A stretch of 64,000 nucleotides of DNA from Polycladidibacter hongkongensis (GTDB lineage Bacteria > Pseudomonadota > Alphaproteobacteria > Rhizobiales > Stappiaceae), in contig NZ_LLWC01000022.1 of NCBI RefSeq assembly GCF_001561995.1, positions 620,001 to 684,000 on the forward strand, written 5' to 3'. A program made the translations under genes and the position numbers. Below the pieces are notes generated by a model. The model saw only the letters and a list, made by a program, of their open reading frames with translations, was not told the DNA's origin and searched no databases. Below are positions 1-64,000 of the stretch, one piece after another. Each line of letters opens with the position of its first letter. Position 1 is the stretch's first letter.

Positions 1-1701
1 CTTTTTGCGCTCGATTTCGGCAGCGCGATCCTGTCTGCTTTGCTTGAATTGTTTTTCCCCGTTGCCGTTATCTGGTTTATGGACACCTTGCTGCCACAAA
101 AAGACTGGAGCCTAATCTGGCAAGCCAGCCTCGCGCTCGCCTTGCTATACGCCGTCAACACAGCCCTTCGCTTCTGCGTTGATTACTATGGCCACATGCT
201 TGGCATGGCGATTGAAACGCGCCTGCGCGCCAATGCCTTCGCCCACCTGCAAACCCTATCAGTGGGCTTTTTTGACAATACAAAGTCTGGAGTTCTAGCA
301 GGCCGCTTGGTGAAGGACTTCGACCAGATCGGCGAGTTCGCCCACCATGGCCCAGAAGACGTGTTCATTATCCTCATAACCTTTTTGGGATCATTGGCGC
401 TAATGTTTTACGCAAGCCCGCAGCTTGCGCTGATCACCGCCATTCTGGCCCCGCTCATAGTCTGGTCTGCGCTTATCTATGGTCGCCGTTTTGAAGCAAT
501 TTGGCGAAGCCTATTTGACACTGTCGGCTCACTGACTGCCAGAATTGAAGACTATGTTGGCGGGATCCGGCTGGTTAAATCATTTGGCAACCAGCGCTTC
601 GAAGAACAGCGCTTCGACAAGGACAATCAAAAATTCCGCGAAGCTCGCGAACGCGGCATCGCCAATATCTCCATTTCGATGGGCTGTATCTATGCCGGCA
701 CGCGCGCCATGCAGATTATTGTGCTGCTCGTGGGCGGTTGGCAAGTCGTTGAGGGGCAAATTACCAATGGAGAGCTGGTTGGCTTCTTGCTGTTGGTTGG
801 CGTTTTTATTCGCCCCCTAGAGAAAATCGGCACCGTAATGGAGAGCTTCACAAATGGCATTACTGGTTTCAAGCGCTATCGTGAATTCCTACAGATCCAG
901 CCGGATATAATCGACAAGCCGCAAGCCATAGCCATGCCTGCGCCCCGTCGCTCTATCCGTTTCGAGCACGTTGCGTTTCAATATGGCCAAGAGAATTCCA
1001 CCGCGCCCGCTGTACTGGAGGACATTAACCTCGACATCCCCATCGGCAAAACCACCGCCTTCGTTGGCGCATCTGGCGCGGGCAAAAGCACGATCTGTGC
1101 ATTGCTGCCAAGGTTCTATGATGTAAGTGCCGGTTCCATCACCTTCGATGGCACCGACCTGCGCCAAGTGAGCCAAAGTTCTCTACGCGATCATATTGGT
1201 ATTGTTGAACAAAGTGCCTTCCTGTTCTCTGGCACACTGGGCGAAAACATTGCCTATGGAAGCTTGGAGGCAACTCCCGATGATATCCTGTCCGCAGCGC
1301 AAAAGGCGAACCTCAAAGAGCTTGTCGATGAACTGCCAGACGGCCTTGACACTCTTGTGGGTGAACGTGGCGTAAAGCTCTCCGGTGGTCAACGCCAGCG
1401 TGTCTCTATTGCCCGCATGTTCTTGAAAAACCCGAGAATTGTTATCCTAGATGAGGCGACCTCTGCCTTGGATTCCAAAGCCGAGCAACTCATCCAAAAT
1501 GCTCTCTCGAAACTCTCAAAAGGGCGCACCACTCTCGTCATTGCACACCGGCTGGCGACCATTAAAGCCGCAGATCAGATTGTAGTGATGGATAAGGGGC
1601 GCGTTGTCGAACTTGGTAGACACCCAGAGCTTATGCAGAAACAGGGCATCTATCATAGCCTTGTAGAAGCACAGTCGTTAAGCAGCCCGCTGCTGGTCTA
1701 A
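1..1701 (+). CDS. ABC transporter, fused permease and ATPase (5' end outside window)
   Basis: The reading frame is open from base 1, so the N-terminus lies upstream of the window; the TTG at 40 is not a convincing start. The first ~300 codons hold hydrophobic transmembrane segments of a type I ABC exporter permease. The rest is one nucleotide-binding domain: Walker A GASGAGKST near nt 1063-1090, signature LSGGQRQR near 1378-1400, Walker B IVILDEAT followed by SALD near 1438-1475, and the H-loop in IAHRLAT. This is the MsbA/lipid or peptide exporter architecture, working as a homodimer or heterodimer in the inner membrane. The substrate cannot be told from sequence. A terminator follows 52 bp after the stop. 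Confidence 0.9.
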   Translation, partial: LFALDFGSAILSALLELFFPVAVIWFMDTLLPQKDWSLIWQASLALALLYAVNTALRFCVDYYGHMLGMAIETRLRANAFAHLQTLSVGFFDNTKSGVLAGRLVKDFDQIGEFAHHGPEDVFIILITFLGSLALMFYASPQLALITAILAPLIVWSALIYGRRFEAIWRSLFDTVGSLTARIEDYVGGIRLVKSFGNQRFEEQRFDKDNQKFREARERGIANISISMGCIYAGTRAMQIIVLLVGGWQVVEGQITNGELVGFLLLVGVFIRPLEKIGTVMESFTNGITGFKRYREFLQIQPDIIDKPQAIAMPAPRRSIRFEHVAFQYGQENSTAPAVLEDINLDIPIGKTTAFVGASGAGKSTICALLPRFYDVSAGSITFDGTDLRQVSQSSLRDHIGIVEQSAFLFSGTLGENIAYGSLEATPDDILSAAQKANLKELVDELPDGLDTLVGERGVKLSGGQRQRVSIARMFLKNPRIVILDEATSALDSKAEQLIQNALSKLSKGRTTLVIAHRLATIKAADQIVVMDKGRVVELGRHPELMQKQGIYHSLVEAQSLSSPLLV

Positions 1702-1753
1702 CAAACGCCCAGCAACATTAAAGGACCCAGTAAAAACGGTCCAATATAACGGC

Positions 1754-1785
1754 AAAGGGGCCTAAGCGCGGCCCCTTTCCTTTTT
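1754..1785 (+). terminator. Rho-independent terminator after the ABC transporter
   Basis: A perfect 9-bp stem (AAAGGGGCC at 1754-1762, GGCCCCTTT at 1770-1778) with a 7-nt loop is followed by CC and a run of five T. It lies between two convergent genes and can serve the plus strand; no T run is seen on the minus strand. Confidence 0.8.
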
Positions 1786-1797
1786 GCATTTGCACGC

Positions 1798-2853
1798 CTA
1801 GCCTTGCTGGATCGCCGAAAGCTTCCATGGTTGCCCTGTTTGGCGAATAAAGGTCCATAGCTCGGTGCGCTCTTCCGGCACATCCGCATCACCTTCAACC
1901 ACTTTGTTGTTCGCCCGCTCCCGCATCACGTCAATCGAGCTGTAGCGCATGGCAACAGTGGCATATTCATCGCTGCCCTCGCGCCAGCTTTCTGCCAAAT
2001 CGCCTTGCAACAATTTTATCTCACGCACTTCATTCACAAGCCCCTTGGAAGCGGCTTGTCCAAGCTCCTCGGCGAAGTAGCCCATAATCTCCGGTGTGGT
2101 CAGCTCGCGGATTGCCGCATAATCCTCTTTACCATAGGCGGTCCAAACTTTAGTGAGCATAGCTTCAAAGGCATCAAAATCATCGGCCCCAAGGCCAAGC
2201 TCATCATCGGCAGGCGTAGAGATTGCCGGCTCTGGTGCGGCCGCGTAGCCCTCGCCCATAGGCGCAGCCCCCACGCCTGTCGCACCGGTATTAGGCACCG
2301 AACCAGAGCCCGCCTGCATACGCGAGAACATATCACCCATAGCGCCAGGCATCCCGCCATCGGGGCCCGCCTGCCGCATATTGGCCTGACCAGCACCCCC
2401 AGCTGCCGCTTGCGGTTGGTTCCTGCTGCGCAGAAAGCCCATTAGCAGTTTTACACCAAAGAAAATCAATGCACCTTGGATAAGCAAGCCAAAGATACCA
2501 GCAGCACCGCCGATACCATTACCCATCATCATCCCGATGAGGCCGCCAAGCGCCAGGCCGCCAAGCATAGAGCCCATAAACCCGCCACCAAACAAGCCGC
2601 GCTTCTGCTGTGCCGCACCGGCTGCTGCAGCATTTCCCGCCTTAGGAGCCTGTTGTGTTTTAGGGGTCATCGTGCGCTGCACAGGCGCTGTTTTGGGAGC
2701 TGTCTTTGTGGTTTTCGGCGCACTGAATGTCCGTGTACCGCGCGAACCAAAGCTGAAGCCGCGCTTGGCCTCGGCAAAATCTGTCGTTACCAGCGCAAGG
2801 CCCATCGCAAGGACAAACAGCGACAACAATTTGGAAAAGCGATTAAACTTCAT
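1798..2853 (-). CDS. Tim44-like domain protein, exported or membrane-associated
   Basis: The 351-residue product opens with a signal peptide (about residues 1-29, ending AEA before KRG). A Lys/Thr/Pro-rich linker follows, then a very glycine-rich hydrophobic stretch (about 92-140) with one or two membrane segments. The C-terminal ~140 residues resemble the bacterial Tim44-like domain, recognisable by LTKVWTAYGKEDYAAIRELT and a closing ELWTFIRQTGQPWKLSAIQ. Bacterial Tim44-like proteins are poorly understood; links to membrane protein or lipid handling come from the mitochondrial homologue. It stands alone, with its own ATG at 2853, convergent with the ABC transporter. The family call is good; the function is unknown. 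Confidence 0.8.
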   Translation of the reverse strand: MKFNRFSKLLSLFVLAMGLALVTTDFAEAKRGFSFGSRGTRTFSAPKTTKTAPKTAPVQRTMTPKTQQAPKAGNAAAAGAAQQKRGLFGGGFMGSMLGGLALGGLIGMMMGNGIGGAAGIFGLLIQGALIFFGVKLLMGFLRSRNQPQAAAGGAGQANMRQAGPDGGMPGAMGDMFSRMQAGSGSVPNTGATGVGAAPMGEGYAAAPEPAISTPADDELGLGADDFDAFEAMLTKVWTAYGKEDYAAIRELTTPEIMGYFAEELGQAASKGLVNEVREIKLLQGDLAESWREGSDEYATVAMRYSSIDVMRERANNKVVEGDADVPEERTELWTFIRQTGQPWKLSAIQQG

Positions 2854-2942
2854 GGTCTCTCATCTTGTTCTACTAAGGAGAACGCACTCCCTCATTTAGC
2901 AAGGCATATAGGAACTAAGAAAAATAATAAAAGGGCCCTGCA

Positions 2943-3410
2943 TCAAAATCTTAAGCGGCACTGAGAATAGTCGCTCTGGCTTACCCGATGGCACAGGCGC
3001 ACCCACTGGCACCCCCTACAAGCAGCCCTAAACACACCGGTACGGTATGCCTCCCGCAGCGCCGCCACCCGCGCTTGCCCAAGCCTCCAACGCCCTGTCA
3101 CATCCGGCAATTCACCACTACCGCGCAAAACCCTCTGCACCAACCCAAAAGCCAGAACGTCCCGGTTGCGAACCGAAGCCTTAAAGCAGTGTGCGCCTAC
3201 TCCCTCACCTTGCCGTGCACAAGCCAGCGGAGCACAAATATCATCCGCCCCTTCAACAATCTCAACGTCCGCGCCGATCAGGAGCCTTGCAACCACATCA
3301 TCGTAGTTTGCAACAAACACGGGCGAATAGCCCTTGCCCACGTAATTTAACAGGCATAGCAAATGGTGTGCCCGAAGCCGCACCACATCTTGATCCTCTC
3401 TAGCGCTCAA
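2943..3410 (-). CDS. DUF1284 family cysteine-rich protein
   Basis: The 155-residue protein begins its conserved part with VRLRAHHLLCLLNYVGKGYS, the DUF1284 hallmark. It has eight cysteines in all: one in the HHLLC motif, three around residues 57-76 (ICAPLAC, AHCF), two in CRGC near 133-136, and two more in LCH and QCR near the C-terminus. That pattern suggests a metal or Fe-S site, but no function is established. Translation probably starts at a TTG at 3408-3410, which overlaps the TGA of the upstream CCA-adding enzyme (TTGA), so the two are translationally coupled. It is the last gene of the five-gene minus-strand chain starting at 6170. Confidence 0.75.
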   Translation of the reverse strand: MSAREDQDVVRLRAHHLLCLLNYVGKGYSPVFVANYDDVVARLLIGADVEIVEGADDICAPLACARQGEGVGAHCFKASVRNRDVLAFGLVQRVLRGSGELPDVTGRWRLGQARVAALREAYRTGVFRAACRGCQWVRLCHRVSQSDYSQCRLRF

Positions 3411-4633
3411 TCACAGCCCCCTTGACTAAACTTCAATGCAATCTGCAACAGCTCCTCGCGGTACAATCGGTAACCAGAGTTTACCCAAGCCTCACGAGCA
3501 GCGCCAAGCGCCATGCCCACATCTGGGCCAGCTGGCACGCCAGCTGCCAATAAATCGGCCCCTTTAAGAGAAAACAGCGGTATCTCCCAACCTCTGCAAA
3601 CCTCCAGCATTTGCTGAGCCTGCGCAATGGTTAAGCTTTGCTGCGCCGCTGCCAGTTGCACCGCCCCGCGCGCAACCTCTCGCCCGCGCGCCACCATCAA
3701 AGCCTTCAATGCTGCCAATAAGTGATCGCATGTAGAAAATTGAGCAGCGCCAGCAAGGCGCTGAGAAACACCTGCAATCTGCTTGTTTGAAAGGCGCAGG
3801 CCCGTCGCACCAGCTTTCACATGTGCAGCACAGTCCACCGCGCCAAGCAGCGCCGCCAGCCGCGTTTCATCATCCGTGGCGCCAAGCCCTAACAAGCGTC
3901 GCAAGGCAGCCTCATCAGCGCGAAACCGCAAAGCCGCCTGCAATACGCCCAGCTGAGCCATAAGTGCAATGGCCTCTCCGGCACGCGGCGCGGATATAAT
4001 GCCAATCACCTCTTTTGTTACCCGCTCTGGAGAAAGATAAGCCAAACCTGCTTTATACCTTTCGCAGGCTTCTACTGCTTGCTGCTCGGGCTCCCCCTTC
4101 ACAAAGCGGGCGAAGAAACGAAAGAAACGAAGAATACGCAGATAGTCTTCTTGGATCCGTTGCCCGGCCTCGCCAATGAAGCGCAACCGCCCAGCCAAAC
4201 AGTCATCCAAACCGCCAAGCGGGTCGAAGAGTTCCCCATTCCGGTCAACATAAAGTGCATTCATAGTAAAGTCGCGGCGGCAAGCATCACGCTCCCAGCT
4301 CTTGCCAAAACGCACCACCGCATGGCGGCCGTCCGTTTCCACATCTTCGCGCAGCGTGGTGACTTCAATCGGTTGGCCATCAATGACCAGTGTAATTGTG
4401 CCATGCTCTAACCCGGTGGCAATCACCTTAACACCAGCCGCTCGCGCCCGTGCCAAACTCTCCTCTGGCAACGCATCACAAGCAATATCGATATCACTAA
4501 CAGGCAAACCAAGCAGCGCATTGCGCACCGTGCCGCCAACAGCCCGCGCTTGAGCGCCATCCTGCTCAAGAATGTCAAAAGCGCGCTGCACCGCCGGAGC
4601 GTTGAGCCAAGCAAATGGGGTATGCACTATCAT
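3407..4633 (-). CDS. CCA tRNA nucleotidyltransferase / poly(A) polymerase family
   Basis: This enzyme adds or repairs the 3' CCA end of tRNAs with CTP and ATP. The class II nucleotidyltransferase core is plain: GGTVRN at residues 33-38, the metal-binding DID at 47-49, RRDFTMNAL near 120 for the neck region, and RILRFFRFFARF near 165. No HD phosphohydrolase motif is visible, so it resembles the alphaproteobacterial short type of 408 residues. The ATG overlaps the stop of the upstream DUF6111 gene by 4 bp (ATGA) and its own TGA overlaps the next TTG start. It sits inside one compact operon with the Nudix hydrolase. Confidence 0.93.
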   Translation of the reverse strand: MIVHTPFAWLNAPAVQRAFDILEQDGAQARAVGGTVRNALLGLPVSDIDIACDALPEESLARARAAGVKVIATGLEHGTITLVIDGQPIEVTTLREDVETDGRHAVVRFGKSWERDACRRDFTMNALYVDRNGELFDPLGGLDDCLAGRLRFIGEAGQRIQEDYLRILRFFRFFARFVKGEPEQQAVEACERYKAGLAYLSPERVTKEVIGIISAPRAGEAIALMAQLGVLQAALRFRADEAALRRLLGLGATDDETRLAALLGAVDCAAHVKAGATGLRLSNKQIAGVSQRLAGAAQFSTCDHLLAALKALMVARGREVARGAVQLAAAQQSLTIAQAQQMLEVCRGWEIPLFSLKGADLLAAGVPAGPDVGMALGAAREAWVNSGYRLYREELLQIALKFSQGGCD

Positions 4634-4926
4634 CGCGTCTCGGATGTATCCACATTTTCATCAGTAAGTGGACGGTAGTGACCGTGAACAAACTCGCCGT
4701 CGATTATCTGTGCGGGAACAAATTCCTCGCGCACCGGATCATTCGCCACATAAGCCAACGCCAAAAAACTACAAACGATCAACCAGATACCGGCAGCGGT
4801 TAGCCGAATAAACGGCCCATCGCGAAACCGAACATCTTTCTGTGCCCGCTTGTTGAGATAAACCCACAAGGCATAGGCAAGAAAAGGAATGAAAAACAGC
4901 AGAACCTGCCAAATAAGAATGCGCAT
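4630..4926 (-). CDS. DUF6111 family small membrane protein
   Basis: This 98-residue protein has two predicted membrane helices, about residues 4-24 (WQVLLFFIPFLAYALWVYL) and 42-62 (AAGIWLIVCSFLALAYVA), separated by a basic loop. The family is typical of Alphaproteobacteria and commonly lies between a Nudix CoA pyrophosphatase and the CCA-adding enzyme, as here. It starts at ATG 4926, 3 bp after the Nudix gene stop, and overlaps the CCA gene by 4 bp. Function unknown; context suggests only co-expression. Confidence 0.75.
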   Translation of the reverse strand: MRILIWQVLLFFIPFLAYALWVYLNKRAQKDVRFRDGPFIRLTAAGIWLIVCSFLALAYVANDPVREEFVPAQIIDGEFVHGHYRPLTDENVDTSETR

Positions 4927-4929
4927 GGA

Positions 4930-5595
4930 TTAGCTATACACCGTTTGATAGAGTGAACGTATAATTCCTGCTGTTACCCCCCAAATTTGATGGGGACCAT
5001 AAGCAATAGAGTAAAAATACCGCCGATGTCCTTTGAAAATCCTTGAGCCACTCTCGTGATGCTGGCTGTTCATCAGGTAGCCAAGCGGAACTTCGAATAT
5101 TTCGTCAACCTCGTCCGGGCTAGCCTGCAATGCTGCCGCATCATTCACACGACCAACGATGGGTGTTATATTGTAGCCTGAGCCGCTGATATAGTTCGGC
5201 AACCGCCCCAAGGGTTGCACCAGCGTTGGCATTAAGCCGATCTCCTCCTGCGCCTCGCGCAAAGCCGCCGCCACCGCACCGCTATCTTGCGGGTCGATCT
5301 TGCCACCGGGAAACGCCACCTGCCCTGCATGCGCTCGTAGATGTGCCGTGCGCTTGGTCAGCAGAACCCGCAACTCTCCCTCTCGCTCCACAAGCCCGAT
5401 AAGCACCGCTGCTTGGCGCAGGTTGGCGCGCTTCTCATCGACCAGCCCATGAAAATCCGGATTCAACACAAAGTCACCGGTTAGTTCCTCTGGCTCCGAA
5501 GCGTCAACCGGAAAAAGCCGCTGCTCCATCAAGCGTAAGTGACAGCTGCTGGAGAGCGCCAGTTCCGTTTCTCTTTTCACCTCAGGCACGCTCAT
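4930..5595 (-). CDS. Nudix hydrolase, CoA pyrophosphatase type
   Basis: The 221-residue protein contains the CoA-pyrophosphatase signature LLTKRTAHLRAHAGQVAFPG immediately before a Nudix box (GGKIDPQ through REAQEEIGL). The acidic residues REAQEE coordinate the catalytic metal. The predicted reaction is hydrolysis of CoA and acyl-CoA derivatives to phosphopantetheine and 3',5'-ADP, in the cytoplasm. The first glutamate of the textbook box is replaced by D/Q, which is common in this subfamily. The ATG overlaps the DUF1285 stop (ATGA), so the genes are co-translated. Confidence 0.88.
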   Translation of the reverse strand: MSVPEVKRETELALSSSCHLRLMEQRLFPVDASEPEELTGDFVLNPDFHGLVDEKRANLRQAAVLIGLVEREGELRVLLTKRTAHLRAHAGQVAFPGGKIDPQDSGAVAAALREAQEEIGLMPTLVQPLGRLPNYISGSGYNITPIVGRVNDAAALQASPDEVDEIFEVPLGYLMNSQHHESGSRIFKGHRRYFYSIAYGPHQIWGVTAGIIRSLYQTVYS

Positions 5596-6170
5596 TTTCC
5601 AGCCTCTTCCCGCAGAATTTCAGGCCCAACGCTTTCAACATAGTCCCCGCTACGCAAACACAAGCCGCCAGCATGTTCTACCAACTCTTCTACAAGATCA
5701 AACATCAGCGACCGGCTGAACGCTGCCTCTAAGCCACGCCGCACCATGACATACGCACGAAAGCCGCCATCCTCAGCCCTCGCGAAACGCAAAGGGTGAT
5801 CCTCGTCGACTTCCACCAGTTCATCCAGATTTGTTCGCACCACCAATACACCTGGGAACTTGGCATTCTTGGCGGGTTGGCGCGCCATTTCAACGGCTAA
5901 AAACGGGGCGTCTTCGACATGTATTCCAACTTTTTCCGCTGGCGTTACCAACACATAGCGGCCATCGCGCTCGCGCCGCAACACTTTGGCAAACAAACGA
6001 ACCAGTGCCTCGCGGCCAATACCAGACCCGCAATACTGCCAGGAGCCATCCGCCCGTATGCACATATCGATATCGCCGCAATCAGGCGGATCCCATGCAT
6101 CTACCGGAGCTGCGGCCAAATCCGCACCTCGCGATAACAGCCCCTGCAGCGCGGCTGGGAAATCCTGCAT
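5592..6170 (-). CDS. DUF1285 domain protein
   Basis: A cytoplasmic protein of 192 residues in the DUF1285 family, with the typical openings CGDIDMCIRADGSWQYCGSG and FLAVEM. No catalytic role is established for the family. I prefer the ATG at 6170, because GAGG lies five bases upstream; a GTG at 6176 would add two codons. It heads the overlapping chain DUF1285, Nudix, DUF6111, CCA-adding enzyme, DUF1284, a conserved alphaproteobacterial order. It is also near the MoxR/DUF58 operon, which is divergent, another association often seen in this class. Confidence 0.8.
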   Translation of the reverse strand: MQDFPAALQGLLSRGADLAAAPVDAWDPPDCGDIDMCIRADGSWQYCGSGIGREALVRLFAKVLRRERDGRYVLVTPAEKVGIHVEDAPFLAVEMARQPAKNAKFPGVLVVRTNLDELVEVDEDHPLRFARAEDGGFRAYVMVRRGLEAAFSRSLMFDLVEELVEHAGGLCLRSGDYVESVGPEILREEAGK

Positions 6171-6452
6171 ATTCACCTCGTTCTGTTCACATTCATAAGC
6201 TTATATGGGCGTTACGACCGTCTTTTTAAAGCAACTCTTTCTGCAAGGCCCGCCCTTGTCAAGTTGGCGAGCTGTCAGGCAGCTGCCCCTGTAACACGAC
6301 CCATTTGCAATCTACAAAATTAAAGGATTGTCGAAAGCACCCCGCTTCTCTTTCCTAGAAGAAAAACCTAACGAATTGGCAAGGCTCTTATGCTTACTCT
6401 AGCCTAATTGCCCGAAATGCCCACAATGAACCAACCCAAGCGAGCGCCTTTC
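6171..6452. other. Divergent intergenic region between DUF1285 chain and MoxR operon
   Basis: About 280 bp that must hold promoters for both divergent operons. I see no strong consensus promoter, operator or RNA motif. Possible upstream starts for the MoxR gene (TTG 6408, ATG 6417, ATG 6426) fall in its right-hand end. Confidence 0.4.
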
Positions 6453-7466
6453 ATGAACGAGCACAGCGACATCACCTCTCAAAACGCCGAGGAAATTCTG
6501 GCGCAGGCCGATGATGTCTGCAGCGCGCTGACCCGCGTAAATGCCGAGATTGGCGCGGCCATTTTCGGGCAAGAACACGTCGTGGAACAAGCGCTTATTA
6601 CAATACTTTCCGGTGGGCACGGTTTACTTGTCGGTGTGCCAGGCCTCGCTAAAACCAAGCTTGTCGAAACACTTGGTATTGTGTTGGGGTTAGACACAGG
6701 TCGTGTACAATTCACACCCGATTTAATGCCAGCAGACATTCTTGGTTCCGAAGTCCTTGAAGAGAATGAAAGCGGCGCACGCGCCTTTCGCTTTATCAAG
6801 GGGCCAGTGTTTGCCCAGTTGCTGATGGCTGACGAGATCAACCGCGCCAGCCCCCGCACTCAATCTGCGTTGCTACAAGCGATGCAGGAAGGGCACGTCA
6901 CCATAGCCGGGCACCATCACGCGCTGCCCCAGCCCTTTCACGTCTTAGCCACCCAAAACCCGCTGGAGCAAGAGGGCACCTACCCACTGCCAGAAGCCCA
7001 GTTAGACCGCTTCCTCCTGCAAATCAATGTCGGCTATCCTGATCGCGCCTCTGAGCGCCGTATCCTGCTGGAAACCACTGGTCCGCAAAGCCACAAACCA
7101 CAACCACAACTCACGCAAGCAGAGCTAAAGAGCATTCAAAACTTCCTCTTGCACGTACCTGTTGCCCAAAGTGTCCTTGATGGCATCTTGCACCTCGTGC
7201 GCGCCGCAAGGCCCGACACACCAGAAGCACCGGACGCAATCAAAGCGTCAGTTGCTTGGGGCCCCGGCCCCCGAGCAGGGCAGGCGCTGCTCGTTACCGC
7301 CCGCGCGCGGGCATTGCTGCAAGGGCGCCTAGCCCCGTCACTGGATGACGTCATTGCTCTGGCAGAACCTGTTCTCCAGCATCGTATGGCGCTGTCCTAT
7401 AGCGCCCGCGCTGAAGGGCAGGACCTCCACAGCCTTATCGGCGAGCTAGCGCAAACCCTCGGCTAA
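6453..7466 (+). CDS. MoxR family AAA+ ATPase
   Basis: A cytoplasmic AAA+ ATPase thought to act as a chaperone in assembly or metal insertion of partner complexes. Counting from ATG 6453, Walker A is GVPGLAKTK at 61-69 and Walker B LLMADEINR at 123-131. They are followed by the family's sensor region ATQNPLEQEGTYPLPEAQLD. The start is uncertain: TTG 6408, ATG 6417 and ATG 6426 are also in frame, and none has a clear ribosome site; ATG 6453 gives the usual MoxR length. It begins the MoxR, DUF58, DUF4159, membrane protein operon, in which MoxR proteins typically work with the VWA/DUF58 partners. Confidence 0.9.
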   Translation: MNEHSDITSQNAEEILAQADDVCSALTRVNAEIGAAIFGQEHVVEQALITILSGGHGLLVGVPGLAKTKLVETLGIVLGLDTGRVQFTPDLMPADILGSEVLEENESGARAFRFIKGPVFAQLLMADEINRASPRTQSALLQAMQEGHVTIAGHHHALPQPFHVLATQNPLEQEGTYPLPEAQLDRFLLQINVGYPDRASERRILLETTGPQSHKPQPQLTQAELKSIQNFLLHVPVAQSVLDGILHLVRAARPDTPEAPDAIKASVAWGPGPRAGQALLVTARARALLQGRLAPSLDDVIALAEPVLQHRMALSYSARAEGQDLHSLIGELAQTLG

Positions 7467-7513
7467 CCCTCGTTTTTTCTGCCGCTTTACCCTTAAGGAC
7501 AGCATCTTTACCC

Positions 7514-8440
7514 ATGGTCTCCTCTGCCCTCAGCTCTACCCCAGCGCAAACCGATAGCCAAGTGCCCTGCGCACTGCCACAAGCGCTTCAGCTCGCTCAG
7601 CGCTTGCCGGAAATCATGCTGGAGGCATCCCGCATTGCGCAAAGCGTGGCCGCTGGGGCCCATCAACGCAAACAGGCAGGCCAAGGCGAGAATTTTTGGC
7701 AGTACCGCCCGTTTTCATCAGGTGAACCTGCACAGCGCATTGATTGGCGCCGCTCCGCCCGCGACAACCATCTCTATGTGCGAGAACAAGAATGGCAGAC
7801 ATCCCAACACATCTGGATCTGGCCGGATCTAAGCCCCTCTATGCAATTTCGCTCATCCAACACGCTGCCAAGCAAAGCCGAACGCGCAACAGTACTCATG
7901 CTTGCGCTGGCGGAGGTGCTGGCAAAGGCTGGCGAGCAAGTTGGCCTGCCAGACGCCCCTTTGCGCCCTCGTCGCCTTGACGCTGCTGCGCAACTGGCCC
8001 ACGCCCTTGCCGCACGCGCGCAGCATCACCCCTTGCCCAGCGCCTTGCCGGAAAAACGCCGGGCCTCTCTGCTGATCTGCTCTGATTTTCTTGGAGATAC
8101 CGCCACACTCGCCACTTGCCTTGCAAAAGCAAGCGCCAAAGGCATCAGCGGGCACCTCATCCAAATTCTGGACCCCGCCGAGGAGACCTTCCCCTTCACC
8201 GGCGCCACCCGTTTTATTGATCCAACAACCCGCCAAAGCCTCACCGGCGAAAAAGCACAGGAATGGCAAACGGCCTATTGCAACCGCCTTGCCGCACACA
8301 AACACCAGCTGCAGGCTCTAGCTGTGCAGCATGGCTTTTCCTACACCTGTTTACACACAGATACGCCCGCCAGCTCAGGCGCGCTGGCAATCCACGCCGC
8401 ACTCAGCGGCCATGCGGCGCAAGCCGATCGGAGGGCGTAG
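7514..8440 (+). CDS. DUF58 domain protein, MoxR partner
   Basis: The 308-residue protein has the DUF58 hallmark at residues 61-90, with YRPFSSGEP, RIDWRRSAR and LYVREQE, leading into a VWA-like fold with WPDLSPSM near 100-110. DUF58 proteins regularly accompany MoxR ATPases and are presumed substrates or adaptors. It starts 47 bp after moxR and is followed 5 bp later by the DUF4159 gene, so it is in one transcript. No signal peptide is visible; the neighbouring products are membrane proteins, so it probably acts at the inner face of the membrane. Confidence 0.85.
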   Translation: MVSSALSSTPAQTDSQVPCALPQALQLAQRLPEIMLEASRIAQSVAAGAHQRKQAGQGENFWQYRPFSSGEPAQRIDWRRSARDNHLYVREQEWQTSQHIWIWPDLSPSMQFRSSNTLPSKAERATVLMLALAEVLAKAGEQVGLPDAPLRPRRLDAAAQLAHALAARAQHHPLPSALPEKRRASLLICSDFLGDTATLATCLAKASAKGISGHLIQILDPAEETFPFTGATRFIDPTTRQSLTGEKAQEWQTAYCNRLAAHKHQLQALAVQHGFSYTCLHTDTPASSGALAIHAALSGHAAQADRRA

Positions 8441-8445
8441 CGCTG

Positions 8446-11277
8446 ATGCCTGTCTTACCACTCACGTTTTCCGCACCGCTTGTGCTTATCGCCCTACTGT
8501 CATTGCCTGCCCTGTGGTGGCTGCTGCGTCACAGCCCGCCGCAGCCGCGCCAGCAGGTTTTCCCGCCCCTGCGCCTGCTGCTCTCACTAAAAGAAACAAG
8601 CACAACGCCCGCCCACACCCCGTGGTGGCTGCTGCTCCTGCGCCTCTTGGCAGCAGCACTGCTTATTATTGCCTTCGCGGGTCCAATATGGCAGCCGCAA
8701 ACCCCAATCATCGCCAGCAAAGCCAAAGGCCCACTTTGGATCCTGATGGACAACAGCTGGAGCGCCGCTTTTAGCTGGCCGCAACAACAACAGCTGGCTC
8801 AAAGGCTTATCGACGAGGCACAAACAACAGACAGGCCGGTTCTGCTCGTCCCTCTTGCCTCCGCCCCCACCACAGCAACAGGCATCACAACAGCCGACAA
8901 GGCTAACGAGGCGCTTGAGGCCATGAAGCCCGAGGGGTGGCAAGCAAGCCCTGAAAATTGGGGCAACCGCTTGCAAGACGCGCTTGCAGAAGCCGCCCCT
9001 GCACAAGTTACATGGCTGCTCCCCCCAAAGCCCTCGGCGGAAACCGCAAGGCTTTTTCGCGGTATTAAGCCCAATCTGACTAATGAAACAATAACCACAA
9101 CGTACCTTGCTACCGCTGCTACCTATGCCCTCTCGGCTGCTACGAACAACACCAGCGCCCTCACTTTCACCGCGCTCCGCAGCGACACGGCCGCAGATGA
9201 ACACTTATCAATCAGTGCGCTGGATAAGCTTGGCCGTAAACTTGGCAGCGCCAGTGCCACTTGGCGCGTAGGTGAGCACCAAGCCACCGCGCTGCTGGAT
9301 ATGCCGATCCAACTGCGCAACGATGTGGAAAGTTTGCGCCTAACCAACGCGCCGAACGCCGCCTCCTCAGTTTTCCTGCTGGACAGCGGCGCCCGCCGAC
9401 GCGCAATCGCCATTCTCACCGGCACCGATAGGGCGTCTGGTCAACCACTGCTCAGCGCTGGTCACTATCTGGAGCGGGCCCTACGCCCCACCAGCCAGAT
9501 CCTCCCTTCACACGATCAAAGCCTGACGAAAAACATCGAGGCAGCCATTAATCAAGGAGCCGCAGCCATCTTCCTTGCCGATATCGGCGTGCTCTCGCCC
9601 TTGGCAGAAACCGCATTAACGCAATGGGTTGAGCGAGGCGGCACATTAGTGCGCTTTGCCGGGCCACGCTTGGCGGCAACTGAGGGGACGCTGTTGCCGG
9701 TCGATCTGCGCCGCACCGGCCGATTGCTTGGAACTAACCTGTCTTGGCAACAGCCCCAACCGCTCGGAGGTTTTGCCGAACAAGGGGTGTTTGCGGGTCT
9801 CAAAGTGCCAACTGATATCTTGATAAACAAACAGGTTCTGGCTGAGCCCGGCCCACAGCTACGTGACAAAACCCTTGCCTTTCTTGCTGACGGCACGCCA
9901 CTGGTGACCGCAAGCACGCAAGGCCACGGGCGCCTGATCCTGTTCCATGTGACCGCCGACACCAGCTGGTCAAACTTGCCACTTTCAGGCACCTTCGCTC
10001 AAATGTTAGGCGAAATTACCAAAACCGCCTCAGCAACACCCAGCAAGCAAAACACAAAAGACCAAGCCACGCCCAACACCGTATCGCTGCCTGCCTATCG
10101 CCTGCTGGATGGCGCCGGGCGACTATACAAACCACTTAGGAAAACGAGACCGCTTTCGTTGTCCGACCTACAAGACCTGCCAATCACCGCTGCCCACCCC
10201 GCCGGGCTTTGGGGCAGCGAGGCGAGTACAACTGCACGCAACCTAGGTCCGCGTGTCGCATCCCAAATTATCGCTGGTAGTACGCCAGCAGAATTTGAAC
10301 AAAGCTTGGGCTATCCGCAAGAAACTCAGCGGGACTTGCGGGCACCATTCCTCATTTTTGCACTGCTGCTCTTGTTGCTTGATACCCTTCTGATGGTGCT
10401 TCGCGGCGGTCTTCCCCGTGCCAAATGGCGGCACAGCGGCTCCGCTCTTCTGCTGCTATCGACGGCAGTGGCATTGACACTCGCCGCGCCCCTCCCGTCC
10501 GCCGCACAATCAAAGGATCCGCTCGTATTTGCTCTGGATGCAACGCTTGAACCCCGCTTGGCGTATGTCACCAGCTCCGATACCAGCCTGAACGAGCTCA
10601 CCCATGCAGGCCTTACCGGCTTGTCCCGTGCCCTTGCTGCCCGTACATCTCTAGAGCCTGAAAGCCCTATGCCGCTGGATATCGAGAGTGACGAGCTTGC
10701 CTTCTTTCCTTTCATATATTGGCCTGTTGACGCTTCCGCTCCGCAACCAACAACGCAAGTAAAAGAACGCATCGCCGCCTTCATGCGCGGCGGCGGCACC
10801 ATCCTGTTCGACACAAGGGATCAGACCCAGCAAGCTAGTGCTATCAATCCAACACCGCAGCAGCAATGGCTGCAAACACTTTTGGGCGGTATGGATATTC
10901 CACAACTGGCCCCGGCAACAGATAAGCACGTTGTTAGCAAATCTTTCTACTTAGTTGAGAGCTTTCCCGGCCGCTATCAGGGCAGCCCCCTTTGGGTGGA
11001 GGCAACAAGCCCATCTGGTCAAAATGAGAACCAAGTAAAACGCCCGGTTGAAGCCGGAGATGGTGTCTCGTCGCTGCTCATCACCGCAGCAGACTTTGCT
11101 GGCGCTTGGGCAACCAGCAACACAGGCAGTTACCTATTACCAACAGTGCCCGCCGATCCGTTCCAGCGTGAGCTTGCCTACCGAACCGGCATAAACATCG
11201 TCATGTATGCCCTCACCGGAAACTACAAGGCCGATCAAGTACACATTCCCGCCCTGCTGGAACGGCTGGAAAACTAG
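8446..11277 (+). CDS. Membrane protein with BatA N-terminal and DUF4159 domains
   Basis: A 943-residue protein counted from ATG 8446, which has GGAGGG 10 bp upstream; longer in-frame extensions overlap the DUF58 gene and are unlikely. Two N-terminal membrane helices (about 8-26 and 58-80) match the aerotolerance-regulator BatA N-terminal domain. A VWA-like and a glutamine-amidotransferase-like middle follow, then another membrane pair around residues 635-690. The C-terminal DUF4159 opens with LAYVTSSDTSLNELTHAGL and has the FMRGGGTILFDTRD motif. Proteins of this layout pair with MoxR/DUF58 in Rhizobiales and relatives. The function is unknown; a cell-envelope role is inference. Confidence 0.82.
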   Translation: MPVLPLTFSAPLVLIALLSLPALWWLLRHSPPQPRQQVFPPLRLLLSLKETSTTPAHTPWWLLLLRLLAAALLIIAFAGPIWQPQTPIIASKAKGPLWILMDNSWSAAFSWPQQQQLAQRLIDEAQTTDRPVLLVPLASAPTTATGITTADKANEALEAMKPEGWQASPENWGNRLQDALAEAAPAQVTWLLPPKPSAETARLFRGIKPNLTNETITTTYLATAATYALSAATNNTSALTFTALRSDTAADEHLSISALDKLGRKLGSASATWRVGEHQATALLDMPIQLRNDVESLRLTNAPNAASSVFLLDSGARRRAIAILTGTDRASGQPLLSAGHYLERALRPTSQILPSHDQSLTKNIEAAINQGAAAIFLADIGVLSPLAETALTQWVERGGTLVRFAGPRLAATEGTLLPVDLRRTGRLLGTNLSWQQPQPLGGFAEQGVFAGLKVPTDILINKQVLAEPGPQLRDKTLAFLADGTPLVTASTQGHGRLILFHVTADTSWSNLPLSGTFAQMLGEITKTASATPSKQNTKDQATPNTVSLPAYRLLDGAGRLYKPLRKTRPLSLSDLQDLPITAAHPAGLWGSEASTTARNLGPRVASQIIAGSTPAEFEQSLGYPQETQRDLRAPFLIFALLLLLLDTLLMVLRGGLPRAKWRHSGSALLLLSTAVALTLAAPLPSAAQSKDPLVFALDATLEPRLAYVTSSDTSLNELTHAGLTGLSRALAARTSLEPESPMPLDIESDELAFFPFIYWPVDASAPQPTTQVKERIAAFMRGGGTILFDTRDQTQQASAINPTPQQQWLQTLLGGMDIPQLAPATDKHVVSKSFYLVESFPGRYQGSPLWVEATSPSGQNENQVKRPVEAGDGVSSLLITAADFAGAWATSNTGSYLLPTVPADPFQRELAYRTGINIVMYALTGNYKADQVHIPALLERLEN

Positions 11278-11285
11278 GAGCACTC

Positions 11286-13388
11286 ATGGATTACTCTCTT
11301 GGTTTTTCGCCGCTCCTGTCTACTCACAGCCTCACTTTGCTTGGCATAGTAGCCGCACTCCTATGCACGCTCGTAGCGTGGCAACAACGTGCCCGCGCCG
11401 TGTGGCGTATCCTAGCCTTGCTGTTGCTTATGCTTGTTCTTGCCAACCCTACTGCCCGAGAAGAGCAGCGCAACCCGCTTCCCGCAATTCTTGCCGTCAT
11501 AATTGATGATAGCCAAAGCCAAAGTCTTTCAGCCCGGGCATCACGCACAACTGCTGCACTGAAGCAAGTGCGCGAGCGCGCCAAACCATTCAAAAACCTA
11601 GAGCTGCGCGAGATCAAAACCTCCCAGACCAACCAGAACAATGAAGGCAGCAAGCTCGCCCCTGCTTTATCCGCCGCTTTTGCCGATGTCCCTCCCGCCC
11701 AGCGAGCTGGCGTCATCCTCATCAGTGACGGCATCCTTCATGATCTCAAAACCGGTGAGAGCCTGCCGGATATCGGCGGCCCACTACACGCTTTGGTGAC
11801 CACAGATCCCAGCGAAAAAGACTACCTTTTGAAATTGGAGCACGCCCCCCGTTTCGCGCTTGTTGGTTCACAACAAACTGCTCGAGTTTCTCTTCACTTG
11901 CAGACAGCTATCCCCACCTCCCCCACTCCAAGCAATACCAAACCGCTAGAAATTACTGTGCTACACGACGGCGAAGTGCAGTCCACACTCCGAGCGCAAG
12001 CGGGGAGCGAGGTTGAAATACCGCTCACCATTACCCACGGCGGCAAAAACCTCTTTGAACTCACCATACCCACCTCCACCGGTGAGCTAACCGACATCAA
12101 CAATCGACTGTTCTTCTCTGTCGAAGGCATCCGCGAAAATTTACGCGTCCTTCTTGTCTCTGGTACACCCCACGCTGGCGAGCGAACTTGGCGCAACCTG
12201 CTTAAATCCGATGCGGCGGTAGATTTGGTACATTTCACTATTCTGCGTCCACCAGACAAGCAAGATGGCACGCCTATCAACCAACTCGCACTAATCGCTT
12301 TCCCAACACGCGAGCTATTCTCGCAAAAAATCGATGAGTTCGACCTCATAATTTTTGATCGCTATGAACGCCGCGGCGTTTTGCCAATGCTGTACTACGA
12401 AAATATTGCCCAATACGTTCGTGATGGCGGTGCTATCCTCATGGCGGCTGGGCCGGAGTTTGCCGGCAGACGCTCGCTCTATCGCACGCCGCTACACACC
12501 GTTTTGCCAGTAACACCAAACGGAGGCGTCATCGAAGACCGATACCTGCCTCAGCTCGCATCAATCGGCTCACGCCATCCAGTCACTCGTGCATTGCAAG
12601 GTGCGCAAGTCACGCCACCTCAGTGGAGCCACTGGTTCCGCCTCATCGAGGCCGAAGCAACCCATGGTGACACCATCATGACTGGCGCAAATGGAGAGCC
12701 CTTGCTGGTTTTAGCCCGTGAAGGAAAGGGGCGCATCGCCGCGCTGCTATCTGATCATGTGTGGCTGTGGGCGCGTGGATACGAAGGTGGTGGCCCGCAC
12801 TTGCAGTTGCTCCGCCGCCTTGCCCACTGGCTCATGAAAGAGCCTGACCTTGAAGAAGAAAGCTTGCACCTTACCGCACACGGCGATCATATCAGCATTG
12901 AGCGCCGCTCTTTGCAACACACACAGGACCTGGTTTCCTTAAAACTTCCAAGCGGGAAAGCACAGCAAATCACCCTTGAAGCGCAAGAGGAGCAACCCGG
13001 TACATGGCTAGCACAATTTCCCGTCACAGAACACGGCCTCTACACTGCCGAGCAAGGCGAGTTAAAAGCGCTGATGCACATAGGTCCTGTCAACCCGCTT
13101 GAGTATCAAGAAGTGGTTGCCCGCACTGAATGGCTAGAGGCTTTGGTTAAGACTCAAGGCGGGTCGCTTCGCCCTCTGGCGGCCACAGCACAAAGCATTT
13201 CATTGCCCGAGTTGCGCCTTACCTCGCGCGCCATCACTCGAAACGATACTGGCCCTCTCACCCTTAAGGCATCAACTGCAAGCGATCTAGTCGGCGTACG
13301 ATCCGTTCCATTGCTTGGGGGGATATGGGGCCTACTGCTTGTTGCCGCCGCCCTGCTCTTTGCATGGTATCGCGAAGGGCGCGGCTAG
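11286..13388 (+). CDS. Large membrane protein of the MoxR operon, glutamine amidotransferase-like
   Basis: A 700-residue protein with two N-terminal helices (about 14-55), a long periplasmic body and a closing helix (about 675-693). The body begins with AVIIDDSQSQS, a VWA-like start, and contains ISDGILHDL. It later shows GGAILMAAGPEFAG and GEPLLVLAREGKGRIAALLS, patterns of the class I glutamine amidotransferase-like fold in these operons. It lacks an obvious catalytic Cys-His-Glu set, so enzymatic activity is doubtful. AGGAG lies 7 bp before the ATG and only 8 bp separate it from the DUF4159 gene. It ends the operon. Confidence 0.8.
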   Translation: MDYSLGFSPLLSTHSLTLLGIVAALLCTLVAWQQRARAVWRILALLLLMLVLANPTAREEQRNPLPAILAVIIDDSQSQSLSARASRTTAALKQVRERAKPFKNLELREIKTSQTNQNNEGSKLAPALSAAFADVPPAQRAGVILISDGILHDLKTGESLPDIGGPLHALVTTDPSEKDYLLKLEHAPRFALVGSQQTARVSLHLQTAIPTSPTPSNTKPLEITVLHDGEVQSTLRAQAGSEVEIPLTITHGGKNLFELTIPTSTGELTDINNRLFFSVEGIRENLRVLLVSGTPHAGERTWRNLLKSDAAVDLVHFTILRPPDKQDGTPINQLALIAFPTRELFSQKIDEFDLIIFDRYERRGVLPMLYYENIAQYVRDGGAILMAAGPEFAGRRSLYRTPLHTVLPVTPNGGVIEDRYLPQLASIGSRHPVTRALQGAQVTPPQWSHWFRLIEAEATHGDTIMTGANGEPLLVLAREGKGRIAALLSDHVWLWARGYEGGGPHLQLLRRLAHWLMKEPDLEEESLHLTAHGDHISIERRSLQHTQDLVSLKLPSGKAQQITLEAQEEQPGTWLAQFPVTEHGLYTAEQGELKALMHIGPVNPLEYQEVVARTEWLEALVKTQGGSLRPLAATAQSISLPELRLTSRAITRNDTGPLTLKASTASDLVGVRSVPLLGGIWGLLLVAAALLFAWYREGRG

Positions 13389-13410
13389 GAATGCATCGTG
13401 TGCCCTACAG

Positions 13411-13929
13411 CTATTCGGCTTGCGCCGTGCTCGTAGGCGGTACGGCCCGCACAGGCCCGCAAGGTATCACCCCACCCTTTAGGCGCAACAGCAACAACCT
13501 TGCAGGATCAACCGGGCCTGGCAAAGTGATCTGCCCCTCACCAACCTGCTCATAACCAAGCTGGGCGTAATACTCGTAGTCCCCCACGAGTAATACGAAT
13601 TTCGCCTCAGCATCAGCCGCGGCTTTTGCTGCGCGCTGCATCAGTGCCCGGCCAATACCCATGCCTTTAAATGGCGGCCGCACTGCCAAGGGCCCAAGCA
13701 ACAACGCATCAGTTTCACCAATGAAAATTGGAGTGAGCCGCACAGACCCACTCAAAACGCCATCCACCTCTGCAACAAAGCTCAGACGCTCGTCGACTTC
13801 GCCCGCCTCACGTATCCGATAAGAGGTTCGCGTAAACCGCCCAGGTCCGAAGGCCTCCTCTTGGATTTCTTCAATCACAGGCAGATCTTCAGGCAGCTCG
13901 TGCCGCATACTAAATTGAAATTCACTCAT
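13411..13929 (-). CDS. GNAT family N-acetyltransferase
   Basis: The 172-residue protein has a GNAT core: LGPLAVRPPFKGMGIGRALM is the beta4/alpha3 acetyl-CoA loop, with the GxGxxR-type pyrophosphate-binding turn. YYAQLGYEQVGEG is the usual beta6 region. It resembles the YhbS subgroup with an N-terminal RHELPEDLPVIEEIQEEAFG. The substrate is not predictable. ATG 13929 is the natural family start; a GTG at 13956 would add nine residues. It is convergent with the MoxR operon, 22 bp apart, with no terminator hairpin seen between them. Confidence 0.85.
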   Translation of the reverse strand: MSEFQFSMRHELPEDLPVIEEIQEEAFGPGRFTRTSYRIREAGEVDERLSFVAEVDGVLSGSVRLTPIFIGETDALLLGPLAVRPPFKGMGIGRALMQRAAKAAADAEAKFVLLVGDYEYYAQLGYEQVGEGQITLPGPVDPARLLLLRLKGGVIPCGPVRAVPPTSTAQAE

Positions 13930-14591
13930 CACATCAAACAGGGAAATCTGGAACACTCAGTTATCTGCGTTCAGATACATCCTGCAGCAATCGCTTAAAC
14001 AATGGCAGAACAACCGGAACGACAGCACGAAACGCAACGCGAAGCCATGCCTCGCGCGTTCATTCGTCGTCGGAGTTGATCGTTCTTATGCAGCATCACT
14101 GCGCCACAGCCCTTGCATTTCGAGTTTCCGCCTCATGGCAGTAAAAGCGACGCGCACAATGCGGCAAAATACACAGCCAGTCAAAAGCAAATCCTATCAG
14201 AAACTGTGTTTTCCTAAAAAAAGGGCAGCATTCTTGTCATGAAAGACTCATGTTTCTGTTTGGAATGGCTTTAATATGCCAACATACCTGCCCTTTTTTC
14301 ACACCTAGAACCACGCCGGTTCACACTGCAAATCCGCCTCACAATTCGCCAAATTGGCCGTATCTTGCAAGATAGGGCAATTGCCATTGCCAAGCTTGCA
14401 ACAAATGCAAAGCGATCACGGCCCAGCAGATATATTTTTGCTCATGCAGGCGGCGCAGCTCAGCCATGCAAAAATATCAGTTCTCCTTTTTTTTAATCGG
14501 CGTACGAAGAAGATCAGAAAGCAAGCAATTGCATATTTCCTAACCGCTGCATTGCCCAGACAGGCAGCAGCATAAGTCAGCAGGTGCTGTT
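13930..14591. other. Gene-poor region with inverted repeats
   Basis: About 660 bp without a convincing gene. It holds the long-spaced inverted repeat at 14217-14299 (separate entry), a perfect 14-bp palindrome TATCTTGCAAGATA at 14361-14374 and a GGCAATTGCC palindrome just after it. An in-frame stretch at 14354-14575 with a non-ATG start has no ribosome site and looks like chance. Confidence 0.5.
14217..14299. repeat. 83-bp element bounded by a 12-bp perfect inverted repeat
   Basis: AAAAAAGGGCAG (14217-14228) is the exact reverse complement of CTGCCCTTTTTT (14288-14299). The 59-bp interior contains a smaller TGGC/GCCA pair. The T run at the 3' edge makes this look like the closing stem of a small RNA with a terminator-like end; a short mobile-element relic is the alternative. 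It is the same on both strands, so the orientation is open. Confidence 0.45.
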
Positions 14592-14708
14592 ATGTTTAAA
14601 AAATTCTTCGCAAAAAAAGCTCAGCGCAAATCCTTTAACTGGGCACCAGCGGTAGATCAAAACAAGCGCAACAATTCTTGTGCTTTGCACACCAACTACC
14701 ACGGTTAA
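14592..14708 (+). CDS. Possible 38-residue basic small protein
   Basis: ATG at 14592 opens a 38-codon frame whose product starts MFKKFFAKKAQRKSFNWAP and ends HTNYHG. It is rich in Lys/Arg with an amphipathic Phe/Lys start. AGGTG lies about 8 bp upstream as a weak ribosome site, and a clear terminator hairpin begins 12 bp after the stop, which suggests a real transcript. I recognise no family. It could equally be a fortuitous frame inside an sRNA. Confidence 0.4.
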   Translation: MFKKFFAKKAQRKSFNWAPAVDQNKRNNSCALHTNYHG

Positions 14709-14720
14709 CTCTTTAGGAAG

Positions 14721-14764
14721 TCAACGCCTTCTCCTCCCTCCTCAAAGGCGTTGATTTCCTCTTT
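14721..14764 (+). terminator. Terminator hairpin after the small ORF
   Basis: A 10-bp perfect stem, TCAACGCCTT (14721-14730) with AAGGCGTTGA (14745-14754), has a 14-nt pyrimidine-rich loop. It is followed by TTTCCTCTTT, an imperfect T tract. It lies upstream of the metallophosphoesterase gene, so it ends a separate short transcript. Confidence 0.6.
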
Positions 14765-14806
14765 GCTGCTGCTTTTTGTCTTGACCTTCGCAGCAGCAAC
14801 GGGAAG

Positions 14807-15745
14807 ATGCGGGCCATGTTTACGCTTGCGCACATGTCAGATCCGCATCTTGGCCCGCTTCCGGCGGTTAATGCCCGCCAACTCGCCTCAAAACGCATCC
14901 TTGGCTACCTCAACTGGCAAGGCAATCGCGCAAAGGCCTTTACCTCACATTACCTAGAATCGATAGTTGCGGATGTGCGCGCTATGGCACCCGATCACAT
15001 TGCCCTTTGCGGCGATTTGGTGAACCTTGCACTGCCAGCAGAAATCATCAACGCCGCTGTGTGGTTACGCAGCCTCGGCTCCCCGCAGGATGTTTCACTC
15101 GTCCCGGGAAACCACGACGCCTATGTGCCGGGCGCGATCCGCTCTGCCCGCCAGCATTGGCTGCCTTACATGCTGGGTGATGATGCGCAAAGCAATACCC
15201 TAGAAGAATTGGATGGCACGCCAAGCTTCCCCTACCTGCGCGTGCGCGGCGATGTCGCCATTATCGGCGTTTCCTCCGCTGCGGCTACCGGCCCCTTTAT
15301 GGCCACAGGGCGCATCGGCAAAAGCCAGTTAGAGCGTCTTGCAGCGCTGCTAGAAACCTGTGAGAAACAGGGCCTTTGCCGTGTGGTTATGCTGCATCAC
15401 CCGCCAGTCAAAGGGGCTACACCTCATCACAAGCGCCTTGTAGCATCCCGCCGCTTTGCACAGGTAATCGCAAAGTATGGTGCGGAGCTAATCCTGCATG
15501 GCCATACGCATCTGGATACGCAAATGCAATTGCCCGGCCCGCACGGCGCTGTGCCGGTTCTCTGCGTTCCTTCTGCCTCCAACGGCCCGGGCGGCCACAA
15601 ACCAGCCGCTGCCTACAAGCTCTACCATATCTCGAAGGAAGAAAACCATTGGCACTGCCTGATGGAAACCCGTGGTATCCAAGACAAGAAAAGCGGCGTT
15701 ACCTCGCTCGCAAAAGCTCCGCTGATACTCCCGAATTCCAGCTAG
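14807..15745 (+). CDS. Calcineurin-like metallophosphoesterase
   Basis: A 312-residue enzyme with all five metallophosphoesterase blocks: HMSDPHLG near residue 9, CGDLVNL near 67, VPGNHDAY near 100, HHPPVKG near 196 and LHGHTHLD near 228. These build the di-metal site. The arrangement fits class III phosphodiesterases such as CpdA-type cyclic nucleotide or other phosphodiester hydrolases; the substrate is unknown. ATG 14807 or ATG 14816 are both possible, with GGGAAG better spaced for 14816. It is convergent with the next gene with only 7 bp between. Confidence 0.87.
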   Translation: MRAMFTLAHMSDPHLGPLPAVNARQLASKRILGYLNWQGNRAKAFTSHYLESIVADVRAMAPDHIALCGDLVNLALPAEIINAAVWLRSLGSPQDVSLVPGNHDAYVPGAIRSARQHWLPYMLGDDAQSNTLEELDGTPSFPYLRVRGDVAIIGVSSAAATGPFMATGRIGKSQLERLAALLETCEKQGLCRVVMLHHPPVKGATPHHKRLVASRRFAQVIAKYGAELILHGHTHLDTQMQLPGPHGAVPVLCVPSASNGPGGHKPAAAYKLYHISKEENHWHCLMETRGIQDKKSGVTSLAKAPLILPNSS

Positions 15746-15752
15746 GATCTGA

Positions 15753-16367
15753 CTAGGAAGGCGCTACTCCACCGAAATACAGCAGGATCACAGCGAACAA
15801 TACGCCAGCGCCAAACACCGCGCCCCAGATAAAGCTGCGCAGCCGCAGCCCAACCAGCCGCGTTGGGCGCTCACGGCCCACTTCGCTACGCGCGCCACTT
15901 AGTGCAGAACCAACACCGAGGCGGGCCCGTTCAAGCAGCCAGTCCCCTTCCAGCGCCCGGCCTTTTTCCAAGATACGTTCGGCGATGTAGTGGGTAATAC
16001 AATCGGCCATGTCGTCAATACTGGCACTTTCCAATAACACCACACGGCCCAAACGGGTGTCTTTAACAAATCGATAGGCATGATGATCTCTCGCCATAAC
16101 CACATGGCTACTCACATCAATCCAGAGCCGTGGCTGACTGCCCGGAACGATTTGAAAGCTGAACTGCTCATCATCCTCTGGCACATCTTGGAAAACATCG
16201 GCAAGCTCGTCACAAAGCAGCTCTAGCCGCGTGCGCTCCCCCTCCTGAGAGGAAATGGCGGCATCACTACGCTCCATCTCGGCCACACGCACACTGCGCA
16301 TAGCCTCGCGCAAAGACCTTACCTTGGCATGTGGCACAACATTGTCCGGCACGTCTGCCATGCGCAT
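15753..16367 (-). CDS. Unknown protein with C-terminal membrane anchor
   Basis: A 204-residue protein I do not recognise. Residues 1-155 look soluble, with an acidic stretch LADVFQDVPEDDEQFSFQI and a region LWIDVSSHVVMARDHHAYRF. A C-terminal helix (about 178-198) anchors it, leaving a short tail. This is a tail-anchored topology with the bulk in the cytoplasm. It lies 105 bp downstream of the GNAT gene that follows flhA, on the same strand, so it could be the distal gene of the flagellar operon. No motif supports a flagellar role. Confidence 0.65.
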   Translation of the reverse strand: MRMADVPDNVVPHAKVRSLREAMRSVRVAEMERSDAAISSQEGERTRLELLCDELADVFQDVPEDDEQFSFQIVPGSQPRLWIDVSSHVVMARDHHAYRFVKDTRLGRVVLLESASIDDMADCITHYIAERILEKGRALEGDWLLERARLGVGSALSGARSEVGRERPTRLVGLRLRSFIWGAVFGAGVLFAVILLYFGGVAPS

Positions 16368-16472
16368 CCCATCCTTTTAGAGATTACCATCCAAGCACGC
16401 AGCGCCGAGCTGCAGCTATAGTTTACCGCAGGATAAATACAATTTTAACAAATTCACTTCAGCAATTATCAG

Positions 16473-17096
16473 TTAACTAGGGTCGTCCCCAAGCAGTGGT
16501 AAATGGTTGGCTGTGTCCTTCGGCAACACGCCATCTAGGCGCGGATCCCGCACCAGCTCGATAGAGCGGCTCACGGGTTTGAAGCCGCACGCCATGTAAA
16601 ATTTTAACGCCACCGGACTATCACCCGTACAGGTATGCAACCATAACCGCTTGGTCCCATCGCGGCTAAAGGCAATCGCTATGGCCTGCTCCATCATCCA
16701 ACGGCCACGCCCACCACCAATTGCCTCTGGGATTAGCCCGAAGTATACGACCTCAACATCACCATCATCGGAAAACTTCAGCTCCAGCAAGCCCACATCT
16801 GTGCCGTGCAACTTGGCAAAGTAGACCTCCCGTCCATCTTCTTGAAGTGTATCGGACAACTCCTGTTCCGACATCTGCAAACGACCGAACCAGAGCCACG
16901 GCGTACCCACCGCACGAAACATCGCCAGAAAACCCTCTGTCGTCACCTGCTCTTGTCGCTCCAAATGCATGCCTTCAGGCAACTGGCCCTTGGCTTGGGG
17001 CGGGCTTAGCATTTCAAGATTGGTGACAACAAATGCCATCCGGTCTAGTGGAATATCCGTGGTACCATCAAGACTAATTTCTAATGTTTGATCCAT
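16473..17096 (-). CDS. GNAT family acetyltransferase downstream of flhA
   Basis: A 207-residue GNAT protein. Its acetyl-CoA loop is seen as GLIPEAIGGGRGRWMMEQAI, and LHTCTGDSPVALKFYMACGF is the typical beta5-beta6 segment. I set the start at ATG 17096 because CGAGGAATTT precedes it; extending further would run into flhA. It begins 14 bp after flhA and is thus probably co-transcribed with the flagellar genes. Acetyltransferases are found in flagellar clusters of some bacteria, but a role in motility here is inference. Confidence 0.8.
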   Translation of the reverse strand: MDQTLEISLDGTTDIPLDRMAFVVTNLEMLSPPQAKGQLPEGMHLERQEQVTTEGFLAMFRAVGTPWLWFGRLQMSEQELSDTLQEDGREVYFAKLHGTDVGLLELKFSDDGDVEVVYFGLIPEAIGGGRGRWMMEQAIAIAFSRDGTKRLWLHTCTGDSPVALKFYMACGFKPVSRSIELVRDPRLDGVLPKDTANHLPLLGDDPS

Positions 17097-17110
17097 AAAT
17101 TCCTCGAGGA

Positions 17111-19261
17111 TTAAATCGTTGAAATCGTTTTCAAACGCGCTTTGGGGTGTACTTCGTTTTGGCTCATCACAAATGTCTGTGGCCGGAAACGCTCCACTAT
17201 TGAGCGCACAAACGGGCGGGATTGCGCCGAGCAAAGCAGAACGGGCACTTCTCCTTGCGCACTCGCCGCTTCAAAAGCATCGCGCACCAACAACACAAAT
17301 TCTTGCAGTTTGGATGGTGCCATCGCCAAGGCTCGCTCGTCCCCTTCTCCGACAATGGAATCGATAAACGCGCTTTCCCACTCCGGCCCAAGACTGATAA
17401 GCGGGAGATAGCCGGCAGGCGACTGGTTGGCTGCGCAGATTTGCCGCGAAAGCCGCGTGCGCACATGCTCTGCAATCTGGTTCGGGCTGCGTGTTGTCCC
17501 GATCGCTTCAGCGATGCCCTCTAGGATCGTCGGCAAATCGCGAATGGAAACTCTTTCTTCGAGCAGTGCCTGCAGCACCCGCTGAATACCCGAAACAGTA
17601 ATAAGCGTTGGCACCAGATCTTCCACCAGCTTCGCCTGTTCCTCATTCAGCTCCTTAATGAGGTTCTGAACATCTGCATAAGTGAGCAATTCAGAAACAT
17701 TCGCCTTGATGCACTCGGTCAAATGGGTCGAAAGCACCGTCGCCGGGTCCACCACCGTATACCCAAGCAGGCTCGCATCTTCGCGGTGCTGTGCTTCCAC
17801 CCAAGTCGCTGGCAGACCGAAAGTCGGCTCCGTTGTATGAACACCGGGCAGCTTTACCTGCCCCCCTTGCGGGTCCATCACCATAAACTGGCTTGGATAC
17901 AGCGTGCCCGTACCGCCATCAATCTCTTTGATCTTGATGACATATTCGTTGGGTTGCAGCTGGATATTATCAAGCAACCGAACCGAAGGCATCACAATGC
18001 CCATATCCGCTGCAATCTGCCGTCGCAACGCTTTGATTTGCTGGGTTACCTGATCCGTTTCCTCTTGGTTGCGGCCATTGATAATTGGCAGCAAAGCATA
18101 GCCAAGCTCAATGCGCAGCACATCCATTTTCAGGGCTTCTGTAATGGGCGGCTCTGGCGGCTCCTTCGGCGCGTTCTCTACCGCCTTGCGAACGACCTCT
18201 CGTTGCCGCTCTGCCTCCTGTTGCTTTGAGGTCCGGTACGCTAAATATCCAGCCCCGCCCGCCAACGCCAGAAAAGGCACCATCGGAATACCCGGCAACA
18301 ACGACAACACCACCATCACAAACGCCGACATGCCCAACGCTTTTGGATAGCCGGTAAACTGCTTCATCAGCTCTTTGTCAGCCGAACCTTGCAAGCCAGC
18401 CTTTGACACCAACATACCAGCTGCAGTCGATACAATTAGCGCCGGTATTTGCGAAACCAATCCATCACCAATGGTGAGCAGCGTATAGTTCTGAGCAGCA
18501 TCACCAAAACTGAGCCCCTGCTGCGCCACGCCGATAATGATACCCGCAACAATATTGATGAAAGTGATCATCAATCCGGCAATCGCGTCACCACGTACAA
18601 ATTTCGAGGCACCATCCATTGCCCCGAAAAACGTGCTTTCAGATTCCAGTTCCTTACGGCGAATTTTCGCTTCTTTCTCGTCGATCAAACCGGCAGATAG
18701 GTCCGCATCAATCGCCATTTGTTTGCCCGGCATCGCATCAAGCGTAAAGCGTGCAGCCACCTCCGCAATACGGCCAGAACCTTTCGTGATCACGATAAAA
18801 TTCACGATCACCAGAATGGCAAAAACGATAATCCCGATTACAAAGTTACCGCTCATAACAAAGCTGCCAAAGGCAGCAATCACATTGCCCGCCGCAGCTG
18901 GTCCCTCGTGCCCATTGGCCAGAATGAGCCGGGTCGAAGCCATGTTCAAAGCCAGCCGCAACATCGTCGCGATGAGCAGAACCGTGGGAAACGAAGAAAA
19001 TTCTAACGGCTTTTGGGTAAAGATACCTGTCATCAGGATCATGACAGAAAAAATGATCGACACCGCTAGAAACAAATCCAGCAAAATCGCTGGCATCGGC
19101 ATGATCAGCATAACAAGGATGATCATCACCCCTGCTGCAAGGCCTAGGTCTCCCTTGCGCAGCATATCGGCAAAATCAGCCACAAAGGATCGGCCACTGC
19201 CGCCAGCGCCCGCGCTTCCCTCTGCTGCTTGTGGGCCCTCGCCCCCCGTTGTCTCCGACAT
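17111..19261 (-). CDS. flhA: Flagellar export apparatus membrane protein FlhA
   Basis: FlhA is the large inner-membrane component of the flagellar type III export gate. The 716-residue product has the family profile: a soluble N-terminal leader of ~35 residues, then about eight transmembrane helices (about 40-320). The conserved FHIPEP region includes FPTVLLIATMLRLALNMAST, and the loop carries AARFTLDAMPGKQMAIDADL. The C-terminal cytoplasmic domain (about 360-716) binds chaperone-substrate complexes. It starts at ATG 19261, 34 bp after flbD, in the fliF-flhA operon. Confidence 0.97.
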   Translation of the reverse strand: MSETTGGEGPQAAEGSAGAGGSGRSFVADFADMLRKGDLGLAAGVMIILVMLIMPMPAILLDLFLAVSIIFSVMILMTGIFTQKPLEFSSFPTVLLIATMLRLALNMASTRLILANGHEGPAAAGNVIAAFGSFVMSGNFVIGIIVFAILVIVNFIVITKGSGRIAEVAARFTLDAMPGKQMAIDADLSAGLIDEKEAKIRRKELESESTFFGAMDGASKFVRGDAIAGLMITFINIVAGIIIGVAQQGLSFGDAAQNYTLLTIGDGLVSQIPALIVSTAAGMLVSKAGLQGSADKELMKQFTGYPKALGMSAFVMVVLSLLPGIPMVPFLALAGGAGYLAYRTSKQQEAERQREVVRKAVENAPKEPPEPPITEALKMDVLRIELGYALLPIINGRNQEETDQVTQQIKALRRQIAADMGIVMPSVRLLDNIQLQPNEYVIKIKEIDGGTGTLYPSQFMVMDPQGGQVKLPGVHTTEPTFGLPATWVEAQHREDASLLGYTVVDPATVLSTHLTECIKANVSELLTYADVQNLIKELNEEQAKLVEDLVPTLITVSGIQRVLQALLEERVSIRDLPTILEGIAEAIGTTRSPNQIAEHVRTRLSRQICAANQSPAGYLPLISLGPEWESAFIDSIVGEGDERALAMAPSKLQEFVLLVRDAFEAASAQGEVPVLLCSAQSRPFVRSIVERFRPQTFVMSQNEVHPKARLKTISTI

Positions 19262-19295
19262 GCCTTACCTTAAACTACCTAAGCGACACTAACGC

Positions 19296-20660
19296 TTATG
19301 ACCCACCCCGGGTTTCACCCGGCTGTGCAATCTCCACACCATCCTGCGCATACTGGTTCAGCTTATTGCGCAAGGTCCGAATTGAAATCCCGAGTATTTT
19401 CGCCGCGTGGGTTCGGTTCCCAAGGCAATGATCCAGCGTATCCAAAATAAGATCCCGCTCCACATCAGCCACCGTGCGCCCTACCATAGTACGTGACAAA
19501 GCCTCTGCGGCGCTTGCGGCACGCGACGCGGCCTGTTGCGCTGGCGAGGTCGCAATCGGCGTTCCATCGGGCATACGAATAGCTTCCAAGCCAATCTCGC
19601 CGCCCTGCGCCAACAACAAAGCGCGGTGCATGGTGTTTTCTAGCTCGCGCACATTACCGCGCCATTCATTGGCGGCCAGCGCGCTTTGCGCCTCGGCGCT
19701 GATCGGCATCGGCTTCATGCCATTTGCCTTGGCATAGATCCGAATAAAATGCTCGCTCAGCGCCAGAATATCGCCGGGCCGCTCACGCAAGGGCGGCAAC
19801 TTCAGATTGACTACATTGAGACGATAAAGCAAATCCTCGCGGAAGCTGCCATCTTGCACAGCTTGCGTCAGATCACGGTTGGACGTGGCCAGCACCCTGA
19901 TATTGACTGCAACCGGTTTAGAGCCGCCCACGCGGTCAATCACCCGCTCTTGCAATGCGCGCAACAGCTTTGCCTGTAAGCGCACATCCATCTCGGAGAT
20001 TTCGTCAAGCAGCAAGGTGCCGCCACTTGCTTCTTCAAATTTGCCGATGCGCCGTGCAACCGCGCCGGTGAAAGCCCCTTTCTCATGCCCAAACAGCTCG
20101 GACTCCAACAAATGCTCCGGAATAGCAGCGCAGTTAATCGAGATAAACGGTTTGTCTTTCCGCGAGGAATTTTCATGTACAAAGCGGGCAATCACTTCCT
20201 TGCCGCTGCCTGATTCCCCGGTAATCAGCACCGATGCGTCCGAAGGTGCGATTTGCCGTGCCAGTGAAACCAGCGCCGCCATCGCTTCATCACGAAACAC
20301 CATGCTGGATTGGTCTTGCGACACGGCGGCCAGCACCGCCGCAATCAACTCAGGATCGGGCGGTAGCGGAATGTACTCCTTCGCCCCGGCCTTGATTGCG
20401 CTCACCGCCGATTTCGCGTCCGCTCCGATCCCGCAGGCAACAATAGGCACATGGATACGCTCTTGCTCCATCTGCCCAACCAGATCAGCAATATCAACAC
20501 CCACATCGACCATGAGCAAGTCTGCGCCGCCGCCGCCGCGCAGCACACGCAGCGCGCTCGTCAGCTCGCCCGCATGCGTAACCGAGGCGCCTCGGTCCAT
20601 GGCGATTTTCGTCGCAGTTGTTAGCTGCCCATCAAGGGTTCCAACAATCAGCAGCCGCAT
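19296..20660 (-). CDS. flbD: Sigma-54-dependent flagellar regulator FlbD
   Basis: FlbD is an NtrC-type activator of late flagellar genes and, in Caulobacter, a repressor of fliF. From ATG 20660 (AAAGGA upstream) the protein has a receiver-like domain (1-120) with Asp52 but an altered acidic pocket. A sigma-54 AAA+ domain follows, with Walker A GESGSGKE 148-155, GAFTGA loop 195-200 and [10 protein letters not shown] Fis-type helix-turn-helix ([17 protein letters not shown]) ends near residue 440. The sequence [11 protein letters not shown] and the place after fliN match FlbD rather than other NtrC paralogues. Targets may be later hook and filament genes outside the window. Confidence 0.93.
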
Positions 20661-20715
20661 GTTGCATCCTTTCAAATCGGCGGCATCTAAGCCGGTTCAC
20701 CGCCAATATCTGCCC

Positions 20716-21063
20716 TTATCGGTCAGACTTGATAATCTCGGTCATAGTGACACCTAGCTTTTCTTCCACCAGCACCACTTCACCGCGAGCCACCAGACGA
20801 TCATTGACATAAATGTCAATCGCCTCACCTACCTTGCGATCCAATTCCATCACCACACCAGTGTCCAGATGCAGCATCTCAGAGATTTTCATGCGCGAAT
20901 GTCCCAGTACAGCGGATATCTGCACAGGTACATCGAACACCGCTTCAAGGTCTGCTGCGGATTTGGAAACAACAGTTTCCCCATCACTGCCATGCCCGCT
21001 GCGTTGTTCGCCATCCAACTCGTCGAACACAACCGTGTGATCGCCAGATTGTTCACCGCTCAT
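20716..21063 (-). CDS. fliN: Flagellar motor switch protein FliN
   Basis: FliN forms part of the cytoplasmic C-ring that switches rotation and docks export components. The 115-residue protein has a variable acidic N-terminus. The SpoA domain follows from about residue 40: FDVPVQISAVLGHSRMKISE, then LDRKVGEAIDIYVNDRLVAR and GEVVLVEEKLGVTMTEII. Its ATG overlaps the fliH stop by 4 bp. The order fliG, fliH, fliN, flbD is that of the Caulobacter operon. Confidence 0.95.
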   Translation of the reverse strand: MSGEQSGDHTVVFDELDGEQRSGHGSDGETVVSKSAADLEAVFDVPVQISAVLGHSRMKISEMLHLDTGVVMELDRKVGEAIDIYVNDRLVARGEVVLVEEKLGVTMTEIIKSDR

Positions 21064-21767
21064 GCCCGCACCTCGTCAGTTTCTCGCGTTAGCCCGGCAG
21101 CACCCGCCTGCTTGGCCGCGAAATAGGTTTCCATCACTTCATCCAGCTGCCGCGCCAGCGCACTCTGCTCGCGAATGATCCCGCCCTCGGGCCACTCTAT
21201 GCGAAAATCACCACGCTGCGCCGTTTCACTGCCAACAACCTTGATACGCCCTTCAAATCCGCCGCGCGTCATAAGAGCATCCAACTCTTCTTCCAGTGCC
21301 GCGCTATCCGCAAGCGGAACCTCGATGACCATGCTAGGTGTTTTTCGCAGCGGGGCCAAACAGTCTGCCAGCACCGCCTTCACTTCACCCAGCGGTTCCC
21401 TTGCTATCAGTTTCTGGCAAAACTTATGCGCCGCCATGAGCCCAAGGCGCACGGCCCGCTTTTCCTGCTGCGCAAGCGCGCCGTCAAGTTTTGCCAATAC
21501 GTCCCGCAATACATCCTCGCGCCGCTGCTGCGCCAATTGTGATTCCATCTGTTGTACGCTCTGCGCTTGCTCTTGCGCTTGCGCCAAACCACGCTCGAAT
21601 GCGGCCGCCTCAGCAGCTGCCAGCGCCGCCTTATGCTCACCAAGCGTGATAACAGGCTCCGGCGCAACTTCCTCACGCTCCATTGCCCGGACATCCGCCG
21701 GAGTCGCAAAGTCGGTTTCAAACAAAAACCTTGTTGGCACTGCGCCCTGATCTAAAATTCGCGCCAT
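21060..21767 (-). CDS. fliH: FliH/FlbE-like flagellar export ATPase regulator
   Basis: FliH (FlbE in Caulobacter) is a dimeric stalk protein that holds the FliI export ATPase. The product shows the expected layout: a short N-terminal hydrophobic motif (ARILDQGAVPTRFLFETDF), an Ala/Gln/Glu-rich coiled coil (about 45-100), and a C-terminal domain (about 110-205) ending RGDFRIEWPEGGIIREQSA, the FliH/HrpE signature. ATG 21767 has AGGA 7 bp upstream; a GTG at 21773 is an alternative. The gene overlaps fliN by 4 bp. The sequence is weakly conserved, so position carries much of the call. Confidence 0.85.
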   Translation of the reverse strand: MARILDQGAVPTRFLFETDFATPADVRAMEREEVAPEPVITLGEHKAALAAAEAAAFERGLAQAQEQAQSVQQMESQLAQQRREDVLRDVLAKLDGALAQQEKRAVRLGLMAAHKFCQKLIAREPLGEVKAVLADCLAPLRKTPSMVIEVPLADSAALEEELDALMTRGGFEGRIKVVGSETAQRGDFRIEWPEGGIIREQSALARQLDEVMETYFAAKQAGAAGLTRETDEVRA

Positions 21768-21800
21768 CAGCACATCCTAGCCAACGATTGAAAAAAGGGG

Positions 21801-22856
21801 TTAGTAGACAAGATCATCCTCCCCTTTCTTCTTGTTAATCTCGATGTCACCGGAAGTTGCCAGCTCCTTTGCCTTAGCCACCATTGCAGATTGCGCCTCA
21901 TCCACCTCACGCAAACGCACAGGCCCGAGCGCTTCCATATCCTCTTGCAGCATCTTCGCCGCGCGCTGGGACATATTGCTCGTGAAAAATTCCATCGCTA
22001 TTTCATTTGCGCCCTTGAGTGCCAGCGCCAGCTTATCCTTCTCGACATTGCGCAAGAGCGTTTGACAGCTCGCTGCATCCAGCTTCAACAGATCCTCGAA
22101 GGTAAACATCAAGTTGCGAATACGCTCTGCAGATTCCCTGTTGTCTTCCTCAAGGGATGAGAGAAACCGAACCTCGGTCTGGCGGTCAAAATTGTTAAAT
22201 ATCTCCGCCATAATTTCATGGCTATCACGACGGCTGGTCTGCGAGAGATTGGACATAAACTCAATGCGCAGCGTCTGTTCCACCTTGCGCAGGATGTCCT
22301 TTTGAATGGACTCCATCTTGAGCATCCGGTGCACCACTTCAAGTGCAAGCTCGTCATTTAACAGCGCCAACACCCGCGCAGAGTGCTCTGGCTGGATTTT
22401 CGAAAGCACCACCGCAATGGTTTGCGGGTACTCGTTTTTGAGGTAGTTCGCCAGCACGCTTTCCGGCACATTGGAGAGCTTCTCCCACATATTGCGACCT
22501 GCCGGACCGCGGATTTCCTCCATAATCAGCTCAACGCGCTCCCCCGGCAGGAACGAGTTCAACAGTCGTTCGGTTACATCCACGTTCCCAGTCAGCGCCC
22601 CATTGGTCGAAAGCCGCTTCAGAAAGTCAACGAACAGTTCTTCCAGCATGGCAGGAGTGATCGGGCCCAGACTAGCCATGGCAGACGACACTTGCCGCAC
22701 TTCGATATCATCAAGTCCTTCCCAAATAGGGCGGCCATATTCCTCCCCTAGCGCCAACAGCAACACGGCCGCGCGCTCTGGCCCGCTGAGCTTTCGCTCG
22801 GCAATGTCTGCGCTAACCTGAAGACCAACACCGGCCGCTTCTTGCTCTTGGCTCAT
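21801..22856 (-). CDS. fliG: Flagellar motor switch protein FliG
   Basis: FliG links the MS-ring to the C-ring and meets the stator. The 351-residue product carries the [11 protein letters not shown]-type middle motif as [20 protein letters not shown]. The torque domain carries charged residues in [19 protein letters not shown] and [20 protein letters not shown]. The N-terminus has [20 protein letters not shown], the FliF-binding helix. It starts at ATG 22856, 13 bp after fliF ends. Confidence 0.97.
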
Positions 22857-22869
22857 CCTGATCTTGCAC

Positions 22870-24540
22870 CTATGCCGCTTCGTTAATCCAGCTACGAACG
22901 ATATTCACCGCTTCCGTTGGCATCTCGTCAATCATGTTGCCAAGCTCCTTGATTGAGCTGGAGTGCAACGCCGCTTGCGTTTTCGCATCCGCAATCCAGC
23001 CATTCTTCTGCATTGCCTGCGCCTCTGCTTCTTGCAGGCTTGCACTAGGACCCAGCTCCGCTGCCTCCGCCTCTGCGCCAACAGCCGCCCCGGCAGCTGG
23101 CGCAGTCCCTGTCACCGCGGCGCCAGCACCAATCACCTCACTTGGCTCTGCGGTGTCTTCACTGGCCAAAATACGCCGCATAAGTGGGTTCACAGCGAAA
23201 ACGAGCATCAAAACAGAGATCACCAGCAGAACACCGAGTTCCGCTAGGCGCATAATGTCCGCGCGGGTGAACTCCATCCACCCCTGCCCATCCTCCGGCA
23301 TCTCCTCAACGGGCGTATCGATAAAGCGGAGGTTTACGACCTCTATCTTATCGCCGCGGCGCTCATCAAAGCCCACAGCCGAGCGCACAAGCGCTGCAAT
23401 GCTATCCAGCTCTTCTTGAGAGCGCGGCTGATAAACCTGTGCGCCACTCTCGTCATTCACATAGGTTCCATCTACCAGCACCGCGATGGAAAGGCGCTCC
23501 AAGCCACCTGCCTCGATCACCTCTGTCGTGGTACTGCGAGAAATCTCATAGTTGACCGTTTCCTCGGTCACATTTGAATTGTCTTCTTGCCCGCCACCGG
23601 TGTCATTAGCGCCTGCATCCGGCAGCTGGTTGGAAACTGTCACGCTCTGATTAAGCGAGCTGGAGCGCTGGTTTTCTTCACGACTCTGGCTGGAGCGAAC
23701 CACCTGCCCATTTGGATCAAAGACTTCTTCGGTTTCGGTTTTACGATTGAGGTTAAGCTCGGCCGCCACCCGAACGCGGGCCCGCCCGCTCCCCACCACA
23801 TTATTGAGAATGTCCTCAACTTGTGCGCGCATGCGGTTCTCGATGGAAATACGGCGCTCATCCAGATTTGCAGAGCCAAAGGCCCCGTCATCAGCGCCGG
23901 TGCCAGCAGCCAGCAACGCGCCGCGTTCATCTACGATAGACACATAGCTTGGTTCCAACCCTTCCACAGCAGAGGCAACGAGGTGCTGAATAGAGCGAAT
24001 TTGCCCACTATCAAGGGAGCCCCGCACCTTCACTGCAATAGAAGCCGTCGGCGGCTCCCTATCGCGCTGAAACAGCTGCTTCTCGGGAATGACCAGATGC
24101 ACACGGGCAGATACCACGCGGCTAATTGAGCGGATCGTCCGCGCCAATTCGCCCTCTAGCGCGCGCAAACGGTTGATATTCTGCACAAAGCTGGTCGCGC
24201 CGAGCGTATCGCTCTTGTCAAATATCTCGTAACCAACGCCACCGCCTGATGGAAGGCCGACACCAGCCATCGTCAAACGCAGCTGGTGGACACTCTCTTG
24301 CGGCACATACAAGGCCGCGCCGTTTTCACGAATTTCATAGACAGTTCCAGAAGACTGAAGCTGGCTGACAATTGCGGAGGAATCCTCAAGAGAAAGATCT
24401 GTATAAAGAGGGACAAGTTGCGGCGCGGTCGCACGCATAATGATGAATGCAAACACACCAACTAAAATGGCGGCCATCGCCCCCATAGCACCAAGGCGGG
24501 CAGGTCCAAGTCTCTTTAGAAAATCAAAAAATCCGTTCAC
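22870..24540 (-). CDS. fliF: Flagellar MS-ring protein FliF
   Basis: FliF builds the MS-ring in the inner membrane, the first flagellar structure assembled. The 556-residue protein has the N-terminal membrane helix (about 18-38). The YscJ-like ring domain follows, with [39 protein letters not shown] and [19 protein letters not shown] second helix lies near residues 430-455, then the FliG-binding tail. The start is a GTG at 24540 with GAGGG upstream; no closer ATG fits. It leads the operon and a CtrA-like box lies about 270 bp upstream. Confidence 0.96.
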
Positions 24541-24805
24541 GCGCCGCCCTCGAACCCGCAGTCACAGTGCCAGCACTGCTTTTGCCTTTCAAAAACCCAG
24601 CCGCTGGCCACCACCCCTACTTGGAAGCCTAGACCCTACGCTTAACGCACATTAAGATTTAGCTAGGTAATTTTTGCCTGTTATAAGGTTAACAAGAGGT
24701 TTTTGCACCTAGAAATTTCTTAAAACGAACAGAAAAAACTAAGCAAAGCCGCTACGTTTCAGCGCACAAGCCCTCCATGCAATCCGCAAGTACCAGCGAA
24801 AAACT

Positions 24806-24824
24806 ATGGTTAACAAAACGTTAG
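24806..24824 (-). promoter_or_regulatory. Candidate CtrA box upstream of fliF
   Basis: Read on the minus strand, the site is CTAA, seven bases, then TTAACCAT. It is close to the CtrA consensus TTAA-N7-TTAACC, with one change in the first half. It lies about 270 bp upstream of fliF and just beyond the sciP terminator. In Caulobacter fliF is a CtrA-dependent class II promoter and SciP restrains CtrA, so the place makes sense. The distance to fliF is long. Confidence 0.45.
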
Positions 24825-24874
24825 CAACAGCATAACACGCGCGACCTGCCACCCGGGCCTTTCACCGCTGCATA

Positions 24875-24908
24875 ACAAAAAAGGGAGTGCACACCCATGC
24901 ACTCCCTT
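24875..24908 (-). terminator. Terminator after sciP
   Basis: An 11-bp perfect stem (AAGGGAGTGCA at 24881-24891 with TGCACTCCCTT at 24898-24908) has a 6-nt loop. Read on the minus strand it is followed by a T run from the four A at 24877-24880. It ends the fliK-flgD-sciP side before fliF. Confidence 0.85.
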
Positions 24909-24939
24909 CTTAGCTCTCAGATGTGTTGCCCAATTGAGA

Positions 24940-25215
24940 CTAGTTGCGATAATCCTGCAACTTGGTCGCGCGAAGGCCGGCAAGTCCATGCCGATCAATC
25001 GAACTCTGCCAGGAGAGGTACTCCTCAACTGTCAAAGTATAACGCGAACATGCCTCCTCCAATGACAGAAGCCCGCCGCGAACTGCAGCGACAACTTCGG
25101 CCTTGCGGCGGATAACCCATCGTTTCGTTGTGGTCGGCGGCAAATCTGCAATAGTTAGCGGACTACCATCAGGACCAATGACGTATTTTGCTCGTGAACG
25201 TATCTGTTCGGTCAT
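24940..25215 (-). CDS. sciP: SciP, small CtrA inhibitory protein (DUF1153)
   Basis: A 91-residue DUF1153 protein that matches the SciP pattern strongly: KYVIGPDGSPLTIADLPP, then TKRWVIRRKAEVVAAVRGGL and LSLEEACSRY, ending LRATKLQDYR. SciP binds CtrA, and DNA, through a helix-turn-helix to block CtrA-driven transcription after replication starts. ATG 25215 is chosen because the conserved part starts right there; an upstream extension adds unconserved residues. It sits between flgD and fliF, the same neighbourhood as in Caulobacter, with its own terminator downstream. Confidence 0.92.
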   Translation of the reverse strand: MTEQIRSRAKYVIGPDGSPLTIADLPPTTTKRWVIRRKAEVVAAVRGGLLSLEEACSRYTLTVEEYLSWQSSIDRHGLAGLRATKLQDYRN

Positions 25216-25298
25216 TCTACTCTCACACAAACCATGACCAAGCTTGAGTGTGAGACTAGGACAACTCACTTAAAAATTAACTAAGCCGCCTTAAACAA

Positions 25299-25320
25299 TT
25301 CAGTAAGATTCATTACTGAA
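25299..25320 (-). terminator. Hairpin between flgD and sciP
   Basis: A perfect 8-bp inverted repeat, TTCAGTAA (25299-25306) and TTACTGAA (25313-25320), has a 6-nt loop. On the minus strand it is followed by TTGTTT. It may be a weak terminator of flgD or an operator for sciP; the AT-rich stem makes a strong stop unlikely. Confidence 0.4.
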
Positions 25321-25343
25321 ATGCACTGGGTAAGTTAACCAAA

Positions 25344-26003
25344 TTAGGTCGTTTTAACGCTGATTAAATTGCCAATTGGCACATCTACGCCATTCACTTT
25401 CAACGTGACTGACCCCGTCGAAAAGTCAACCATCTCCACAAGTCCGCTCACTTCTGTAGGCACTGAAACACTCTGTCCATCCGCTCTTTCATGCGAAATT
25501 TTGATGCTGTAGTCGCCTTCTGGCGCTAGCGCGCCGCTGGTTTGCAAGCCATCCCAAACAAAGGTTTTCCGCCCTTTTTCCAAGTTTATATCCCGAGTTG
25601 CAACAACCTGACCGGCGCTGTTGCTAATCTCAATCTTGCCAGCACCGCTTACTGGGGAGTCGTAGCTCCAGCTTGCTTCGCCATTTGCTAACTTGGTTTT
25701 ATCACCAGCCGCCGTAACTTCTTTACCAATGTAATTAACGAATTGACTCGCATTTTGCGTCTTCACCTGCTCAAGCAAACTGCCCAAATTTTTATTTGAG
25801 GCAATTTGTTGCTCAACCATTGTGAATTGCACCAGCTGGTTGGTGAACTGAGTCGCATCCATCGGCTTGAGCGGGTCCTGATTCTGCGCCTGAGTCGTCA
25901 GCATCTTGATAAACAGGTCAAAGCTATTGTTAATTTTCGTGGTCGTTGCAGCAGTAGTTGTCGCGCTTGCCCCTGTACCTGCAACATCAGAAATGGTCGC
26001 CAT
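25344..26003 (-). CDS. flgD: Flagellar hook capping protein FlgD
   Basis: FlgD is the scaffold cap on which the hook polymerises; it is exported through the flagellar apparatus. The 219-residue protein has the N-terminal signature FDLFIKMLTTQAQNQDPLKP followed by MDATQFTNQLVQFTMVEQQI, plus a C-terminal Ig-like part with TFVWDGLQTSGALAPEGDYS. It starts at ATG 26003, 25 bp after fliK, so the two are co-transcribed. Its length is in the normal range. Confidence 0.96.
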   Translation of the reverse strand: MATISDVAGTGASATTTAATTTKINNSFDLFIKMLTTQAQNQDPLKPMDATQFTNQLVQFTMVEQQIASNKNLGSLLEQVKTQNASQFVNYIGKEVTAAGDKTKLANGEASWSYDSPVSGAGKIEISNSAGQVVATRDINLEKGRKTFVWDGLQTSGALAPEGDYSIKISHERADGQSVSVPTEVSGLVEMVDFSTGSVTLKVNGVDVPIGNLISVKTT

Positions 26004-26028
26004 ATCAGCCTCTAACCTTCAATTCCTA

Positions 26029-28269
26029 TTAAACCAACCGGTTCAGCTGGCCGCGCCCGGGCGCATCATACCTATCTGCAACAACACCGGCTTGCAGCTG
26101 CCCCGCATCCTCGCGGTAAGCTTCTGACACGCGGTTTGATTGGCGCACAACCTGTGGCTCGTTATCCTGCCCTTGTCCGCCTTGCTGTTGCCCCATCGAA
26201 AACTGTAGATCAGTCTTAGCGCCGTCGTAGCCAGCCTCTGCCAGCGCTTTTTCCAAGCCGCGTTGGTCGCGCAGGAACATGTCCATTGTTTCCGCACGCT
26301 CGACAACCAAATGCGCCCGAACGCGCCCATCCTGCCCGAAATCGAGCGAAACTTTCACTTTGCCCAGCTCTGGAGGATCCAACCGAATATCAAACTTGGA
26401 GCTGCGCCCCTCTATTTTCTGCGAAAGAGAAGACCACAAGCTCTGCGCCGCCTTTTGCATAGAAGGCGCGGCTTGTCCGGGCAACGCAGTCTGTCCAGCT
26501 GGGGCACGACGCTCCGCAACCTGCGCCCCTCCCGATGACACCTTATCGGCCTCAATATCCTCTAGTGGCAGTTCAGCCAAATCAAGCTCTGCGATGGGCG
26601 CGGTGACTTGCTTCACATTGGCTTTTTCGATCGCGATTGCCTCAGGCGCCGCAACTCTTGCCTGCGCGCCAAGTCCTTTCTCCGGCTTCACTGCACCCTT
26701 GCCCAGCATAGCTGCAAAGCGCGGTGCCTCAGCGCTGTCCAAATCCGCGACCTCCCCCCCCATAAGATCATCATGAAACTCGGATGGTGTAGGATCGATC
26801 TGGGTCATTGGCGTGGCACCCTGCCCACCTCTTGGATCTGTCACCGCAGGCTCCGCAACAACTTGTGCGGCACTTGCACCCCGCGTAACGCCAAAAACCT
26901 GCTTCTCCACCGGTGCTGTGGGCGCACTTGGAACTTCTGTTGCTTTTCGGCCCGTCTCTACCTGTGCTGCTTTCACGACGCCCTCGTGAGCTGCCGGCAT
27001 CACGCCAGTTGTTCTCACGTTACGAAGTAATTCCTGCTTCTGTCCCTCCAGCGGCCTAAGGCCAGCCTCTATCACTACGGTTTTGCCATCCGCCAACCCA
27101 TCCAACGTGGCGCCTGATCGGGTGGAAACTGCCGCGGCACCAGAGCGTAAGGGAGCTTTGCCTGCCTCTATCTCCAGTGTCAACGCGTCACTTCCTTGCA
27201 CCCTTTGCGAAACCGCCATATGTCGAGCAGATACGCCCTCCTGTGGCAGCAGCGCAGGAGTTCGCGCAGCAACATCAGTCGCAGGCTTTACGCTAGACAG
27301 GCGGTCCGCATTGGCTACCAATCCCTCCACCGCATGGGAGCCTCCCTGCAACGCCAGATGTGCGCGCGCCTGCTTAAGCACTGCGACATCAGGCTTAGCA
27401 AATGTCGCTTGCGGTTGCCCTTCCCCCTTACCTAAGAGGGGCTGCGCCAAAGGTGTTTGACGCGGCGCTGTATCCTGCACTTGGTCCACACCATCAAGTT
27501 GCACATCCCATCCATGTCCAAAACGCAGTATTGGGGTATGCTTAAACTCCGCCGCAACTTCGCCCTGCTGGATCAGCGGCGAGAGCGGACCCGCCATCAG
27601 CGCAGCAGTTGACGCTTGGGCTGCAACCACGCCAGTCCCCCGGACGGTTTTAGCAACCATTGGCGCAGCTAGTTTTTCCGATTGAACGGGCTCCTTGCCA
27701 TCGTCCCCCGTCGCTTGAGGTAGCTGCAACTCACCGAAGCGCACAGGTGAGGCAAGTGGGGATAACGGCGCAAATACACTCGCGTCCTCATGCAGTAGCC
27801 CCACAACAAGGCCATCTCCCAACTCCGCCGACAATGGAGCGCGACGAAGTGCTTTATCCGCTTCACTTTTTATAGGTTTAACGTCTTCAAGGCCATTAGC
27901 CACACCATTTGCAGCTTCTTGCCGCACATCCAGAGACTGCTCTTCCAATGCAGCATTAGGTTCCATGAAAGCAGGCTGCTCCTGAGATAAATGCGTCGCA
28001 ACCTCAAGAAGCCCATCGGTTTGCACCAACCCAACAGGCATGGCCAGAACCCCGGAAGCACTAAAATGCCCATCCACATGCAGCGACGTCTGCGCGCTAG
28101 GTTCCTTTAAATGCGCCGCCTCTCCACCAGCAACGGCAGCAGTTTGCGCGCCCAACAGGACTTCGAACACCCCAGAGGCTGCGCTAGCACTCTCTGCCCC
28201 TGCAAGAGCAACACCCTCTAGCAAGGCACTTGAGCTATTCATCAAAGCTGATTGGGCAATGTGCGCCAT
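26029..28269 (-). CDS. fliK: Flagellar hook-length control protein FliK
   Basis: FliK measures hook length and triggers the export switch. The product is 746 residues from ATG 28269. It has a long Ala/Gln/Pro-rich low-complexity N-terminal and middle region, as expected for a molecular ruler. The C-terminal Flg_hook domain (about 640-745) contains FDIRLDPPELGKVKVSLDFG, VRAHLVVERAET and GLEKALAEAGYD. An upstream in-frame extension has no ribosome site; ATG 28242 is a shorter option. It opens the fliK-flgD-sciP unit. Confidence 0.9.
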   Translation of the reverse strand: MAHIAQSALMNSSSALLEGVALAGAESASAASGVFEVLLGAQTAAVAGGEAAHLKEPSAQTSLHVDGHFSASGVLAMPVGLVQTDGLLEVATHLSQEQPAFMEPNAALEEQSLDVRQEAANGVANGLEDVKPIKSEADKALRRAPLSAELGDGLVVGLLHEDASVFAPLSPLASPVRFGELQLPQATGDDGKEPVQSEKLAAPMVAKTVRGTGVVAAQASTAALMAGPLSPLIQQGEVAAEFKHTPILRFGHGWDVQLDGVDQVQDTAPRQTPLAQPLLGKGEGQPQATFAKPDVAVLKQARAHLALQGGSHAVEGLVANADRLSSVKPATDVAARTPALLPQEGVSARHMAVSQRVQGSDALTLEIEAGKAPLRSGAAAVSTRSGATLDGLADGKTVVIEAGLRPLEGQKQELLRNVRTTGVMPAAHEGVVKAAQVETGRKATEVPSAPTAPVEKQVFGVTRGASAAQVVAEPAVTDPRGGQGATPMTQIDPTPSEFHDDLMGGEVADLDSAEAPRFAAMLGKGAVKPEKGLGAQARVAAPEAIAIEKANVKQVTAPIAELDLAELPLEDIEADKVSSGGAQVAERRAPAGQTALPGQAAPSMQKAAQSLWSSLSQKIEGRSSKFDIRLDPPELGKVKVSLDFGQDGRVRAHLVVERAETMDMFLRDQRGLEKALAEAGYDGAKTDLQFSMGQQQGGQGQDNEPQVVRQSNRVSEAYREDAGQLQAGVVADRYDAPGRGQLNRLV

Positions 28270-28484
28270 TAATAAAGAATCCGGATCATAGCAGGTCAAC
28301 AAGTCGGGCCAAACGCTGCGCGCAAAGACCCGCACAGCCCAAAGCAAGTTTCGCGCCAACGACGCAAATCGCTAAAACCGGGGTTTCTCACGCCCGTTTC
28401 TAGACAATTGCAACGCGACAGCAGGCACTTTTAGCCTATCAGGCGGCAAAAAGTACCCGTCTCCACATACTCCCCCTAAAACCG

Positions 28485-28513
28485 TTGGCCTCCCCCGTGA
28501 TTTTCTGTATAGT
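28485..28513 (+). promoter_or_regulatory. Sigma-70-type promoter for mnmA
   Basis: TTGGCC (28485-28490), a 17-bp spacer and TATAGT (28508-28513). It lies about 130 bp upstream of mnmA in the 375-bp region between divergent fliK and mnmA. A 6-bp hairpin, CTGCCA/TGGCAG with a 4-nt loop (28549-28564), would lie in the mRNA leader. Nothing else recognisable was seen in this gap. Confidence 0.5.
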
Positions 28514-28644
28514 CCGGCTGAATTTGCAAGAACCCGCAGCTCCATCGCCTGCCATCAATGGCAGAAAGCGGGAAAAAGGGGCCAATGCAGCAGCGCTTGG
28601 AAGCAGCCAAAGCCACTGCAGCCCGCCAAAAAGAGGTTCAAACC

Positions 28645-29850
28645 ATGTTGAACAGCCTAGGCTTGCCCGGGCGCCCGGAAGACACCCGTGTGGTTGTGGC
28701 CATGTCGGGCGGCGTTGACAGCTCCGTTGTTGCCGGCTTGATGAAGCGCGAAGGCTATGACGTCGTGGGTGTCACGCTACAACTCTACGATCACGGCGAA
28801 GCTGTGCAGCGCAAAGGCGCGTGTTGCGCAGGACAAGACATTCACGACGCCCGCCGCGTGGCCGAGAAACTGGACATCCCGCACTATGTGTTGGATTATG
28901 AGTCCCGCTTCAAGGAACAGGTAATCGAGCGCTTTGCCGATAGCTATATCAACGGCGAAACGCCAATTCCTTGCGTCACCTGCAACCAGACAGTCAAATT
29001 CAAAGACCTGCTGGAAACAGCCAAGGATTTGGGCGCCGACGTGCTGGTAACCGGCCATTATGTGCGCACGAATATGCAAGGCAATCAGATTGCAATGTTC
29101 CGTCCGGTAGACCTGGATCGTGACCAAAGCTACTTCCTGTTCGCCACTACGCAAGAGCAACTGGATTTCCTGCGCTTCCCGCTTGGTGGCATGACCAAAC
29201 CGGAAGTGCGCGCGCTCGCCCATGAGTTTGGCCTTGAAATTGCGGACAAGCACGACAGTCAGGATATCTGCTTCGTCCCGCAAGGGCGCTATACCGATAT
29301 CATCGCCAAGTTGCGTCCCCACGCCGCAGAACCGGGCGACATCGTGCATGTCGACGGGCGCATTCTTGGCACCCATAAAGGGATCATACACTACACGATC
29401 GGCCAACGGCGCGGCCTTGGCATCGCCTCCGGAGATCCGCTTTATGTTGTGCATCTGGATGCCGATGGCAAGCGAGTCATCGTTGGCCCGAAAGAGGCTC
29501 TCGCCACCCACTCCCTGCTTTTGCGCCAAGTAAATTGGATTGGCCCGGGAACACTGGAAGACTTACCGGCGGAAGGCAAAACAGTGTATGCAAAAGTCCG
29601 CTCCACTCGCCCTCCGATCGAGGCTATTCTGCGCCACAATGAAGGCGAAACCACAGTGGAACTGCTTGCAGGCGAAAGCGGTGTTGCCCCAGGGCAGGCC
29701 TGTGTGTTTTTCGATCAAGATGGCCAAGAAGCCCAAGTACTTGGCGGTGGTTGGATCCAGCGCGCAGAAAAAGACCAGCAAGCAGAAGCTGCATTAAAAG
29801 CGCTTCTGGGCAAAAGCTGGGAAGCAGCTGGGCTCGACAAATCTGCATAA
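28645..29850 (+). CDS. mnmA: tRNA 2-thiouridine(34) synthase MnmA
   Basis: MnmA thiolates U34 in the anticodon of tRNA-Lys, -Glu and -Gln using ATP and a persulfide relay. From ATG 28645, the PP-loop SGGVDSS is at 21-27. The catalytic cysteines align as Cys113 (CNQTVKF) and Cys209 ([10 protein letters not shown]). [20 protein letters not shown] marks the middle domain. I chose this ATG because GAGG stands 8 bp upstream and alphaproteobacterial homologues begin MLNSLxLP; in-frame ATGs at 28558 and 28585 would add 29 or 20 residues. Monocistronic with its own promoter. Confidence 0.95.
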
Positions 29851-29856
29851 AAAACG

Positions 29857-29885
29857 CCCTAGGCTTTGCCGAAAAAAGCCTAGGG
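29857..29885 (+). terminator. Hairpin after mnmA
   Basis: An 11-bp perfect stem, CCCTAGGCTTT (29857-29867) with AAAGCCTAGGG (29875-29885), starts 6 bp after the stop. The T run is poor on the plus strand, but six A precede the stem, so it is stronger on the minus strand. Likely the mRNA end of mnmA. Confidence 0.55.
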
Positions 29886-29974
29886 TTGAACGCACCAAGA
29901 CGTTTACTAATGCTTTGATTTAGGGCGATTTTTCACAGGCTGTGCAGTTTCCACAAAATCTGCGAAATCCGTGC

Positions 29975-30003
29975 TTGACGATAAAGCGCAATCTCCTTAT
30001 ACA
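29975..30003 (+). promoter_or_regulatory. Sigma-70 promoter of tRNA-Met
   Basis: TTGACG (29975-29980), exactly 17 bp, then TATACA (29998-30003), 47 bp before the mature tRNA. It is the best consensus promoter seen in the window, as expected for a stable RNA gene. Confidence 0.7.
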
Positions 30004-30050
30004 CCCCTCACAGCGCAGCGATAACACATCGCAAACATAGCGCACCGGAT

Positions 30051-30127
30051 GGCGGGGTAGCTCAGTTGGTTAGAGCAGCGGAATCATAATCCGCGTGTCG
30101 GGGGTTCAAGTCCCTCCCTCGCTACCA
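30051..30127 (+). tRNA. tRNA-Met (anticodon CAT)
   Basis: A 77-nt cloverleaf with encoded CCA. The acceptor stem GGCGGGG pairs with CCTCGCT (a G-U at position 1-72). The D arm holds AGCTCAGTTGGTTAGAGC. The anticodon stem GCGGA/TCCGC encloses CAT at 30085-30087, and the T arm GGGGGTTCAAGTCCCTC follows. The features fit elongator tRNA-Met; tRNA-Ile with a CAT anticodon cannot be excluded without comparing identity elements. It is not the initiator, since position 1-72 can pair. Confidence 0.93.
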
Positions 30128-30152
30128 TCCCTTTCCTAAGATTTGCGAGTAC

Positions 30153-30210
30153 CATATCACAGTACATTCAGCACTATTTATAGTGAAAATGCTGACACAC
30201 TTGTGATATG
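30153..30210. repeat. 58-bp nested palindrome downstream of tRNA-Met
   Basis: Three concentric inverted repeats share one centre region: outer CATATCACA (30153-30161) with TGTGATATG (30202-30210), middle TCAGCA (30168-30173) with TGCTGA (30190-30195), inner CACTA/TAGTG (30172-30185). There is no T run, so it is not a standard terminator. It lies about 190 bp upstream of the LuxR-like regulator gene in an AT-rich gap (30128-30398). It may be an operator array or a structured RNA. Confidence 0.55.
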
Positions 30211-30398
30211 AAATTATTACACTCCGCATCTCATAGTATTTATCTAGATAATCCACTACAAATTTCCTTATAATTTTAACAATGTCGAATATTGGCAAGA
30301 ATCTCCTTAAAATAGCAGGGGAGATTTGAGAATAGTATTAATGTAAAACATTCTTGTTACTATCTACTCAATAATGATTAGCACTGACAGGGGGTGTT

Positions 30399-30968
30399 AT
30401 GCCAGCAATTGCAGATACTATATCTGGAAGAACAGCAGGCATAATTGTATTTTCTAGTGATGAGGTTCTCTACAAGAACACCAAAGCGGAGAAACTGTTA
30501 AGCAAAGGCATTTTGCGCGTGGGCCGAGATGGAATATCCTGCAAAGACCCCGATGCCAATTCCTGCTTGAGGCTTGCGCAACAAAGCAATCAGGCTCAAA
30601 ACTGCCAACCGATACTTTTACAAAATCAAAATGATGGGCGGCAGTTTTTACTAAAAATCATCGCCCCAATAAATACAGCGGGCGAAAGCAAGCAAGCCTG
30701 TAGCGCCATTATTGTCGAAATCGGCGAAGAAGAAGAGATCGACGATGAAGATGTGATGCAGTTCGGACGCCTATTTCAACTTACAAAATCTGAAACTCTG
30801 GTCCTGTCAGCTGTACTCAGACTGATGCCCCTGAAGCAATATGCTGAACAACAAGGTATCCAGCTGGACACCGCACATAAACAACTAAAACAAGTTATGC
30901 AAAAATTGTGCGTCAACAATCAAAAATCTATATTTCGCAAGTTTGAAAGGTACAGATTCATTTCATAG
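30399..30968 (+). CDS. LuxR-like helix-turn-helix regulator with PAS-like N-terminus
   Basis: A 189-residue protein. Residues 12-36 (GIIVFSSDEVLYKNTKAEKL) resemble the start of PAS-like sensory domains found before LuxR helix-turn-helix units. Residues about 127-185, with FQLTKSETLVLSAVLRLMPL then KQYAEQQGIQLDTAHKQLKQ, match the LuxR/NarL-type DNA-binding domain. No receiver or autoinducer domain is present. GGGGG stands 5-8 bp before the ATG. It is the nearest gene to the secreted RTX/VCBS protein and is separated from it by 246 bp of AT-rich DNA, so control of that locus is a fair guess. Confidence 0.72.
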   Translation: MPAIADTISGRTAGIIVFSSDEVLYKNTKAEKLLSKGILRVGRDGISCKDPDANSCLRLAQQSNQAQNCQPILLQNQNDGRQFLLKIIAPINTAGESKQACSAIIVEIGEEEEIDDEDVMQFGRLFQLTKSETLVLSAVLRLMPLKQYAEQQGIQLDTAHKQLKQVMQKLCVNNQKSIFRKFERYRFIS

Positions 30969-31214
30969 CACATATAATCAGATAATAAATTAAGTAATCA
31001 TCACAATTTACCTAATCACTATTATAGATCTAGAAATATATACATATACATTTGCCAACACACCCTAGATTAATTAGATATTTACTCCCTATATGGGGAA
31101 TGTCTTTCCCACTGATCTTTACTAATCTGCGCAAGCACAGCAGCAAGGCGCGTATTGCACTCCAACACGCCTAGCCAACCTCCCAAGCGAGCAACGATTT
31201 ACTAAGGATCTATC

Positions 31215-34200
31215 ATGTCTAAGACTGTTAATTTGGACGCGTTTCTTGAATCCATCGCCAAGCGTTTGAAAGCTATCGAAGATGCACCGAGCGTGAACCT
31301 TTCTGACGTCTCTGGGCTTAACCTTGATGACCCGAGCGCCAATACGGGTGTCTTCACGCCTAACGCTGATCTGGACATTTTAATAGCAGGGTCGGACAAT
31401 ACCGACTCCTTGGAAGGTACCGATGGCGCGAACATTATCATTGCGAAAAAAGGCAATGATACTTTGATTGGAAAAGGGGGCATAGACCTGCTGCTAGGTG
31501 GTGAGGGTATCGACACCGCCGATTATAGCTACCTTACAGGCACTCAAGGGGTTTTTGTTGATCTCGCCTTCAACTTTTCGGTGGCCGGAACCGGAGATAT
31601 CGACCTTCTAAAATCTATTGAAAACGCCATCGGCTCTCAAAACGCAGATGTTCTAATGGGTAACGGGCTCAACAACGTACTGTTGGGCAATGGTGGCAAT
31701 GACTATATTGATGGGCGCGGCGGATCCCACGATGTAGTCCAGCTATTTGGCAGCGCAGAAGACTACACATTTACAGCGACAACAATTGCAGGCAAACCGG
31801 CCTATACGATCTCCAGAGAAGTCGAACGCGACGGCACCCCTACGACCGAAACCACCACCATCGTCAACATCGAGTATGCCCAGTTTGAAGATGGTACCAG
31901 TAATGGCGTTAAACTACTGGACCTCTCAAGTTCCCTAATCGCCAGAGATGACCTCTACGAGGGCGTAGGTGAAGACGACACCTTCAACTTTAACGTTTTA
32001 GACAATGACGAAAAAATAGGCGACGTAAACTCCAAGGCGGTGATTACATCGCTCGCTTTTGGCGACACAAGTGGACAAGATCAAGACGGGGTGTTTGTTG
32101 TCTCCGGGGATTACGGAACCGTCAACATCAACAAATACAATGGTGCCGCCAACTTTATTGGCAATGACAAGGCAGATACTCTAGCTGCTGGAGAGGTGCG
32201 CGAGGAAACCTATACCTACACCACACTTGGGGGCGATACAGCCACCATCACCATTCAAATTGCAGGGATGAATGATAAACCAGTTATCAGCGCATCAAGC
32301 TCTGCGCAGATAACGGAGGCAGATGGCGACAACGTCGTAGCCACCGAGTTTAACTTGGATGTGAATGATGTCGATCATAACTCTCAGGTTGTCGCGGTTC
32401 GCGCAGAAAGCGATGCCGTACTTAAAGGCGATTCCAACGGCCTGAGCGAACAGCAGCTTGATACCCTTAAAGCCGGTTCGAATATCAAGGTGGTGGATGG
32501 AAACTATCAGTATTCGGCTGGCTCTCTCAATCTTGATAGTATGGCACTAGGGCAAGTGCTCACCCTGACCTATCAGGTCGCCGTGCAGGATGAACAAGGA
32601 GCTTGGTCTGACCCTCGAGAACTTACCATAACAATTTCAGGGCAGAACGATGCGCCAAGCATAACCTCATCTACCAATGCGACGATGAGCGAGGGGGATG
32701 GAGAATTCGCTGTAAAAACCGAGTTCTCTCTCACCGTCACGGACGTGGATGCAGGGGCAACGGTTGCAGCAATTATCACTGCGAACGGTGAGATAAAGGG
32801 CAACACCGACATTTTAACCGCAGATCAAATCGCTCAACTTACCGCAGCAAAGAACATTAAACTTGTTGACGGCAAGTATGTTTACGATGCTGGGTTAATG
32901 GATCTAGATGCGCTGCCTGACGGCAAAGACCTCGTCGTAACCTATTCTATTAAGGTGCAAGACAAGCACGGCGCAACCTCTGAAGAAGTTCCGATCTCAA
33001 TCACGATTACCGGCAGCAATGATAGCCCTGTTTTGTACGGTCCTGCGCCTGGACTTCTCACCATCCAGGAGCGCGATGCGGACACTCCCAACTCTGACTC
33101 TCTGGTCGCTGATGGAAGTGTAAAGGTATTTGACCCCGATACTGAAGTGTCTTCACTCTCTGTCAGTTTCTCAGATGACGTCACGGTTAAGACAAGCCAT
33201 CCAAACCTAACAATCCCTGCCATGGAAGTTACCGCGGGTGTCATTCCGAACGGCTCTATCAACAAAGGGAAGGTTTTCTACAGCTTCGAGATAAACGATA
33301 CAGCTAAACTGGATCATTTAGGCGCTGGAGAAACGATCACCGCCACATACACAATGGTGATTTCTGATGGCGTAGACGGTAGCGAGCCGCTGCAGGTGCC
33401 TGTCACCCTGACGATTGAAGGCGCGAACGACCGCCCTATCGCCACCGCAATGGTTCATGATGAGCCGTTAACTGAAGACGGTACAGATCTGGAGCTAAAC
33501 GCAAGTGGGGATGTCTTAACGGACGCACTTGTAAGCGATGCCGATATCAACGATTTGCACAGCGTTAGCAAAGTGGGTGTCGAAGGGAGCCCCCTATTTG
33601 ATGTAGGTGCAGAAACGACGGTTGAAGGTAAATACGGCGTACTGACCATAAAATCGGACGGCAGCTACAGCTATCGCCTCTTTACTGCCGACGATAATGC
33701 CGGTGGCGAGAGCAAGAATGAGGCGTTGCAGGCCCTGAAGGCTGATGATCAGCAGTGGGATGTATTTGAATTTGTCGTACAAGATGACAGCGGAGACGCA
33801 GAGACAAGTAGTGCGGCTAAGCAGAAGCTGACCTTCGAAATCATTGGCACAAACGACGCCCCGATCGCCAAAGACGTAAGCGACACAACAATACTTGAAG
33901 AGGACAGTGTTGATAACACTATTGCAGCGGTTTCGGATCCTGATGCAGGCTTGCTGAAAGATGTTGTTGATGTCGATAGCGATCCTGCGGATATTAAAGT
34001 CACCAAAATCAGCAATGGATCAAGCACGAAGACTTTGTCTTCTACAGGCGATCAACAAGCTTCTGCAACACTCCTGGGCACCTTTGGTACTCTGATCGTC
34101 TATGCCGACGGCACCTACAAATACGAGCTTGCATCGGCAAACTCGCTCGATAGCGATCAGGCAAAAGCACTCAACGCATTGCGAGAGGGGCAAGAAGCCG

Positions 34201-35123
34201 AGGAAACATTCAGCTTTACAGTCAGTGACGGTATTGATGACGGGCTACCAAAACAGCTCAGCTTCAACATAACTGGTACCAACGATGCGCCGGTTTTGAT
34301 CGGTGCCAATACTGCCTTCTCTGAAGATGACGGCACAACAACGCTAACGGGCATAATAGCGATCGAAGACGCTGATGCTGGAGACACCCATTCGATTGCG
34401 CGTGTGCAACCTGTTGGAATCGAAGGCTTTGGGTTTCCTGTCGGCGGGCTGTCAGCAAATGTGAACGACGCTGGAGATCTAGAGTGGATTTACACCGCAA
34501 ATAATGACCACCCCACCATCCAAGGCCTTGCAGACGGTGAAATCCGCTTCGAGCAGTTCGAAGTCACTATTGACGATGACACTGCCCAAGTAACAACAAC
34601 AGTTACGATTACAATAACCGGGCAAAACGATGCACCAACCTTTGCACCTCAGACCGAACCTGTCACGCTCACAGACACAGATACAATCGGCAATACCATA
34701 AACGTTCTGGGCGAAGATGGCCTAAATGCAGATGATATTGACGGCGATAATCTGAGTGTCGATTTGGACACTGTGAGCGGTGCGCTTACGCTAAAACTGG
34801 GAGGGGAAGACATTGTCCTACCACTTGAGCTGCTAACCGAACTAGAATTGGTAACCTTGCAGCAAGACGGTGAGCTCTCGCTGAATGACAACTTCGCTCA
34901 GGCGCTGGAGGCTATGCTGGATGAAGGCAATGCGGCCGACCTGAATGTCAATTTCGACATCACTGACGGATTAGCGCCCGTCAATGCAGATTTTGACGTA
35001 CATGTCGACGGCTCCGGCGAAGCGCAACTGGATGCAACTCCCCCGTATGGCACAATTGTTGACGGAGAAATGATCGTGCCCGATTTCTTGCTTCCAACAC
35101 AAGATGACGGCTCCGCTGGCTAA
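31215..35123 (+). CDS. Large type I secreted RTX/VCBS (cadherin-like) repeat protein
   Basis: A 1302-residue acidic protein; I see no cysteine, which is typical of secreted RTX adhesins. RTX-like nonapeptide blocks lie near the N-terminus (about 80-180: KKGNDTLIGKGGIDLLLGGE, GNGLNNVLLGNGGNDYIDGR). About seven VCBS/cadherin-like repeats follow, each closing with a G-x-ND-x-P junction near residues 352, 477, 600, 737, 878, 1021 and 1136. The C-terminus is acidic and has no RTX block, unlike most type I substrates. AAGGA precedes the ATG. The ABC and HlyD genes next door should export it. A surface adhesin or biofilm protein is likely. Confidence 0.85.
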   Translation: MSKTVNLDAFLESIAKRLKAIEDAPSVNLSDVSGLNLDDPSANTGVFTPNADLDILIAGSDNTDSLEGTDGANIIIAKKGNDTLIGKGGIDLLLGGEGIDTADYSYLTGTQGVFVDLAFNFSVAGTGDIDLLKSIENAIGSQNADVLMGNGLNNVLLGNGGNDYIDGRGGSHDVVQLFGSAEDYTFTATTIAGKPAYTISREVERDGTPTTETTTIVNIEYAQFEDGTSNGVKLLDLSSSLIARDDLYEGVGEDDTFNFNVLDNDEKIGDVNSKAVITSLAFGDTSGQDQDGVFVVSGDYGTVNINKYNGAANFIGNDKADTLAAGEVREETYTYTTLGGDTATITIQIAGMNDKPVISASSSAQITEADGDNVVATEFNLDVNDVDHNSQVVAVRAESDAVLKGDSNGLSEQQLDTLKAGSNIKVVDGNYQYSAGSLNLDSMALGQVLTLTYQVAVQDEQGAWSDPRELTITISGQNDAPSITSSTNATMSEGDGEFAVKTEFSLTVTDVDAGATVAAIITANGEIKGNTDILTADQIAQLTAAKNIKLVDGKYVYDAGLMDLDALPDGKDLVVTYSIKVQDKHGATSEEVPISITITGSNDSPVLYGPAPGLLTIQERDADTPNSDSLVADGSVKVFDPDTEVSSLSVSFSDDVTVKTSHPNLTIPAMEVTAGVIPNGSINKGKVFYSFEINDTAKLDHLGAGETITATYTMVISDGVDGSEPLQVPVTLTIEGANDRPIATAMVHDEPLTEDGTDLELNASGDVLTDALVSDADINDLHSVSKVGVEGSPLFDVGAETTVEGKYGVLTIKSDGSYSYRLFTADDNAGGESKNEALQALKADDQQWDVFEFVVQDDSGDAETSSAAKQKLTFEIIGTNDAPIAKDVSDTTILEEDSVDNTIAAVSDPDAGLLKDVVDVDSDPADIKVTKISNGSSTKTLSSTGDQQASATLLGTFGTLIVYADGTYKYELASANSLDSDQAKALNALREGQEAEETFSFTVSDGIDDGLPKQLSFNITGTNDAPVLIGANTAFSEDDGTTTLTGIIAIEDADAGDTHSIARVQPVGIEGFGFPVGGLSANVNDAGDLEWIYTANNDHPTIQGLADGEIRFEQFEVTIDDDTAQVTTTVTITITGQNDAPTFAPQTEPVTLTDTDTIGNTINVLGEDGLNADDIDGDNLSVDLDTVSGALTLKLGGEDIVLPLELLTELELVTLQQDGELSLNDNFAQALEAMLDEGNAADLNVNFDITDGLAPVNADFDVHVDGSGEAQLDATPPYGTIVDGEMIVPDFLLPTQDDGSAG

Positions 35124-35142
35124 CGCGATCTGGCTTCTTATC

Positions 35143-35188
35143 CTGTGGTTGAGGGGAACGCCTCGTTGCCCTCAACCACAGTCGTTTT
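35143..35188 (+). terminator. Strong hairpin between the secreted protein and its exporter
   Basis: A perfect 13-bp stem, CTGTGGTTGAGGG (35143-35155) with CCCTCAACCACAG (35169-35181), is followed by TCGTTTT. It can partly stop transcription from the structural gene into the exporter genes, setting different amounts of each. Confidence 0.75.
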
Positions 35189-35226
35189 AACAATGATAAC
35201 AAGTCTTGATTAGCTATGAGGCACGT

Positions 35227-37017
35227 ATGCGTAGTATTGATGAGACAGAGGCACATTATCCTGCAGTAAAAGTCTATCGCTCATCGTTCTCCGGCTTCTT
35301 TGCTGTTGGTTTCTTTTCAATTTTTGTGAATCTGGGGACTTTGGTGTCGCCGATTTACATGCAACAAATTTTTGATCGTGTGTTGCAAAGCAGCCACCTC
35401 GAGACCCTAGTTTTTTTAACAGTAATCGTATTCTTCTTTCTGGCAATAATCGCGATTTTAGACGCCATCCGAGGATCGATCCTCGCAAGTGTAGCAAGAT
35501 GGTGGGATGAAAGTGTGCACGCGGATTTGTTGGCTGCCATTGTCCAGCACTCGCGCGCCAAAGGATCATCACACGCTCACGCGGTCAATGATTTAGCCAC
35601 AATTCGCCAGTTTGTTGGCAGCCCAAGCGTGCTCCCTTTTTTTGATGGGCCGTGGATGCCGCTGTTCATGCTTGCCGTCACGCTAATCCATCCTTGGCTT
35701 GGCCTTGTTGCCGTTGGAGCGGCAGTATTGTTGCTTCTGCTCGCTGGCATAAATGACAGAATTACGCGCCATAAGATGAAAGGCCTTGCAGAGCATCGAA
35801 GCAGGGCACAATCAACTGTAGATGTGGCGGCGCGCCATAGTGAAAGCGTCTATAGCATGGGCATGTTACCCGGAGTCCTTACCAGATTTAGGGAAGATAA
35901 CAGCAAGGTCGCTCAAGCGATGTACGATGTTGCTTCAAGCTCGGCGAAAATTGGCGCTCTTACAAAGTTTGTAAGGTTTTCGGCCCAAATCTCCATTTTA
36001 GGTCTGGGCGCATATTTGGCTACCAACGGCCAGATCTCCGCTGGAAGCATGATCGCAGCCTCCATAATCATGGGCCGCGCTCTCGCTCCTGCCGAACAAG
36101 CGTTGGGAGCTTGGCGCAGCCTTGTCGGGGCCATGCAGGCACACAATAGAATTACCAATCTCCTGCGCATGGCTCCCGTCGCTCCCCCGAGAATTCAGCA
36201 ACCCAAAGTACATGGTAAATTGGATTTGAAGAGCGCTAGCTACGCCTTGCCGGGTCGTGAAAGGCCTATATTACGAGCATTGGATTTGCAAATAGAGGCT
36301 GGCACTTTGATTGGACTAGTTGGCCCCTCGGGGAGCGGAAAATCGACATTATGCCGCCTCCTCATTGGCGCTTTGGAGCCAACATCAGGATCCGTGCGAC
36401 TAGACGGCGTTGCAATGAAGAATTGGTCACAACAACAACTCGGTCAGAATGTTGGCTATCTGGCGCAATCCGTGGAATTGATGGAAGGGAGCATACGGGA
36501 AAACATAGCCCGGTTAAGCGAGCCTGATGACACAGCCGTGATACAAGCGGCCCGCCTCGCCGGGTGCCATGAATTGATAAACAGCTTGCCAGAAGGCTAT
36601 GAAACCCAGATCGGCATTGGACGCAGCACACTCTCAGGTGGCCAAGCGCAGCGCATTGGATTTGCCCGTGCCATATACAAGCTGCCAAAACTGATCGTAC
36701 TCGACGAGCCAAATGCAAATTTAGATGCAGAAGGCGAGAATGCGCTTCAAGATTGCATTTTCAAACTGAGATCTTTGGGATCAACCGTAATCGTTGTCAG
36801 CCATCGCCCTGCTGCGCTAGCAAAAGCCGATTTAATTGTCACTCTAGGGATGGGGCAAATACTGCAAAAACAAAGTGGCGAAGAATATCTGCGAAGAACC
36901 ATTCGCCCGGTTGGCGATGCATTGAAAAAGCTGGGAAAGCTCAAGCCATCAACCACAAGCGCAAACGAGAAATCTGCAGCGGCACCCCGGAGTTGGCACG
37001 GAGGGGCAAATGGCTAA
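35227..37017 (+). CDS. Type I secretion ABC transporter (PrtD/HlyB-like)
   Basis: The inner-membrane ATPase of a type I secretion system, 596 residues from ATG 35227 (GAGG six bases upstream). It lacks the C39 peptidase-like domain and so matches the PrtD group. About six transmembrane helices lie in residues 20-310. The ATPase then shows Walker A GPSGSGKST, signature LSGGQAQR, Walker B LIVLDEPNANLD and the H-loop VVSHRPAAL. The gene overlaps the HlyD gene by 8 bp. The obvious substrate is the RTX/VCBS protein encoded just before it. No TolC gene is in the window. Confidence 0.93.
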   Translation: MRSIDETEAHYPAVKVYRSSFSGFFAVGFFSIFVNLGTLVSPIYMQQIFDRVLQSSHLETLVFLTVIVFFFLAIIAILDAIRGSILASVARWWDESVHADLLAAIVQHSRAKGSSHAHAVNDLATIRQFVGSPSVLPFFDGPWMPLFMLAVTLIHPWLGLVAVGAAVLLLLLAGINDRITRHKMKGLAEHRSRAQSTVDVAARHSESVYSMGMLPGVLTRFREDNSKVAQAMYDVASSSAKIGALTKFVRFSAQISILGLGAYLATNGQISAGSMIAASIIMGRALAPAEQALGAWRSLVGAMQAHNRITNLLRMAPVAPPRIQQPKVHGKLDLKSASYALPGRERPILRALDLQIEAGTLIGLVGPSGSGKSTLCRLLIGALEPTSGSVRLDGVAMKNWSQQQLGQNVGYLAQSVELMEGSIRENIARLSEPDDTAVIQAARLAGCHELINSLPEGYETQIGIGRSTLSGGQAQRIGFARAIYKLPKLIVLDEPNANLDAEGENALQDCIFKLRSLGSTVIVVSHRPAALAKADLIVTLGMGQILQKQSGEEYLRRTIRPVGDALKKLGKLKPSTTSANEKSAAAPRSWHGGANG

Positions 37018-38326
37018 CGATTTGGCTCGCAATTTGCGGCTCAGCATTCGCAAAAACTGGTTCCTCGGCTTTCTAATAATCACCATTTGTTTTGGTGGGT
37101 TCGGGATATGGGCAAGCCTCAGCAACATATCTTCAGCCGCAATTGCGAGCGGTCAAGTCAGCCCTGATGGCAGCCTGCGGACGATCCAGCATTTAGAGGG
37201 CGGTATTGTCCGCCAATTGCAAGTGCGTGAGGGAGATCTTGTAGCAGAAGGTCAACCGTTGGTTTTGCTTGATAAGGCCCTCGCCGAAGCAAACTATCAA
37301 TCAACACGGCGGAAAATTCAGCGGCTCCGTGTCGTGCGTGAGCGCTTGCTGGCGCAAGAGGCGGGCAAGAAAGATCTCAAGATACCCTCCTTAGAGAAGG
37401 GAGTAGACGACAGGAGTTATCAGCAGTTTGTGCGCAATGAAAAGGTCAAATTCCTCGTTAAAAACAAACTAATAAGTGAGCAGCAAGCTGTGTACGACCT
37501 ACAGCAACAACAGGTCAAAAGCGAAATCTCTAGCCTGCGCGCCCAGATCCGCGGCATGGAGGAGCAGCTTAGCTTTGTCGCGAAAGAGCTGCTGGCAAAA
37601 AAAATGCTAGTTCAACGTGGTCTCTCGCGCAAACCCGAAATGTTTGCGCTGGAACGCAAGCGCGCTGAACTCAGCTCCGAAATATCAGCCCTCGATTCAA
37701 CGATCGCACGCGCAGGGCAAAAAATTGAAGAAATCAAGTTGGCAAAAATCTCTCTCCGTTCTGAAGCGCTTGAAGAGATCACCGAAGAACTAACAAAAGT
37801 TAACTCAGAGATCGCTCAACTGGAAGAGGCGCTGACAGCGACGAATGATGTATTGTCTCGAACTCTTATTAGCTCACCAATTGACGGGCGAGTATTAAAA
37901 CTAAACAACAAGACTATTGGCGGGGTAGTACGCCCCGGAGAGCCGATCATGACAATTGTGCCTGCGAATGAGGAGTTACTGATCGATTCACGGTTGCGGC
38001 TCTCCGATATTGATAATGTCCGTGTTGGCATGAGAGCCAAGATACAGATTACATCCTTTATGGCGCGCCATATGGTTCCGCTAGATGGAGAAGTTATACA
38101 GATCGGCGCGGATGCAGAAAGTGACCCAGACACAGGGGAACGCTTTTACAACCTGCGTGTGAGGGTCGATGACATGCGCGTCGCGACGCTTAATGATGGC
38201 GTAAAGCTATTACCTGGCATGCCGGCAGAAGTTTTCGTGCAGACTGGGCGCCATACCCCGCTTCGTTATTTGCTTGACCCGCTAAGGCAATCATTTCGCC
38301 GAGCGTTCCGCGAAGATACAACATGA
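37010..38326 (+). CDS. HlyD-family membrane fusion protein of the type I system
   Basis: A 438-residue periplasmic adaptor joining the ABC exporter to an outer-membrane channel. It has one N-terminal helix (about 18-38). A lipoyl half-motif follows (IQHLEGGIVRQLQVREGDLV), then a long coiled coil (about 85-290), the second lipoyl half (ISSPIDGRVLKLN) and the beta-barrel with MTIVPANEELLIDSRL, close to the HlyD family signature. The 8-bp overlap with the ABC gene indicates coupled translation. Confidence 0.93.
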   Translation: MANDLARNLRLSIRKNWFLGFLIITICFGGFGIWASLSNISSAAIASGQVSPDGSLRTIQHLEGGIVRQLQVREGDLVAEGQPLVLLDKALAEANYQSTRRKIQRLRVVRERLLAQEAGKKDLKIPSLEKGVDDRSYQQFVRNEKVKFLVKNKLISEQQAVYDLQQQQVKSEISSLRAQIRGMEEQLSFVAKELLAKKMLVQRGLSRKPEMFALERKRAELSSEISALDSTIARAGQKIEEIKLAKISLRSEALEEITEELTKVNSEIAQLEEALTATNDVLSRTLISSPIDGRVLKLNNKTIGGVVRPGEPIMTIVPANEELLIDSRLRLSDIDNVRVGMRAKIQITSFMARHMVPLDGEVIQIGADAESDPDTGERFYNLRVRVDDMRVATLNDGVKLLPGMPAEVFVQTGRHTPLRYLLDPLRQSFRRAFREDTT

Positions 38327-38382
38327 TTTGTTGATGACCTGTCATTTCTACGGACATCACACCAATCCGGTTGAAACAACAA

Positions 38383-38410
38383 AGGCGCAGCTGCATTGGC
38401 AGCTGCGCCT
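38383..38410. terminator. Bidirectional hairpin between hlyD-like gene and dpaL
   Basis: A perfect 12-bp stem, AGGCGCAGCTGC (38383-38394) with GCAGCTGCGCCT (38399-38410), has the 4-nt loop ATTG. It lies between convergent genes. T runs are weak on both sides (TTGTTGTTT on the minus strand is the better one). Confidence 0.7.
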
Positions 38411-38467
38411 CTCATATCTTAAACCAGACGCTCAACAATCACAGGCCGCACACCGCAGCGCCGTCGC

Positions 38468-39649
38468 CTAAAGAGCATGCAGTCCTTCCCACACGATTTG
38501 TTGATAACGCGCACCGCTGGTGTCACCTTCAGTACTAAAGATCAGCACAACTGAACCCGCGTTGAGCCCGACATCCTTCGCCACTTTTGCATAAGCCTCA
38601 TCAGATTGGAGCAAGTACAACAAACCAGCACCGATTGCACCAGACTCACCACTAATCACCTGTACATCACCCCGTAATGGACAGCCCAACATGCGCATAC
38701 CCGTAGCCGCAACCTTATCTTCCACCGAGAAGAACCAATCGCTGTTATCACGCAGCGTTGGCCATGTCACGGGGTTCGGTTCACCGCATGCTAGCCCTGC
38801 CATAATCGAGCTAATATCCCCCTCCACCACAGTCATCTTGCCCTCATCTGAAGTTCCGGAGCGATAGATGCACTCCGCTGCTCTTGGCTCGGCGATCAGG
38901 GTCTTGAACGTACCAACACCAAGTGCATCAACAAGGTAACCAAGTACCCCGCCAGCCATTGCGCCCACACCGGCCTGCAAAATCACATGAGTTGGTTTTG
39001 GCAAGTCCGCATCAGCAATTTGCTGCACTGTTTCCGCAGCCATAGTCATATAGCCCTGAGAAATCCATGTGGGAATTTCCTCATACCCTTCCCAGGCAGT
39101 GTCTTGCACCAAGTCCCAGCCGTTTGCCTGCGCGGTCTCATTGGCAATACGCACGGTATCGTCGTAGTTCACATCGGTTACGATACATTCTGCACCAAGT
39201 CCACGAACCCTCTTCACACTTGCCTGTGGTGAGCCCTTGGGCATGTAAACAACTGCCTTTTGCCCCATTTCTCTTGCGGCCCATGCCACCCCGGTGCCGT
39301 GGTTGCCAGCAGTTGCGGTTGTAAAGACCATAGGCTCTGGCAGCTTACTCGCGACCGTTTTTAGATCGATCTCACTAAGCGGCACACCCAGCTTTTTCGC
39401 TAGCAGGCAACCAAGTGCGAAAGAACCGCCAAGCACTTTGAACGCATTAAGCCCAAAACGATAGGACTCGTCCTTAACAAGGACCTTTTTTACTCCTAGC
39501 TTCTTTGCCAGAACCTCAAGCGAAACAAGTGGTGTTTGGGCATAGCCCTCGATTTTTCTGTGAAATGCCAGCGCGGACTGAGCCATCTCAGCATTAAACA
39601 AGGCGCTACCTTGCCCGCTATACCAGCGGTTTTGACAGGACTTAAGCAT
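38468..39649 (-). CDS. dpaL: Diaminopropionate ammonia-lyase
   Basis: A PLP fold-type II enzyme that converts 2,3-diaminopropionate to pyruvate and two ammonia. The 393-residue protein has the PLP lysine at residue 71 in RFGLNAFKVLGGSFA, the phosphate-binding TATAGNHGTGVAWAARE, and the family's DTAWEGYEEIPTWISQGYMT. The match to DpaL is better than to threonine dehydratase. It lies 89 bp after ridA with a large RNA hairpin between them. RidA would clear the aminoacrylate formed during turnover. The gene is convergent with the HlyD-like gene. Confidence 0.9.
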   Translation of the reverse strand: MLKSCQNRWYSGQGSALFNAEMAQSALAFHRKIEGYAQTPLVSLEVLAKKLGVKKVLVKDESYRFGLNAFKVLGGSFALGCLLAKKLGVPLSEIDLKTVASKLPEPMVFTTATAGNHGTGVAWAAREMGQKAVVYMPKGSPQASVKRVRGLGAECIVTDVNYDDTVRIANETAQANGWDLVQDTAWEGYEEIPTWISQGYMTMAAETVQQIADADLPKPTHVILQAGVGAMAGGVLGYLVDALGVGTFKTLIAEPRAAECIYRSGTSDEGKMTVVEGDISSIMAGLACGEPNPVTWPTLRDNSDWFFSVEDKVAATGMRMLGCPLRGDVQVISGESGAIGAGLLYLLQSDEAYAKVAKDVGLNAGSVVLIFSTEGDTSGARYQQIVWEGLHAL

Positions 39650-39674
39650 AACAGTGATCCGTTTTTTGGGCAGG

Positions 39675-39732
39675 TTGCGCGACCCACCTGCCCTTAGGGG
39701 ATCGGGCGAGTAAACCTAAGCAGGCCGCGCAA
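39675..39732 (-). repeat. Complex RNA hairpin between ridA and dpaL
   Basis: A nested structure: TTGCGCG (39675-39681) pairs with CGCGCAA (39726-39732), CCTG (39687-39690) with CAGG (39721-39724), and CTTAGG (39693-39698) with CCTAAG (39715-39720). It fills most of the 113 bp around the gap. It has no T run, so it more likely stabilises or processes the mRNA between the two genes. Confidence 0.55.
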
Positions 39733-39738
39733 GAAGTC

Positions 39739-40125
39739 TTAACCTTTGATGTAAGCGATCGCTTCAACTTCTACCAAAGCATCCTTTGGCAAACGACCTG
39801 CCTGAATGCAGGAGCGCGCTGGCGCAGCATCGGTACCAAAGACCTCGGTATACACTTCATTGAATGCAGCAAAGTCTTCCATATTTCCCAGAAAGCAAGT
39901 GGTCTTGATTACACTATCAATACCCGCACCGGCCTCTTCCAGAACAGCTTTCAGATTAGCCAGAGATTGCACGGCCTGTTCTTTAATTCCGCCCTCTGGA
40001 AACGCCATGGTCTCTGGGACGAGTGGCAACTGGCCAGAAGTAAACACAAGCCGATCAAAAATCATGCCCTGAGAATATGGCCCGATTGCAGCTGGGGCTT
40101 GCGCAGTGTCGATTACTTTTTTCAT
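39739..40125 (-). CDS. ridA: RidA family enamine/imine deaminase
   Basis: RidA hydrolyses reactive 2-aminoacrylate and related enamines to 2-keto acids. The 128-residue protein has the trimer-family marks IGPYSQG, FTSGQLPL, the substrate-binding Arg104 in PARSCIQAGRLPKDALVEVE, and Glu121. Its ATG overlaps the upstream regulator stop by 4 bp. The place beside a PLP ammonia-lyase, whose chemistry makes aminoacrylate, fits this role. Confidence 0.93.
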   Translation of the reverse strand: MKKVIDTAQAPAAIGPYSQGMIFDRLVFTSGQLPLVPETMAFPEGGIKEQAVQSLANLKAVLEEAGAGIDSVIKTTCFLGNMEDFAAFNEVYTEVFGTDAAPARSCIQAGRLPKDALVEVEAIAYIKG

Positions 40126-40826
40126 TGGTTTTCTCCAGTTTTTTGGTGTGCTTTAAACTCGCGTATGTATTTGTAAATCGCATGGCGAGTAATCCCGAGA
40201 TGCTCCGCAACAAGCAGCGTCGCCTCTTTGAATTCAAAAATCCCGCGCTCATACAGCAAGCGGGTAATTTCTTTGTTTCTGGTTTTCTGGGAGACAGCCG
40301 GATTAGCCTCCGCATCCTGCACGGCAAGTGCGAGCGCTTGATCGATAACATCGCTCACATTCGCGCTAAATGTCTCGTTTGTAGCCTCGCTAGGGCGCAA
40401 CTGCTGCGGCGCAATAAACGTTTGAACAATCTCTGAAAACGGCGCCGACAGGTTGATGTTAACGCAAAGCATCCCGATTGCCCGCCCGTTTTCTCCAAGC
40501 AAGATCGTGGTGCTGGATTTCAATTGCCGCCCATCTGCTGTCTTTGTGTAATACGCACTTGGCGTCGTATCGCCACTTTCAAGGTAATCGCGCATCACCT
40601 TCAGCCCCAGATCGGTTATCGGCGAGCCAACCGAGCGCCCTGTTAGATGACCATTTGCAATCTTAACAACAGAATTATCAAGACTGGCAAAAGAGTGCAC
40701 CACCACTTCGCAATGGGGGCCGATCAGGTCCGCAATGGTATCTGCAACATGAAAGTAATTTCGCAAAGCAACATGGTCGCTTTCACTAAGGCTTTTAATT
40801 AGCGAGTTAATTGCATGCGCGTTCAT
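40122..40826 (-). CDS. YheO/DauR-type PAS and helix-turn-helix regulator
   Basis: A 234-residue cytoplasmic regulator. The N-terminal YheO-like PAS domain (about 25-135) has LIGPHCEVVVHSFASLDNSV, HLTGRSVGSPITDLGL and KSSTTILLGENGRAIGMLCV. The C-terminal helix-turn-helix (about 185-228) has TRLLYERGIFEFKEATLLVA and LGITRHAIYKYIREF. DauR of this family represses D-arginine catabolism and responds to an amino-acid signal. Here it heads the ridA-dpaL operon and faces the M24-BCCT-M20 operon, so it probably controls both from the shared region. Confidence 0.88.
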   Translation of the reverse strand: MNAHAINSLIKSLSESDHVALRNYFHVADTIADLIGPHCEVVVHSFASLDNSVVKIANGHLTGRSVGSPITDLGLKVMRDYLESGDTTPSAYYTKTADGRQLKSSTTILLGENGRAIGMLCVNINLSAPFSEIVQTFIAPQQLRPSEATNETFSANVSDVIDQALALAVQDAEANPAVSQKTRNKEITRLLYERGIFEFKEATLLVAEHLGITRHAIYKYIREFKAHQKTGENQ

Positions 40827-41163
40827 AATTCATCACCTTTCGATAACCACATAGGTTACATTAGTGAACCTAACTTACCCAACACTTACCGATTGCATCA
40901 CTTCACTTCAATAGGAAAGTTACATATATTTCACTTAATATCTGAATAAATGCGCAAAACCATCGCTAGATGTGAACTTTATGGCCAATTTTCCCATAAT
41001 CAGCTCAAGTGTGTGCGTAGTGCAACATATATAGTGAAATTTATTTGACTTTATAGTCATGGTGCACTTTATTTGACCACAAGGCGCATCGGTGAACATT
41101 TTTAAACCATTTAGATTCGCGACGCGCTAAGGAGGCTAACCTCCATCACTTGGGAGAATAATA
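40827..41163. promoter_or_regulatory. Divergent control region between the regulator and the M24-BCCT-M20 operon
   Basis: A 337-bp AT-rich gap with several possible operators. There is an inverted repeat TAGGTT-N9-AACCTA (40852-40872). A direct repeat TTATTTGAC occurs twice (41041-41049 and 41069-41077, 28 bp apart). An inverted repeat TGACT-N4-AGTCA (41046-41059) overlaps the first of these. Just before the M24 gene, GGAGG and CCTCC can pair around a 4-nt loop, while the real ribosome site GGGAG comes after them. Confidence 0.5.
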
Positions 41164-42330
41164 ATGGCAAGTCCTGCAGCACGTGGCTTCACCACTGAAG
41201 AATTTGAAAACCGCACCGCTCGCCTACAAGCGCTGATGCGTGAAAAAGAGCTGGACGCAGTGCTCTTCACCACCGAGCCCAACGTTCGCTACTTTAGTGG
41301 CTTTTTCACTCAGTTCTGGCATAGTCCAACCCGCCCCTGGTTCCTCATTGTACCTACAAGTGGCAAGCCAATTGCAGTTATTCCGGAAATCGGCGCGACC
41401 GGCATGGCCGCGACGTGGGTTGACGACATTCGCACCTGGGCCGCTCCTTGCCCTGAAGACGACGGCATTTCATTGCTGGCCGCAGCACTTGACGAGCTTC
41501 CACGAAAGTTTGGTCGCATCGGCGCAACGCTGGGTATTGAGTCCCACCTGCGCATGCCCGTTAACAACTTCCTCCATTTAAGAGAAAAAGTCGCTAGTGA
41601 GATAGTGGATATTGCGCTCGAAATACACGATCTGCGCACAGTCAAATCGCCTGCAGAAATCGAAAAGACCCGCGAAATCTGTCGCATAACCAACAACGCG
41701 TTCGATCTGATTCCAAACTACGCCAAGACCGGCATGAGCGAACGCGAGATCTGTAAGCAGTTTCGCATCGACATGCTGCGCGAGGGCGCTGACGAATGCC
41801 CCTATATCATCGCGGGCTCCGGCCCTGATGGGTACGACAGCATTATTATGGGGCCAACAGATCGCGTTATTGAACACGGCGATTTGCTTATCATCGACAC
41901 AGGCGCAGTACGTGACGGGTACTTCTCCGATTTTGACCGTAACTGGGCGTTCGGTGATGCCAGTGAGCAAACCAAAGCTGCATACCGCGCCACATATGAA
42001 GCCACCACCAAAGGCTTTGAAGCCGCTAAGCCGGGCAATACCACAACCGATATCTACAACGCCATGTGGTCAGTGCTGGAAGAAGCCGGAGCCCTCGGCA
42101 ACGATGTCGGCCGGATTGGCCACGGCCTTGGCATGGAGCTGACAGAGCGCCCATCCCACACCGCAACCGACAACACCCTGCTGCGTCCAGGCATGGTGCT
42201 CACGCTTGAGCCGGGCATGAACTACGCGCCGGGCAAACAGATGGTGCACGAAGAAAACATCGTCATCACAGAAGATGGCGCAGAGTGGCTTACTCGGCGA
42301 GCCGCACCAGAACTCATCATCATCAAATAG
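41164..42330 (+). CDS. M24 family metallohydrolase (Xaa-Pro peptidase/ectoine hydrolase-like)
   Basis: A 388-residue pita-bread metalloenzyme. An N-terminal creatinase-like domain (EFENRTARLQALMREKELDA) is followed by the catalytic domain with five metal ligands: Asp in IIDTGAV (about 244) and DFDRNW (about 255), His in GHGLGMELTERPSH (about 323), Glu in TLEPGM (about 351) and EEN (about 366). Relatives include aminopeptidase P, creatinase and the ectoine hydrolase DoeA/EutD. With BCCT and M20 genes downstream and diaminopropionate lyase across the gap, hydrolysis of an amide or cyclic amidine solute is more likely than peptide trimming. GGGAG precedes the ATG. Confidence 0.85.
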   Translation: MASPAARGFTTEEFENRTARLQALMREKELDAVLFTTEPNVRYFSGFFTQFWHSPTRPWFLIVPTSGKPIAVIPEIGATGMAATWVDDIRTWAAPCPEDDGISLLAAALDELPRKFGRIGATLGIESHLRMPVNNFLHLREKVASEIVDIALEIHDLRTVKSPAEIEKTREICRITNNAFDLIPNYAKTGMSEREICKQFRIDMLREGADECPYIIAGSGPDGYDSIIMGPTDRVIEHGDLLIIDTGAVRDGYFSDFDRNWAFGDASEQTKAAYRATYEATTKGFEAAKPGNTTTDIYNAMWSVLEEAGALGNDVGRIGHGLGMELTERPSHTATDNTLLRPGMVLTLEPGMNYAPGKQMVHEENIVITEDGAEWLTRRAAPELIIIK

Positions 42331-42342
42331 CTTAAAAAACGA

Positions 42343-42373
42343 CGTAGGCGGAAGGGAGGGACCTCCGCCTACG
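42343..42373 (+). repeat. Intercistronic hairpin, M24 to BCCT gene
   Basis: A 10-bp perfect stem, CGTAGGCGGA (42343-42352) with TCCGCCTACG (42364-42373), and an 11-nt loop in a 75-bp gap. No T run follows, so it is an mRNA processing or stability element rather than a full stop. Confidence 0.55.
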
Positions 42374-42405
42374 CTCCATTCGCCATGGTAACTCAGGGGA
42401 GAATT

Positions 42406-43935
42406 ATGAGTAACCAAAACAACTCGGCAGGGGCAGTCCCCGAGCTAAAACAAGGCAAAATGCTGTTCACCAGCACCATGGCCTTTATCGTCATCGTCGT
42501 GCTTTCCGGGATTATGTTCCCTGAAACGCTTTATGATGTCGGTGTCGGCACCATGAACTACCTGACAGATAAATTCGGCTGGATCTATATGGCAGGCTCT
42601 TTTGCCTATGTCATGGTGATGTTCTATTTCGCCTTCAGTAAATACGGCAATATCCGCTTTGGCCCGGATGACGCCAAGCCAGAATTCAGCACCTTCTCTT
42701 GGATCGCGATGCTGTTCTCCGCTGGTATGGGCACAGTTATGCTCTACTGGGGTGTGGCAGAACCGGTTTACCACTACATCAACCCGCTAGAAACCACCGG
42801 CATCGCCGCGCAAACTCCAGAAGCTGCCGAGTTTGCCATGAAACAGAGCTTCATCCACCAAGGCATTCAGGCTTGGGCTGCGTTCTCTGTCGTGGGTCTC
42901 ATTCTTGGATACCTGATGTACCGCAAAGGCGAAAGTGGCCTTATCAGTAATATCTTACTGCCTTGGGGCCGTGATAAAGCCAATGGCGGTTGGGGCAAAC
43001 TTGTAAACCTCATCTGTGTATTTGGTGCAATCGCCGGTATCTCCACCTCGCTTGGCCAAACAGGCCTGTCTTTGTCCATCTCCTCGTCCTACCTTATCGG
43101 CACACCTGATGGCGCAATGGCCAAAATTATTCTGGTGGGCTCGATTACGCTAATCACCATCCTTTGCACCACAACAGGTCTGGAAAAGGGCATCAAGCTC
43201 CTGTCAGATTACAACGCCTACCTGCTGGTTGGCCTGATTGTTCTGGTTGGCGCACTGGGCCCTACCACCCAGATGATCAACGTCTACTTTGACACCATAG
43301 GCAACTACATGAACGACTTCTTCACCGATGCGTTGATGTTGCCTACTTTCGCAGCAGACAAAGAAACCTCTTGGATTGGCGGCTGGCCTATCTACTACTA
43401 CGCATGGGCCATTGCATGGGCACCCTTTGTTGGTCCGTTCATTGCGCGTGTTTCTAAAGGCCGCACCGTTCGCGAGTTCATCCTTGGCTCCATGATCCTA
43501 CCTTGCCTTGGCATCTTCCTCTGGGTTGCCTTCTTCGGCACCATCGGGTTGGAAGCAGAGCCTGAAGCCTTGAAAGCCGCTGCCGCCTCTTCAAAAGCTG
43601 CAACCTTCATCGTGCTGGAAGGCTTCCCGATGGGCACCTTGATTTCCATCGGTGTTGTGATCGCGCTGTTCACCTGCTTCATCACTTCCATGAACAGCTC
43701 GACCTTCACCCTGAGCTCAATGAGTGAAGATGGCTCGTTGAACCCAAGCAACAAACAGAAGATCATGTGGACCATCGCACAAGGCGCAATGGCTCTAACC
43801 CTGATGCTGGCAACAAAATCCGGTATCGATCTGCTGCAATCCATCAGCCTGATCTTTGCGCTGCCACTGATGTTCGTCTTGTTCGTTGCGATCATCAGCA
43901 CGTTCAAAATGTTCCGTCAGGAATTTGATCAATAA
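42406..43935 (+). CDS. BCCT family solute transporter
   Basis: A secondary transporter of the betaine/choline/carnitine family, 509 residues from ATG 42406 with GGGGAG 5 bp upstream. About twelve transmembrane helices are evident. Family marks are GMGTVMLYWGVAEPVYHYIN and the WAIAWAPFVGPFIARVSKGR segment with the arginine-rich helix start. The usual substrate-box tryptophan cluster is altered (YYYAWAIAWAPF in place of WWxxW patterns), so the substrate may not be glycine betaine. It lies between two hydrolase genes, which suggests it imports their substrate. Confidence 0.92.
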   Translation: MSNQNNSAGAVPELKQGKMLFTSTMAFIVIVVLSGIMFPETLYDVGVGTMNYLTDKFGWIYMAGSFAYVMVMFYFAFSKYGNIRFGPDDAKPEFSTFSWIAMLFSAGMGTVMLYWGVAEPVYHYINPLETTGIAAQTPEAAEFAMKQSFIHQGIQAWAAFSVVGLILGYLMYRKGESGLISNILLPWGRDKANGGWGKLVNLICVFGAIAGISTSLGQTGLSLSISSSYLIGTPDGAMAKIILVGSITLITILCTTTGLEKGIKLLSDYNAYLLVGLIVLVGALGPTTQMINVYFDTIGNYMNDFFTDALMLPTFAADKETSWIGGWPIYYYAWAIAWAPFVGPFIARVSKGRTVREFILGSMILPCLGIFLWVAFFGTIGLEAEPEALKAAAASSKAATFIVLEGFPMGTLISIGVVIALFTCFITSMNSSTFTLSSMSEDGSLNPSNKQKIMWTIAQGAMALTLMLATKSGIDLLQSISLIFALPLMFVLFVAIISTFKMFRQEFDQ

Positions 43936-43975
43936 GAGCGTTCGGCACAAACTGCCAAACGAGGTACCAATAACC

Positions 43976-44003
43976 AGAGGGCGGCGCTCCATCGTCGCCC
44001 TCT
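43976..44003 (+). repeat. Intercistronic hairpin, BCCT to M20 gene
   Basis: AGAGGGCG (43976-43983) pairs with CGCCCTCT (43996-44003) around a 12-nt loop in a 98-bp gap. There is no T run. It is the third such hairpin in this locus. Confidence 0.5.
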
Positions 44004-44033
44004 ACCTTCTCCATCATTACTTGGGAGCGCGTT

Positions 44034-45188
44034 ATGTACATCGCAGAACAAGTCAAAGCCTGGCGCCACCACATACACAAACACCCCGAGTTCGGCTTTG
44101 AAGAACACGAGACCTCGAAATTCGTCGCCGAAAAGCTCGAAGAGTTTGGCCTTGAGGTGCATCGCAATGTTGGTAAAACCGGCGTCGTTGGTATTTTGAA
44201 ATGCGGCAACAGCCCACGCTCCATTGGCCTTCGCGCCGATATGGATGCGCTGAAAATCGAAGAGCTAAACGACTTCGAACACGCCTCAACCCACAAGGGC
44301 CTCATGCATGCCTGCGGTCATGATGGACATACCGCCATGTTGCTTGGTGCCGCCCACGAGCTGGCGCGCACCAAAGATTTTGACGGCACCGTCTACTTCA
44401 TTTTCCAGCCCGGCGAAGAACACGGCGTCGGCGCCAAGGCCATGATCGAAGATGGCCTGTTTGTCCGCTGGAACATTGATGCCGTTTACGCCATGCACAA
44501 CCTGCCCGGCGTCCCAGAAGGGCACTTTGTCACCAATCCCGGCCCTATCATGGCCGCCGAAAGCGCATTCGAGATCGAAATTCTTGCCACTGGTGGGCAT
44601 GCTGCGTTGCCACATATGGGCACCGACCCAATTGTTGTTGGGGCTCAAATCGTCCTTGGCTTGCAAAACATCACCAGCCGGAACCTCAGCTCCATTCACG
44701 AACCTGCTGTCATCTCGGTAACAGAATTCAACACCAATGGCACAACCAATGTTATTCCATCATCAGTAACGCTCAAAGGTGACACCCGCTGCTTTACAGA
44801 CGACGCTTTGCACAAGATCGAAGCCGCCATGGAGCGTGTCGCGGCCGGCATCTGCGCCTCTGCCGGTGTCGAGTGTCGTTACAAGTTCCACAATGGTTTC
44901 CTGTCCACCATCAACACGCCGGAAGAGACAGCCGTCGCTGTCAAAGTAGCCAAGGCCCTTGTTGGCGAAGACAAGGTAGATGGGGCAGCACCGCCCTTCA
45001 CCATTTCAGAGGACTTCTCCTTCATGCAGCGTCAGGCCCCCAGCTGTTACATCCTTATCGGCAATGGCGCAGAGGGTGAAAAGGGCGGCACAGCCCTGCA
45101 CAAACCTTACTATGACTTCAACGACAACATTCTCCTGACTGGGGTGCACTACTGGCAAAACCTGGTCAAAGAGCAGCTGAAACAATAA
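44034..45188 (+). CDS. M20 family amidohydrolase (N-acyl amino acid deacylase type)
   Basis: A 384-residue di-metal enzyme of the M20D group (HipO/AmhX/IAA-amino-acid hydrolase-like). The motif MHACGHDGHTAMLLG gives Cys94 and His96 as metal ligands. FQPGEEHGVGAKAMIEDGL gives the Glu-Glu pair, AMHNLPG another His, and HKPYYDFND the last His. The dimerisation domain contains GGHAALPHMGTDP. It should remove an acyl group from an amino acid or diamino acid. M20 enzymes act as DoeB2-type deacetylases in some ectoine pathways. GGGAG precedes the ATG; it ends the operon. Confidence 0.9.
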   Translation: MYIAEQVKAWRHHIHKHPEFGFEEHETSKFVAEKLEEFGLEVHRNVGKTGVVGILKCGNSPRSIGLRADMDALKIEELNDFEHASTHKGLMHACGHDGHTAMLLGAAHELARTKDFDGTVYFIFQPGEEHGVGAKAMIEDGLFVRWNIDAVYAMHNLPGVPEGHFVTNPGPIMAAESAFEIEILATGGHAALPHMGTDPIVVGAQIVLGLQNITSRNLSSIHEPAVISVTEFNTNGTTNVIPSSVTLKGDTRCFTDDALHKIEAAMERVAAGICASAGVECRYKFHNGFLSTINTPEETAVAVKVAKALVGEDKVDGAAPPFTISEDFSFMQRQAPSCYILIGNGAEGEKGGTALHKPYYDFNDNILLTGVHYWQNLVKEQLKQ

Positions 45189-45219
45189 CCCAAGTTTCCC
45201 ATATTCAGTTGTTCCAACT

Positions 45220-45255
45220 TGCCCTCACATCTGCCCACTGTGAGGGCATTTTTTT
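45220..45255 (+). terminator. Rho-independent terminator of the M24-BCCT-M20 operon
   Basis: A 9-bp perfect stem, TGCCCTCAC (45220-45228) with GTGAGGGCA (45240-45248), is followed directly by seven T. A strong, classical terminator, 31 bp after the M20 stop. Confidence 0.92.
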
Positions 45256-45338
45256 GTCTACCCTTCAATATTAAAGGTGAACCAAAACACAAACTCTCTC
45301 CTATAACTTTATGGCTGCCAGTTATTAGGAGAATGGGC

Positions 45339-46085
45339 ATGGCTTCCACACAAAAGCGCACATGGATCATCGGCGCCAGCTCGGGCATTGGCAAACAACT
45401 GGCGTTGGATATGGCGGCGCGCGGCGAAACCATCATTGTCTCGGCACGCCGGGAAGAACCACTGGCAGAGCTGGCAACATCACAGAACACGATCACGGCC
45501 CTCGCACTTGATGTCGCGAGCCCCGATCAGCTCGCGTCAACAATCACCCACCTTGCAAACGCTGGTAAACTACCAAGCCACGTCATTTTCTGTGCAGCAA
45601 TCTACCAGCCTGGCGGATTGGAAATCCTCAACCACGCCACTGCTACCGAGCACATGCAAGTAAACTACCTCGCCTTCACCAGCCTACTGGAACATCTGGT
45701 TCCGCATTGGCAGAATACCGGCGGTCACATTGCAGTAATCGCCTCTCTTTCTGGATACTGCGGCCTACCCAAAGCCGCGATCTATGGCCCGACCAAAGCC
45801 GCGCTTATCAATCTGTGCGAGACCCTTCAACCAGACCTACAAACAATCGGCATTAAGCTCACGCTGATTAATCCCGGTTTCGTGGACACCCCCATGACCC
45901 GCAAAAACAGCTTTGCAATGCCGTTCCTGCGAACTCCAGAGCAAGCCAGCAAGGCGATCCTCGAAAAACTGGAAAAAAAGGGGTTTGAAATCGCGTTCCC
46001 GTGGCAGCTGTCATGGGCGTTGCGCTTGCTCCGTCACCTTCCCTATTCCTTGTATTTTTTAATCACCAAGAGAATGAACAAATGA
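45339..46085 (+). CDS. Short-chain dehydrogenase/reductase
   Basis: A classical SDR of 248 residues, NAD(P)-dependent. The cofactor motif GASSGIG is at residues 12-18. CAAIYQPG stands for the NNAG motif, IASLSGYCG holds the catalytic Ser and YGPTKAAL the catalytic Tyr/Lys. The tail has a hydrophobic stretch LSWALRLLRHLPYSLYFLI that could attach to the membrane. ATG 45339 has AGGAG 7 bp before it; ATG 45333 is too close. Its stop overlaps the next start by 4 bp. It belongs to the cluster ending at the ECF sigma factor. Confidence 0.9.
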   Translation: MASTQKRTWIIGASSGIGKQLALDMAARGETIIVSARREEPLAELATSQNTITALALDVASPDQLASTITHLANAGKLPSHVIFCAAIYQPGGLEILNHATATEHMQVNYLAFTSLLEHLVPHWQNTGGHIAVIASLSGYCGLPKAAIYGPTKAALINLCETLQPDLQTIGIKLTLINPGFVDTPMTRKNSFAMPFLRTPEQASKAILEKLEKKGFEIAFPWQLSWALRLLRHLPYSLYFLITKRMNK

Positions 46086-46528
46086 GTTACGCCGCTCCGA
46101 CTGCGCAAGCACGCGAAACTGTTTCCGCATATATCCGCTTCTTTGAAAACCTGAGCCCCCAGACAGTTACGGATCTCAAACCACTGACCATTTCCGGTTT
46201 TCGCTTTGTCGATCCCTTTAATGATGTCTCGGGGCAAGACAAAGCAATCGCGCTGCTGCGCAAGATGTTTCGCGATGTCGAGGCACCACGCTTTGTTGTT
46301 ACCGACACATTCTGGCAAGGCGACAACGCGGTGCTTCGCTGGCGCTTCACTGCAAAGCAGCGTTTCTTGGGCGAACTAGACTTTACAGGCCTCAGCGAGC
46401 TAAAGCTAAATCCCGAAGGATCGATCGTCTCTCAAACGGATTACTGGGACGCCAATCAGCATTTCCTCGCCCAGATCCCATTAATTGGATTCTTGATCCG
46501 CGCGATCAATCGCCGTGCCGCCCTCTAA
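46082..46528 (+). CDS. NTF2/SnoaL-like protein
   Basis: A 148-residue single-domain protein of the NTF2-like fold: an N-terminal helix (ARETVSAYIRFFENLSPQTV), FRFVDPFNDVSG, then the sheet VLRWRFTAKQ and QTDYWD. SnoaL-like members may be small enzymes or binding proteins; the role is unknown. The ATG overlaps the SDR stop (ATGA), so the pair is made together. Equivalent SDR/NTF2 pairs accompany CFA-type methyltransferases in alphaproteobacterial RpoE-ChrR regulons, as I recall. Confidence 0.8.
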   Translation: MSYAAPTAQARETVSAYIRFFENLSPQTVTDLKPLTISGFRFVDPFNDVSGQDKAIALLRKMFRDVEAPRFVVTDTFWQGDNAVLRWRFTAKQRFLGELDFTGLSELKLNPEGSIVSQTDYWDANQHFLAQIPLIGFLIRAINRRAAL

Positions 46529-46539
46529 AAGAGCGGCAC
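46515..46539. terminator. Hairpin over the end of the NTF2-like gene
   Basis: GTGCCGC (46515-46521) pairs with GCGGCAC (46533-46539); the loop includes the stop codon. It lies between convergent genes and probably ends both transcripts, but there is no T run. Confidence 0.4.
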
Positions 46540-46540
46540 C

Positions 46541-47797
46541 CTACTCGGGTCGCTGAAATCTAAACAGGCCCACGTTTATTGTGCCCTCGGCAAATCCCGC
46601 AGCACAATAGACAAGGTAATAGTGCCACATCCGCTTGAAACGCTCATCAAAACCCAGTTCTGCAATCTGCGGCCAAGCTTGTAGAAAACGATCCCGCCAC
46701 AGCATCAAGGTACGCTCATAGTCCTTGCCAAAATACTCCAGCTCGACGAGCTCCAGCCCGGCATCGCCCGCTTCCCGGCGCAGCGTCGCCTCACAGGGCA
46801 ACATACCGCCGGGAAAAATGTAATGCTGGATGAAATCCACATTACGGCGATAACTATGGAACCGATCATCCGCAATCGTGATTGCCTGTATAACGGCGTT
46901 TCCACCCGGCTTTAAAGCATCATGCAACACATTGAAGTAGGCTGGCCAGTGTTCCTCCCCCACCGCTTCAATCATTTCGATCGAAGCAATGGCATCATAG
47001 GTTTCATTGACATCACGATAATCTTGCAGCTCCAATACATCGCTTCCCGCTGTCATCCGTGTGCTGTTGCGCTTTTGCGCAAATGCAAGCTGCTCTTTAG
47101 ATAAAGTAATACCATGATACCGCTGCCCACACTTAAGCGCCTCTTCTGCCAAGCCGCCCCAACCGCAACCAACCTCGAGCAAGCGCTCACCAGAGCTCAG
47201 CGCACAAAGCTCCAAAACCCGCGCATACTTGCGGCGCTGCGCAGCGGCAAGCGCCCCGCCCGGCTGCAATTTGTAGGCAGATGAGTAAGTCATGGTTTCG
47301 TCAAGCCATGCTCGATAAAACGCATTGCCCAAGTCATAGTGAAACGCAATATTGCGGCGACTGCCTCGCTTTGTGTTCGCTCTTGCCAGATGTCGCAAAC
47401 GTGCCAACACCTTGCTCAACGAACCGCGAGTTATGAGCCCATGCAGCATCTGCTTGTTGCCGACAAAAACATCGAAGAGGCCACGCAGATCATCGCATTC
47501 CCAATCGCCATCAAGATAAGCTTCAGCCAGCGCTAAACCGCCGCCAGAAGCAAGGCGGCGCACCAACCGCCCCCGCTTGATGCGCACGACAACGCCGGCG
47601 CCGTCCGCACACACCCTACCGTAGTGCAACGTCTGCCCTTTGGGCAACTGTACGATGATCGAGCCTTCCTGCACCCCGCCGAAAACACGATCAAGCAGTG
47701 CACGCCAAAGAGTAAAAACCAGCCCCCGCCCCGACTTCTCCGCCGGTGCCGAGGGGGCGACATGACCAATTTGCTCTCGCACTTTGCCCCCAATCAC
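46541..47797 (-). CDS. Cyclopropane-fatty-acyl-phospholipid synthase family methyltransferase
   Basis: A SAM-dependent enzyme acting on unsaturated phospholipid acyl chains. In the 418-residue product, NIAFHYDLGNAFYRAWLDET and MTYSSAYK are CFA-synthase marks. LLEVGCGWGGLAEEA is the SAM loop, and ASIEMIEAVGEEHWPAYF the bicarbonate/active-site region. The GTG at 47797 overlaps the DUF1365 stop by one base; a GTG at 47782 is an alternative. It could make cyclopropane, or methylated/furan fatty acids as UfaM does in Rhodobacter. The operon and sigma-factor context favour a membrane-protection role. Confidence 0.88.
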   Translation of the reverse strand: MIGGKVREQIGHVAPSAPAEKSGRGLVFTLWRALLDRVFGGVQEGSIIVQLPKGQTLHYGRVCADGAGVVVRIKRGRLVRRLASGGGLALAEAYLDGDWECDDLRGLFDVFVGNKQMLHGLITRGSLSKVLARLRHLARANTKRGSRRNIAFHYDLGNAFYRAWLDETMTYSSAYKLQPGGALAAAQRRKYARVLELCALSSGERLLEVGCGWGGLAEEALKCGQRYHGITLSKEQLAFAQKRNSTRMTAGSDVLELQDYRDVNETYDAIASIEMIEAVGEEHWPAYFNVLHDALKPGGNAVIQAITIADDRFHSYRRNVDFIQHYIFPGGMLPCEATLRREAGDAGLELVELEYFGKDYERTLMLWRDRFLQAWPQIAELGFDERFKRMWHYYLVYCAAGFAEGTINVGLFRFQRPE

Positions 47798-48654
47798 TAA
47801 TCTTCTTTGGTATCCACCGCTCGCGCTAACGAATGCGGCACTCTGGGCGGTGGCGGTTTGCGCTTTAGTTTTGCCCCTTTGCGCCAAATTTTCAACGCCT
47901 CATAGTGTATCAGACCAAGTACACGCCAACGCGACACCGCCCCTCTTAGCACGCCCAACCAAAACCACAGGCCGCCAAGACGGATCTCTCGTCCTTTAAA
48001 ACCGGCATAAAAGCACTGCCGCCCCTCTTGCTCTAGAGTAATCGACAATTGCGCCAACTGCCCCGGATAAAATGTGCGAAACCGGTAGCGCCCTGAGTTC
48101 TCTAAAAATGGCGACACATGGAATATTTTTTCCGCCCAGTGCTCTGGCAAGCGTGCCCCCCCTGCAAGCTCGCCTTTTGATGTAGCATGAAGAAAAGCAA
48201 TGTACGTATACCGCTCGCCAAACGTATTGCTAACCTGATAGAGCACTGCGCGCAGCTGACCGGTCGGATCCACTGCATAAAACACCGTCAACGGATTGAA
48301 GGCACGCCCGAGAAATCGCGGCATAGTCAACGCATAAAACACCAAATCTGGCCCATCATAGCCTTCGCTTTCCAGTTGGGCTTGCAGAAAGTGCTGCAAC
48401 CCCTCTGAAGAGGCGGGCATATAATCCCGCTCGTAAAACCGAAACAGCGCCCATCGCTCATAGCCGAAAAGCATCCCACGCCGCCAACCTGCGCGCGCTC
48501 CCTCTCGCTCTATGACCTTCACCAGAGCCATCATGGAACGATACTGAAACCGATGCATGGGCGCCGTAAATCGCTTGTGCACCACGCTGCCCAGATAAAA
48601 CCTCAAGTGGGTTGCGCACCCTTGCCCCTCTCCTCCCATCAGCCCCGCCTTCAT
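47797..48654 (-). CDS. DUF1365 domain protein
   Basis: A 285-residue DUF1365 protein, with HLRFYLGSVVHKRFTAPMHR, LTMPRFLGRAFNPLTVFYAV and YPGQLAQLSITLEQEG. No activity is proved for the family, but it is almost always found between an FAD oxidoreductase and a CFA-type methyltransferase, exactly as here. That suggests a step in modified fatty-acid formation. ATG 48654 overlaps the upstream stop by 4 bp. Confidence 0.88.
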   Translation of the reverse strand: MKAGLMGGEGQGCATHLRFYLGSVVHKRFTAPMHRFQYRSMMALVKVIEREGARAGWRRGMLFGYERWALFRFYERDYMPASSEGLQHFLQAQLESEGYDGPDLVFYALTMPRFLGRAFNPLTVFYAVDPTGQLRAVLYQVSNTFGERYTYIAFLHATSKGELAGGARLPEHWAEKIFHVSPFLENSGRYRFRTFYPGQLAQLSITLEQEGRQCFYAGFKGREIRLGGLWFWLGVLRGAVSRWRVLGLIHYEALKIWRKGAKLKRKPPPPRVPHSLARAVDTKED

Positions 48655-49994
48655 TCTGCTGCTTCGGCAAGCTGCTGGCCAAACAGATCCGCACCATGAA
48701 TTCGCCCGGAAGCGCAATCGACATCCCAAGGTCGCTTGACCCCGCCCAACGCCTCCGCGACGGCCAGGCCAGCTTGCAAACCATCCTCGTGAAAACCATG
48801 TCCGAAATAGGCACCGCAAAACCAAGTTCTTTCCCGCCCCTGAAGCTGCCAAAGATCTCGCTGCGCGGTCATGGCACCACTAGTGAACAAAGGATGCGCA
48901 TAACAGCTCTTGGCGAGAACCAGTTCCTCACGGGGCTTTTTCGGCGGATTAATTGTAACGAAAATATTCCGCCGCGTTGTCAGGGGTTGTAAGGCATTCA
49001 TCCAATAACTTACACAAACGCCGGTCTGCTCGTGTGTTTTGTGTGAGCAAATCGAGTTCCACGCTGCCCATGCCGCCCGACGTTGTGGCATCAACCGCTC
49101 GTCCATGTGCATGTAGGCCTCGTTATCTTGGTAGGGTATGGCGCTCAATAACCGCTCTTCTAAGGCACTAGCACCAGAGCCGCTTTTCAGCATTCGCAAA
49201 GACTGATCGCTATGCCCGGCAAGCACAACATGATCATACTGCCCAAGCTCGCCCTCACGACCCAGAAGCCGAACTGCGTGCGGTCGTCGCTCTATCGCCC
49301 GCACTGCAACGCCTTTGCGCACTTTCCCAGAAATATTGGAGGAAAGTTTACTCAGGTAGAGGTGCGAGCCGCCCAATACGGTGCGCCACTGTGGGCGCTG
49401 CGTAAATTGCAGCAGCCCATGATTTTTGAAGAACCTTAAAAAAGCCAGCAATGGAAAGTCGCGCATCTGCTGCACACTCATCGACCAAATCGCTGCCCCC
49501 ATGGGCAACAAGTGCCCTTGTATGAAGGCCGCAGAGTAGCGGTGCGCCTCTAGATACTCGCCAAGGGTCATCGCTTCTATAGCCTCGTCATCGCCAAACG
49601 CCCTCGCGGTGATATAAAACCGGCGCAAATCGTATAACATCCGCCAAAATCGGGGGGAGATGTAATTTCGCTTCTGCGCAAATAAGCCGGCAAGCCCATT
49701 GCCGCTATACTCAAAACCACTACGTGGATCGCTAACGGAAAAAGACATGGATGAAGGAACGGTTTGAACTCCAAGATGACCAAAGAGCGCGGTCAAATTG
49801 AGGTAGGTTCGCTCGTTAAACACGATAAACCCGCTATCAACCGCGACACTCTGCCCCTGCACCTGCACTATGCGTGTATGCGCATGCCCGCCAAGGCGCT
49901 GTTCTTTTTCGAACAAATCAACTTGATGGGCTTTTGAAAGCAGCCAAGCTGCAGAAACTCCAGATATTCCACTTCCAACAACTGCGATTTTCAT
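48651..49994 (-). CDS. FAD/NAD(P)-dependent amine-oxidase-like oxidoreductase
   Basis: A 447-residue flavoprotein. The Rossmann FAD motif GSGISG is at residues 7-12, followed by the acidic end of beta2 in VDLFEKEQRLGGHA. The body has VDSGFIVFNERTYLNLTALF, and the tail has WFCGAYFGHGFHEDGLQAGL, the second FAD contact. Proteins of this group are grouped with amine oxidases and desaturases. In Rhodobacter a protein from such a cluster, UfaD, desaturates methylated acyl chains; whether this is its orthologue cannot be settled here. It is the first gene of the minus-strand operon and has its own ECF11-like promoter. Confidence 0.87.
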   Translation of the reverse strand: MKIAVVGSGISGVSAAWLLSKAHQVDLFEKEQRLGGHAHTRIVQVQGQSVAVDSGFIVFNERTYLNLTALFGHLGVQTVPSSMSFSVSDPRSGFEYSGNGLAGLFAQKRNYISPRFWRMLYDLRRFYITARAFGDDEAIEAMTLGEYLEAHRYSAAFIQGHLLPMGAAIWSMSVQQMRDFPLLAFLRFFKNHGLLQFTQRPQWRTVLGGSHLYLSKLSSNISGKVRKGVAVRAIERRPHAVRLLGREGELGQYDHVVLAGHSDQSLRMLKSGSGASALEERLLSAIPYQDNEAYMHMDERLMPQRRAAWAAWNSICSHKTHEQTGVCVSYWMNALQPLTTRRNIFVTINPPKKPREELVLAKSCYAHPLFTSGAMTAQRDLWQLQGRERTWFCGAYFGHGFHEDGLQAGLAVAEALGGVKRPWDVDCASGRIHGADLFGQQLAEAAE

Positions 49995-50022
49995 AGAGTA
50001 TCCTTAAAGGGTCTTTTAAACC

Positions 50023-50052
50023 GTTTATGTAGGAAGACAGACTATTGGATCA
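50023..50052 (-). promoter_or_regulatory. ECF11-like promoter for the FAD-DUF1365-CFA operon
   Basis: On the minus strand TGATCC (50047-50052), 18 bp, then ATAAAC (50023-50028). TGATCC is the -35 element of the RpoE-ChrR (ECF11) regulon in Rhodobacter. The -10 lies 28 bp before the FAD gene ATG. Confidence 0.65.
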
Positions 50053-50069
50053 CTAAAACTTCAAAAAAC

Positions 50070-50099
50070 TGATCCATAACGTTCGTACGCCAGTAAAAC
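50070..50099 (+). promoter_or_regulatory. ECF11-like promoter for the sigma factor and chrR genes
   Basis: TGATCC (50070-50075), 18 bp, then TAAAAC (50094-50099), 33 bp before the sigma-factor ATG. It has the same spacing as the divergent promoter, which supports both. It implies autoregulation. Confidence 0.65.
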
Positions 50100-50132
50100 C
50101 TGCATATTGGTGAGCGGAGAGTTAAAAAGACC

Positions 50133-50717
50133 ATGGCAGGCAGCGCGGCGAGGGAGTTAAGCTTCTTGACCATCAGTTTTGACGAAAGACTGGTCGAAGT
50201 CGGTTCCAACAAATGTCGCGACGCATTCCGAGAGCTGTTCGATCATTTTGCCCCGCGGCTCAAGTCCTTCTATCTAAAAGGAGGGAGCGAAGAAGCTGCT
50301 GCCGAAGAGTTGGTGCAAGAGACCTTCGTGCTGATTTGGCGCAAAGCTGCCCTATATGACCCTCAAAAGGCTGCGGCCTCTACATGGATCTACACCATAG
50401 CTCGCAATCTTCGCATCGATAGACTGCGAAAGGAAAAAGCTATGATCTACAAAGAAGAGGAGTTTTTCGCGACTAAATTAACCACCCACGAGACCCAAAC
50501 AGACGTAACCTATCAAAATCAAATGAACACCCAACTGGCACAAGCCATCGCAAAATTGCCAGCCCCACAAGCGCAAGTTATCACCCTCGCATTCTTCGAG
50601 GAAGCCACTCATTCGGATATCGCCAAACGTCTGGCCTTGCCTTTGGGAACAGTGAAATCGCGCCTCAGGCTGGCATTCACGCGGCTTGCCGAAATGTTGG
50701 AGGGCAGCAAACAATGA
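50133..50717 (+). CDS. rpoE: ECF sigma factor, RpoE-ChrR type (ECF11)
   Basis: A 194-residue ECF sigma factor. Region 2 has FDHFAPRLKSFYLKGG, ELVQETFVLIWRKAALYDP and STWIYTIARNLRIDRLRKEK, which bind core polymerase and the -10. Region 4 has QVITLAFFEEATHSDIAKRL and LPLGTVKSRLRLAFTRL, which bind the -35. The chrR gene starts within its stop codon (ATGA), the usual sigma/anti-sigma coupling. In Rhodobacter this pair answers singlet oxygen. The ATG has no strong ribosome site nearby. Confidence 0.93.
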   Translation: MAGSAARELSFLTISFDERLVEVGSNKCRDAFRELFDHFAPRLKSFYLKGGSEEAAAEELVQETFVLIWRKAALYDPQKAAASTWIYTIARNLRIDRLRKEKAMIYKEEEFFATKLTTHETQTDVTYQNQMNTQLAQAIAKLPAPQAQVITLAFFEEATHSDIAKRLALPLGTVKSRLRLAFTRLAEMLEGSKQ

Positions 50718-51394
50718 TCAGGCATCACCCCTCGGCAGAAATGCTCATGAGCTACTCAGCGGGAACGCTCGACACTGGGCAAACGCTTATTGTCGCCGCT
50801 CATCTGGAAGCGTGCCCGACATGCGCCACTCACGCGCTGAATGCAAGATCCATCGGTGGCGCTTTACTTGAAAACGCCTTGCCCACAACGCTGAGTGAAA
50901 ATGTCACGTTCGAGTGCATTTCAGATAAGATAGAACAGGCTGAGCGGCCTGCCGCAAGCGAACTTGAAAGTCCGCAGCCTATTAAACTTGCCAATAGTCT
51001 GGAAGCATTTACACTCTCTCCGCTGCTCCAACAGGTTCTTCAGCAATCCTCCAGCCGTCTGCGCTGGCGCTTTGTCGCGCCAGGTGTTCGCCAGTGCGCC
51101 TTGCCCCTTTTTTCGAGCCCTGCGGAACGCGTTCGCCTTCTCGCGCTTGAACCAGGTTTCAAAACGCCAGAACACAGTCATCACGGCTTTGAGCACACCC
51201 TTGTCCTCAAAGGTTCTTACAGCGACGAAACCGGCAACTACTGCAAAGGAGACTTTCAAAGCGTAACGGCAGCCGATTGCCACCAGCCCGTTGCAGGCGG
51301 GGAAGAAGAGTGTATTTGCTTGACCGTTACGTCCGGCGCCCCTCGATTTACCGCATTTTTACCCAGATTACTCAGACCATTTATGGATCTTTGA
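50714..51394 (+). CDS. chrR: Zinc anti-sigma factor ChrR
   Basis: A 226-residue anti-sigma factor. The N-terminal zinc anti-sigma domain has His5, His30, Cys34 and Cys37 (HLEACPTCA), the same spacing as in Rhodobacter ChrR. A C-terminal cupin (about 115-210) shows LEPGFKTPEHSHHGFEHTLV followed by LKGSYSDETGNYCKGDF, with the metal-binding histidines and glutamate. The cupin is needed for release of the sigma factor by singlet oxygen in the known system. Its ATG overlaps the sigma stop by 4 bp. Confidence 0.94.
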   Translation: MIRHHPSAEMLMSYSAGTLDTGQTLIVAAHLEACPTCATHALNARSIGGALLENALPTTLSENVTFECISDKIEQAERPAASELESPQPIKLANSLEAFTLSPLLQQVLQQSSSRLRWRFVAPGVRQCALPLFSSPAERVRLLALEPGFKTPEHSHHGFEHTLVLKGSYSDETGNYCKGDFQSVTAADCHQPVAGGEEECICLTVTSGAPRFTAFLPRLLRPFMDL

Positions 51395-51532
51395 TTGAAA
51401 AGTGCTGGTACTCTCGCCATTGAAAAAGGTGCGGCGAATTCGTTACTCTACGCAGTAACTGATTAGAATCACTTGTTATACCACCGAAAGCCTTTAGACG
51501 CTGGGGTGGAAACAACAAGAATGAAGGCGCCA

Positions 51533-52747
51533 ATGGTAATGACGAGAATCCTATATAACTTGTACAAGGCTGTGATGAAGCCAGTCTCGCGCCTTATGCC
51601 GATTTCCACCCCGCAAGTGATCAGCGCTCCCAATTCTTCAAGACAAATAATCTCCCTGCTGCAAGAAAAGAAGCTATCCCGTCCTGCACTTATCACAGAC
51701 AGCTTTGTCGCGACCACGCCAGCCTTCCAGCAGTTGCACGCTGAATTAATCGCAGCAGGTTTCAATACGATTATCTTTGACCAGATCGAGCCAGACCCAA
51801 ATATTGAGCGCATTAAAAAAGGCATCGCAATAACCAAAGCACATGGCTTTGATGTGGTTATTGCTGTAGGAGGGGGCTCCTCTATTGATGGCGCTAAAAT
51901 TATCAATGCTTGCGCCACACTGCACAAGCGCCCGGAAGCCATTGCAGGAACCCTCAAACTGCGCCGGCGCGGCAACTTCTTCATAGCCATCCCAACAACG
52001 GCAGGCACCGGCTCTGAAACGACCCTTGTCGCTGTAATGACCAATCCCGCCAAGAAAGCAAAGCTGCCTGTGGTGGATCCAAGCCTAGTGCCAAACGTCG
52101 CCGTACTCGACGAGGCCTACATGATGGACCTCCCGCCCCAGATCACCGCAACCACAGGCATGGATGCCCTTACGCATGCGGTTGAATCATATTTGAGCGA
52201 GTATTCCACGGCCAAAACCGATAGCATGAATTTGGAGAGCATTCGACGCATCTTCACCTACCTGCCTAGAGCCTTTGAGGATGGCACGCATGATGTGGAG
52301 GCCCGTCAGCAAATGTCCCGCGCATCTTTTGATGCAGGGTGGACATTTACCCGCACAAGCGTCGGCTGGGTTCACGCTATTGCCCATAAAATCGGCGGGC
52401 TCTACGGCGTGCCTCACGGCTTGGCAAATGCGATCATCCTGCCATATGTCTTGGAGTTCTATCTTGAAACCAGCGCACCACGCCTTGCAAAAATGGCAGC
52501 CGCTGTCGGTCTTGACGCCGCCAGTGAGACCAAAGCCGCACAAGCATTTATCCATGCGGTTAAAGATTTGGCAAGGCAACTAGAGATCCCTAGCCATTTT
52601 GACTGCATTAAAACCGAGGACCTAGCCGCAATCGCCAAGGCCGCCACGCGCGAAGTCAATCTGACGCCGCACCCGGTACCACGCTACTTTGCCACTGAAC
52701 GTGAACTCGTGTCTTTCATTAACACCTTGCAAGAAAACACGGCATGA
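51533..52747 (+). CDS. Iron-containing alcohol dehydrogenase
   Basis: A group III (Fe-ADH) NAD(P)-dependent dehydrogenase of 404 residues from ATG 51533, with GAAGG 5 bp before it; ATG 51521 and ATG 51539 are also possible. Cofactor-binding GGGSSIDGAK and the phosphate loop IPTTAGTGSETT are clear. The metal site is formed by Asp (in VVDPSLVPNVAVLD), His in DALTHAVESYLS and two His in HAIAHKIGGLYGVPHGLANA. The substrate is unknown. It stands 138 bp after chrR; the gap holds a GTTACT/AGTAAC inverted repeat (51442-51459) and no ECF11 box, so a link to the sigma factor is unproved. Confidence 0.9.
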   Translation: MVMTRILYNLYKAVMKPVSRLMPISTPQVISAPNSSRQIISLLQEKKLSRPALITDSFVATTPAFQQLHAELIAAGFNTIIFDQIEPDPNIERIKKGIAITKAHGFDVVIAVGGGSSIDGAKIINACATLHKRPEAIAGTLKLRRRGNFFIAIPTTAGTGSETTLVAVMTNPAKKAKLPVVDPSLVPNVAVLDEAYMMDLPPQITATTGMDALTHAVESYLSEYSTAKTDSMNLESIRRIFTYLPRAFEDGTHDVEARQQMSRASFDAGWTFTRTSVGWVHAIAHKIGGLYGVPHGLANAIILPYVLEFYLETSAPRLAKMAAAVGLDAASETKAAQAFIHAVKDLARQLEIPSHFDCIKTEDLAAIAKAATREVNLTPHPVPRYFATERELVSFINTLQENTA

Positions 52748-52853
52748 TGCGCCAAACCCACAAGAATGAAACCTTTTTTGTATCAAACACTACAAACATC
52801 GCGACTGCATACCGATATCTCCTAGATGAAACAAGACGAAGTAGGAGGGCTAT

Positions 52854-53597
52854 ATGTTTGATGCTAAAGGATTGCTAGATCAGTTTGTTGGTTCCGGGTC
52901 GGGCGCAAAGGCTGGCGATCTTCTCAATCAAGGCAAAACTTACGCTAAAAATAACGCTGGTGGCCTCGCAGGTGGCGCTATTGCCGGCGGCTTGGCAGGG
53001 TTGCTGATGGGTAACAAAAAGGCTCGCAAATTCGCTAAGAAAACGGCCACATATGGCGGCCTCGCGCTGGTTGGTGGCCTCGCCTACAAGGCCTATCAGG
53101 ACTACGCATCAAACAAAAGCATCCAACAACAAGGCAACAATGCTTCGGCGCCAAGCACCTCAGGCACTCAGCTCGCAGCTCCGGCACTACTGCCAGCGCC
53201 GCCGACAGCAGAAGAGCTAACCGGCTCGGCAGATCAGGGTTTTGCACGGGCCATTCTTACTGCAATGCTTCAAGCTGCCAAAGCAGATGGCCATATCGAC
53301 GCTCAGGAACAACAGCGTATATTCGAACGCATTGATGATCTGGGGCTTGGGGTGGAAGAAAAAGCCTTTGTCATTGATGAAATGCGCCAGCCGCTGGATA
53401 TTGAAAAAGTCGTCGTCGCCGCTGCTGGGGATCAAACGATGGCCATAGAGCTTTACACCGCCTCACGCATGGCAATAGAGCCTGACCACCCCGCAGAGCA
53501 AGCCTACTTGCAAATGTTGGCTGCACGCCTTGCACTCCCCCCCGAGCTCGTCAGCCAGATTGATGCAACGGTGAAAGCCGCCCTTCAAGAAACTTAG
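52854..53597 (+). CDS. DUF533/TerB-like protein
   Basis: A 247-residue protein. A glycine-rich, partly hydrophobic N-terminus (about 34-95, NAGGLAGGAIAGGLAGLLMG) may insert in membranes. A linker rich in Ser, Pro and Ala leads to a TerB-like helical domain (about 125-245) with LQAAKADGHIDAQEQQRIFE and ELYTASRMAIEPDHPAEQAY. DUF533 members are of unknown function; TerB domains appear in stress and metal resistance systems. GGAGGG lies 5 bp before the ATG. Monocistronic with a strong terminator. Confidence 0.85.
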   Translation: MFDAKGLLDQFVGSGSGAKAGDLLNQGKTYAKNNAGGLAGGAIAGGLAGLLMGNKKARKFAKKTATYGGLALVGGLAYKAYQDYASNKSIQQQGNNASAPSTSGTQLAAPALLPAPPTAEELTGSADQGFARAILTAMLQAAKADGHIDAQEQQRIFERIDDLGLGVEEKAFVIDEMRQPLDIEKVVVAAAGDQTMAIELYTASRMAIEPDHPAEQAYLQMLAARLALPPELVSQIDATVKAALQET

Positions 53598-53624
53598 ACG
53601 AGAAAAACAGTACCGAGTGATTCG

Positions 53625-53653
53625 CCCGCCAATGGCAACGTTGGCGGGTTTTT
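53625..53653 (+). terminator. Rho-independent terminator after DUF533 gene
   Basis: CCCGCCAA (53625-53632) pairs with TTGGCGGG (53641-53648) and is followed by five T. Confidence 0.9.
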
Positions 53654-54171
53654 CAGTTGCTCATGCTGCATCCGTGTCCGAGGTCATTAACAAGACAATA
53701 ACTTCGGAATATTTGGTCAGTACTTCTTACCCTTTACCCTCCCCTTCAATCCTCTAAGATTAACTAGAATAGTTATAAGTATAAACACAAATCTCCAAGA
53801 AATATAATTCCTCCGTAAGTTTTATCAAATGCTCTTGCCGACCTGCAAGATACCTCCCCTCGCGAATGTTGCTCTTTCTTCAACATTCACCAGCAATTCC
53901 TTTCACAAACCGGGAAAAAATCGCAGAAACTCTGTCAAACACCCTACATTTTGGCGATAAACTTTTTAATAGGCCCAATAAAAATCAAGATGTATTGTCA
54001 TAATTCTTGACTTGAGGCGTCATCCAAATTACGTCTTTCCCAACAGATTACGGTGGCCGAATGGGACCCCTGCCTTTCACCGGAGCAACGGCCCAACGCC
54101 GTCATTGCCCCCAGACCCTCCTGAAATGCAGCCCCGTTAAGGCCTCCCCATAAAGATACCGGAGGCACGTT
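53654..54171 (+). other. Long leader/promoter region of the glutamate synthase-like gene
   Basis: About 520 bp, AT-rich on the left and GC-rich on the right. It contains an 8-bp perfect inverted repeat, GAATGTTG (53864-53871) with CAACATTC (53881-53888), which may be an operator. TTGACT near 54008 could be a -35, but no good -10 follows. The last 60 bp fold weakly. GGAGG (54161-54165) is the ribosome site of the next gene. No known riboswitch motif was recognised. Confidence 0.45.
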
Positions 54172-57100
54172 TTGGAACAAGATCGCAAACAGTTTGGTCT
54201 GTATGATCACAGCGAAGATAAAAGTAGCTGTGGCGTAGGTTTCATCACCCGTAAAACCGGGGAACAAACTCACGATGTGCTGGTGAAAGGCCATGAAGCC
54301 CTTTGTACAATTCCGCACCGTGGCGGCATGAGTGCCGAGGGTGTCGGTGATGGCGCTGGCGTCAACGTTGACATCTCGCAGAGCTTCTTCCGCAAACTCA
54401 CAGGCAACCCCGAGCTAAACCTAGGCGAGTTCGGTGTCGGCAACTTTTTCTTACCTGAAAATCAAGACAATTGGCATAGCGCCGATGCACTGATCACCGC
54501 AGCTATTGAGGAGAATGGCTGCAAAGTGATCCTCTCCCGCATGGTCGACGTCGACAATTCGGTCATTCGTCCGGCCGCTGTAAAGCACATGCTGCCAATC
54601 CGTCAGGTCATCTTTACCAAACCAAACGGACAAGACGCCAAGGCCTTCGATCGCACAATCAACGAAATTATGTTGAAGATCGAGTCTCAGGCATATGAAG
54701 GCGAAGCGCTGAAAGGCCTGTACCCTCTGTCACTGTCCGCCCGCACGCAAGTCTACAAGGGCCGTCTGAACTCTGACGAGATCATTCCATACTTTAAGGA
54801 TCTCATGGATGAGGATCACAAGATCCACACCATGTTCTTCCACACCCGCTTTTCAACCAATACCGAGCCGCAGTCTTCCATGGCGCAGCCATTCCGCTTT
54901 ATGGCGCACAATGGCGAGCTCAACACAGATAAAAAGAACCGCCTGTCCGAAGCTGCCATCGCACAAATGCGCCACAACCGCATCTACACCCCGCATGGCC
55001 AGTCTGACAGTGCCCGCCTCGACCAAACGCTTCAGCGCCGCCTGATTGAGGACGATCTCGACCTTATCACCGCTGTTGTTGCCATGATGCCACCAGCTTG
55101 GGAAAACGACACCCGTATTTCCAACGATGTTCGCATCATGCTGGAATACTTCTCGCTCTATGAAGAGAAGAACGATGGCCCGGCTGCACTCATTTTTGGC
55201 GATGGTACCGTCGTTGGCGCTCGTCTTGACCGTCTGGGCCTGCGTCCAATGCGCTCTGTTGAAACAGGCGATTACCTTTGTGTTATGTCCGAAGCCGGAC
55301 AGATCGACTTCCCGGCAGACGAAATCACCCGCCGAGGCCGTATTGAGGCCGGTGGTATGCTCTACTTTGATCACCGCACCGGTAAGAGCTACACCAGCCA
55401 TGAAGCGCTGGAAATGCTCGCCAATGCACACGATTACAAAGCCCTGCTTGAAGAAGCGCGCGTCAACATCAAGGACCTCCCGGCACAAGACGCCGCTGCA
55501 GACCTCGCTGAAGGCTTTACCGATGTGCAGCGCGCGGTTGCCTACTCACTCAATCAGGAAAGCTATAAGTTCCTGATGGATCCGATGATGCAAACCGGCG
55601 CAGAAAAGATCTCCGCCATGGGTTACGGCGTCGCCATCAACGCCCTGTCGGATCAAGAAGGCGGCATGGCCAAATTCTTCTCCCAGCGCTTTGCTCAGGT
55701 TACAAACCCACCGCTGGACTCCCTGCGAGAAGCCGATGGTATGACCCTGCGCGTAGCGCTTGGCGCCAAGCCGCACTTCAATAAGGAAAAGCAGCGCCAG
55801 ATCGTGATCGACAGTCCGATCCTTAACGCATGCGAGCTGGCCACCATCCGCGCACAGGATCAAGTGCCGGTCTCCGATATTGCAGCGCTGTACCAACCGG
55901 TTGCAGAAGACTGTGCCAAGGCCCAGCAAAACACCCTTATCAACGCGCTGGAAAAAACCTGCGATCAAATCGAAGCAGCGGCGCGCGAAAAAGGCGGGAT
56001 CATCATCCTGTCCGATGCAAAGGTAGATGCACAAAACGCACCCCTGCCACTCATCTTGCTTATCGCAGCGGCAAACCAGCGATTGATCGAAAAAGGTCTG
56101 CGATTCCGGGCAAGCTTGGTTGCCGAGAGTGGACAGATCGCCTCATCTCACCAAGTTGCCACGGCCCTTGGCTTTGGTGCATCAGCCTTGATGCCCCTTT
56201 CAGTTATCGCCCGTGCCAATGAAATGGCCGCAGGCAACGCCGAAGAAGCCAAGGCCAACGTGTCTCGCTTTATCAAGGCCGCTAAAAAGTCCCTGATGAA
56301 AACCATGGGTAAAGTGGGCCTATGTACCGCTGAAAGCTATATCGGTGGGGAGTTCTTCGAACCAAACTTCCTTGATACCAACGAGGCTGTTCTCGCCCGT
56401 TTCTTCCCGAACATGAAGGCCACAGTCGGCGGTGTAGACTTCGCGGCCATTGCCCTATCCAATGCCCAGTGGCATCAGCGCGCTTGCGAAATAAAAGACG
56501 CTAAGGAAATCCCGCTTCTCGGCCTGTTTAAAGAACGTTCGGAAGGTGCTGGCCACTCCTACGGCACAACCGCCGTGCGTGGCTTTGTCGAGATGACCGA
56601 AGAAGGCATCAAACTCAAAGGCACCTCTGACAAAGACAGCGAGTTAGACGAAAAAGACCTCTCCTTGCTGACCTTGAACCGCTTGAAAGACGCGTATGAC
56701 AGCGGGGCGGAAGCCTATCGTAAAACTAGCTTCGAGCGCCGTACGCCTAAAGAAATTGATAGTTTCAAAATCACCAAGTCGTACCGCGAGTTCTCCCAGT
56801 CACTGGCGCAAGAGCGCGCCAAACGTCCGGCAGCGCTACGTGATGTGCTCTCATTCCCGGCAGACGTAAACTGGGCTATGAGCGCCAAAGAGTTCGCAGA
56901 AGAACTGTTCAGCCATGATCTAGTGGGCAACAGCTCATTCCTCGTGCGCGGTATCGATTGCGATCAAAACGAAGATGGCAGCTTTACCTTACGCTTGTGT
57001 GGCCGCGCCAAAGGTCGTCCGGCGCAGATCAATGGTGCCCGCCTTGATGCGCTCAAAGACGCAATCATCCAAAAATTTGGCGATCAACTCAACGATCTGA

Positions 57101-59676
57101 AGAAGGTGGAAAACTCCATCACCTTCAAAGCCAGTGGCCAAGCGCTCTACTATTTCTCCAATTTGCAAAACGCCAACCAAAGCCTCTCAGTTACGCAGGT
57201 GCAACCAGCACACGAAGTAACTGCAACACTGGCCTCCGGCGCTATGAGCCACGGAGCATTGGTTGCCCCAGCACACGAAGCCGTCGCCCATGGCACCAAC
57301 ATGGCCGGCGCATTCTCAAACTCTGGCGAAGGCGGCGAACACTACACCCGCTATGGCACCATCCGCTCCAGCCGCATCAAGCAGCTGGCATCTGGCCGCT
57401 TTGGCGTATGGACAGGCTACCTCGCCGACCCGACTTTGGAAGAGCTGGAAATCAAGATTGCTCAAGGCGCCAAGCCGGGTGAAGGTGGTCAGCTACCGGG
57501 GCCAAAGGTAACCGTGGAAATCGCAGCCGCCCGCGGCGGTACACCGGGCGTGGAGCTTGTCAGCCCCCCACCGCACCACGACACCTACTCCATCGAGGAT
57601 TTGGCCCAGCTCATTCACGATGCCAAAGCCGCCCGTGTGCGCGTTATCGTCAAGTTGGTATCCTCTGAAGGCATTGGCACCATCGCCGTTGGCGTGGCCA
57701 AAGCCGGTGCAGATGTCATCAACGTTGCCGGCAACACCGGCGGCACCGGCGCTGCCGCTGTAACCAGCTTGAAGAACACCGGCCGCGCTGCTGAAATCGG
57801 CCTTGCCGAAGTACATCAGGCTCTGTGTGCAAATGGCCTGCGCGACAAGGTAATCTTGCGTTGCTCCGGTGCGCACCAAACAGGTTCCGACGTCGTTAAA
57901 TCTGCCCTTCTGGGCGGCGACAGCTTCGAATTCGGCACCACCGCACTGATGATGATCAAGTGTGTGATGGCGAAAAACTGTAACATCAAATGTCCGGCCG
58001 GTATCACCACCAACGCCGAGGTGTTTGAAGGTGACCCGCGCGCACTGGCGCAGTACCTCATCAATATCGCCCACGAAGTGCGCGAAATCCTCGCCCGTCT
58101 CGGTTTCAAATCCTTGCAAGAAGCCCGCGGCCGCGCAGATTACCTGCATCTTGTGGCGCACGAGCGCTCCATTGGCCAGCTAGACCTGCGCCAAATGCTC
58201 ACCTGCGTTCCTGAGGTTAAAATCAACCAACCGGTTTATCTGGAAGCCAACTTCGATGTGGACGACGAGCTGCTGAAAGAGTTCCGCAAGCAGGTCATCC
58301 AGCGTCAGCAAACAGAGGCGGTGCTCTCCAAAGGCATCAAGCTCAACAACCGCAACAAAACTGTTGGCGGCCAGCTGGCGATTGATATTGAGCGCACGCT
58401 GCAATACGAGCTCTCCGACAAACAGGCAAACTGCCTGCCAATGGTCTACACCGATGATCGTGGCCGCCGCCTGATCAAGCCGGAGACGCTCACCGTCAAC
58501 ACCACCGGTGCAGCAGGCCAAAGCTACGCGGCTTTCTGTAACTCGGGTATGATCTTCCGCCACGTTGGCACCTGTAACGACGGTGTTGGCAAAGGCGCAT
58601 CTGGCGGTAACATTGCCATCGTCTCTCCCGGCGGCGGTGACGAAGAAAACGTCCTTATTGGTAACTTCGCCCTGTTTGGTGCCTCAGGCTCCGCCCTTTA
58701 TGTCGAGGGCGGCGCAGGCGATCGCTTCGGCGTGCGCAACTCCGGCGCCTCCGCTGTTGTGGAAGGTGTTGGCGACTTCTGCGGCGAATACATGACCAAC
58801 GGTGCGATTTTGAACCTTGGGGACTTCGGCAAGGGCTTCTGTAATGGTATGTCCGGCGGCGTCGCCTACCAGTACGATCCTTACGATCAGCTCGAAAAGC
58901 TCTACAGCGCTGACAGCGTGAAACTGCACCGCTTGTCGGACGACAACGAACGTGCAGCAATTCACCGCCTCGCTGTAAAATCACTGCTTGAGCGCCATGT
59001 AAAATTCACCGGTTCTAAGAAGGCACAGTTCCTGCTCGACAACTTCGCTACCGAAGTTGCGAACTTCCGTTTCGCCACCCCGCTAGCGCTGGAAACCTAC
59101 CAGAACTACGAGGCCATCTTGAAAGCCAAGAGCCGCAAAGAGCTGGTGGAAGAGTTGTCGCAAGCTCTCGTTGCCCACCAAACACGCAAGTTCAAAGAGG
59201 CATACCGCGACGGTAAGCCGATCGCGGATGGCGCAATCCCGAGCTATGGCGAGACCGACACAGCGTTGATGTACACCCTCATCAACAACTACACTGTCTG
59301 GCACTGTGCTGAAGATGTGGTGAAATCGCGCTACAAAAAGGCCGAGGATCTGGATCAAAACACCATCACCTCAGGGGTCCGCAAGCTGATCCTTACAGAA
59401 GACTTCGCGCTAAACCAGAAACTAGCGGGCCATGCCCGAAAAGCGCTGGAAAGTTTTGGCGATGAAGAACTCGCGGTGATGATCTCGGACAAGCGGATGA
59501 AAGACTATAAAACCGCACTTTCAAACCGTAACGTCCGCCTCATGGACAGCATCGGCACTTATGGCTGGATCTTGCTGCAAGACCGCCAGAACCGTCAGGC
59601 TATGGGCGAAATCCCAGACTTCGAAATGCTGTTTGCCAAGGCAAGCTCCATGGAATTGGTGAAGCAGATGGTATGA
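54172..59676 (+). CDS. Glutamate synthase large-subunit homologue, long variant
   Basis: An 1834-residue GltB-like protein; ordinary GltB has about 1500. It starts at TTG 54172 with GGAGG 6 bp upstream. The first 19 residues act as a propeptide before Cys20 (SSCGVGFITRK), the glutaminase nucleophile. Class II amidotransferase motifs PHRGGMSAEG, HTRFSTNTEPQ and AHNGELNT follow. The central domain has FAQVTNPPLDSLRE near 505. The FMN domain (about 1020-1330) has SGAMSHGALVAPAHEA, AQGAKPGEGGQLPGPKV and SPPPHHDTYSIEDLAQL. Fe-S cysteines are 1264, 1270 and 1274, spaced C-x5-C-x3-C where GltB has x4. A GXGXG domain (about 1440-1640) and an unusual ~190-residue C-terminal extension end it. No GltD follows. 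Confidence 0.9.
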   Translation: MEQDRKQFGLYDHSEDKSSCGVGFITRKTGEQTHDVLVKGHEALCTIPHRGGMSAEGVGDGAGVNVDISQSFFRKLTGNPELNLGEFGVGNFFLPENQDNWHSADALITAAIEENGCKVILSRMVDVDNSVIRPAAVKHMLPIRQVIFTKPNGQDAKAFDRTINEIMLKIESQAYEGEALKGLYPLSLSARTQVYKGRLNSDEIIPYFKDLMDEDHKIHTMFFHTRFSTNTEPQSSMAQPFRFMAHNGELNTDKKNRLSEAAIAQMRHNRIYTPHGQSDSARLDQTLQRRLIEDDLDLITAVVAMMPPAWENDTRISNDVRIMLEYFSLYEEKNDGPAALIFGDGTVVGARLDRLGLRPMRSVETGDYLCVMSEAGQIDFPADEITRRGRIEAGGMLYFDHRTGKSYTSHEALEMLANAHDYKALLEEARVNIKDLPAQDAAADLAEGFTDVQRAVAYSLNQESYKFLMDPMMQTGAEKISAMGYGVAINALSDQEGGMAKFFSQRFAQVTNPPLDSLREADGMTLRVALGAKPHFNKEKQRQIVIDSPILNACELATIRAQDQVPVSDIAALYQPVAEDCAKAQQNTLINALEKTCDQIEAAAREKGGIIILSDAKVDAQNAPLPLILLIAAANQRLIEKGLRFRASLVAESGQIASSHQVATALGFGASALMPLSVIARANEMAAGNAEEAKANVSRFIKAAKKSLMKTMGKVGLCTAESYIGGEFFEPNFLDTNEAVLARFFPNMKATVGGVDFAAIALSNAQWHQRACEIKDAKEIPLLGLFKERSEGAGHSYGTTAVRGFVEMTEEGIKLKGTSDKDSELDEKDLSLLTLNRLKDAYDSGAEAYRKTSFERRTPKEIDSFKITKSYREFSQSLAQERAKRPAALRDVLSFPADVNWAMSAKEFAEELFSHDLVGNSSFLVRGIDCDQNEDGSFTLRLCGRAKGRPAQINGARLDALKDAIIQKFGDQLNDLKKVENSITFKASGQALYYFSNLQNANQSLSVTQVQPAHEVTATLASGAMSHGALVAPAHEAVAHGTNMAGAFSNSGEGGEHYTRYGTIRSSRIKQLASGRFGVWTGYLADPTLEELEIKIAQGAKPGEGGQLPGPKVTVEIAAARGGTPGVELVSPPPHHDTYSIEDLAQLIHDAKAARVRVIVKLVSSEGIGTIAVGVAKAGADVINVAGNTGGTGAAAVTSLKNTGRAAEIGLAEVHQALCANGLRDKVILRCSGAHQTGSDVVKSALLGGDSFEFGTTALMMIKCVMAKNCNIKCPAGITTNAEVFEGDPRALAQYLINIAHEVREILARLGFKSLQEARGRADYLHLVAHERSIGQLDLRQMLTCVPEVKINQPVYLEANFDVDDELLKEFRKQVIQRQQTEAVLSKGIKLNNRNKTVGGQLAIDIERTLQYELSDKQANCLPMVYTDDRGRRLIKPETLTVNTTGAAGQSYAAFCNSGMIFRHVGTCNDGVGKGASGGNIAIVSPGGGDEENVLIGNFALFGASGSALYVEGGAGDRFGVRNSGASAVVEGVGDFCGEYMTNGAILNLGDFGKGFCNGMSGGVAYQYDPYDQLEKLYSADSVKLHRLSDDNERAAIHRLAVKSLLERHVKFTGSKKAQFLLDNFATEVANFRFATPLALETYQNYEAILKAKSRKELVEELSQALVAHQTRKFKEAYRDGKPIADGAIPSYGETDTALMYTLINNYTVWHCAEDVVKSRYKKAEDLDQNTITSGVRKLILTEDFALNQKLAGHARKALESFGDEELAVMISDKRMKDYKTALSNRNVRLMDSIGTYGWILLQDRQNRQAMGEIPDFEMLFAKASSMELVKQMV

Positions 59677-59732
59677 GCTCGCAAAGAGCTCCCACCCATC
59701 CTTCAAGACAGATCGAGACACGGTAACGACCT

Positions 59733-61484
59733 ATGAAACTTCCCTTTATTCCAGAAAACGCTCCGTTTTCACCTGAGCAGAAAAATTGGCTTGCAGGCTT
59801 TTTTGCCGGACTTCACACCCAAATGGCTGTCAACGATGATGCCGCCCAAGAAGGCACTGCTGCGCTGAGCGTCAATGTTTTATACGGCACGCAAACCGGC
59901 AACTCTGAAATGGTGGCCGAAGAAATTGGCGAGGCCCTCACTGCTGCCGGTATGAGCCCGACCGTGGCATGTCTGGATGACATCGCCCTAGAAGACTTTG
60001 CAGCCATGGAGCAGGTGCTCATTGTCATCTCTACATACGGTGAAGGCGAAATGCCAGACAACGCCCAACTGTTCTGGGATGCCCTTAAAGCCACCGACGC
60101 CCCACGCGTTGAAGCCATGCGCTTTGCCGTACTGGCACTTGGCGACACCGGTTACGATGGCTTCTGTGAAGCCGGTAAGCAGATGGATCTGCGCTTGGAG
60201 CAGCTGGGTGCAAAACGCCTCTACCCGCGCAAAGACTGTGATGTTGATTTTGAAGCCCCGGCTGAAGAATGGACAAATGGCGTACTGGAAAAACTGGCCG
60301 AGCTAAAAGGCACGAGCGGGAGCGCTGCTCCTGTTGCTGCTAGCGCTGCCAAGAAACCTGAGAAATCCAAATGGTCCCGCAAGAACCCGTACGATGCACC
60401 GGTGACTGTGAACCGCCTGCTCTCTGGTGAAGGCTCGGCCAAGGAAATTCGTCATTACGAAATTGGCCTCGGCGACGGCGCGCCTACCTATGAAGCCGGT
60501 GATGCACTTGGTGTTATTCCAACCAACGATCCACAACTGGTCGAAGATTGGGGCAAGCGCCTTGGCATATCCCTGGAGACAAGCGTCAACGGCCACGACC
60601 GCCCATTGGGTGAGCTGTTGTTCAGCCACTTCGAAATCTCCACTCCCTCGAACGATTTTGTAAAAGCAGTTGCTGCGAAAGCAGGCGACGATCACCTTTC
60701 CCATATCGTTGAGCACGGCGACAAAGAAGCCATGGAGAACTTCCTCTGGTCCAAGGACGCCCTGGATCTGCTGTTGCTTTACCCGCAAGTGGAGTTCTCG
60801 CTGGATGAAATCACCGGCCTACTCAAGCCATTGCAGCACCGCGCTTACTCGATCTCTTCCAGCTCGAAGTTCGCGACTGACAGCGTACACCTTACCATTG
60901 CGACCGTACGCTATGAAAGCCATGGCCGTAAGCATGGTGGTGTTGCCTCCTCGTTCTTAGCTGATCGTGTAATCGAGAACGGCACAGCAAAAATCTTTGT
61001 GGCACCAAACAAATCGTTCCGCGTACCACAAAATAACGATGTGCCAATGATCATGGTTGGCCCGGGAACCGGAATTGCTCCGTTCCGCGCCTTCTTGCAA
61101 GAGCGTCAGGCAATTGGTGCCAAGGGTATGAACTGGCTGTTCTTTGGCGATCAACATGCCGCTAGCGACTATATCTACCAAGATGAAATCGAAACTATGC
61201 AGCAAAACGGCGTGCTGTCCCGCCTTGATCTGGCGTTCTCGCGCGATCAGGCCGAGAAAATCTATGTTCAGACCCGCATGATGGAAAACTCCAAGGAACT
61301 GTTCGCAGCTCTGGCAGAAGGCGGTCATTTCTATGTCTGTGGTGATGCCAGCCGCATGGCCAAAGATGTTGACAAAGCCCTGCACAGTGTCATCGCCAAA
61401 GAGGCGAACCTCAGCGAAGACGGCGCTAAGGATTACGTTAACAAGCTAAAGAAAGAAAAGCGCTACTTGCGCGATGTTTACTAA
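59733..61484 (+). CDS. NADPH diflavin reductase (CysJ/CPR-like)
   Basis: A 583-residue enzyme passing electrons from NADPH through FAD to an FMN domain. The flavodoxin domain (about 47-190) has VLYGTQTGNSEMVAEEIGEA and STYGEGEMPDNAQLFWDAL. The FAD domain shows HRAYSISSS near 368 and HGGVASSFLADR. The NADPH part has MVGPGTGIAPFRAFLQER near 443, FYVCGDASRMAKDVDKAL and an aromatic C-terminal tyrosine. It resembles sulfite reductase flavoprotein alpha subunits, yet no sulfite reductase gene is near. It begins 56 bp after the GltB-like gene and shares its terminator, so it is the likely electron donor to that protein. Confidence 0.9.
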   Translation: MKLPFIPENAPFSPEQKNWLAGFFAGLHTQMAVNDDAAQEGTAALSVNVLYGTQTGNSEMVAEEIGEALTAAGMSPTVACLDDIALEDFAAMEQVLIVISTYGEGEMPDNAQLFWDALKATDAPRVEAMRFAVLALGDTGYDGFCEAGKQMDLRLEQLGAKRLYPRKDCDVDFEAPAEEWTNGVLEKLAELKGTSGSAAPVAASAAKKPEKSKWSRKNPYDAPVTVNRLLSGEGSAKEIRHYEIGLGDGAPTYEAGDALGVIPTNDPQLVEDWGKRLGISLETSVNGHDRPLGELLFSHFEISTPSNDFVKAVAAKAGDDHLSHIVEHGDKEAMENFLWSKDALDLLLLYPQVEFSLDEITGLLKPLQHRAYSISSSSKFATDSVHLTIATVRYESHGRKHGGVASSFLADRVIENGTAKIFVAPNKSFRVPQNNDVPMIMVGPGTGIAPFRAFLQERQAIGAKGMNWLFFGDQHAASDYIYQDEIETMQQNGVLSRLDLAFSRDQAEKIYVQTRMMENSKELFAALAEGGHFYVCGDASRMAKDVDKALHSVIAKEANLSEDGAKDYVNKLKKEKRYLRDVY

Positions 61485-61521
61485 GCTTGCATAACGGGCA
61501 GACTGAAAATCCAAAAATCAC

Positions 61522-61555
61522 ATACCCGCCTGAAACGGCGGGTATTGTTGTTTTT
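61522..61555. terminator. Bidirectional terminator after the diflavin reductase
   Basis: ATACCCGCC (61522-61530) pairs with GGCGGGTAT (61537-61545) around a 6-nt loop. It is followed on the plus strand by TGTTGTTTTT and on the minus strand by TGTGATTTTT, so it can stop both convergent operons. Confidence 0.85.
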
Positions 61556-61575
61556 GGCGCTCGCCCCGACTTGAA

Positions 61576-62085
61576 TTAGGCCGCTTTCTTTGCCCGCATT
61601 GCACTGCACCAAGCCAGCACAGCACTCACATCATTTGCTAAGACCTCACCAAATTCACCCGCATATTCTAAAAAGGCATCACGGTAAGTCTCTTTAACCC
61701 CGATCAACACCGGGGTTTCCTGCGCAATTGCAATCTCGATAACACTGCGTAGCCCGCCGCCCTCACTCTCGCTCTTGCCAAAGCGGTTGAGAATGACGAG
61801 GTCCTCTGTCCCATCAAAACCCGCTTCCAGCTGCGCGCAAACCGCCGCCAACGCACCGAAATCCAACCGGCATCCCCGCGAGCCTGCGCCAAGCTCCTGA
61901 AAAATCTGCCGAGCTTCGCCGCTGCGGATCTGCCGTAAGGACATCGGTCCGCAGCATTCTGTGGCCACGCCTTCTTCCTGTAGTACACCGTGTAATACGA
62001 GGCCATCTTGTTGCAGCTGCTCGACACACTGCTTTAGCAACGTATCCACACCACCTTCTTCTCCAAAACAAACAACTGCCAGCAT
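61576..62085 (-). CDS. DUF2478 family nucleotide-binding-like protein
   Basis: A 169-residue DUF2478 protein. The family marks are SRGCRLDFGALAAVCAQLE, DLVILNRFGKSESEGGGLRS and a VLIGVKETYRDAFLEYAGEF segment. DUF2478 is usually seen beside molybdate transport or molybdoenzyme genes and is predicted to be an NTPase-like fold, but no such genes are near here and there is no intact P-loop. ATG 62085 has GGGAGG upstream; a TTG at 62100 is less likely. The SDR gene lies 29 bp upstream on the same strand, so the two form a pair. Confidence 0.8.
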   Translation of the reverse strand: MLAVVCFGEEGGVDTLLKQCVEQLQQDGLVLHGVLQEEGVATECCGPMSLRQIRSGEARQIFQELGAGSRGCRLDFGALAAVCAQLEAGFDGTEDLVILNRFGKSESEGGGLRSVIEIAIAQETPVLIGVKETYRDAFLEYAGEFGEVLANDVSAVLAWCSAMRAKKAA

Positions 62086-62114
62086 GGGGCCTCCCGACAA
62101 ATTTTACGACACCA

Positions 62115-62828
62115 CTACGGAGCGATCACTTTACCATCATACGCAAAGCAACATCCACTATCCGCAGGCTCTAAATGCTCCAATACCTCAACCAGCTTCT
62201 TCGCACTTTGAGCAGGCGCAAATACCATCTCCGGTGCTATACGTTGTTGAAAGGGGGCAGATAGCGCGCTCGCCACAGTGCCCGGATGAAGCCCTACTAC
62301 AATACTGGACTTGTGTTTGCGTCGAAGTTCAATCGCCGCACAGCGGATGAACATGTTAAGCGCCGCTTTAGCACAACGATAGCTGTACCAACCGCCAAGT
62401 TGATTATCACTGATACTCCCAATTCTAGCGGACAATGCGGCGATCACACCGCGCCTTTCCCTCGGCAGGAGGGGCGCAAAGTGTTTCATTAACAACGCAG
62501 GCACGACCATGTTTGCTTCGTAGATCCATTTCAGTTTCTCGGCGCTTAATTCTGCAAGTGCTTTTTCAGGCTGGCCCGCCACGCCGTGTAATGCACCAAC
62601 CGCAATGATTAGAAAATCAACCTCTCCAACAGTTTGAAGCTCTTGCGCGGCCAAGGCAAGTTTACGCTCATCCTGCATATCCAATTGTCTCACTGATTGC
62701 CCCGCGACCTTCGCAGCGACTGGGCGCCGATTGAACAGCACCAGCTCGACCGCCTCGTGGCGTGCAGCCAGTTCATGGGCAAGAGCATTTCCAATCGCCC
62801 CGCCAGCACCGAACATAACTGCGCGCAC
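62115..62828 (-). CDS. Short-chain dehydrogenase/reductase (CsgA-like)
   Basis: A 237-residue SDR. The cofactor motif FGAGGAIG is near the N-terminus, IIAVGALHG replaces NNAG, SARIGSI carries the catalytic Ser and YSYRCAKAALN the Tyr/Lys pair. The short C-terminal loop and GLHPGTVASALSAPF resemble the CsgA/oxidoreductase group. The GTG at 62828 has GGGAGG five bases upstream; ATG 62816 lies further away. The substrate is unknown. It is in one transcript with the DUF2478 gene. Confidence 0.87.
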   Translation of the reverse strand: MRAVMFGAGGAIGNALAHELAARHEAVELVLFNRRPVAAKVAGQSVRQLDMQDERKLALAAQELQTVGEVDFLIIAVGALHGVAGQPEKALAELSAEKLKWIYEANMVVPALLMKHFAPLLPRERRGVIAALSARIGSISDNQLGGWYSYRCAKAALNMFIRCAAIELRRKHKSSIVVGLHPGTVASALSAPFQQRIAPEMVFAPAQSAKKLVEVLEHLEPADSGCCFAYDGKVIAP

Positions 62829-63136
62829 CCGCACCTCCCTTGTTAATATTAGCGACAAAACAAAGTATCGCAAAAATACTTCCAACACATTTATACGTAG
62901 ATTTCTTCATCATTTATGTTTTACTTGAAACCGCAAGCGATCCGTCAAAATTAACGTGTAGTTTCCTTACAAACGGAAGCATCTGTGAAATTAAATTATT
63001 CAAAACAAGTACATATTTTAGATCAAATAACACACCACAAATAGCCACCCACCCTGGTTAGCCGATGCTTCGGCATAAACGATTATTGAATTAATATTGC
63101 CAAAAGCTTGACCATTCAGTTATTTTTAGTTAGGTA
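62829..63136. other. AT-rich intergenic region left of the BCCT leader
   Basis: About 310 bp of AT-rich DNA that must hold the SDR promoter and the BCCT leader promoter. A short GCCGA/TCGGC hairpin with a 4-nt loop (63061-63074) is the only structure seen. No gene. Confidence 0.4.
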
Positions 63137-63440
63137 TCTCGCAAGCGCAGCCCTTGCGCTTATAGGCGAGAAATCGCTACTCGAATGAAGCAGGCCTTCT
63201 GCTGCACATACGAGCCGAGTTAACGGGAGAACACTCTCCCAATTAAGGTAGGCGTTTGCTCTGGTCCTTACTGGGGCGCAATTTGGGTGCCTCTTGTGTT
63301 AAGGAGCACCGGCTTTATGCCTTCTATCTGTCTTGGCAGTGCCTGCATCTTGCAGGCCGACCGCGCTTTAAAGCGTGGATTGTGTACGCGTCTGCTGGGG
63401 TCATGTATGGCCTCATGCTATGAACACAAACAGGTAACCA
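63137..63440 (+). promoter_or_regulatory. Highly structured RNA leader of the second BCCT gene
   Basis: At least five strong hairpins are packed in 300 nt. First, TCTCGC (63137-63142) with GCGAGA (63166-63171) encloses AAGCGCA/TGCGCTT. Second, ACTCG (63179-63183) with CGAGT (63216-63220) encloses AGCAG/CTGCT. Third, GGGAGA/TCTCCC has loop ACAC (63225-63240). Fourth, GGTGCCTCTT (63286-63295) with AAGGAGCACC (63301-63310) has one mismatch and covers an AAGGAG ribosome-site-like sequence. Fifth, GCCTGCA/TGCAGGC (63341-63357), next to a CGCTTTAAAGCG palindrome. It matches no riboswitch consensus I know. Confidence 0.55.
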
Positions 63441-63457
63441 ATGACGAATTCCTCTGA
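63317..63457 (+). CDS. Possible 46-residue leader peptide overlapping the BCCT start
   Basis: ATG 63317 stands 10 bp after AAGGAG (63301-63306), and the frame runs 46 codons to a TGA at 63455-63457, 17 bp into the BCCT gene. The product starts MPSICLGSACILQADR and has five cysteines. The ribosome site is buried in the fourth leader hairpin. This layout resembles a leader peptide with translational coupling, but the frame could be chance. Confidence 0.4.
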   Translation: MPSICLGSACILQADRALKRGLCTRLLGSCMASCYEHKQVTNDEFL

Positions 63458-64000
63458 TGTAGAAGCTATCCCTGCCCCGGAAGGCCCGACGGCAGTGATT
63501 GACACTGACTATGAAATTGGTCAGGACAACATCAACCCACAAATTGGCCGGGTAGAGCTGGATATTCATAATCCGGTATTCGCGATCTCCGGCGCTCTTC
63601 TAGTTGCGTTTGTTGCGATTACCCTCGCATTTCACGACAGTTTAGGCCCGATATTCGGGGACCTTCGCTCCTTCCTCACGAGCAATTTCGCCGGCTTTTT
63701 CCTAACCGCAGGCAATATCTTTGTTCTGGTATGTTTAGGCATTGTGCTCTCACCGCTTGGCCGCGTGCGCATCGGCGGCGCTAATGCCAGCGCAGATTAC
63801 TCCTACCTTTCATGGTTTGCGATGCTTTTTGCCGCTGGTATGGGCATCGGCCTCGTTTTCTACGGTGTATCTGAGCCAATCTCCCACTTCTCAACCTCGT
63901 TCTCGGGGTCTGATTGGGCACCGCTTGGCGGCGCAGCTGGCAATGAAGCAGAGGCAATGCGCCTTGGCATGGCCGCAACCATCTTCCACTGGGGCCTCCA
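63441..64000 (+). CDS. BCCT family transporter (3' end outside window)
   Basis: The first 186 codons of a second BCCT gene, open to the window edge. After an acidic cytoplasmic N-terminus (about 1-45), helix 1 begins NPVFAISGALLVAFVAITLA. The family mark WFAMLFAAGMGIGLVFYGVS and EPISHFSTSFSG follow near residue 130, with the MAATIFHWGL segment at the edge. It is closer to the usual glycine betaine/choline BCCT pattern (GMGIGLVFYGVSEP) than the copy at 42406. Start ATG 63441 has AGGT upstream. Expression may be controlled by the structured leader. Confidence 0.9.
   Translation, partial: MTNSSDVEAIPAPEGPTAVIDTDYEIGQDNINPQIGRVELDIHNPVFAISGALLVAFVAITLAFHDSLGPIFGDLRSFLTSNFAGFFLTAGNIFVLVCLGIVLSPLGRVRIGGANASADYSYLSWFAMLFAAGMGIGLVFYGVSEPISHFSTSFSGSDWAPLGGAAGNEAEAMRLGMAATIFHWGL

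Follow-up and report, generated by a model that had tools for sequence, protein, structure and literature searches.

Glutamate synthase (GOGAT) is one of the main routes by which ammonium nitrogen reaches glutamate, and the enzyme is classified by its electron donor. In NADPH-GOGAT the large subunit GltB is paired with GltD, which carries Fe-S clusters, and the plant and cyanobacterial enzymes receive electrons from ferredoxin or flavodoxin. Among the solved structures used here for comparison, we take 1ea0, 2vdc and 6s6s to be the Azospirillum NADPH-GOGAT, 7mfm its Bacillus counterpart, and 1llw the Synechocystis ferredoxin-dependent GOGAT. Diflavin donors are carried by other enzymes, such as P450 BM3 and a diflavin nitrate reductase. 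Here we describe a gene pair from a 64,000-nucleotide stretch of Polycladidibacter hongkongensis DNA (the window), in which a long GltB homologue is followed by a CysJ-type diflavin reductase instead of GltD. With a probability of roughly 0.8, the sequences indicate a diflavin-type NADPH-dependent glutamate synthase with the reductase in GltD's place; its electron transfer, product and complex are what we infer from them. The preliminary description of the locus knew of no enzyme of this makeup, and we likewise found no description of a GltB plus diflavin reductase enzyme in the open-licence PMC full-text literature.

Both reading frames are present at the coordinates first given, on the plus strand, as are all features below. 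The long gltB (54172–59676) encodes a 1834-residue homologue of the glutamate synthase large subunit from a TTG start, with a likely ribosome-binding site, GGAGG (54161–54165), 6 nt upstream. After a 56-nt gap comes the reductase gene (59733–61484; 583 residues), which adjoins gltB and not a CysI gene. The pair was originally described as ending in a single terminator, and a terminator-like hairpin of 9 pairs, 6 of them GC, does follow the second gene at 61522–61545; however, such hairpins are no commoner than in shuffled sequence (14 found versus 13.5), so the terminator part of the observation is weak. By Pfam, the flanking genes include DUF533, Fe-ADH, DUF2478, SDR and BCCT members and neither GltD nor a sulfite reductase hemoprotein, in agreement with the earlier account, and a CysI-like hemoprotein is encoded elsewhere in the genome. 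Searches for RNA signals returned no Rfam match, and sigma-54-like sites were not above chance (58 versus 54.5 expected), with none in 53600–54171. Carriage as phage cargo was rejected, a scan of viral contigs having given 36 pattern matches and 0 relatives.

The long GltB shows the full large-subunit architecture first claimed for it, with the four catalytic domains of NADPH-GOGAT in the same order and the N-terminal Cys expected of a GOGAT large subunit. Pfam places a class-II glutamine amidotransferase domain, GATase_2, at residues 20–424 (54229–55443), beginning with the codon of the nucleophile Cys20 (54229–54231), followed by Glu_syn_central at residues 454–730 (55531–56361), Glu_synthase, the FMN/2-oxoglutarate domain, at residues 974–1312 (57091–58107; also by alignment), and GXGXG at residues 1427–1593 (58450–58950). 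Alignment to GOGATs of solved structure is good across the FMN/2-oxoglutarate region, and the protein scores 1027.2 bits against the NCBIfam equivalog NF008730, just below the cut-off of 1047. Cys20 and the Fe-S cysteines Cys1264, Cys1270 and Cys1274 (57961–57993) are invariant in ten aligned long GltBs, the window protein among them. A wider set came from the best 80 of 545 candidate loci in a scan of a second genome collection, which yielded 75 long ORFs, five loci giving none. The nucleophile motif is present in 71 of these; of the remaining four, one (L153) is broken and three start at the edge of their contig.

Unlike the GltB of NADPH-GOGAT, the long GltB has about 340 extra residues, an altered Fe-S spacing and a clade of its own, with a very long branch between it and canonical GltB. 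The spacing is C-x5-C-x3-C in all 75 ORFs, as against the canonical C-x5-C-x4-C, which the long GltB lacks and which occurs in 23 of 28 class-sample loci (L006–L033), the other five leaving the pattern unmatched. The extra residues fall into two family-specific segments defined by alignment with 6s6s: an insert at about residues 797–995 (56560–57156), where 197 residues lie between aligned anchors versus 37 in 6s6s (~160 extra), and a C-terminal extension at residues 1637–1834 (59080–59673) that adds ~177 residues. Neither segment matches a known Pfam domain at E ≤ 1, and hhalign gives a probability of only 0.1 for kinship between them. On plasmids, each occurs only in the same 9 records, those with the full long GltB. 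The ferredoxin-dependent enzyme is similar in having a single large catalytic subunit, which would accept one-electron donors at its Fe-S cluster, but the alignment shows that the long GltB lacks the ferredoxin-loop insertion of the 1llw FMN domain, and it has in addition a neighbouring dedicated reductase and the extra segments.

The second gene likewise encodes what the preliminary description proposed, a diflavin reductase directly after GltB, with Flavodoxin_1 (residues 49–178), FAD_binding_1 (215–408) and NAD_binding_1 (441–547). Its best solved relative is the sulfite reductase flavoprotein 6efv (E 3.7e-127), and it shares with CysJ the flavodoxin-FAD-NADP layout, an N-terminal segment and a C-terminal DVY. 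It nonetheless differs from CysJ in scoring 624.1 bits against the CysJ equivalog TIGR01931, under the cut-off of 668.15, in having gltB rather than cysI as partner gene, and in its place in the tree, where the gltB-linked reductases cluster separately (support 93, not starred). The recruitment of a CPR/CysJ-type module as electron donor recalls P450 BM3 and the diflavin nitrate reductase; here, in contrast, the donor is a separate protein and the recruiting enzyme a glutamate synthase. No fusion was seen, the reductase being a separate ORF in all 72 loci in which one was identified.

A survey of the long GltB family, as proposed at the outset, found the reductase downstream in all nine other long-GltB genomes and directly after the long gltB in 78 of the 80 best loci; in the other two, the contig ends inside gltB. 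This linkage across phyla rules out a chance neighbourhood. Over 72 pairs the median gap is 10 nt and 4-nt overlaps are frequent, and no third gene is shared by more than 13 of the 80 neighbourhoods. Conversely, 21 loci fetched for other diflavin reductases have a sulfite-reductase-type protein alongside in 20 cases and GltB in 0. The GltB and reductase trees have 16 of 26 splits in common, where 1000 shuffles give at most 5. The best 80 loci come from Pseudomonadota, Actinomycetota and one Verrucomicrobiota-labelled MAG; some pair genomes are MAGs, and the named carriers, partly cultured, include Pseudovibrio, Cohaesibacter, Agrobacterium, Rhodococcus and Ketogulonicigenium. The pair's flanks differ even in the nearest relative of the window pair. 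Ten flanking window genes were looked for, and not one occurs near the pair in the fetched stretch of Pseudovibrio stylochi, or near standard gltBD in the fetched stretches of four same-family genomes; with no flanking gene in common, a shared chromosomal site with these relatives' gltBD was ruled out.

The usual partners are scarce where the long GltB occurs. Searched for a separate gltBD pair, the window genome gave one full GOGAT, the long GltB itself, and no GltD: Fer4_20 had no match, while 9 of 14 control genomes match, and the best TIGR01317 match reached only 31 bits. A second full GOGAT is missing from nine of ten long-GltB genomes, and GltD over the family cut-off is missing from nine of ten; four of the nine counted without GltD (G370, G404, G434 and G338) hold weaker GltD relatives (124–257 bits) that could in principle help in its place. 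In the same-family genomes without the pair, gltD stands close to a standard gltB in 4 of 4. Among 50 named genomes with the pair, 14 lack any GltD-like match scoring over 261 bits and 36 also have GltD (32 over the cut-off, 4 at 396–410 bits), so that in these 36 the pair is at most a second GOGAT. That no usual partner was found in several pair genomes, including that of the window, suggests that this central enzyme of nitrogen metabolism exists in a form not yet described.

Could the reductase simply be the CysJ of the genome's CysI, beside gltB by accident, with the long GltB fed by ferredoxin? It passes NF004859, the model for sulfite reductase subunit alpha (448.5 bits; cut-off 432), and it (P0002) is the sole diflavin reductase found in the genome: the search for cysJI suggested earlier located CysI on contig C33, where neighbouring genes resemble cysG and cysH on visual inspection and cysJ is missing, and it turned up no second diflavin reductase. 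We nevertheless consider this reading very unlikely. A long match to this CysI occurs in 108 genomes of the order, and in 78 of these the search for a diflavin reductase gave nothing at E ≤ 1e-24 (at least 6 of the 78 have weaker matches in longer proteins, in frames of 740–930 residues); the 78 include all four same-family genomes lacking the pair. As close CysI orthologs there go without a diflavin reductase, CysI alone does not explain this one, which weakens the refuter named at the start, a sulfite reductase depending on the window reductase. Two pair genomes (G354 and G370) have a second diflavin reductase beside another hemoprotein, and the gltB linkage, the separate reductase group and the missing ferredoxin loop also tell against the idea. 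Since the genome holds NirB-type as well as CysI-type proteins and only one diflavin reductase was found, the reductase may serve others too. A role as donor to CysI (or NirB) as well as to the long GltB, coupling nitrogen and sulfur assimilation, would fit the CysJ-like W-x2-GF-type N-terminal segment of 64 of 72 linked reductases, but the four same-family genomes whose CysI manages without it make this improbable.

It is similarly doubtful that the pair is an amidotransferase-oxidoreductase of some side pathway, with an acceptor other than 2-oxoglutarate. The altered Fe-S spacing, the very long branch and the GltD present in 36 of 50 named pair genomes would suit it, and the spacing change, like the additional segments, could be a sign of different chemistry. 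Set against these are the lack of any other full GOGAT in nine of ten long-GltB genomes, the well-aligned 2-oxoglutarate region, and Porticoccaceae-type loci in which aroB and hemE flank the pair (Pfam check on L144), the aroB–hemE interval being the gltBD site of Pseudomonas. A GOGAT-like enzyme with a CysJ-like donor, the reading first offered, best accounts for the tight linkage, the matching trees and the nine of ten long-GltB genomes without GltD over the cut-off.

In such a glutamate synthase, a two-gene unit with NADPH as presumed donor like NADPH-GOGAT, the glutaminase domain would use Cys20 to free ammonia from glutamine, and the ammonia would move inside GltB to the FMN site to form 2-iminoglutarate with 2-oxoglutarate. 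NADPH would reduce the reductase, FAD first and then the flavodoxin FMN, and from there electrons would move one at a time, via the Fe-S cluster, to the FMN of GltB, yielding two glutamates. The reductase would thus do GltD's work without GltD's Fe-S clusters. The preliminary description had the donor feed the FMN domain; the donor itself is supported, but its electrons more probably enter by way of the Fe-S cluster than directly at that domain. As a guess, the reductase would dock most plausibly on the insert and the C-terminal segment.

More broadly, we think it probable that the long GltB with its dedicated diflavin reductase forms a further GOGAT class beside the GltD-, ferredoxin- and NADH-types, with NADPH electrons running from the reductase FMN to the Fe-S cluster and docking on the two family-only segments, and that it has spread between phyla as a two-gene unit and replaced gltBD outright in several lineages. 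In three annotated records the large protein is named 'glutamate synthase-related protein' and the reductase 'sulfite reductase subunit alpha' or 'flavoprotein subunit alpha', names by which nitrogen metabolism can be misread: gltD-less genomes seem GOGAT-less, and a supposed sulfite reductase subunit is assigned to the wrong pathway. The pair also makes the exchange of a reductase subunit in a complex flavoenzyme testable. If GOGAT does exist in a version that draws on a CysJ-type donor, named and partly cultured bacteria would harbour a new class of the enzyme.

Inspection of the two ORFs bore out the preliminary description of a glutamate synthase (GOGAT) large-subunit architecture followed by a diflavin reductase, with both ORFs in place and carrying the expected domains. 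The long gltB ORF (54172–59676; 1834 codons) begins at a TTG with a likely ribosome-binding site, GGAGG, six bases before it. A gap of 56 nt separates it from the reductase ORF (59733–61484; 583 codons), 3′ of which lies a terminator-like hairpin. Long GltB retains all four GOGAT large-subunit domains and scores 1027.2 bits against the NCBIfam GltB profile, narrowly under the cut-off of 1047. The reductase comprises flavodoxin, FAD and NAD(P) domains, has the sulfite reductase flavoprotein 6efv as its closest solved structure, and scores above the NF004859 cut-off (448.5 vs 432) and below that of TIGR01931 cysJ (624.1 vs 668.15 bits).

Other loci in the window were also apparent. At 50133–51394, a gene of the sigma-70 family (ECF-like) overlaps one resembling, by eye, a ChrR-type anti-sigma factor; the Fe-ADH and DUF533 genes that lead up to gltB lie downstream of them. 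A probable type I secretion locus occupies 31215–38326, beside a dip in local GC content at 30–32 kb: genes for an ABC transporter and an HlyD protein come after that of a 1302-aa protein bearing cadherin-like and RTX-type repeats.

Long GltB departs from ordinary GltB in two extra segments. Compared with 6s6s, which we take to be Azospirillum GltB, it has 197 residues rather than 37 between aligned anchors 797 and 995, and 197 rather than 20 after residue 1637. Neither the insert nor the C-terminal extension has a Pfam match (E≤1). The insertion of 1llw, presumably the ferredoxin loop, is missing from long GltB in the alignment. Among 90 plasmid records matching long GltB at E≤1e-100, nine reach ≥80% coverage, and each extra segment is found in these same nine (E≤0.001). 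The Fe-S cysteine spacing C-x5-C-x3-C is present in all ten long GltBs of the initial alignment, the window's among them, and in 75/75 long ORFs from the named-genome loci (>1500 aa and containing QGAKPGEGGQ; 5 of 80 loci yielded none). In a tree of 54 rows, the 29 long forms fall on one side of a very long, fully supported branch.

Scanning genome_contigs with a long-form-specific segment gave matches in 584 stretches, and a relative is encoded in 545 of them. In the best 80 of these 545, the reductase lies directly downstream in 78 loci (48–95% identity), so the pairing is kept across the neighborhood survey that the preliminary description had called for; in the other two (L142 and L169) the contig ends within gltB. 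By the records' own labels, the 80 loci span Alphaproteobacteria, Porticoccaceae and other Gammaproteobacteria, Rhodococcus, Mycolicibacterium and a Verrucomicrobiales MAG. The nearest named relative among them is Pseudovibrio stylochi, 94% identical across the entire GltB. Two loci look damaged: the reductase is split in two pieces in a Rhizobiales MAG (L145), and gltB is apparently broken near residue 1550 in Shinella UYSO24 (L153). With start codons guessed from a motif, the median gap is 10 nt (72 pairs) and 4-nt overlaps are frequent; some far outliers (−691 to 857) stem from the guessed starts. Neighbor clustering of the 80 loci recovered gltB in 76, the reductase in 73 and any third gene in at most 13. 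Porticoccaceae-type loci (L144, L150, L188) read aroK-aroB-gltB-flv-hemE, flv being the reductase gene (Pfam names confirmed on L144); Pseudomonas gltBD, we believe, is located between aroB and hemE. Ketogulonicigenium, Shinella and Tsukamurella carry copies on plasmids, annotated as "glutamate synthase-related protein" and "sulfite reductase (flavoprotein) subunit alpha".

A GltB tree (FMN/GXGXG region) and a reductase tree, each built from the same 29 pairs, have 16 of 26 splits in common, against a mean of 0.18 and a maximum of 5 when the labels were shuffled 1000 times. This sharing argues that the two genes travel together, common species descent being left in by label shuffles. Both trees place the actinobacterial pairs and the Verrucomicrobiales MAG among proteobacterial ones, and Actinobacteria do not form one group in the reductase tree. 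Architecture, motifs, linkage and co-inheritance of the pair are all shown by sequence comparison.

The window's genome (3.74 Mb, completeness rating 100%) was searched for gltBD and cysJI. Its one full GOGAT is long GltB; a second place, on another contig, matches at just 41/369 positions. No GltD, the usual small subunit, was found (top TIGR01317 match 31 bits), nor any Fer4_20 match, a search positive in 9/14 control genomes. A CysI-like hemoprotein lies on contig C33, beside genes resembling cysG and cysH by eye, with no cysJ next to it.

The reductase adjoining long gltB is the one diflavin reductase found in this genome, which also encodes a NirB-like NIR_SIR protein on contig C4. It might therefore serve as a shared donor to long GltB and to CysI or NirB, a reading we consider improbable. 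A long match to this CysI occurs in 108/150 order genomes, and in 78 of these 108 no diflavin reductase reaches E≤1e-24 among the matches listed, which suggests that this kind of CysI often works with another donor. The 78 include the four same-family genomes (CysI identity 72–74%; diflavin matches absent or weaker than 1e-6); in at least six (G298, G345, G355, G401, G405, G422), a frame of a longer kind, 740–930 aa, gives a weaker match. Among the matches listed, reductases ≥50% identical occur in nine order genomes, precisely the nine with long GltB, and the next-best share 35–44% identity. Loci of other diflavin reductases, 21 in all, contained no GltB; in 20 of them a sulfite-reductase-type protein (22–28% identity to the window genome's CysI) lies within the fetched flank, and the 21st starts at a contig end. 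In the reductase tree, the gltB-linked reductases and 21 others fall on opposite sides of a branch with support 93 (not starred).

In a dedicated pair, electrons would pass from NADPH through the reductase FAD and FMN to the GltB Fe-S cluster and on to the GltB FMN. Because 71/72 linked reductases carry the CysJ-like SRD-x3-K-x-YVQ motif, which we assume marks NADPH, we infer that they use NADPH. Docking on the insert and C-terminal extension is our guess, since these segments occur exclusively in the long form. No description of such an enzyme was found in open-licence papers.

Long GltB occurs in 2/289 class-sample and 9/150 order-sample genomes, the window's genome counted in both, and the reductase is directly downstream in all nine others. 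Nine of the ten lack both a second full GOGAT and a GltD over cut-off. Four of these nine (G370, G404, G434, G338) have weaker GltD relatives (124–257 bits) that also appear as Fer4_20 matches; the remaining five have no GltD match >36 bits. G363 carries the long pair and a standard gltB with gltD on different contigs (L073, L078). GOGAT-FMN-domain-only proteins (ORFs of 325–679 aa) occur in five of the ten (G338, G348, G363, G370, G404). In same-family genomes without the pair, gltD lies near a standard gltB in 4/4.

Pair and GltD are thus largely complementary in these ten genomes, but not in 50 named genomes with the pair (from 50 of the 80 loci), where the search covered GltD alone. There, GltD exceeds the cut-off in 32, matches at 396–410 bits in four, and has no match >261 bits in 14, some of them MAGs that may be incomplete. 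Judged from these counts, the pair is in some lineages the sole GOGAT candidate that has a dedicated reductase; in others it is a supplementary one.
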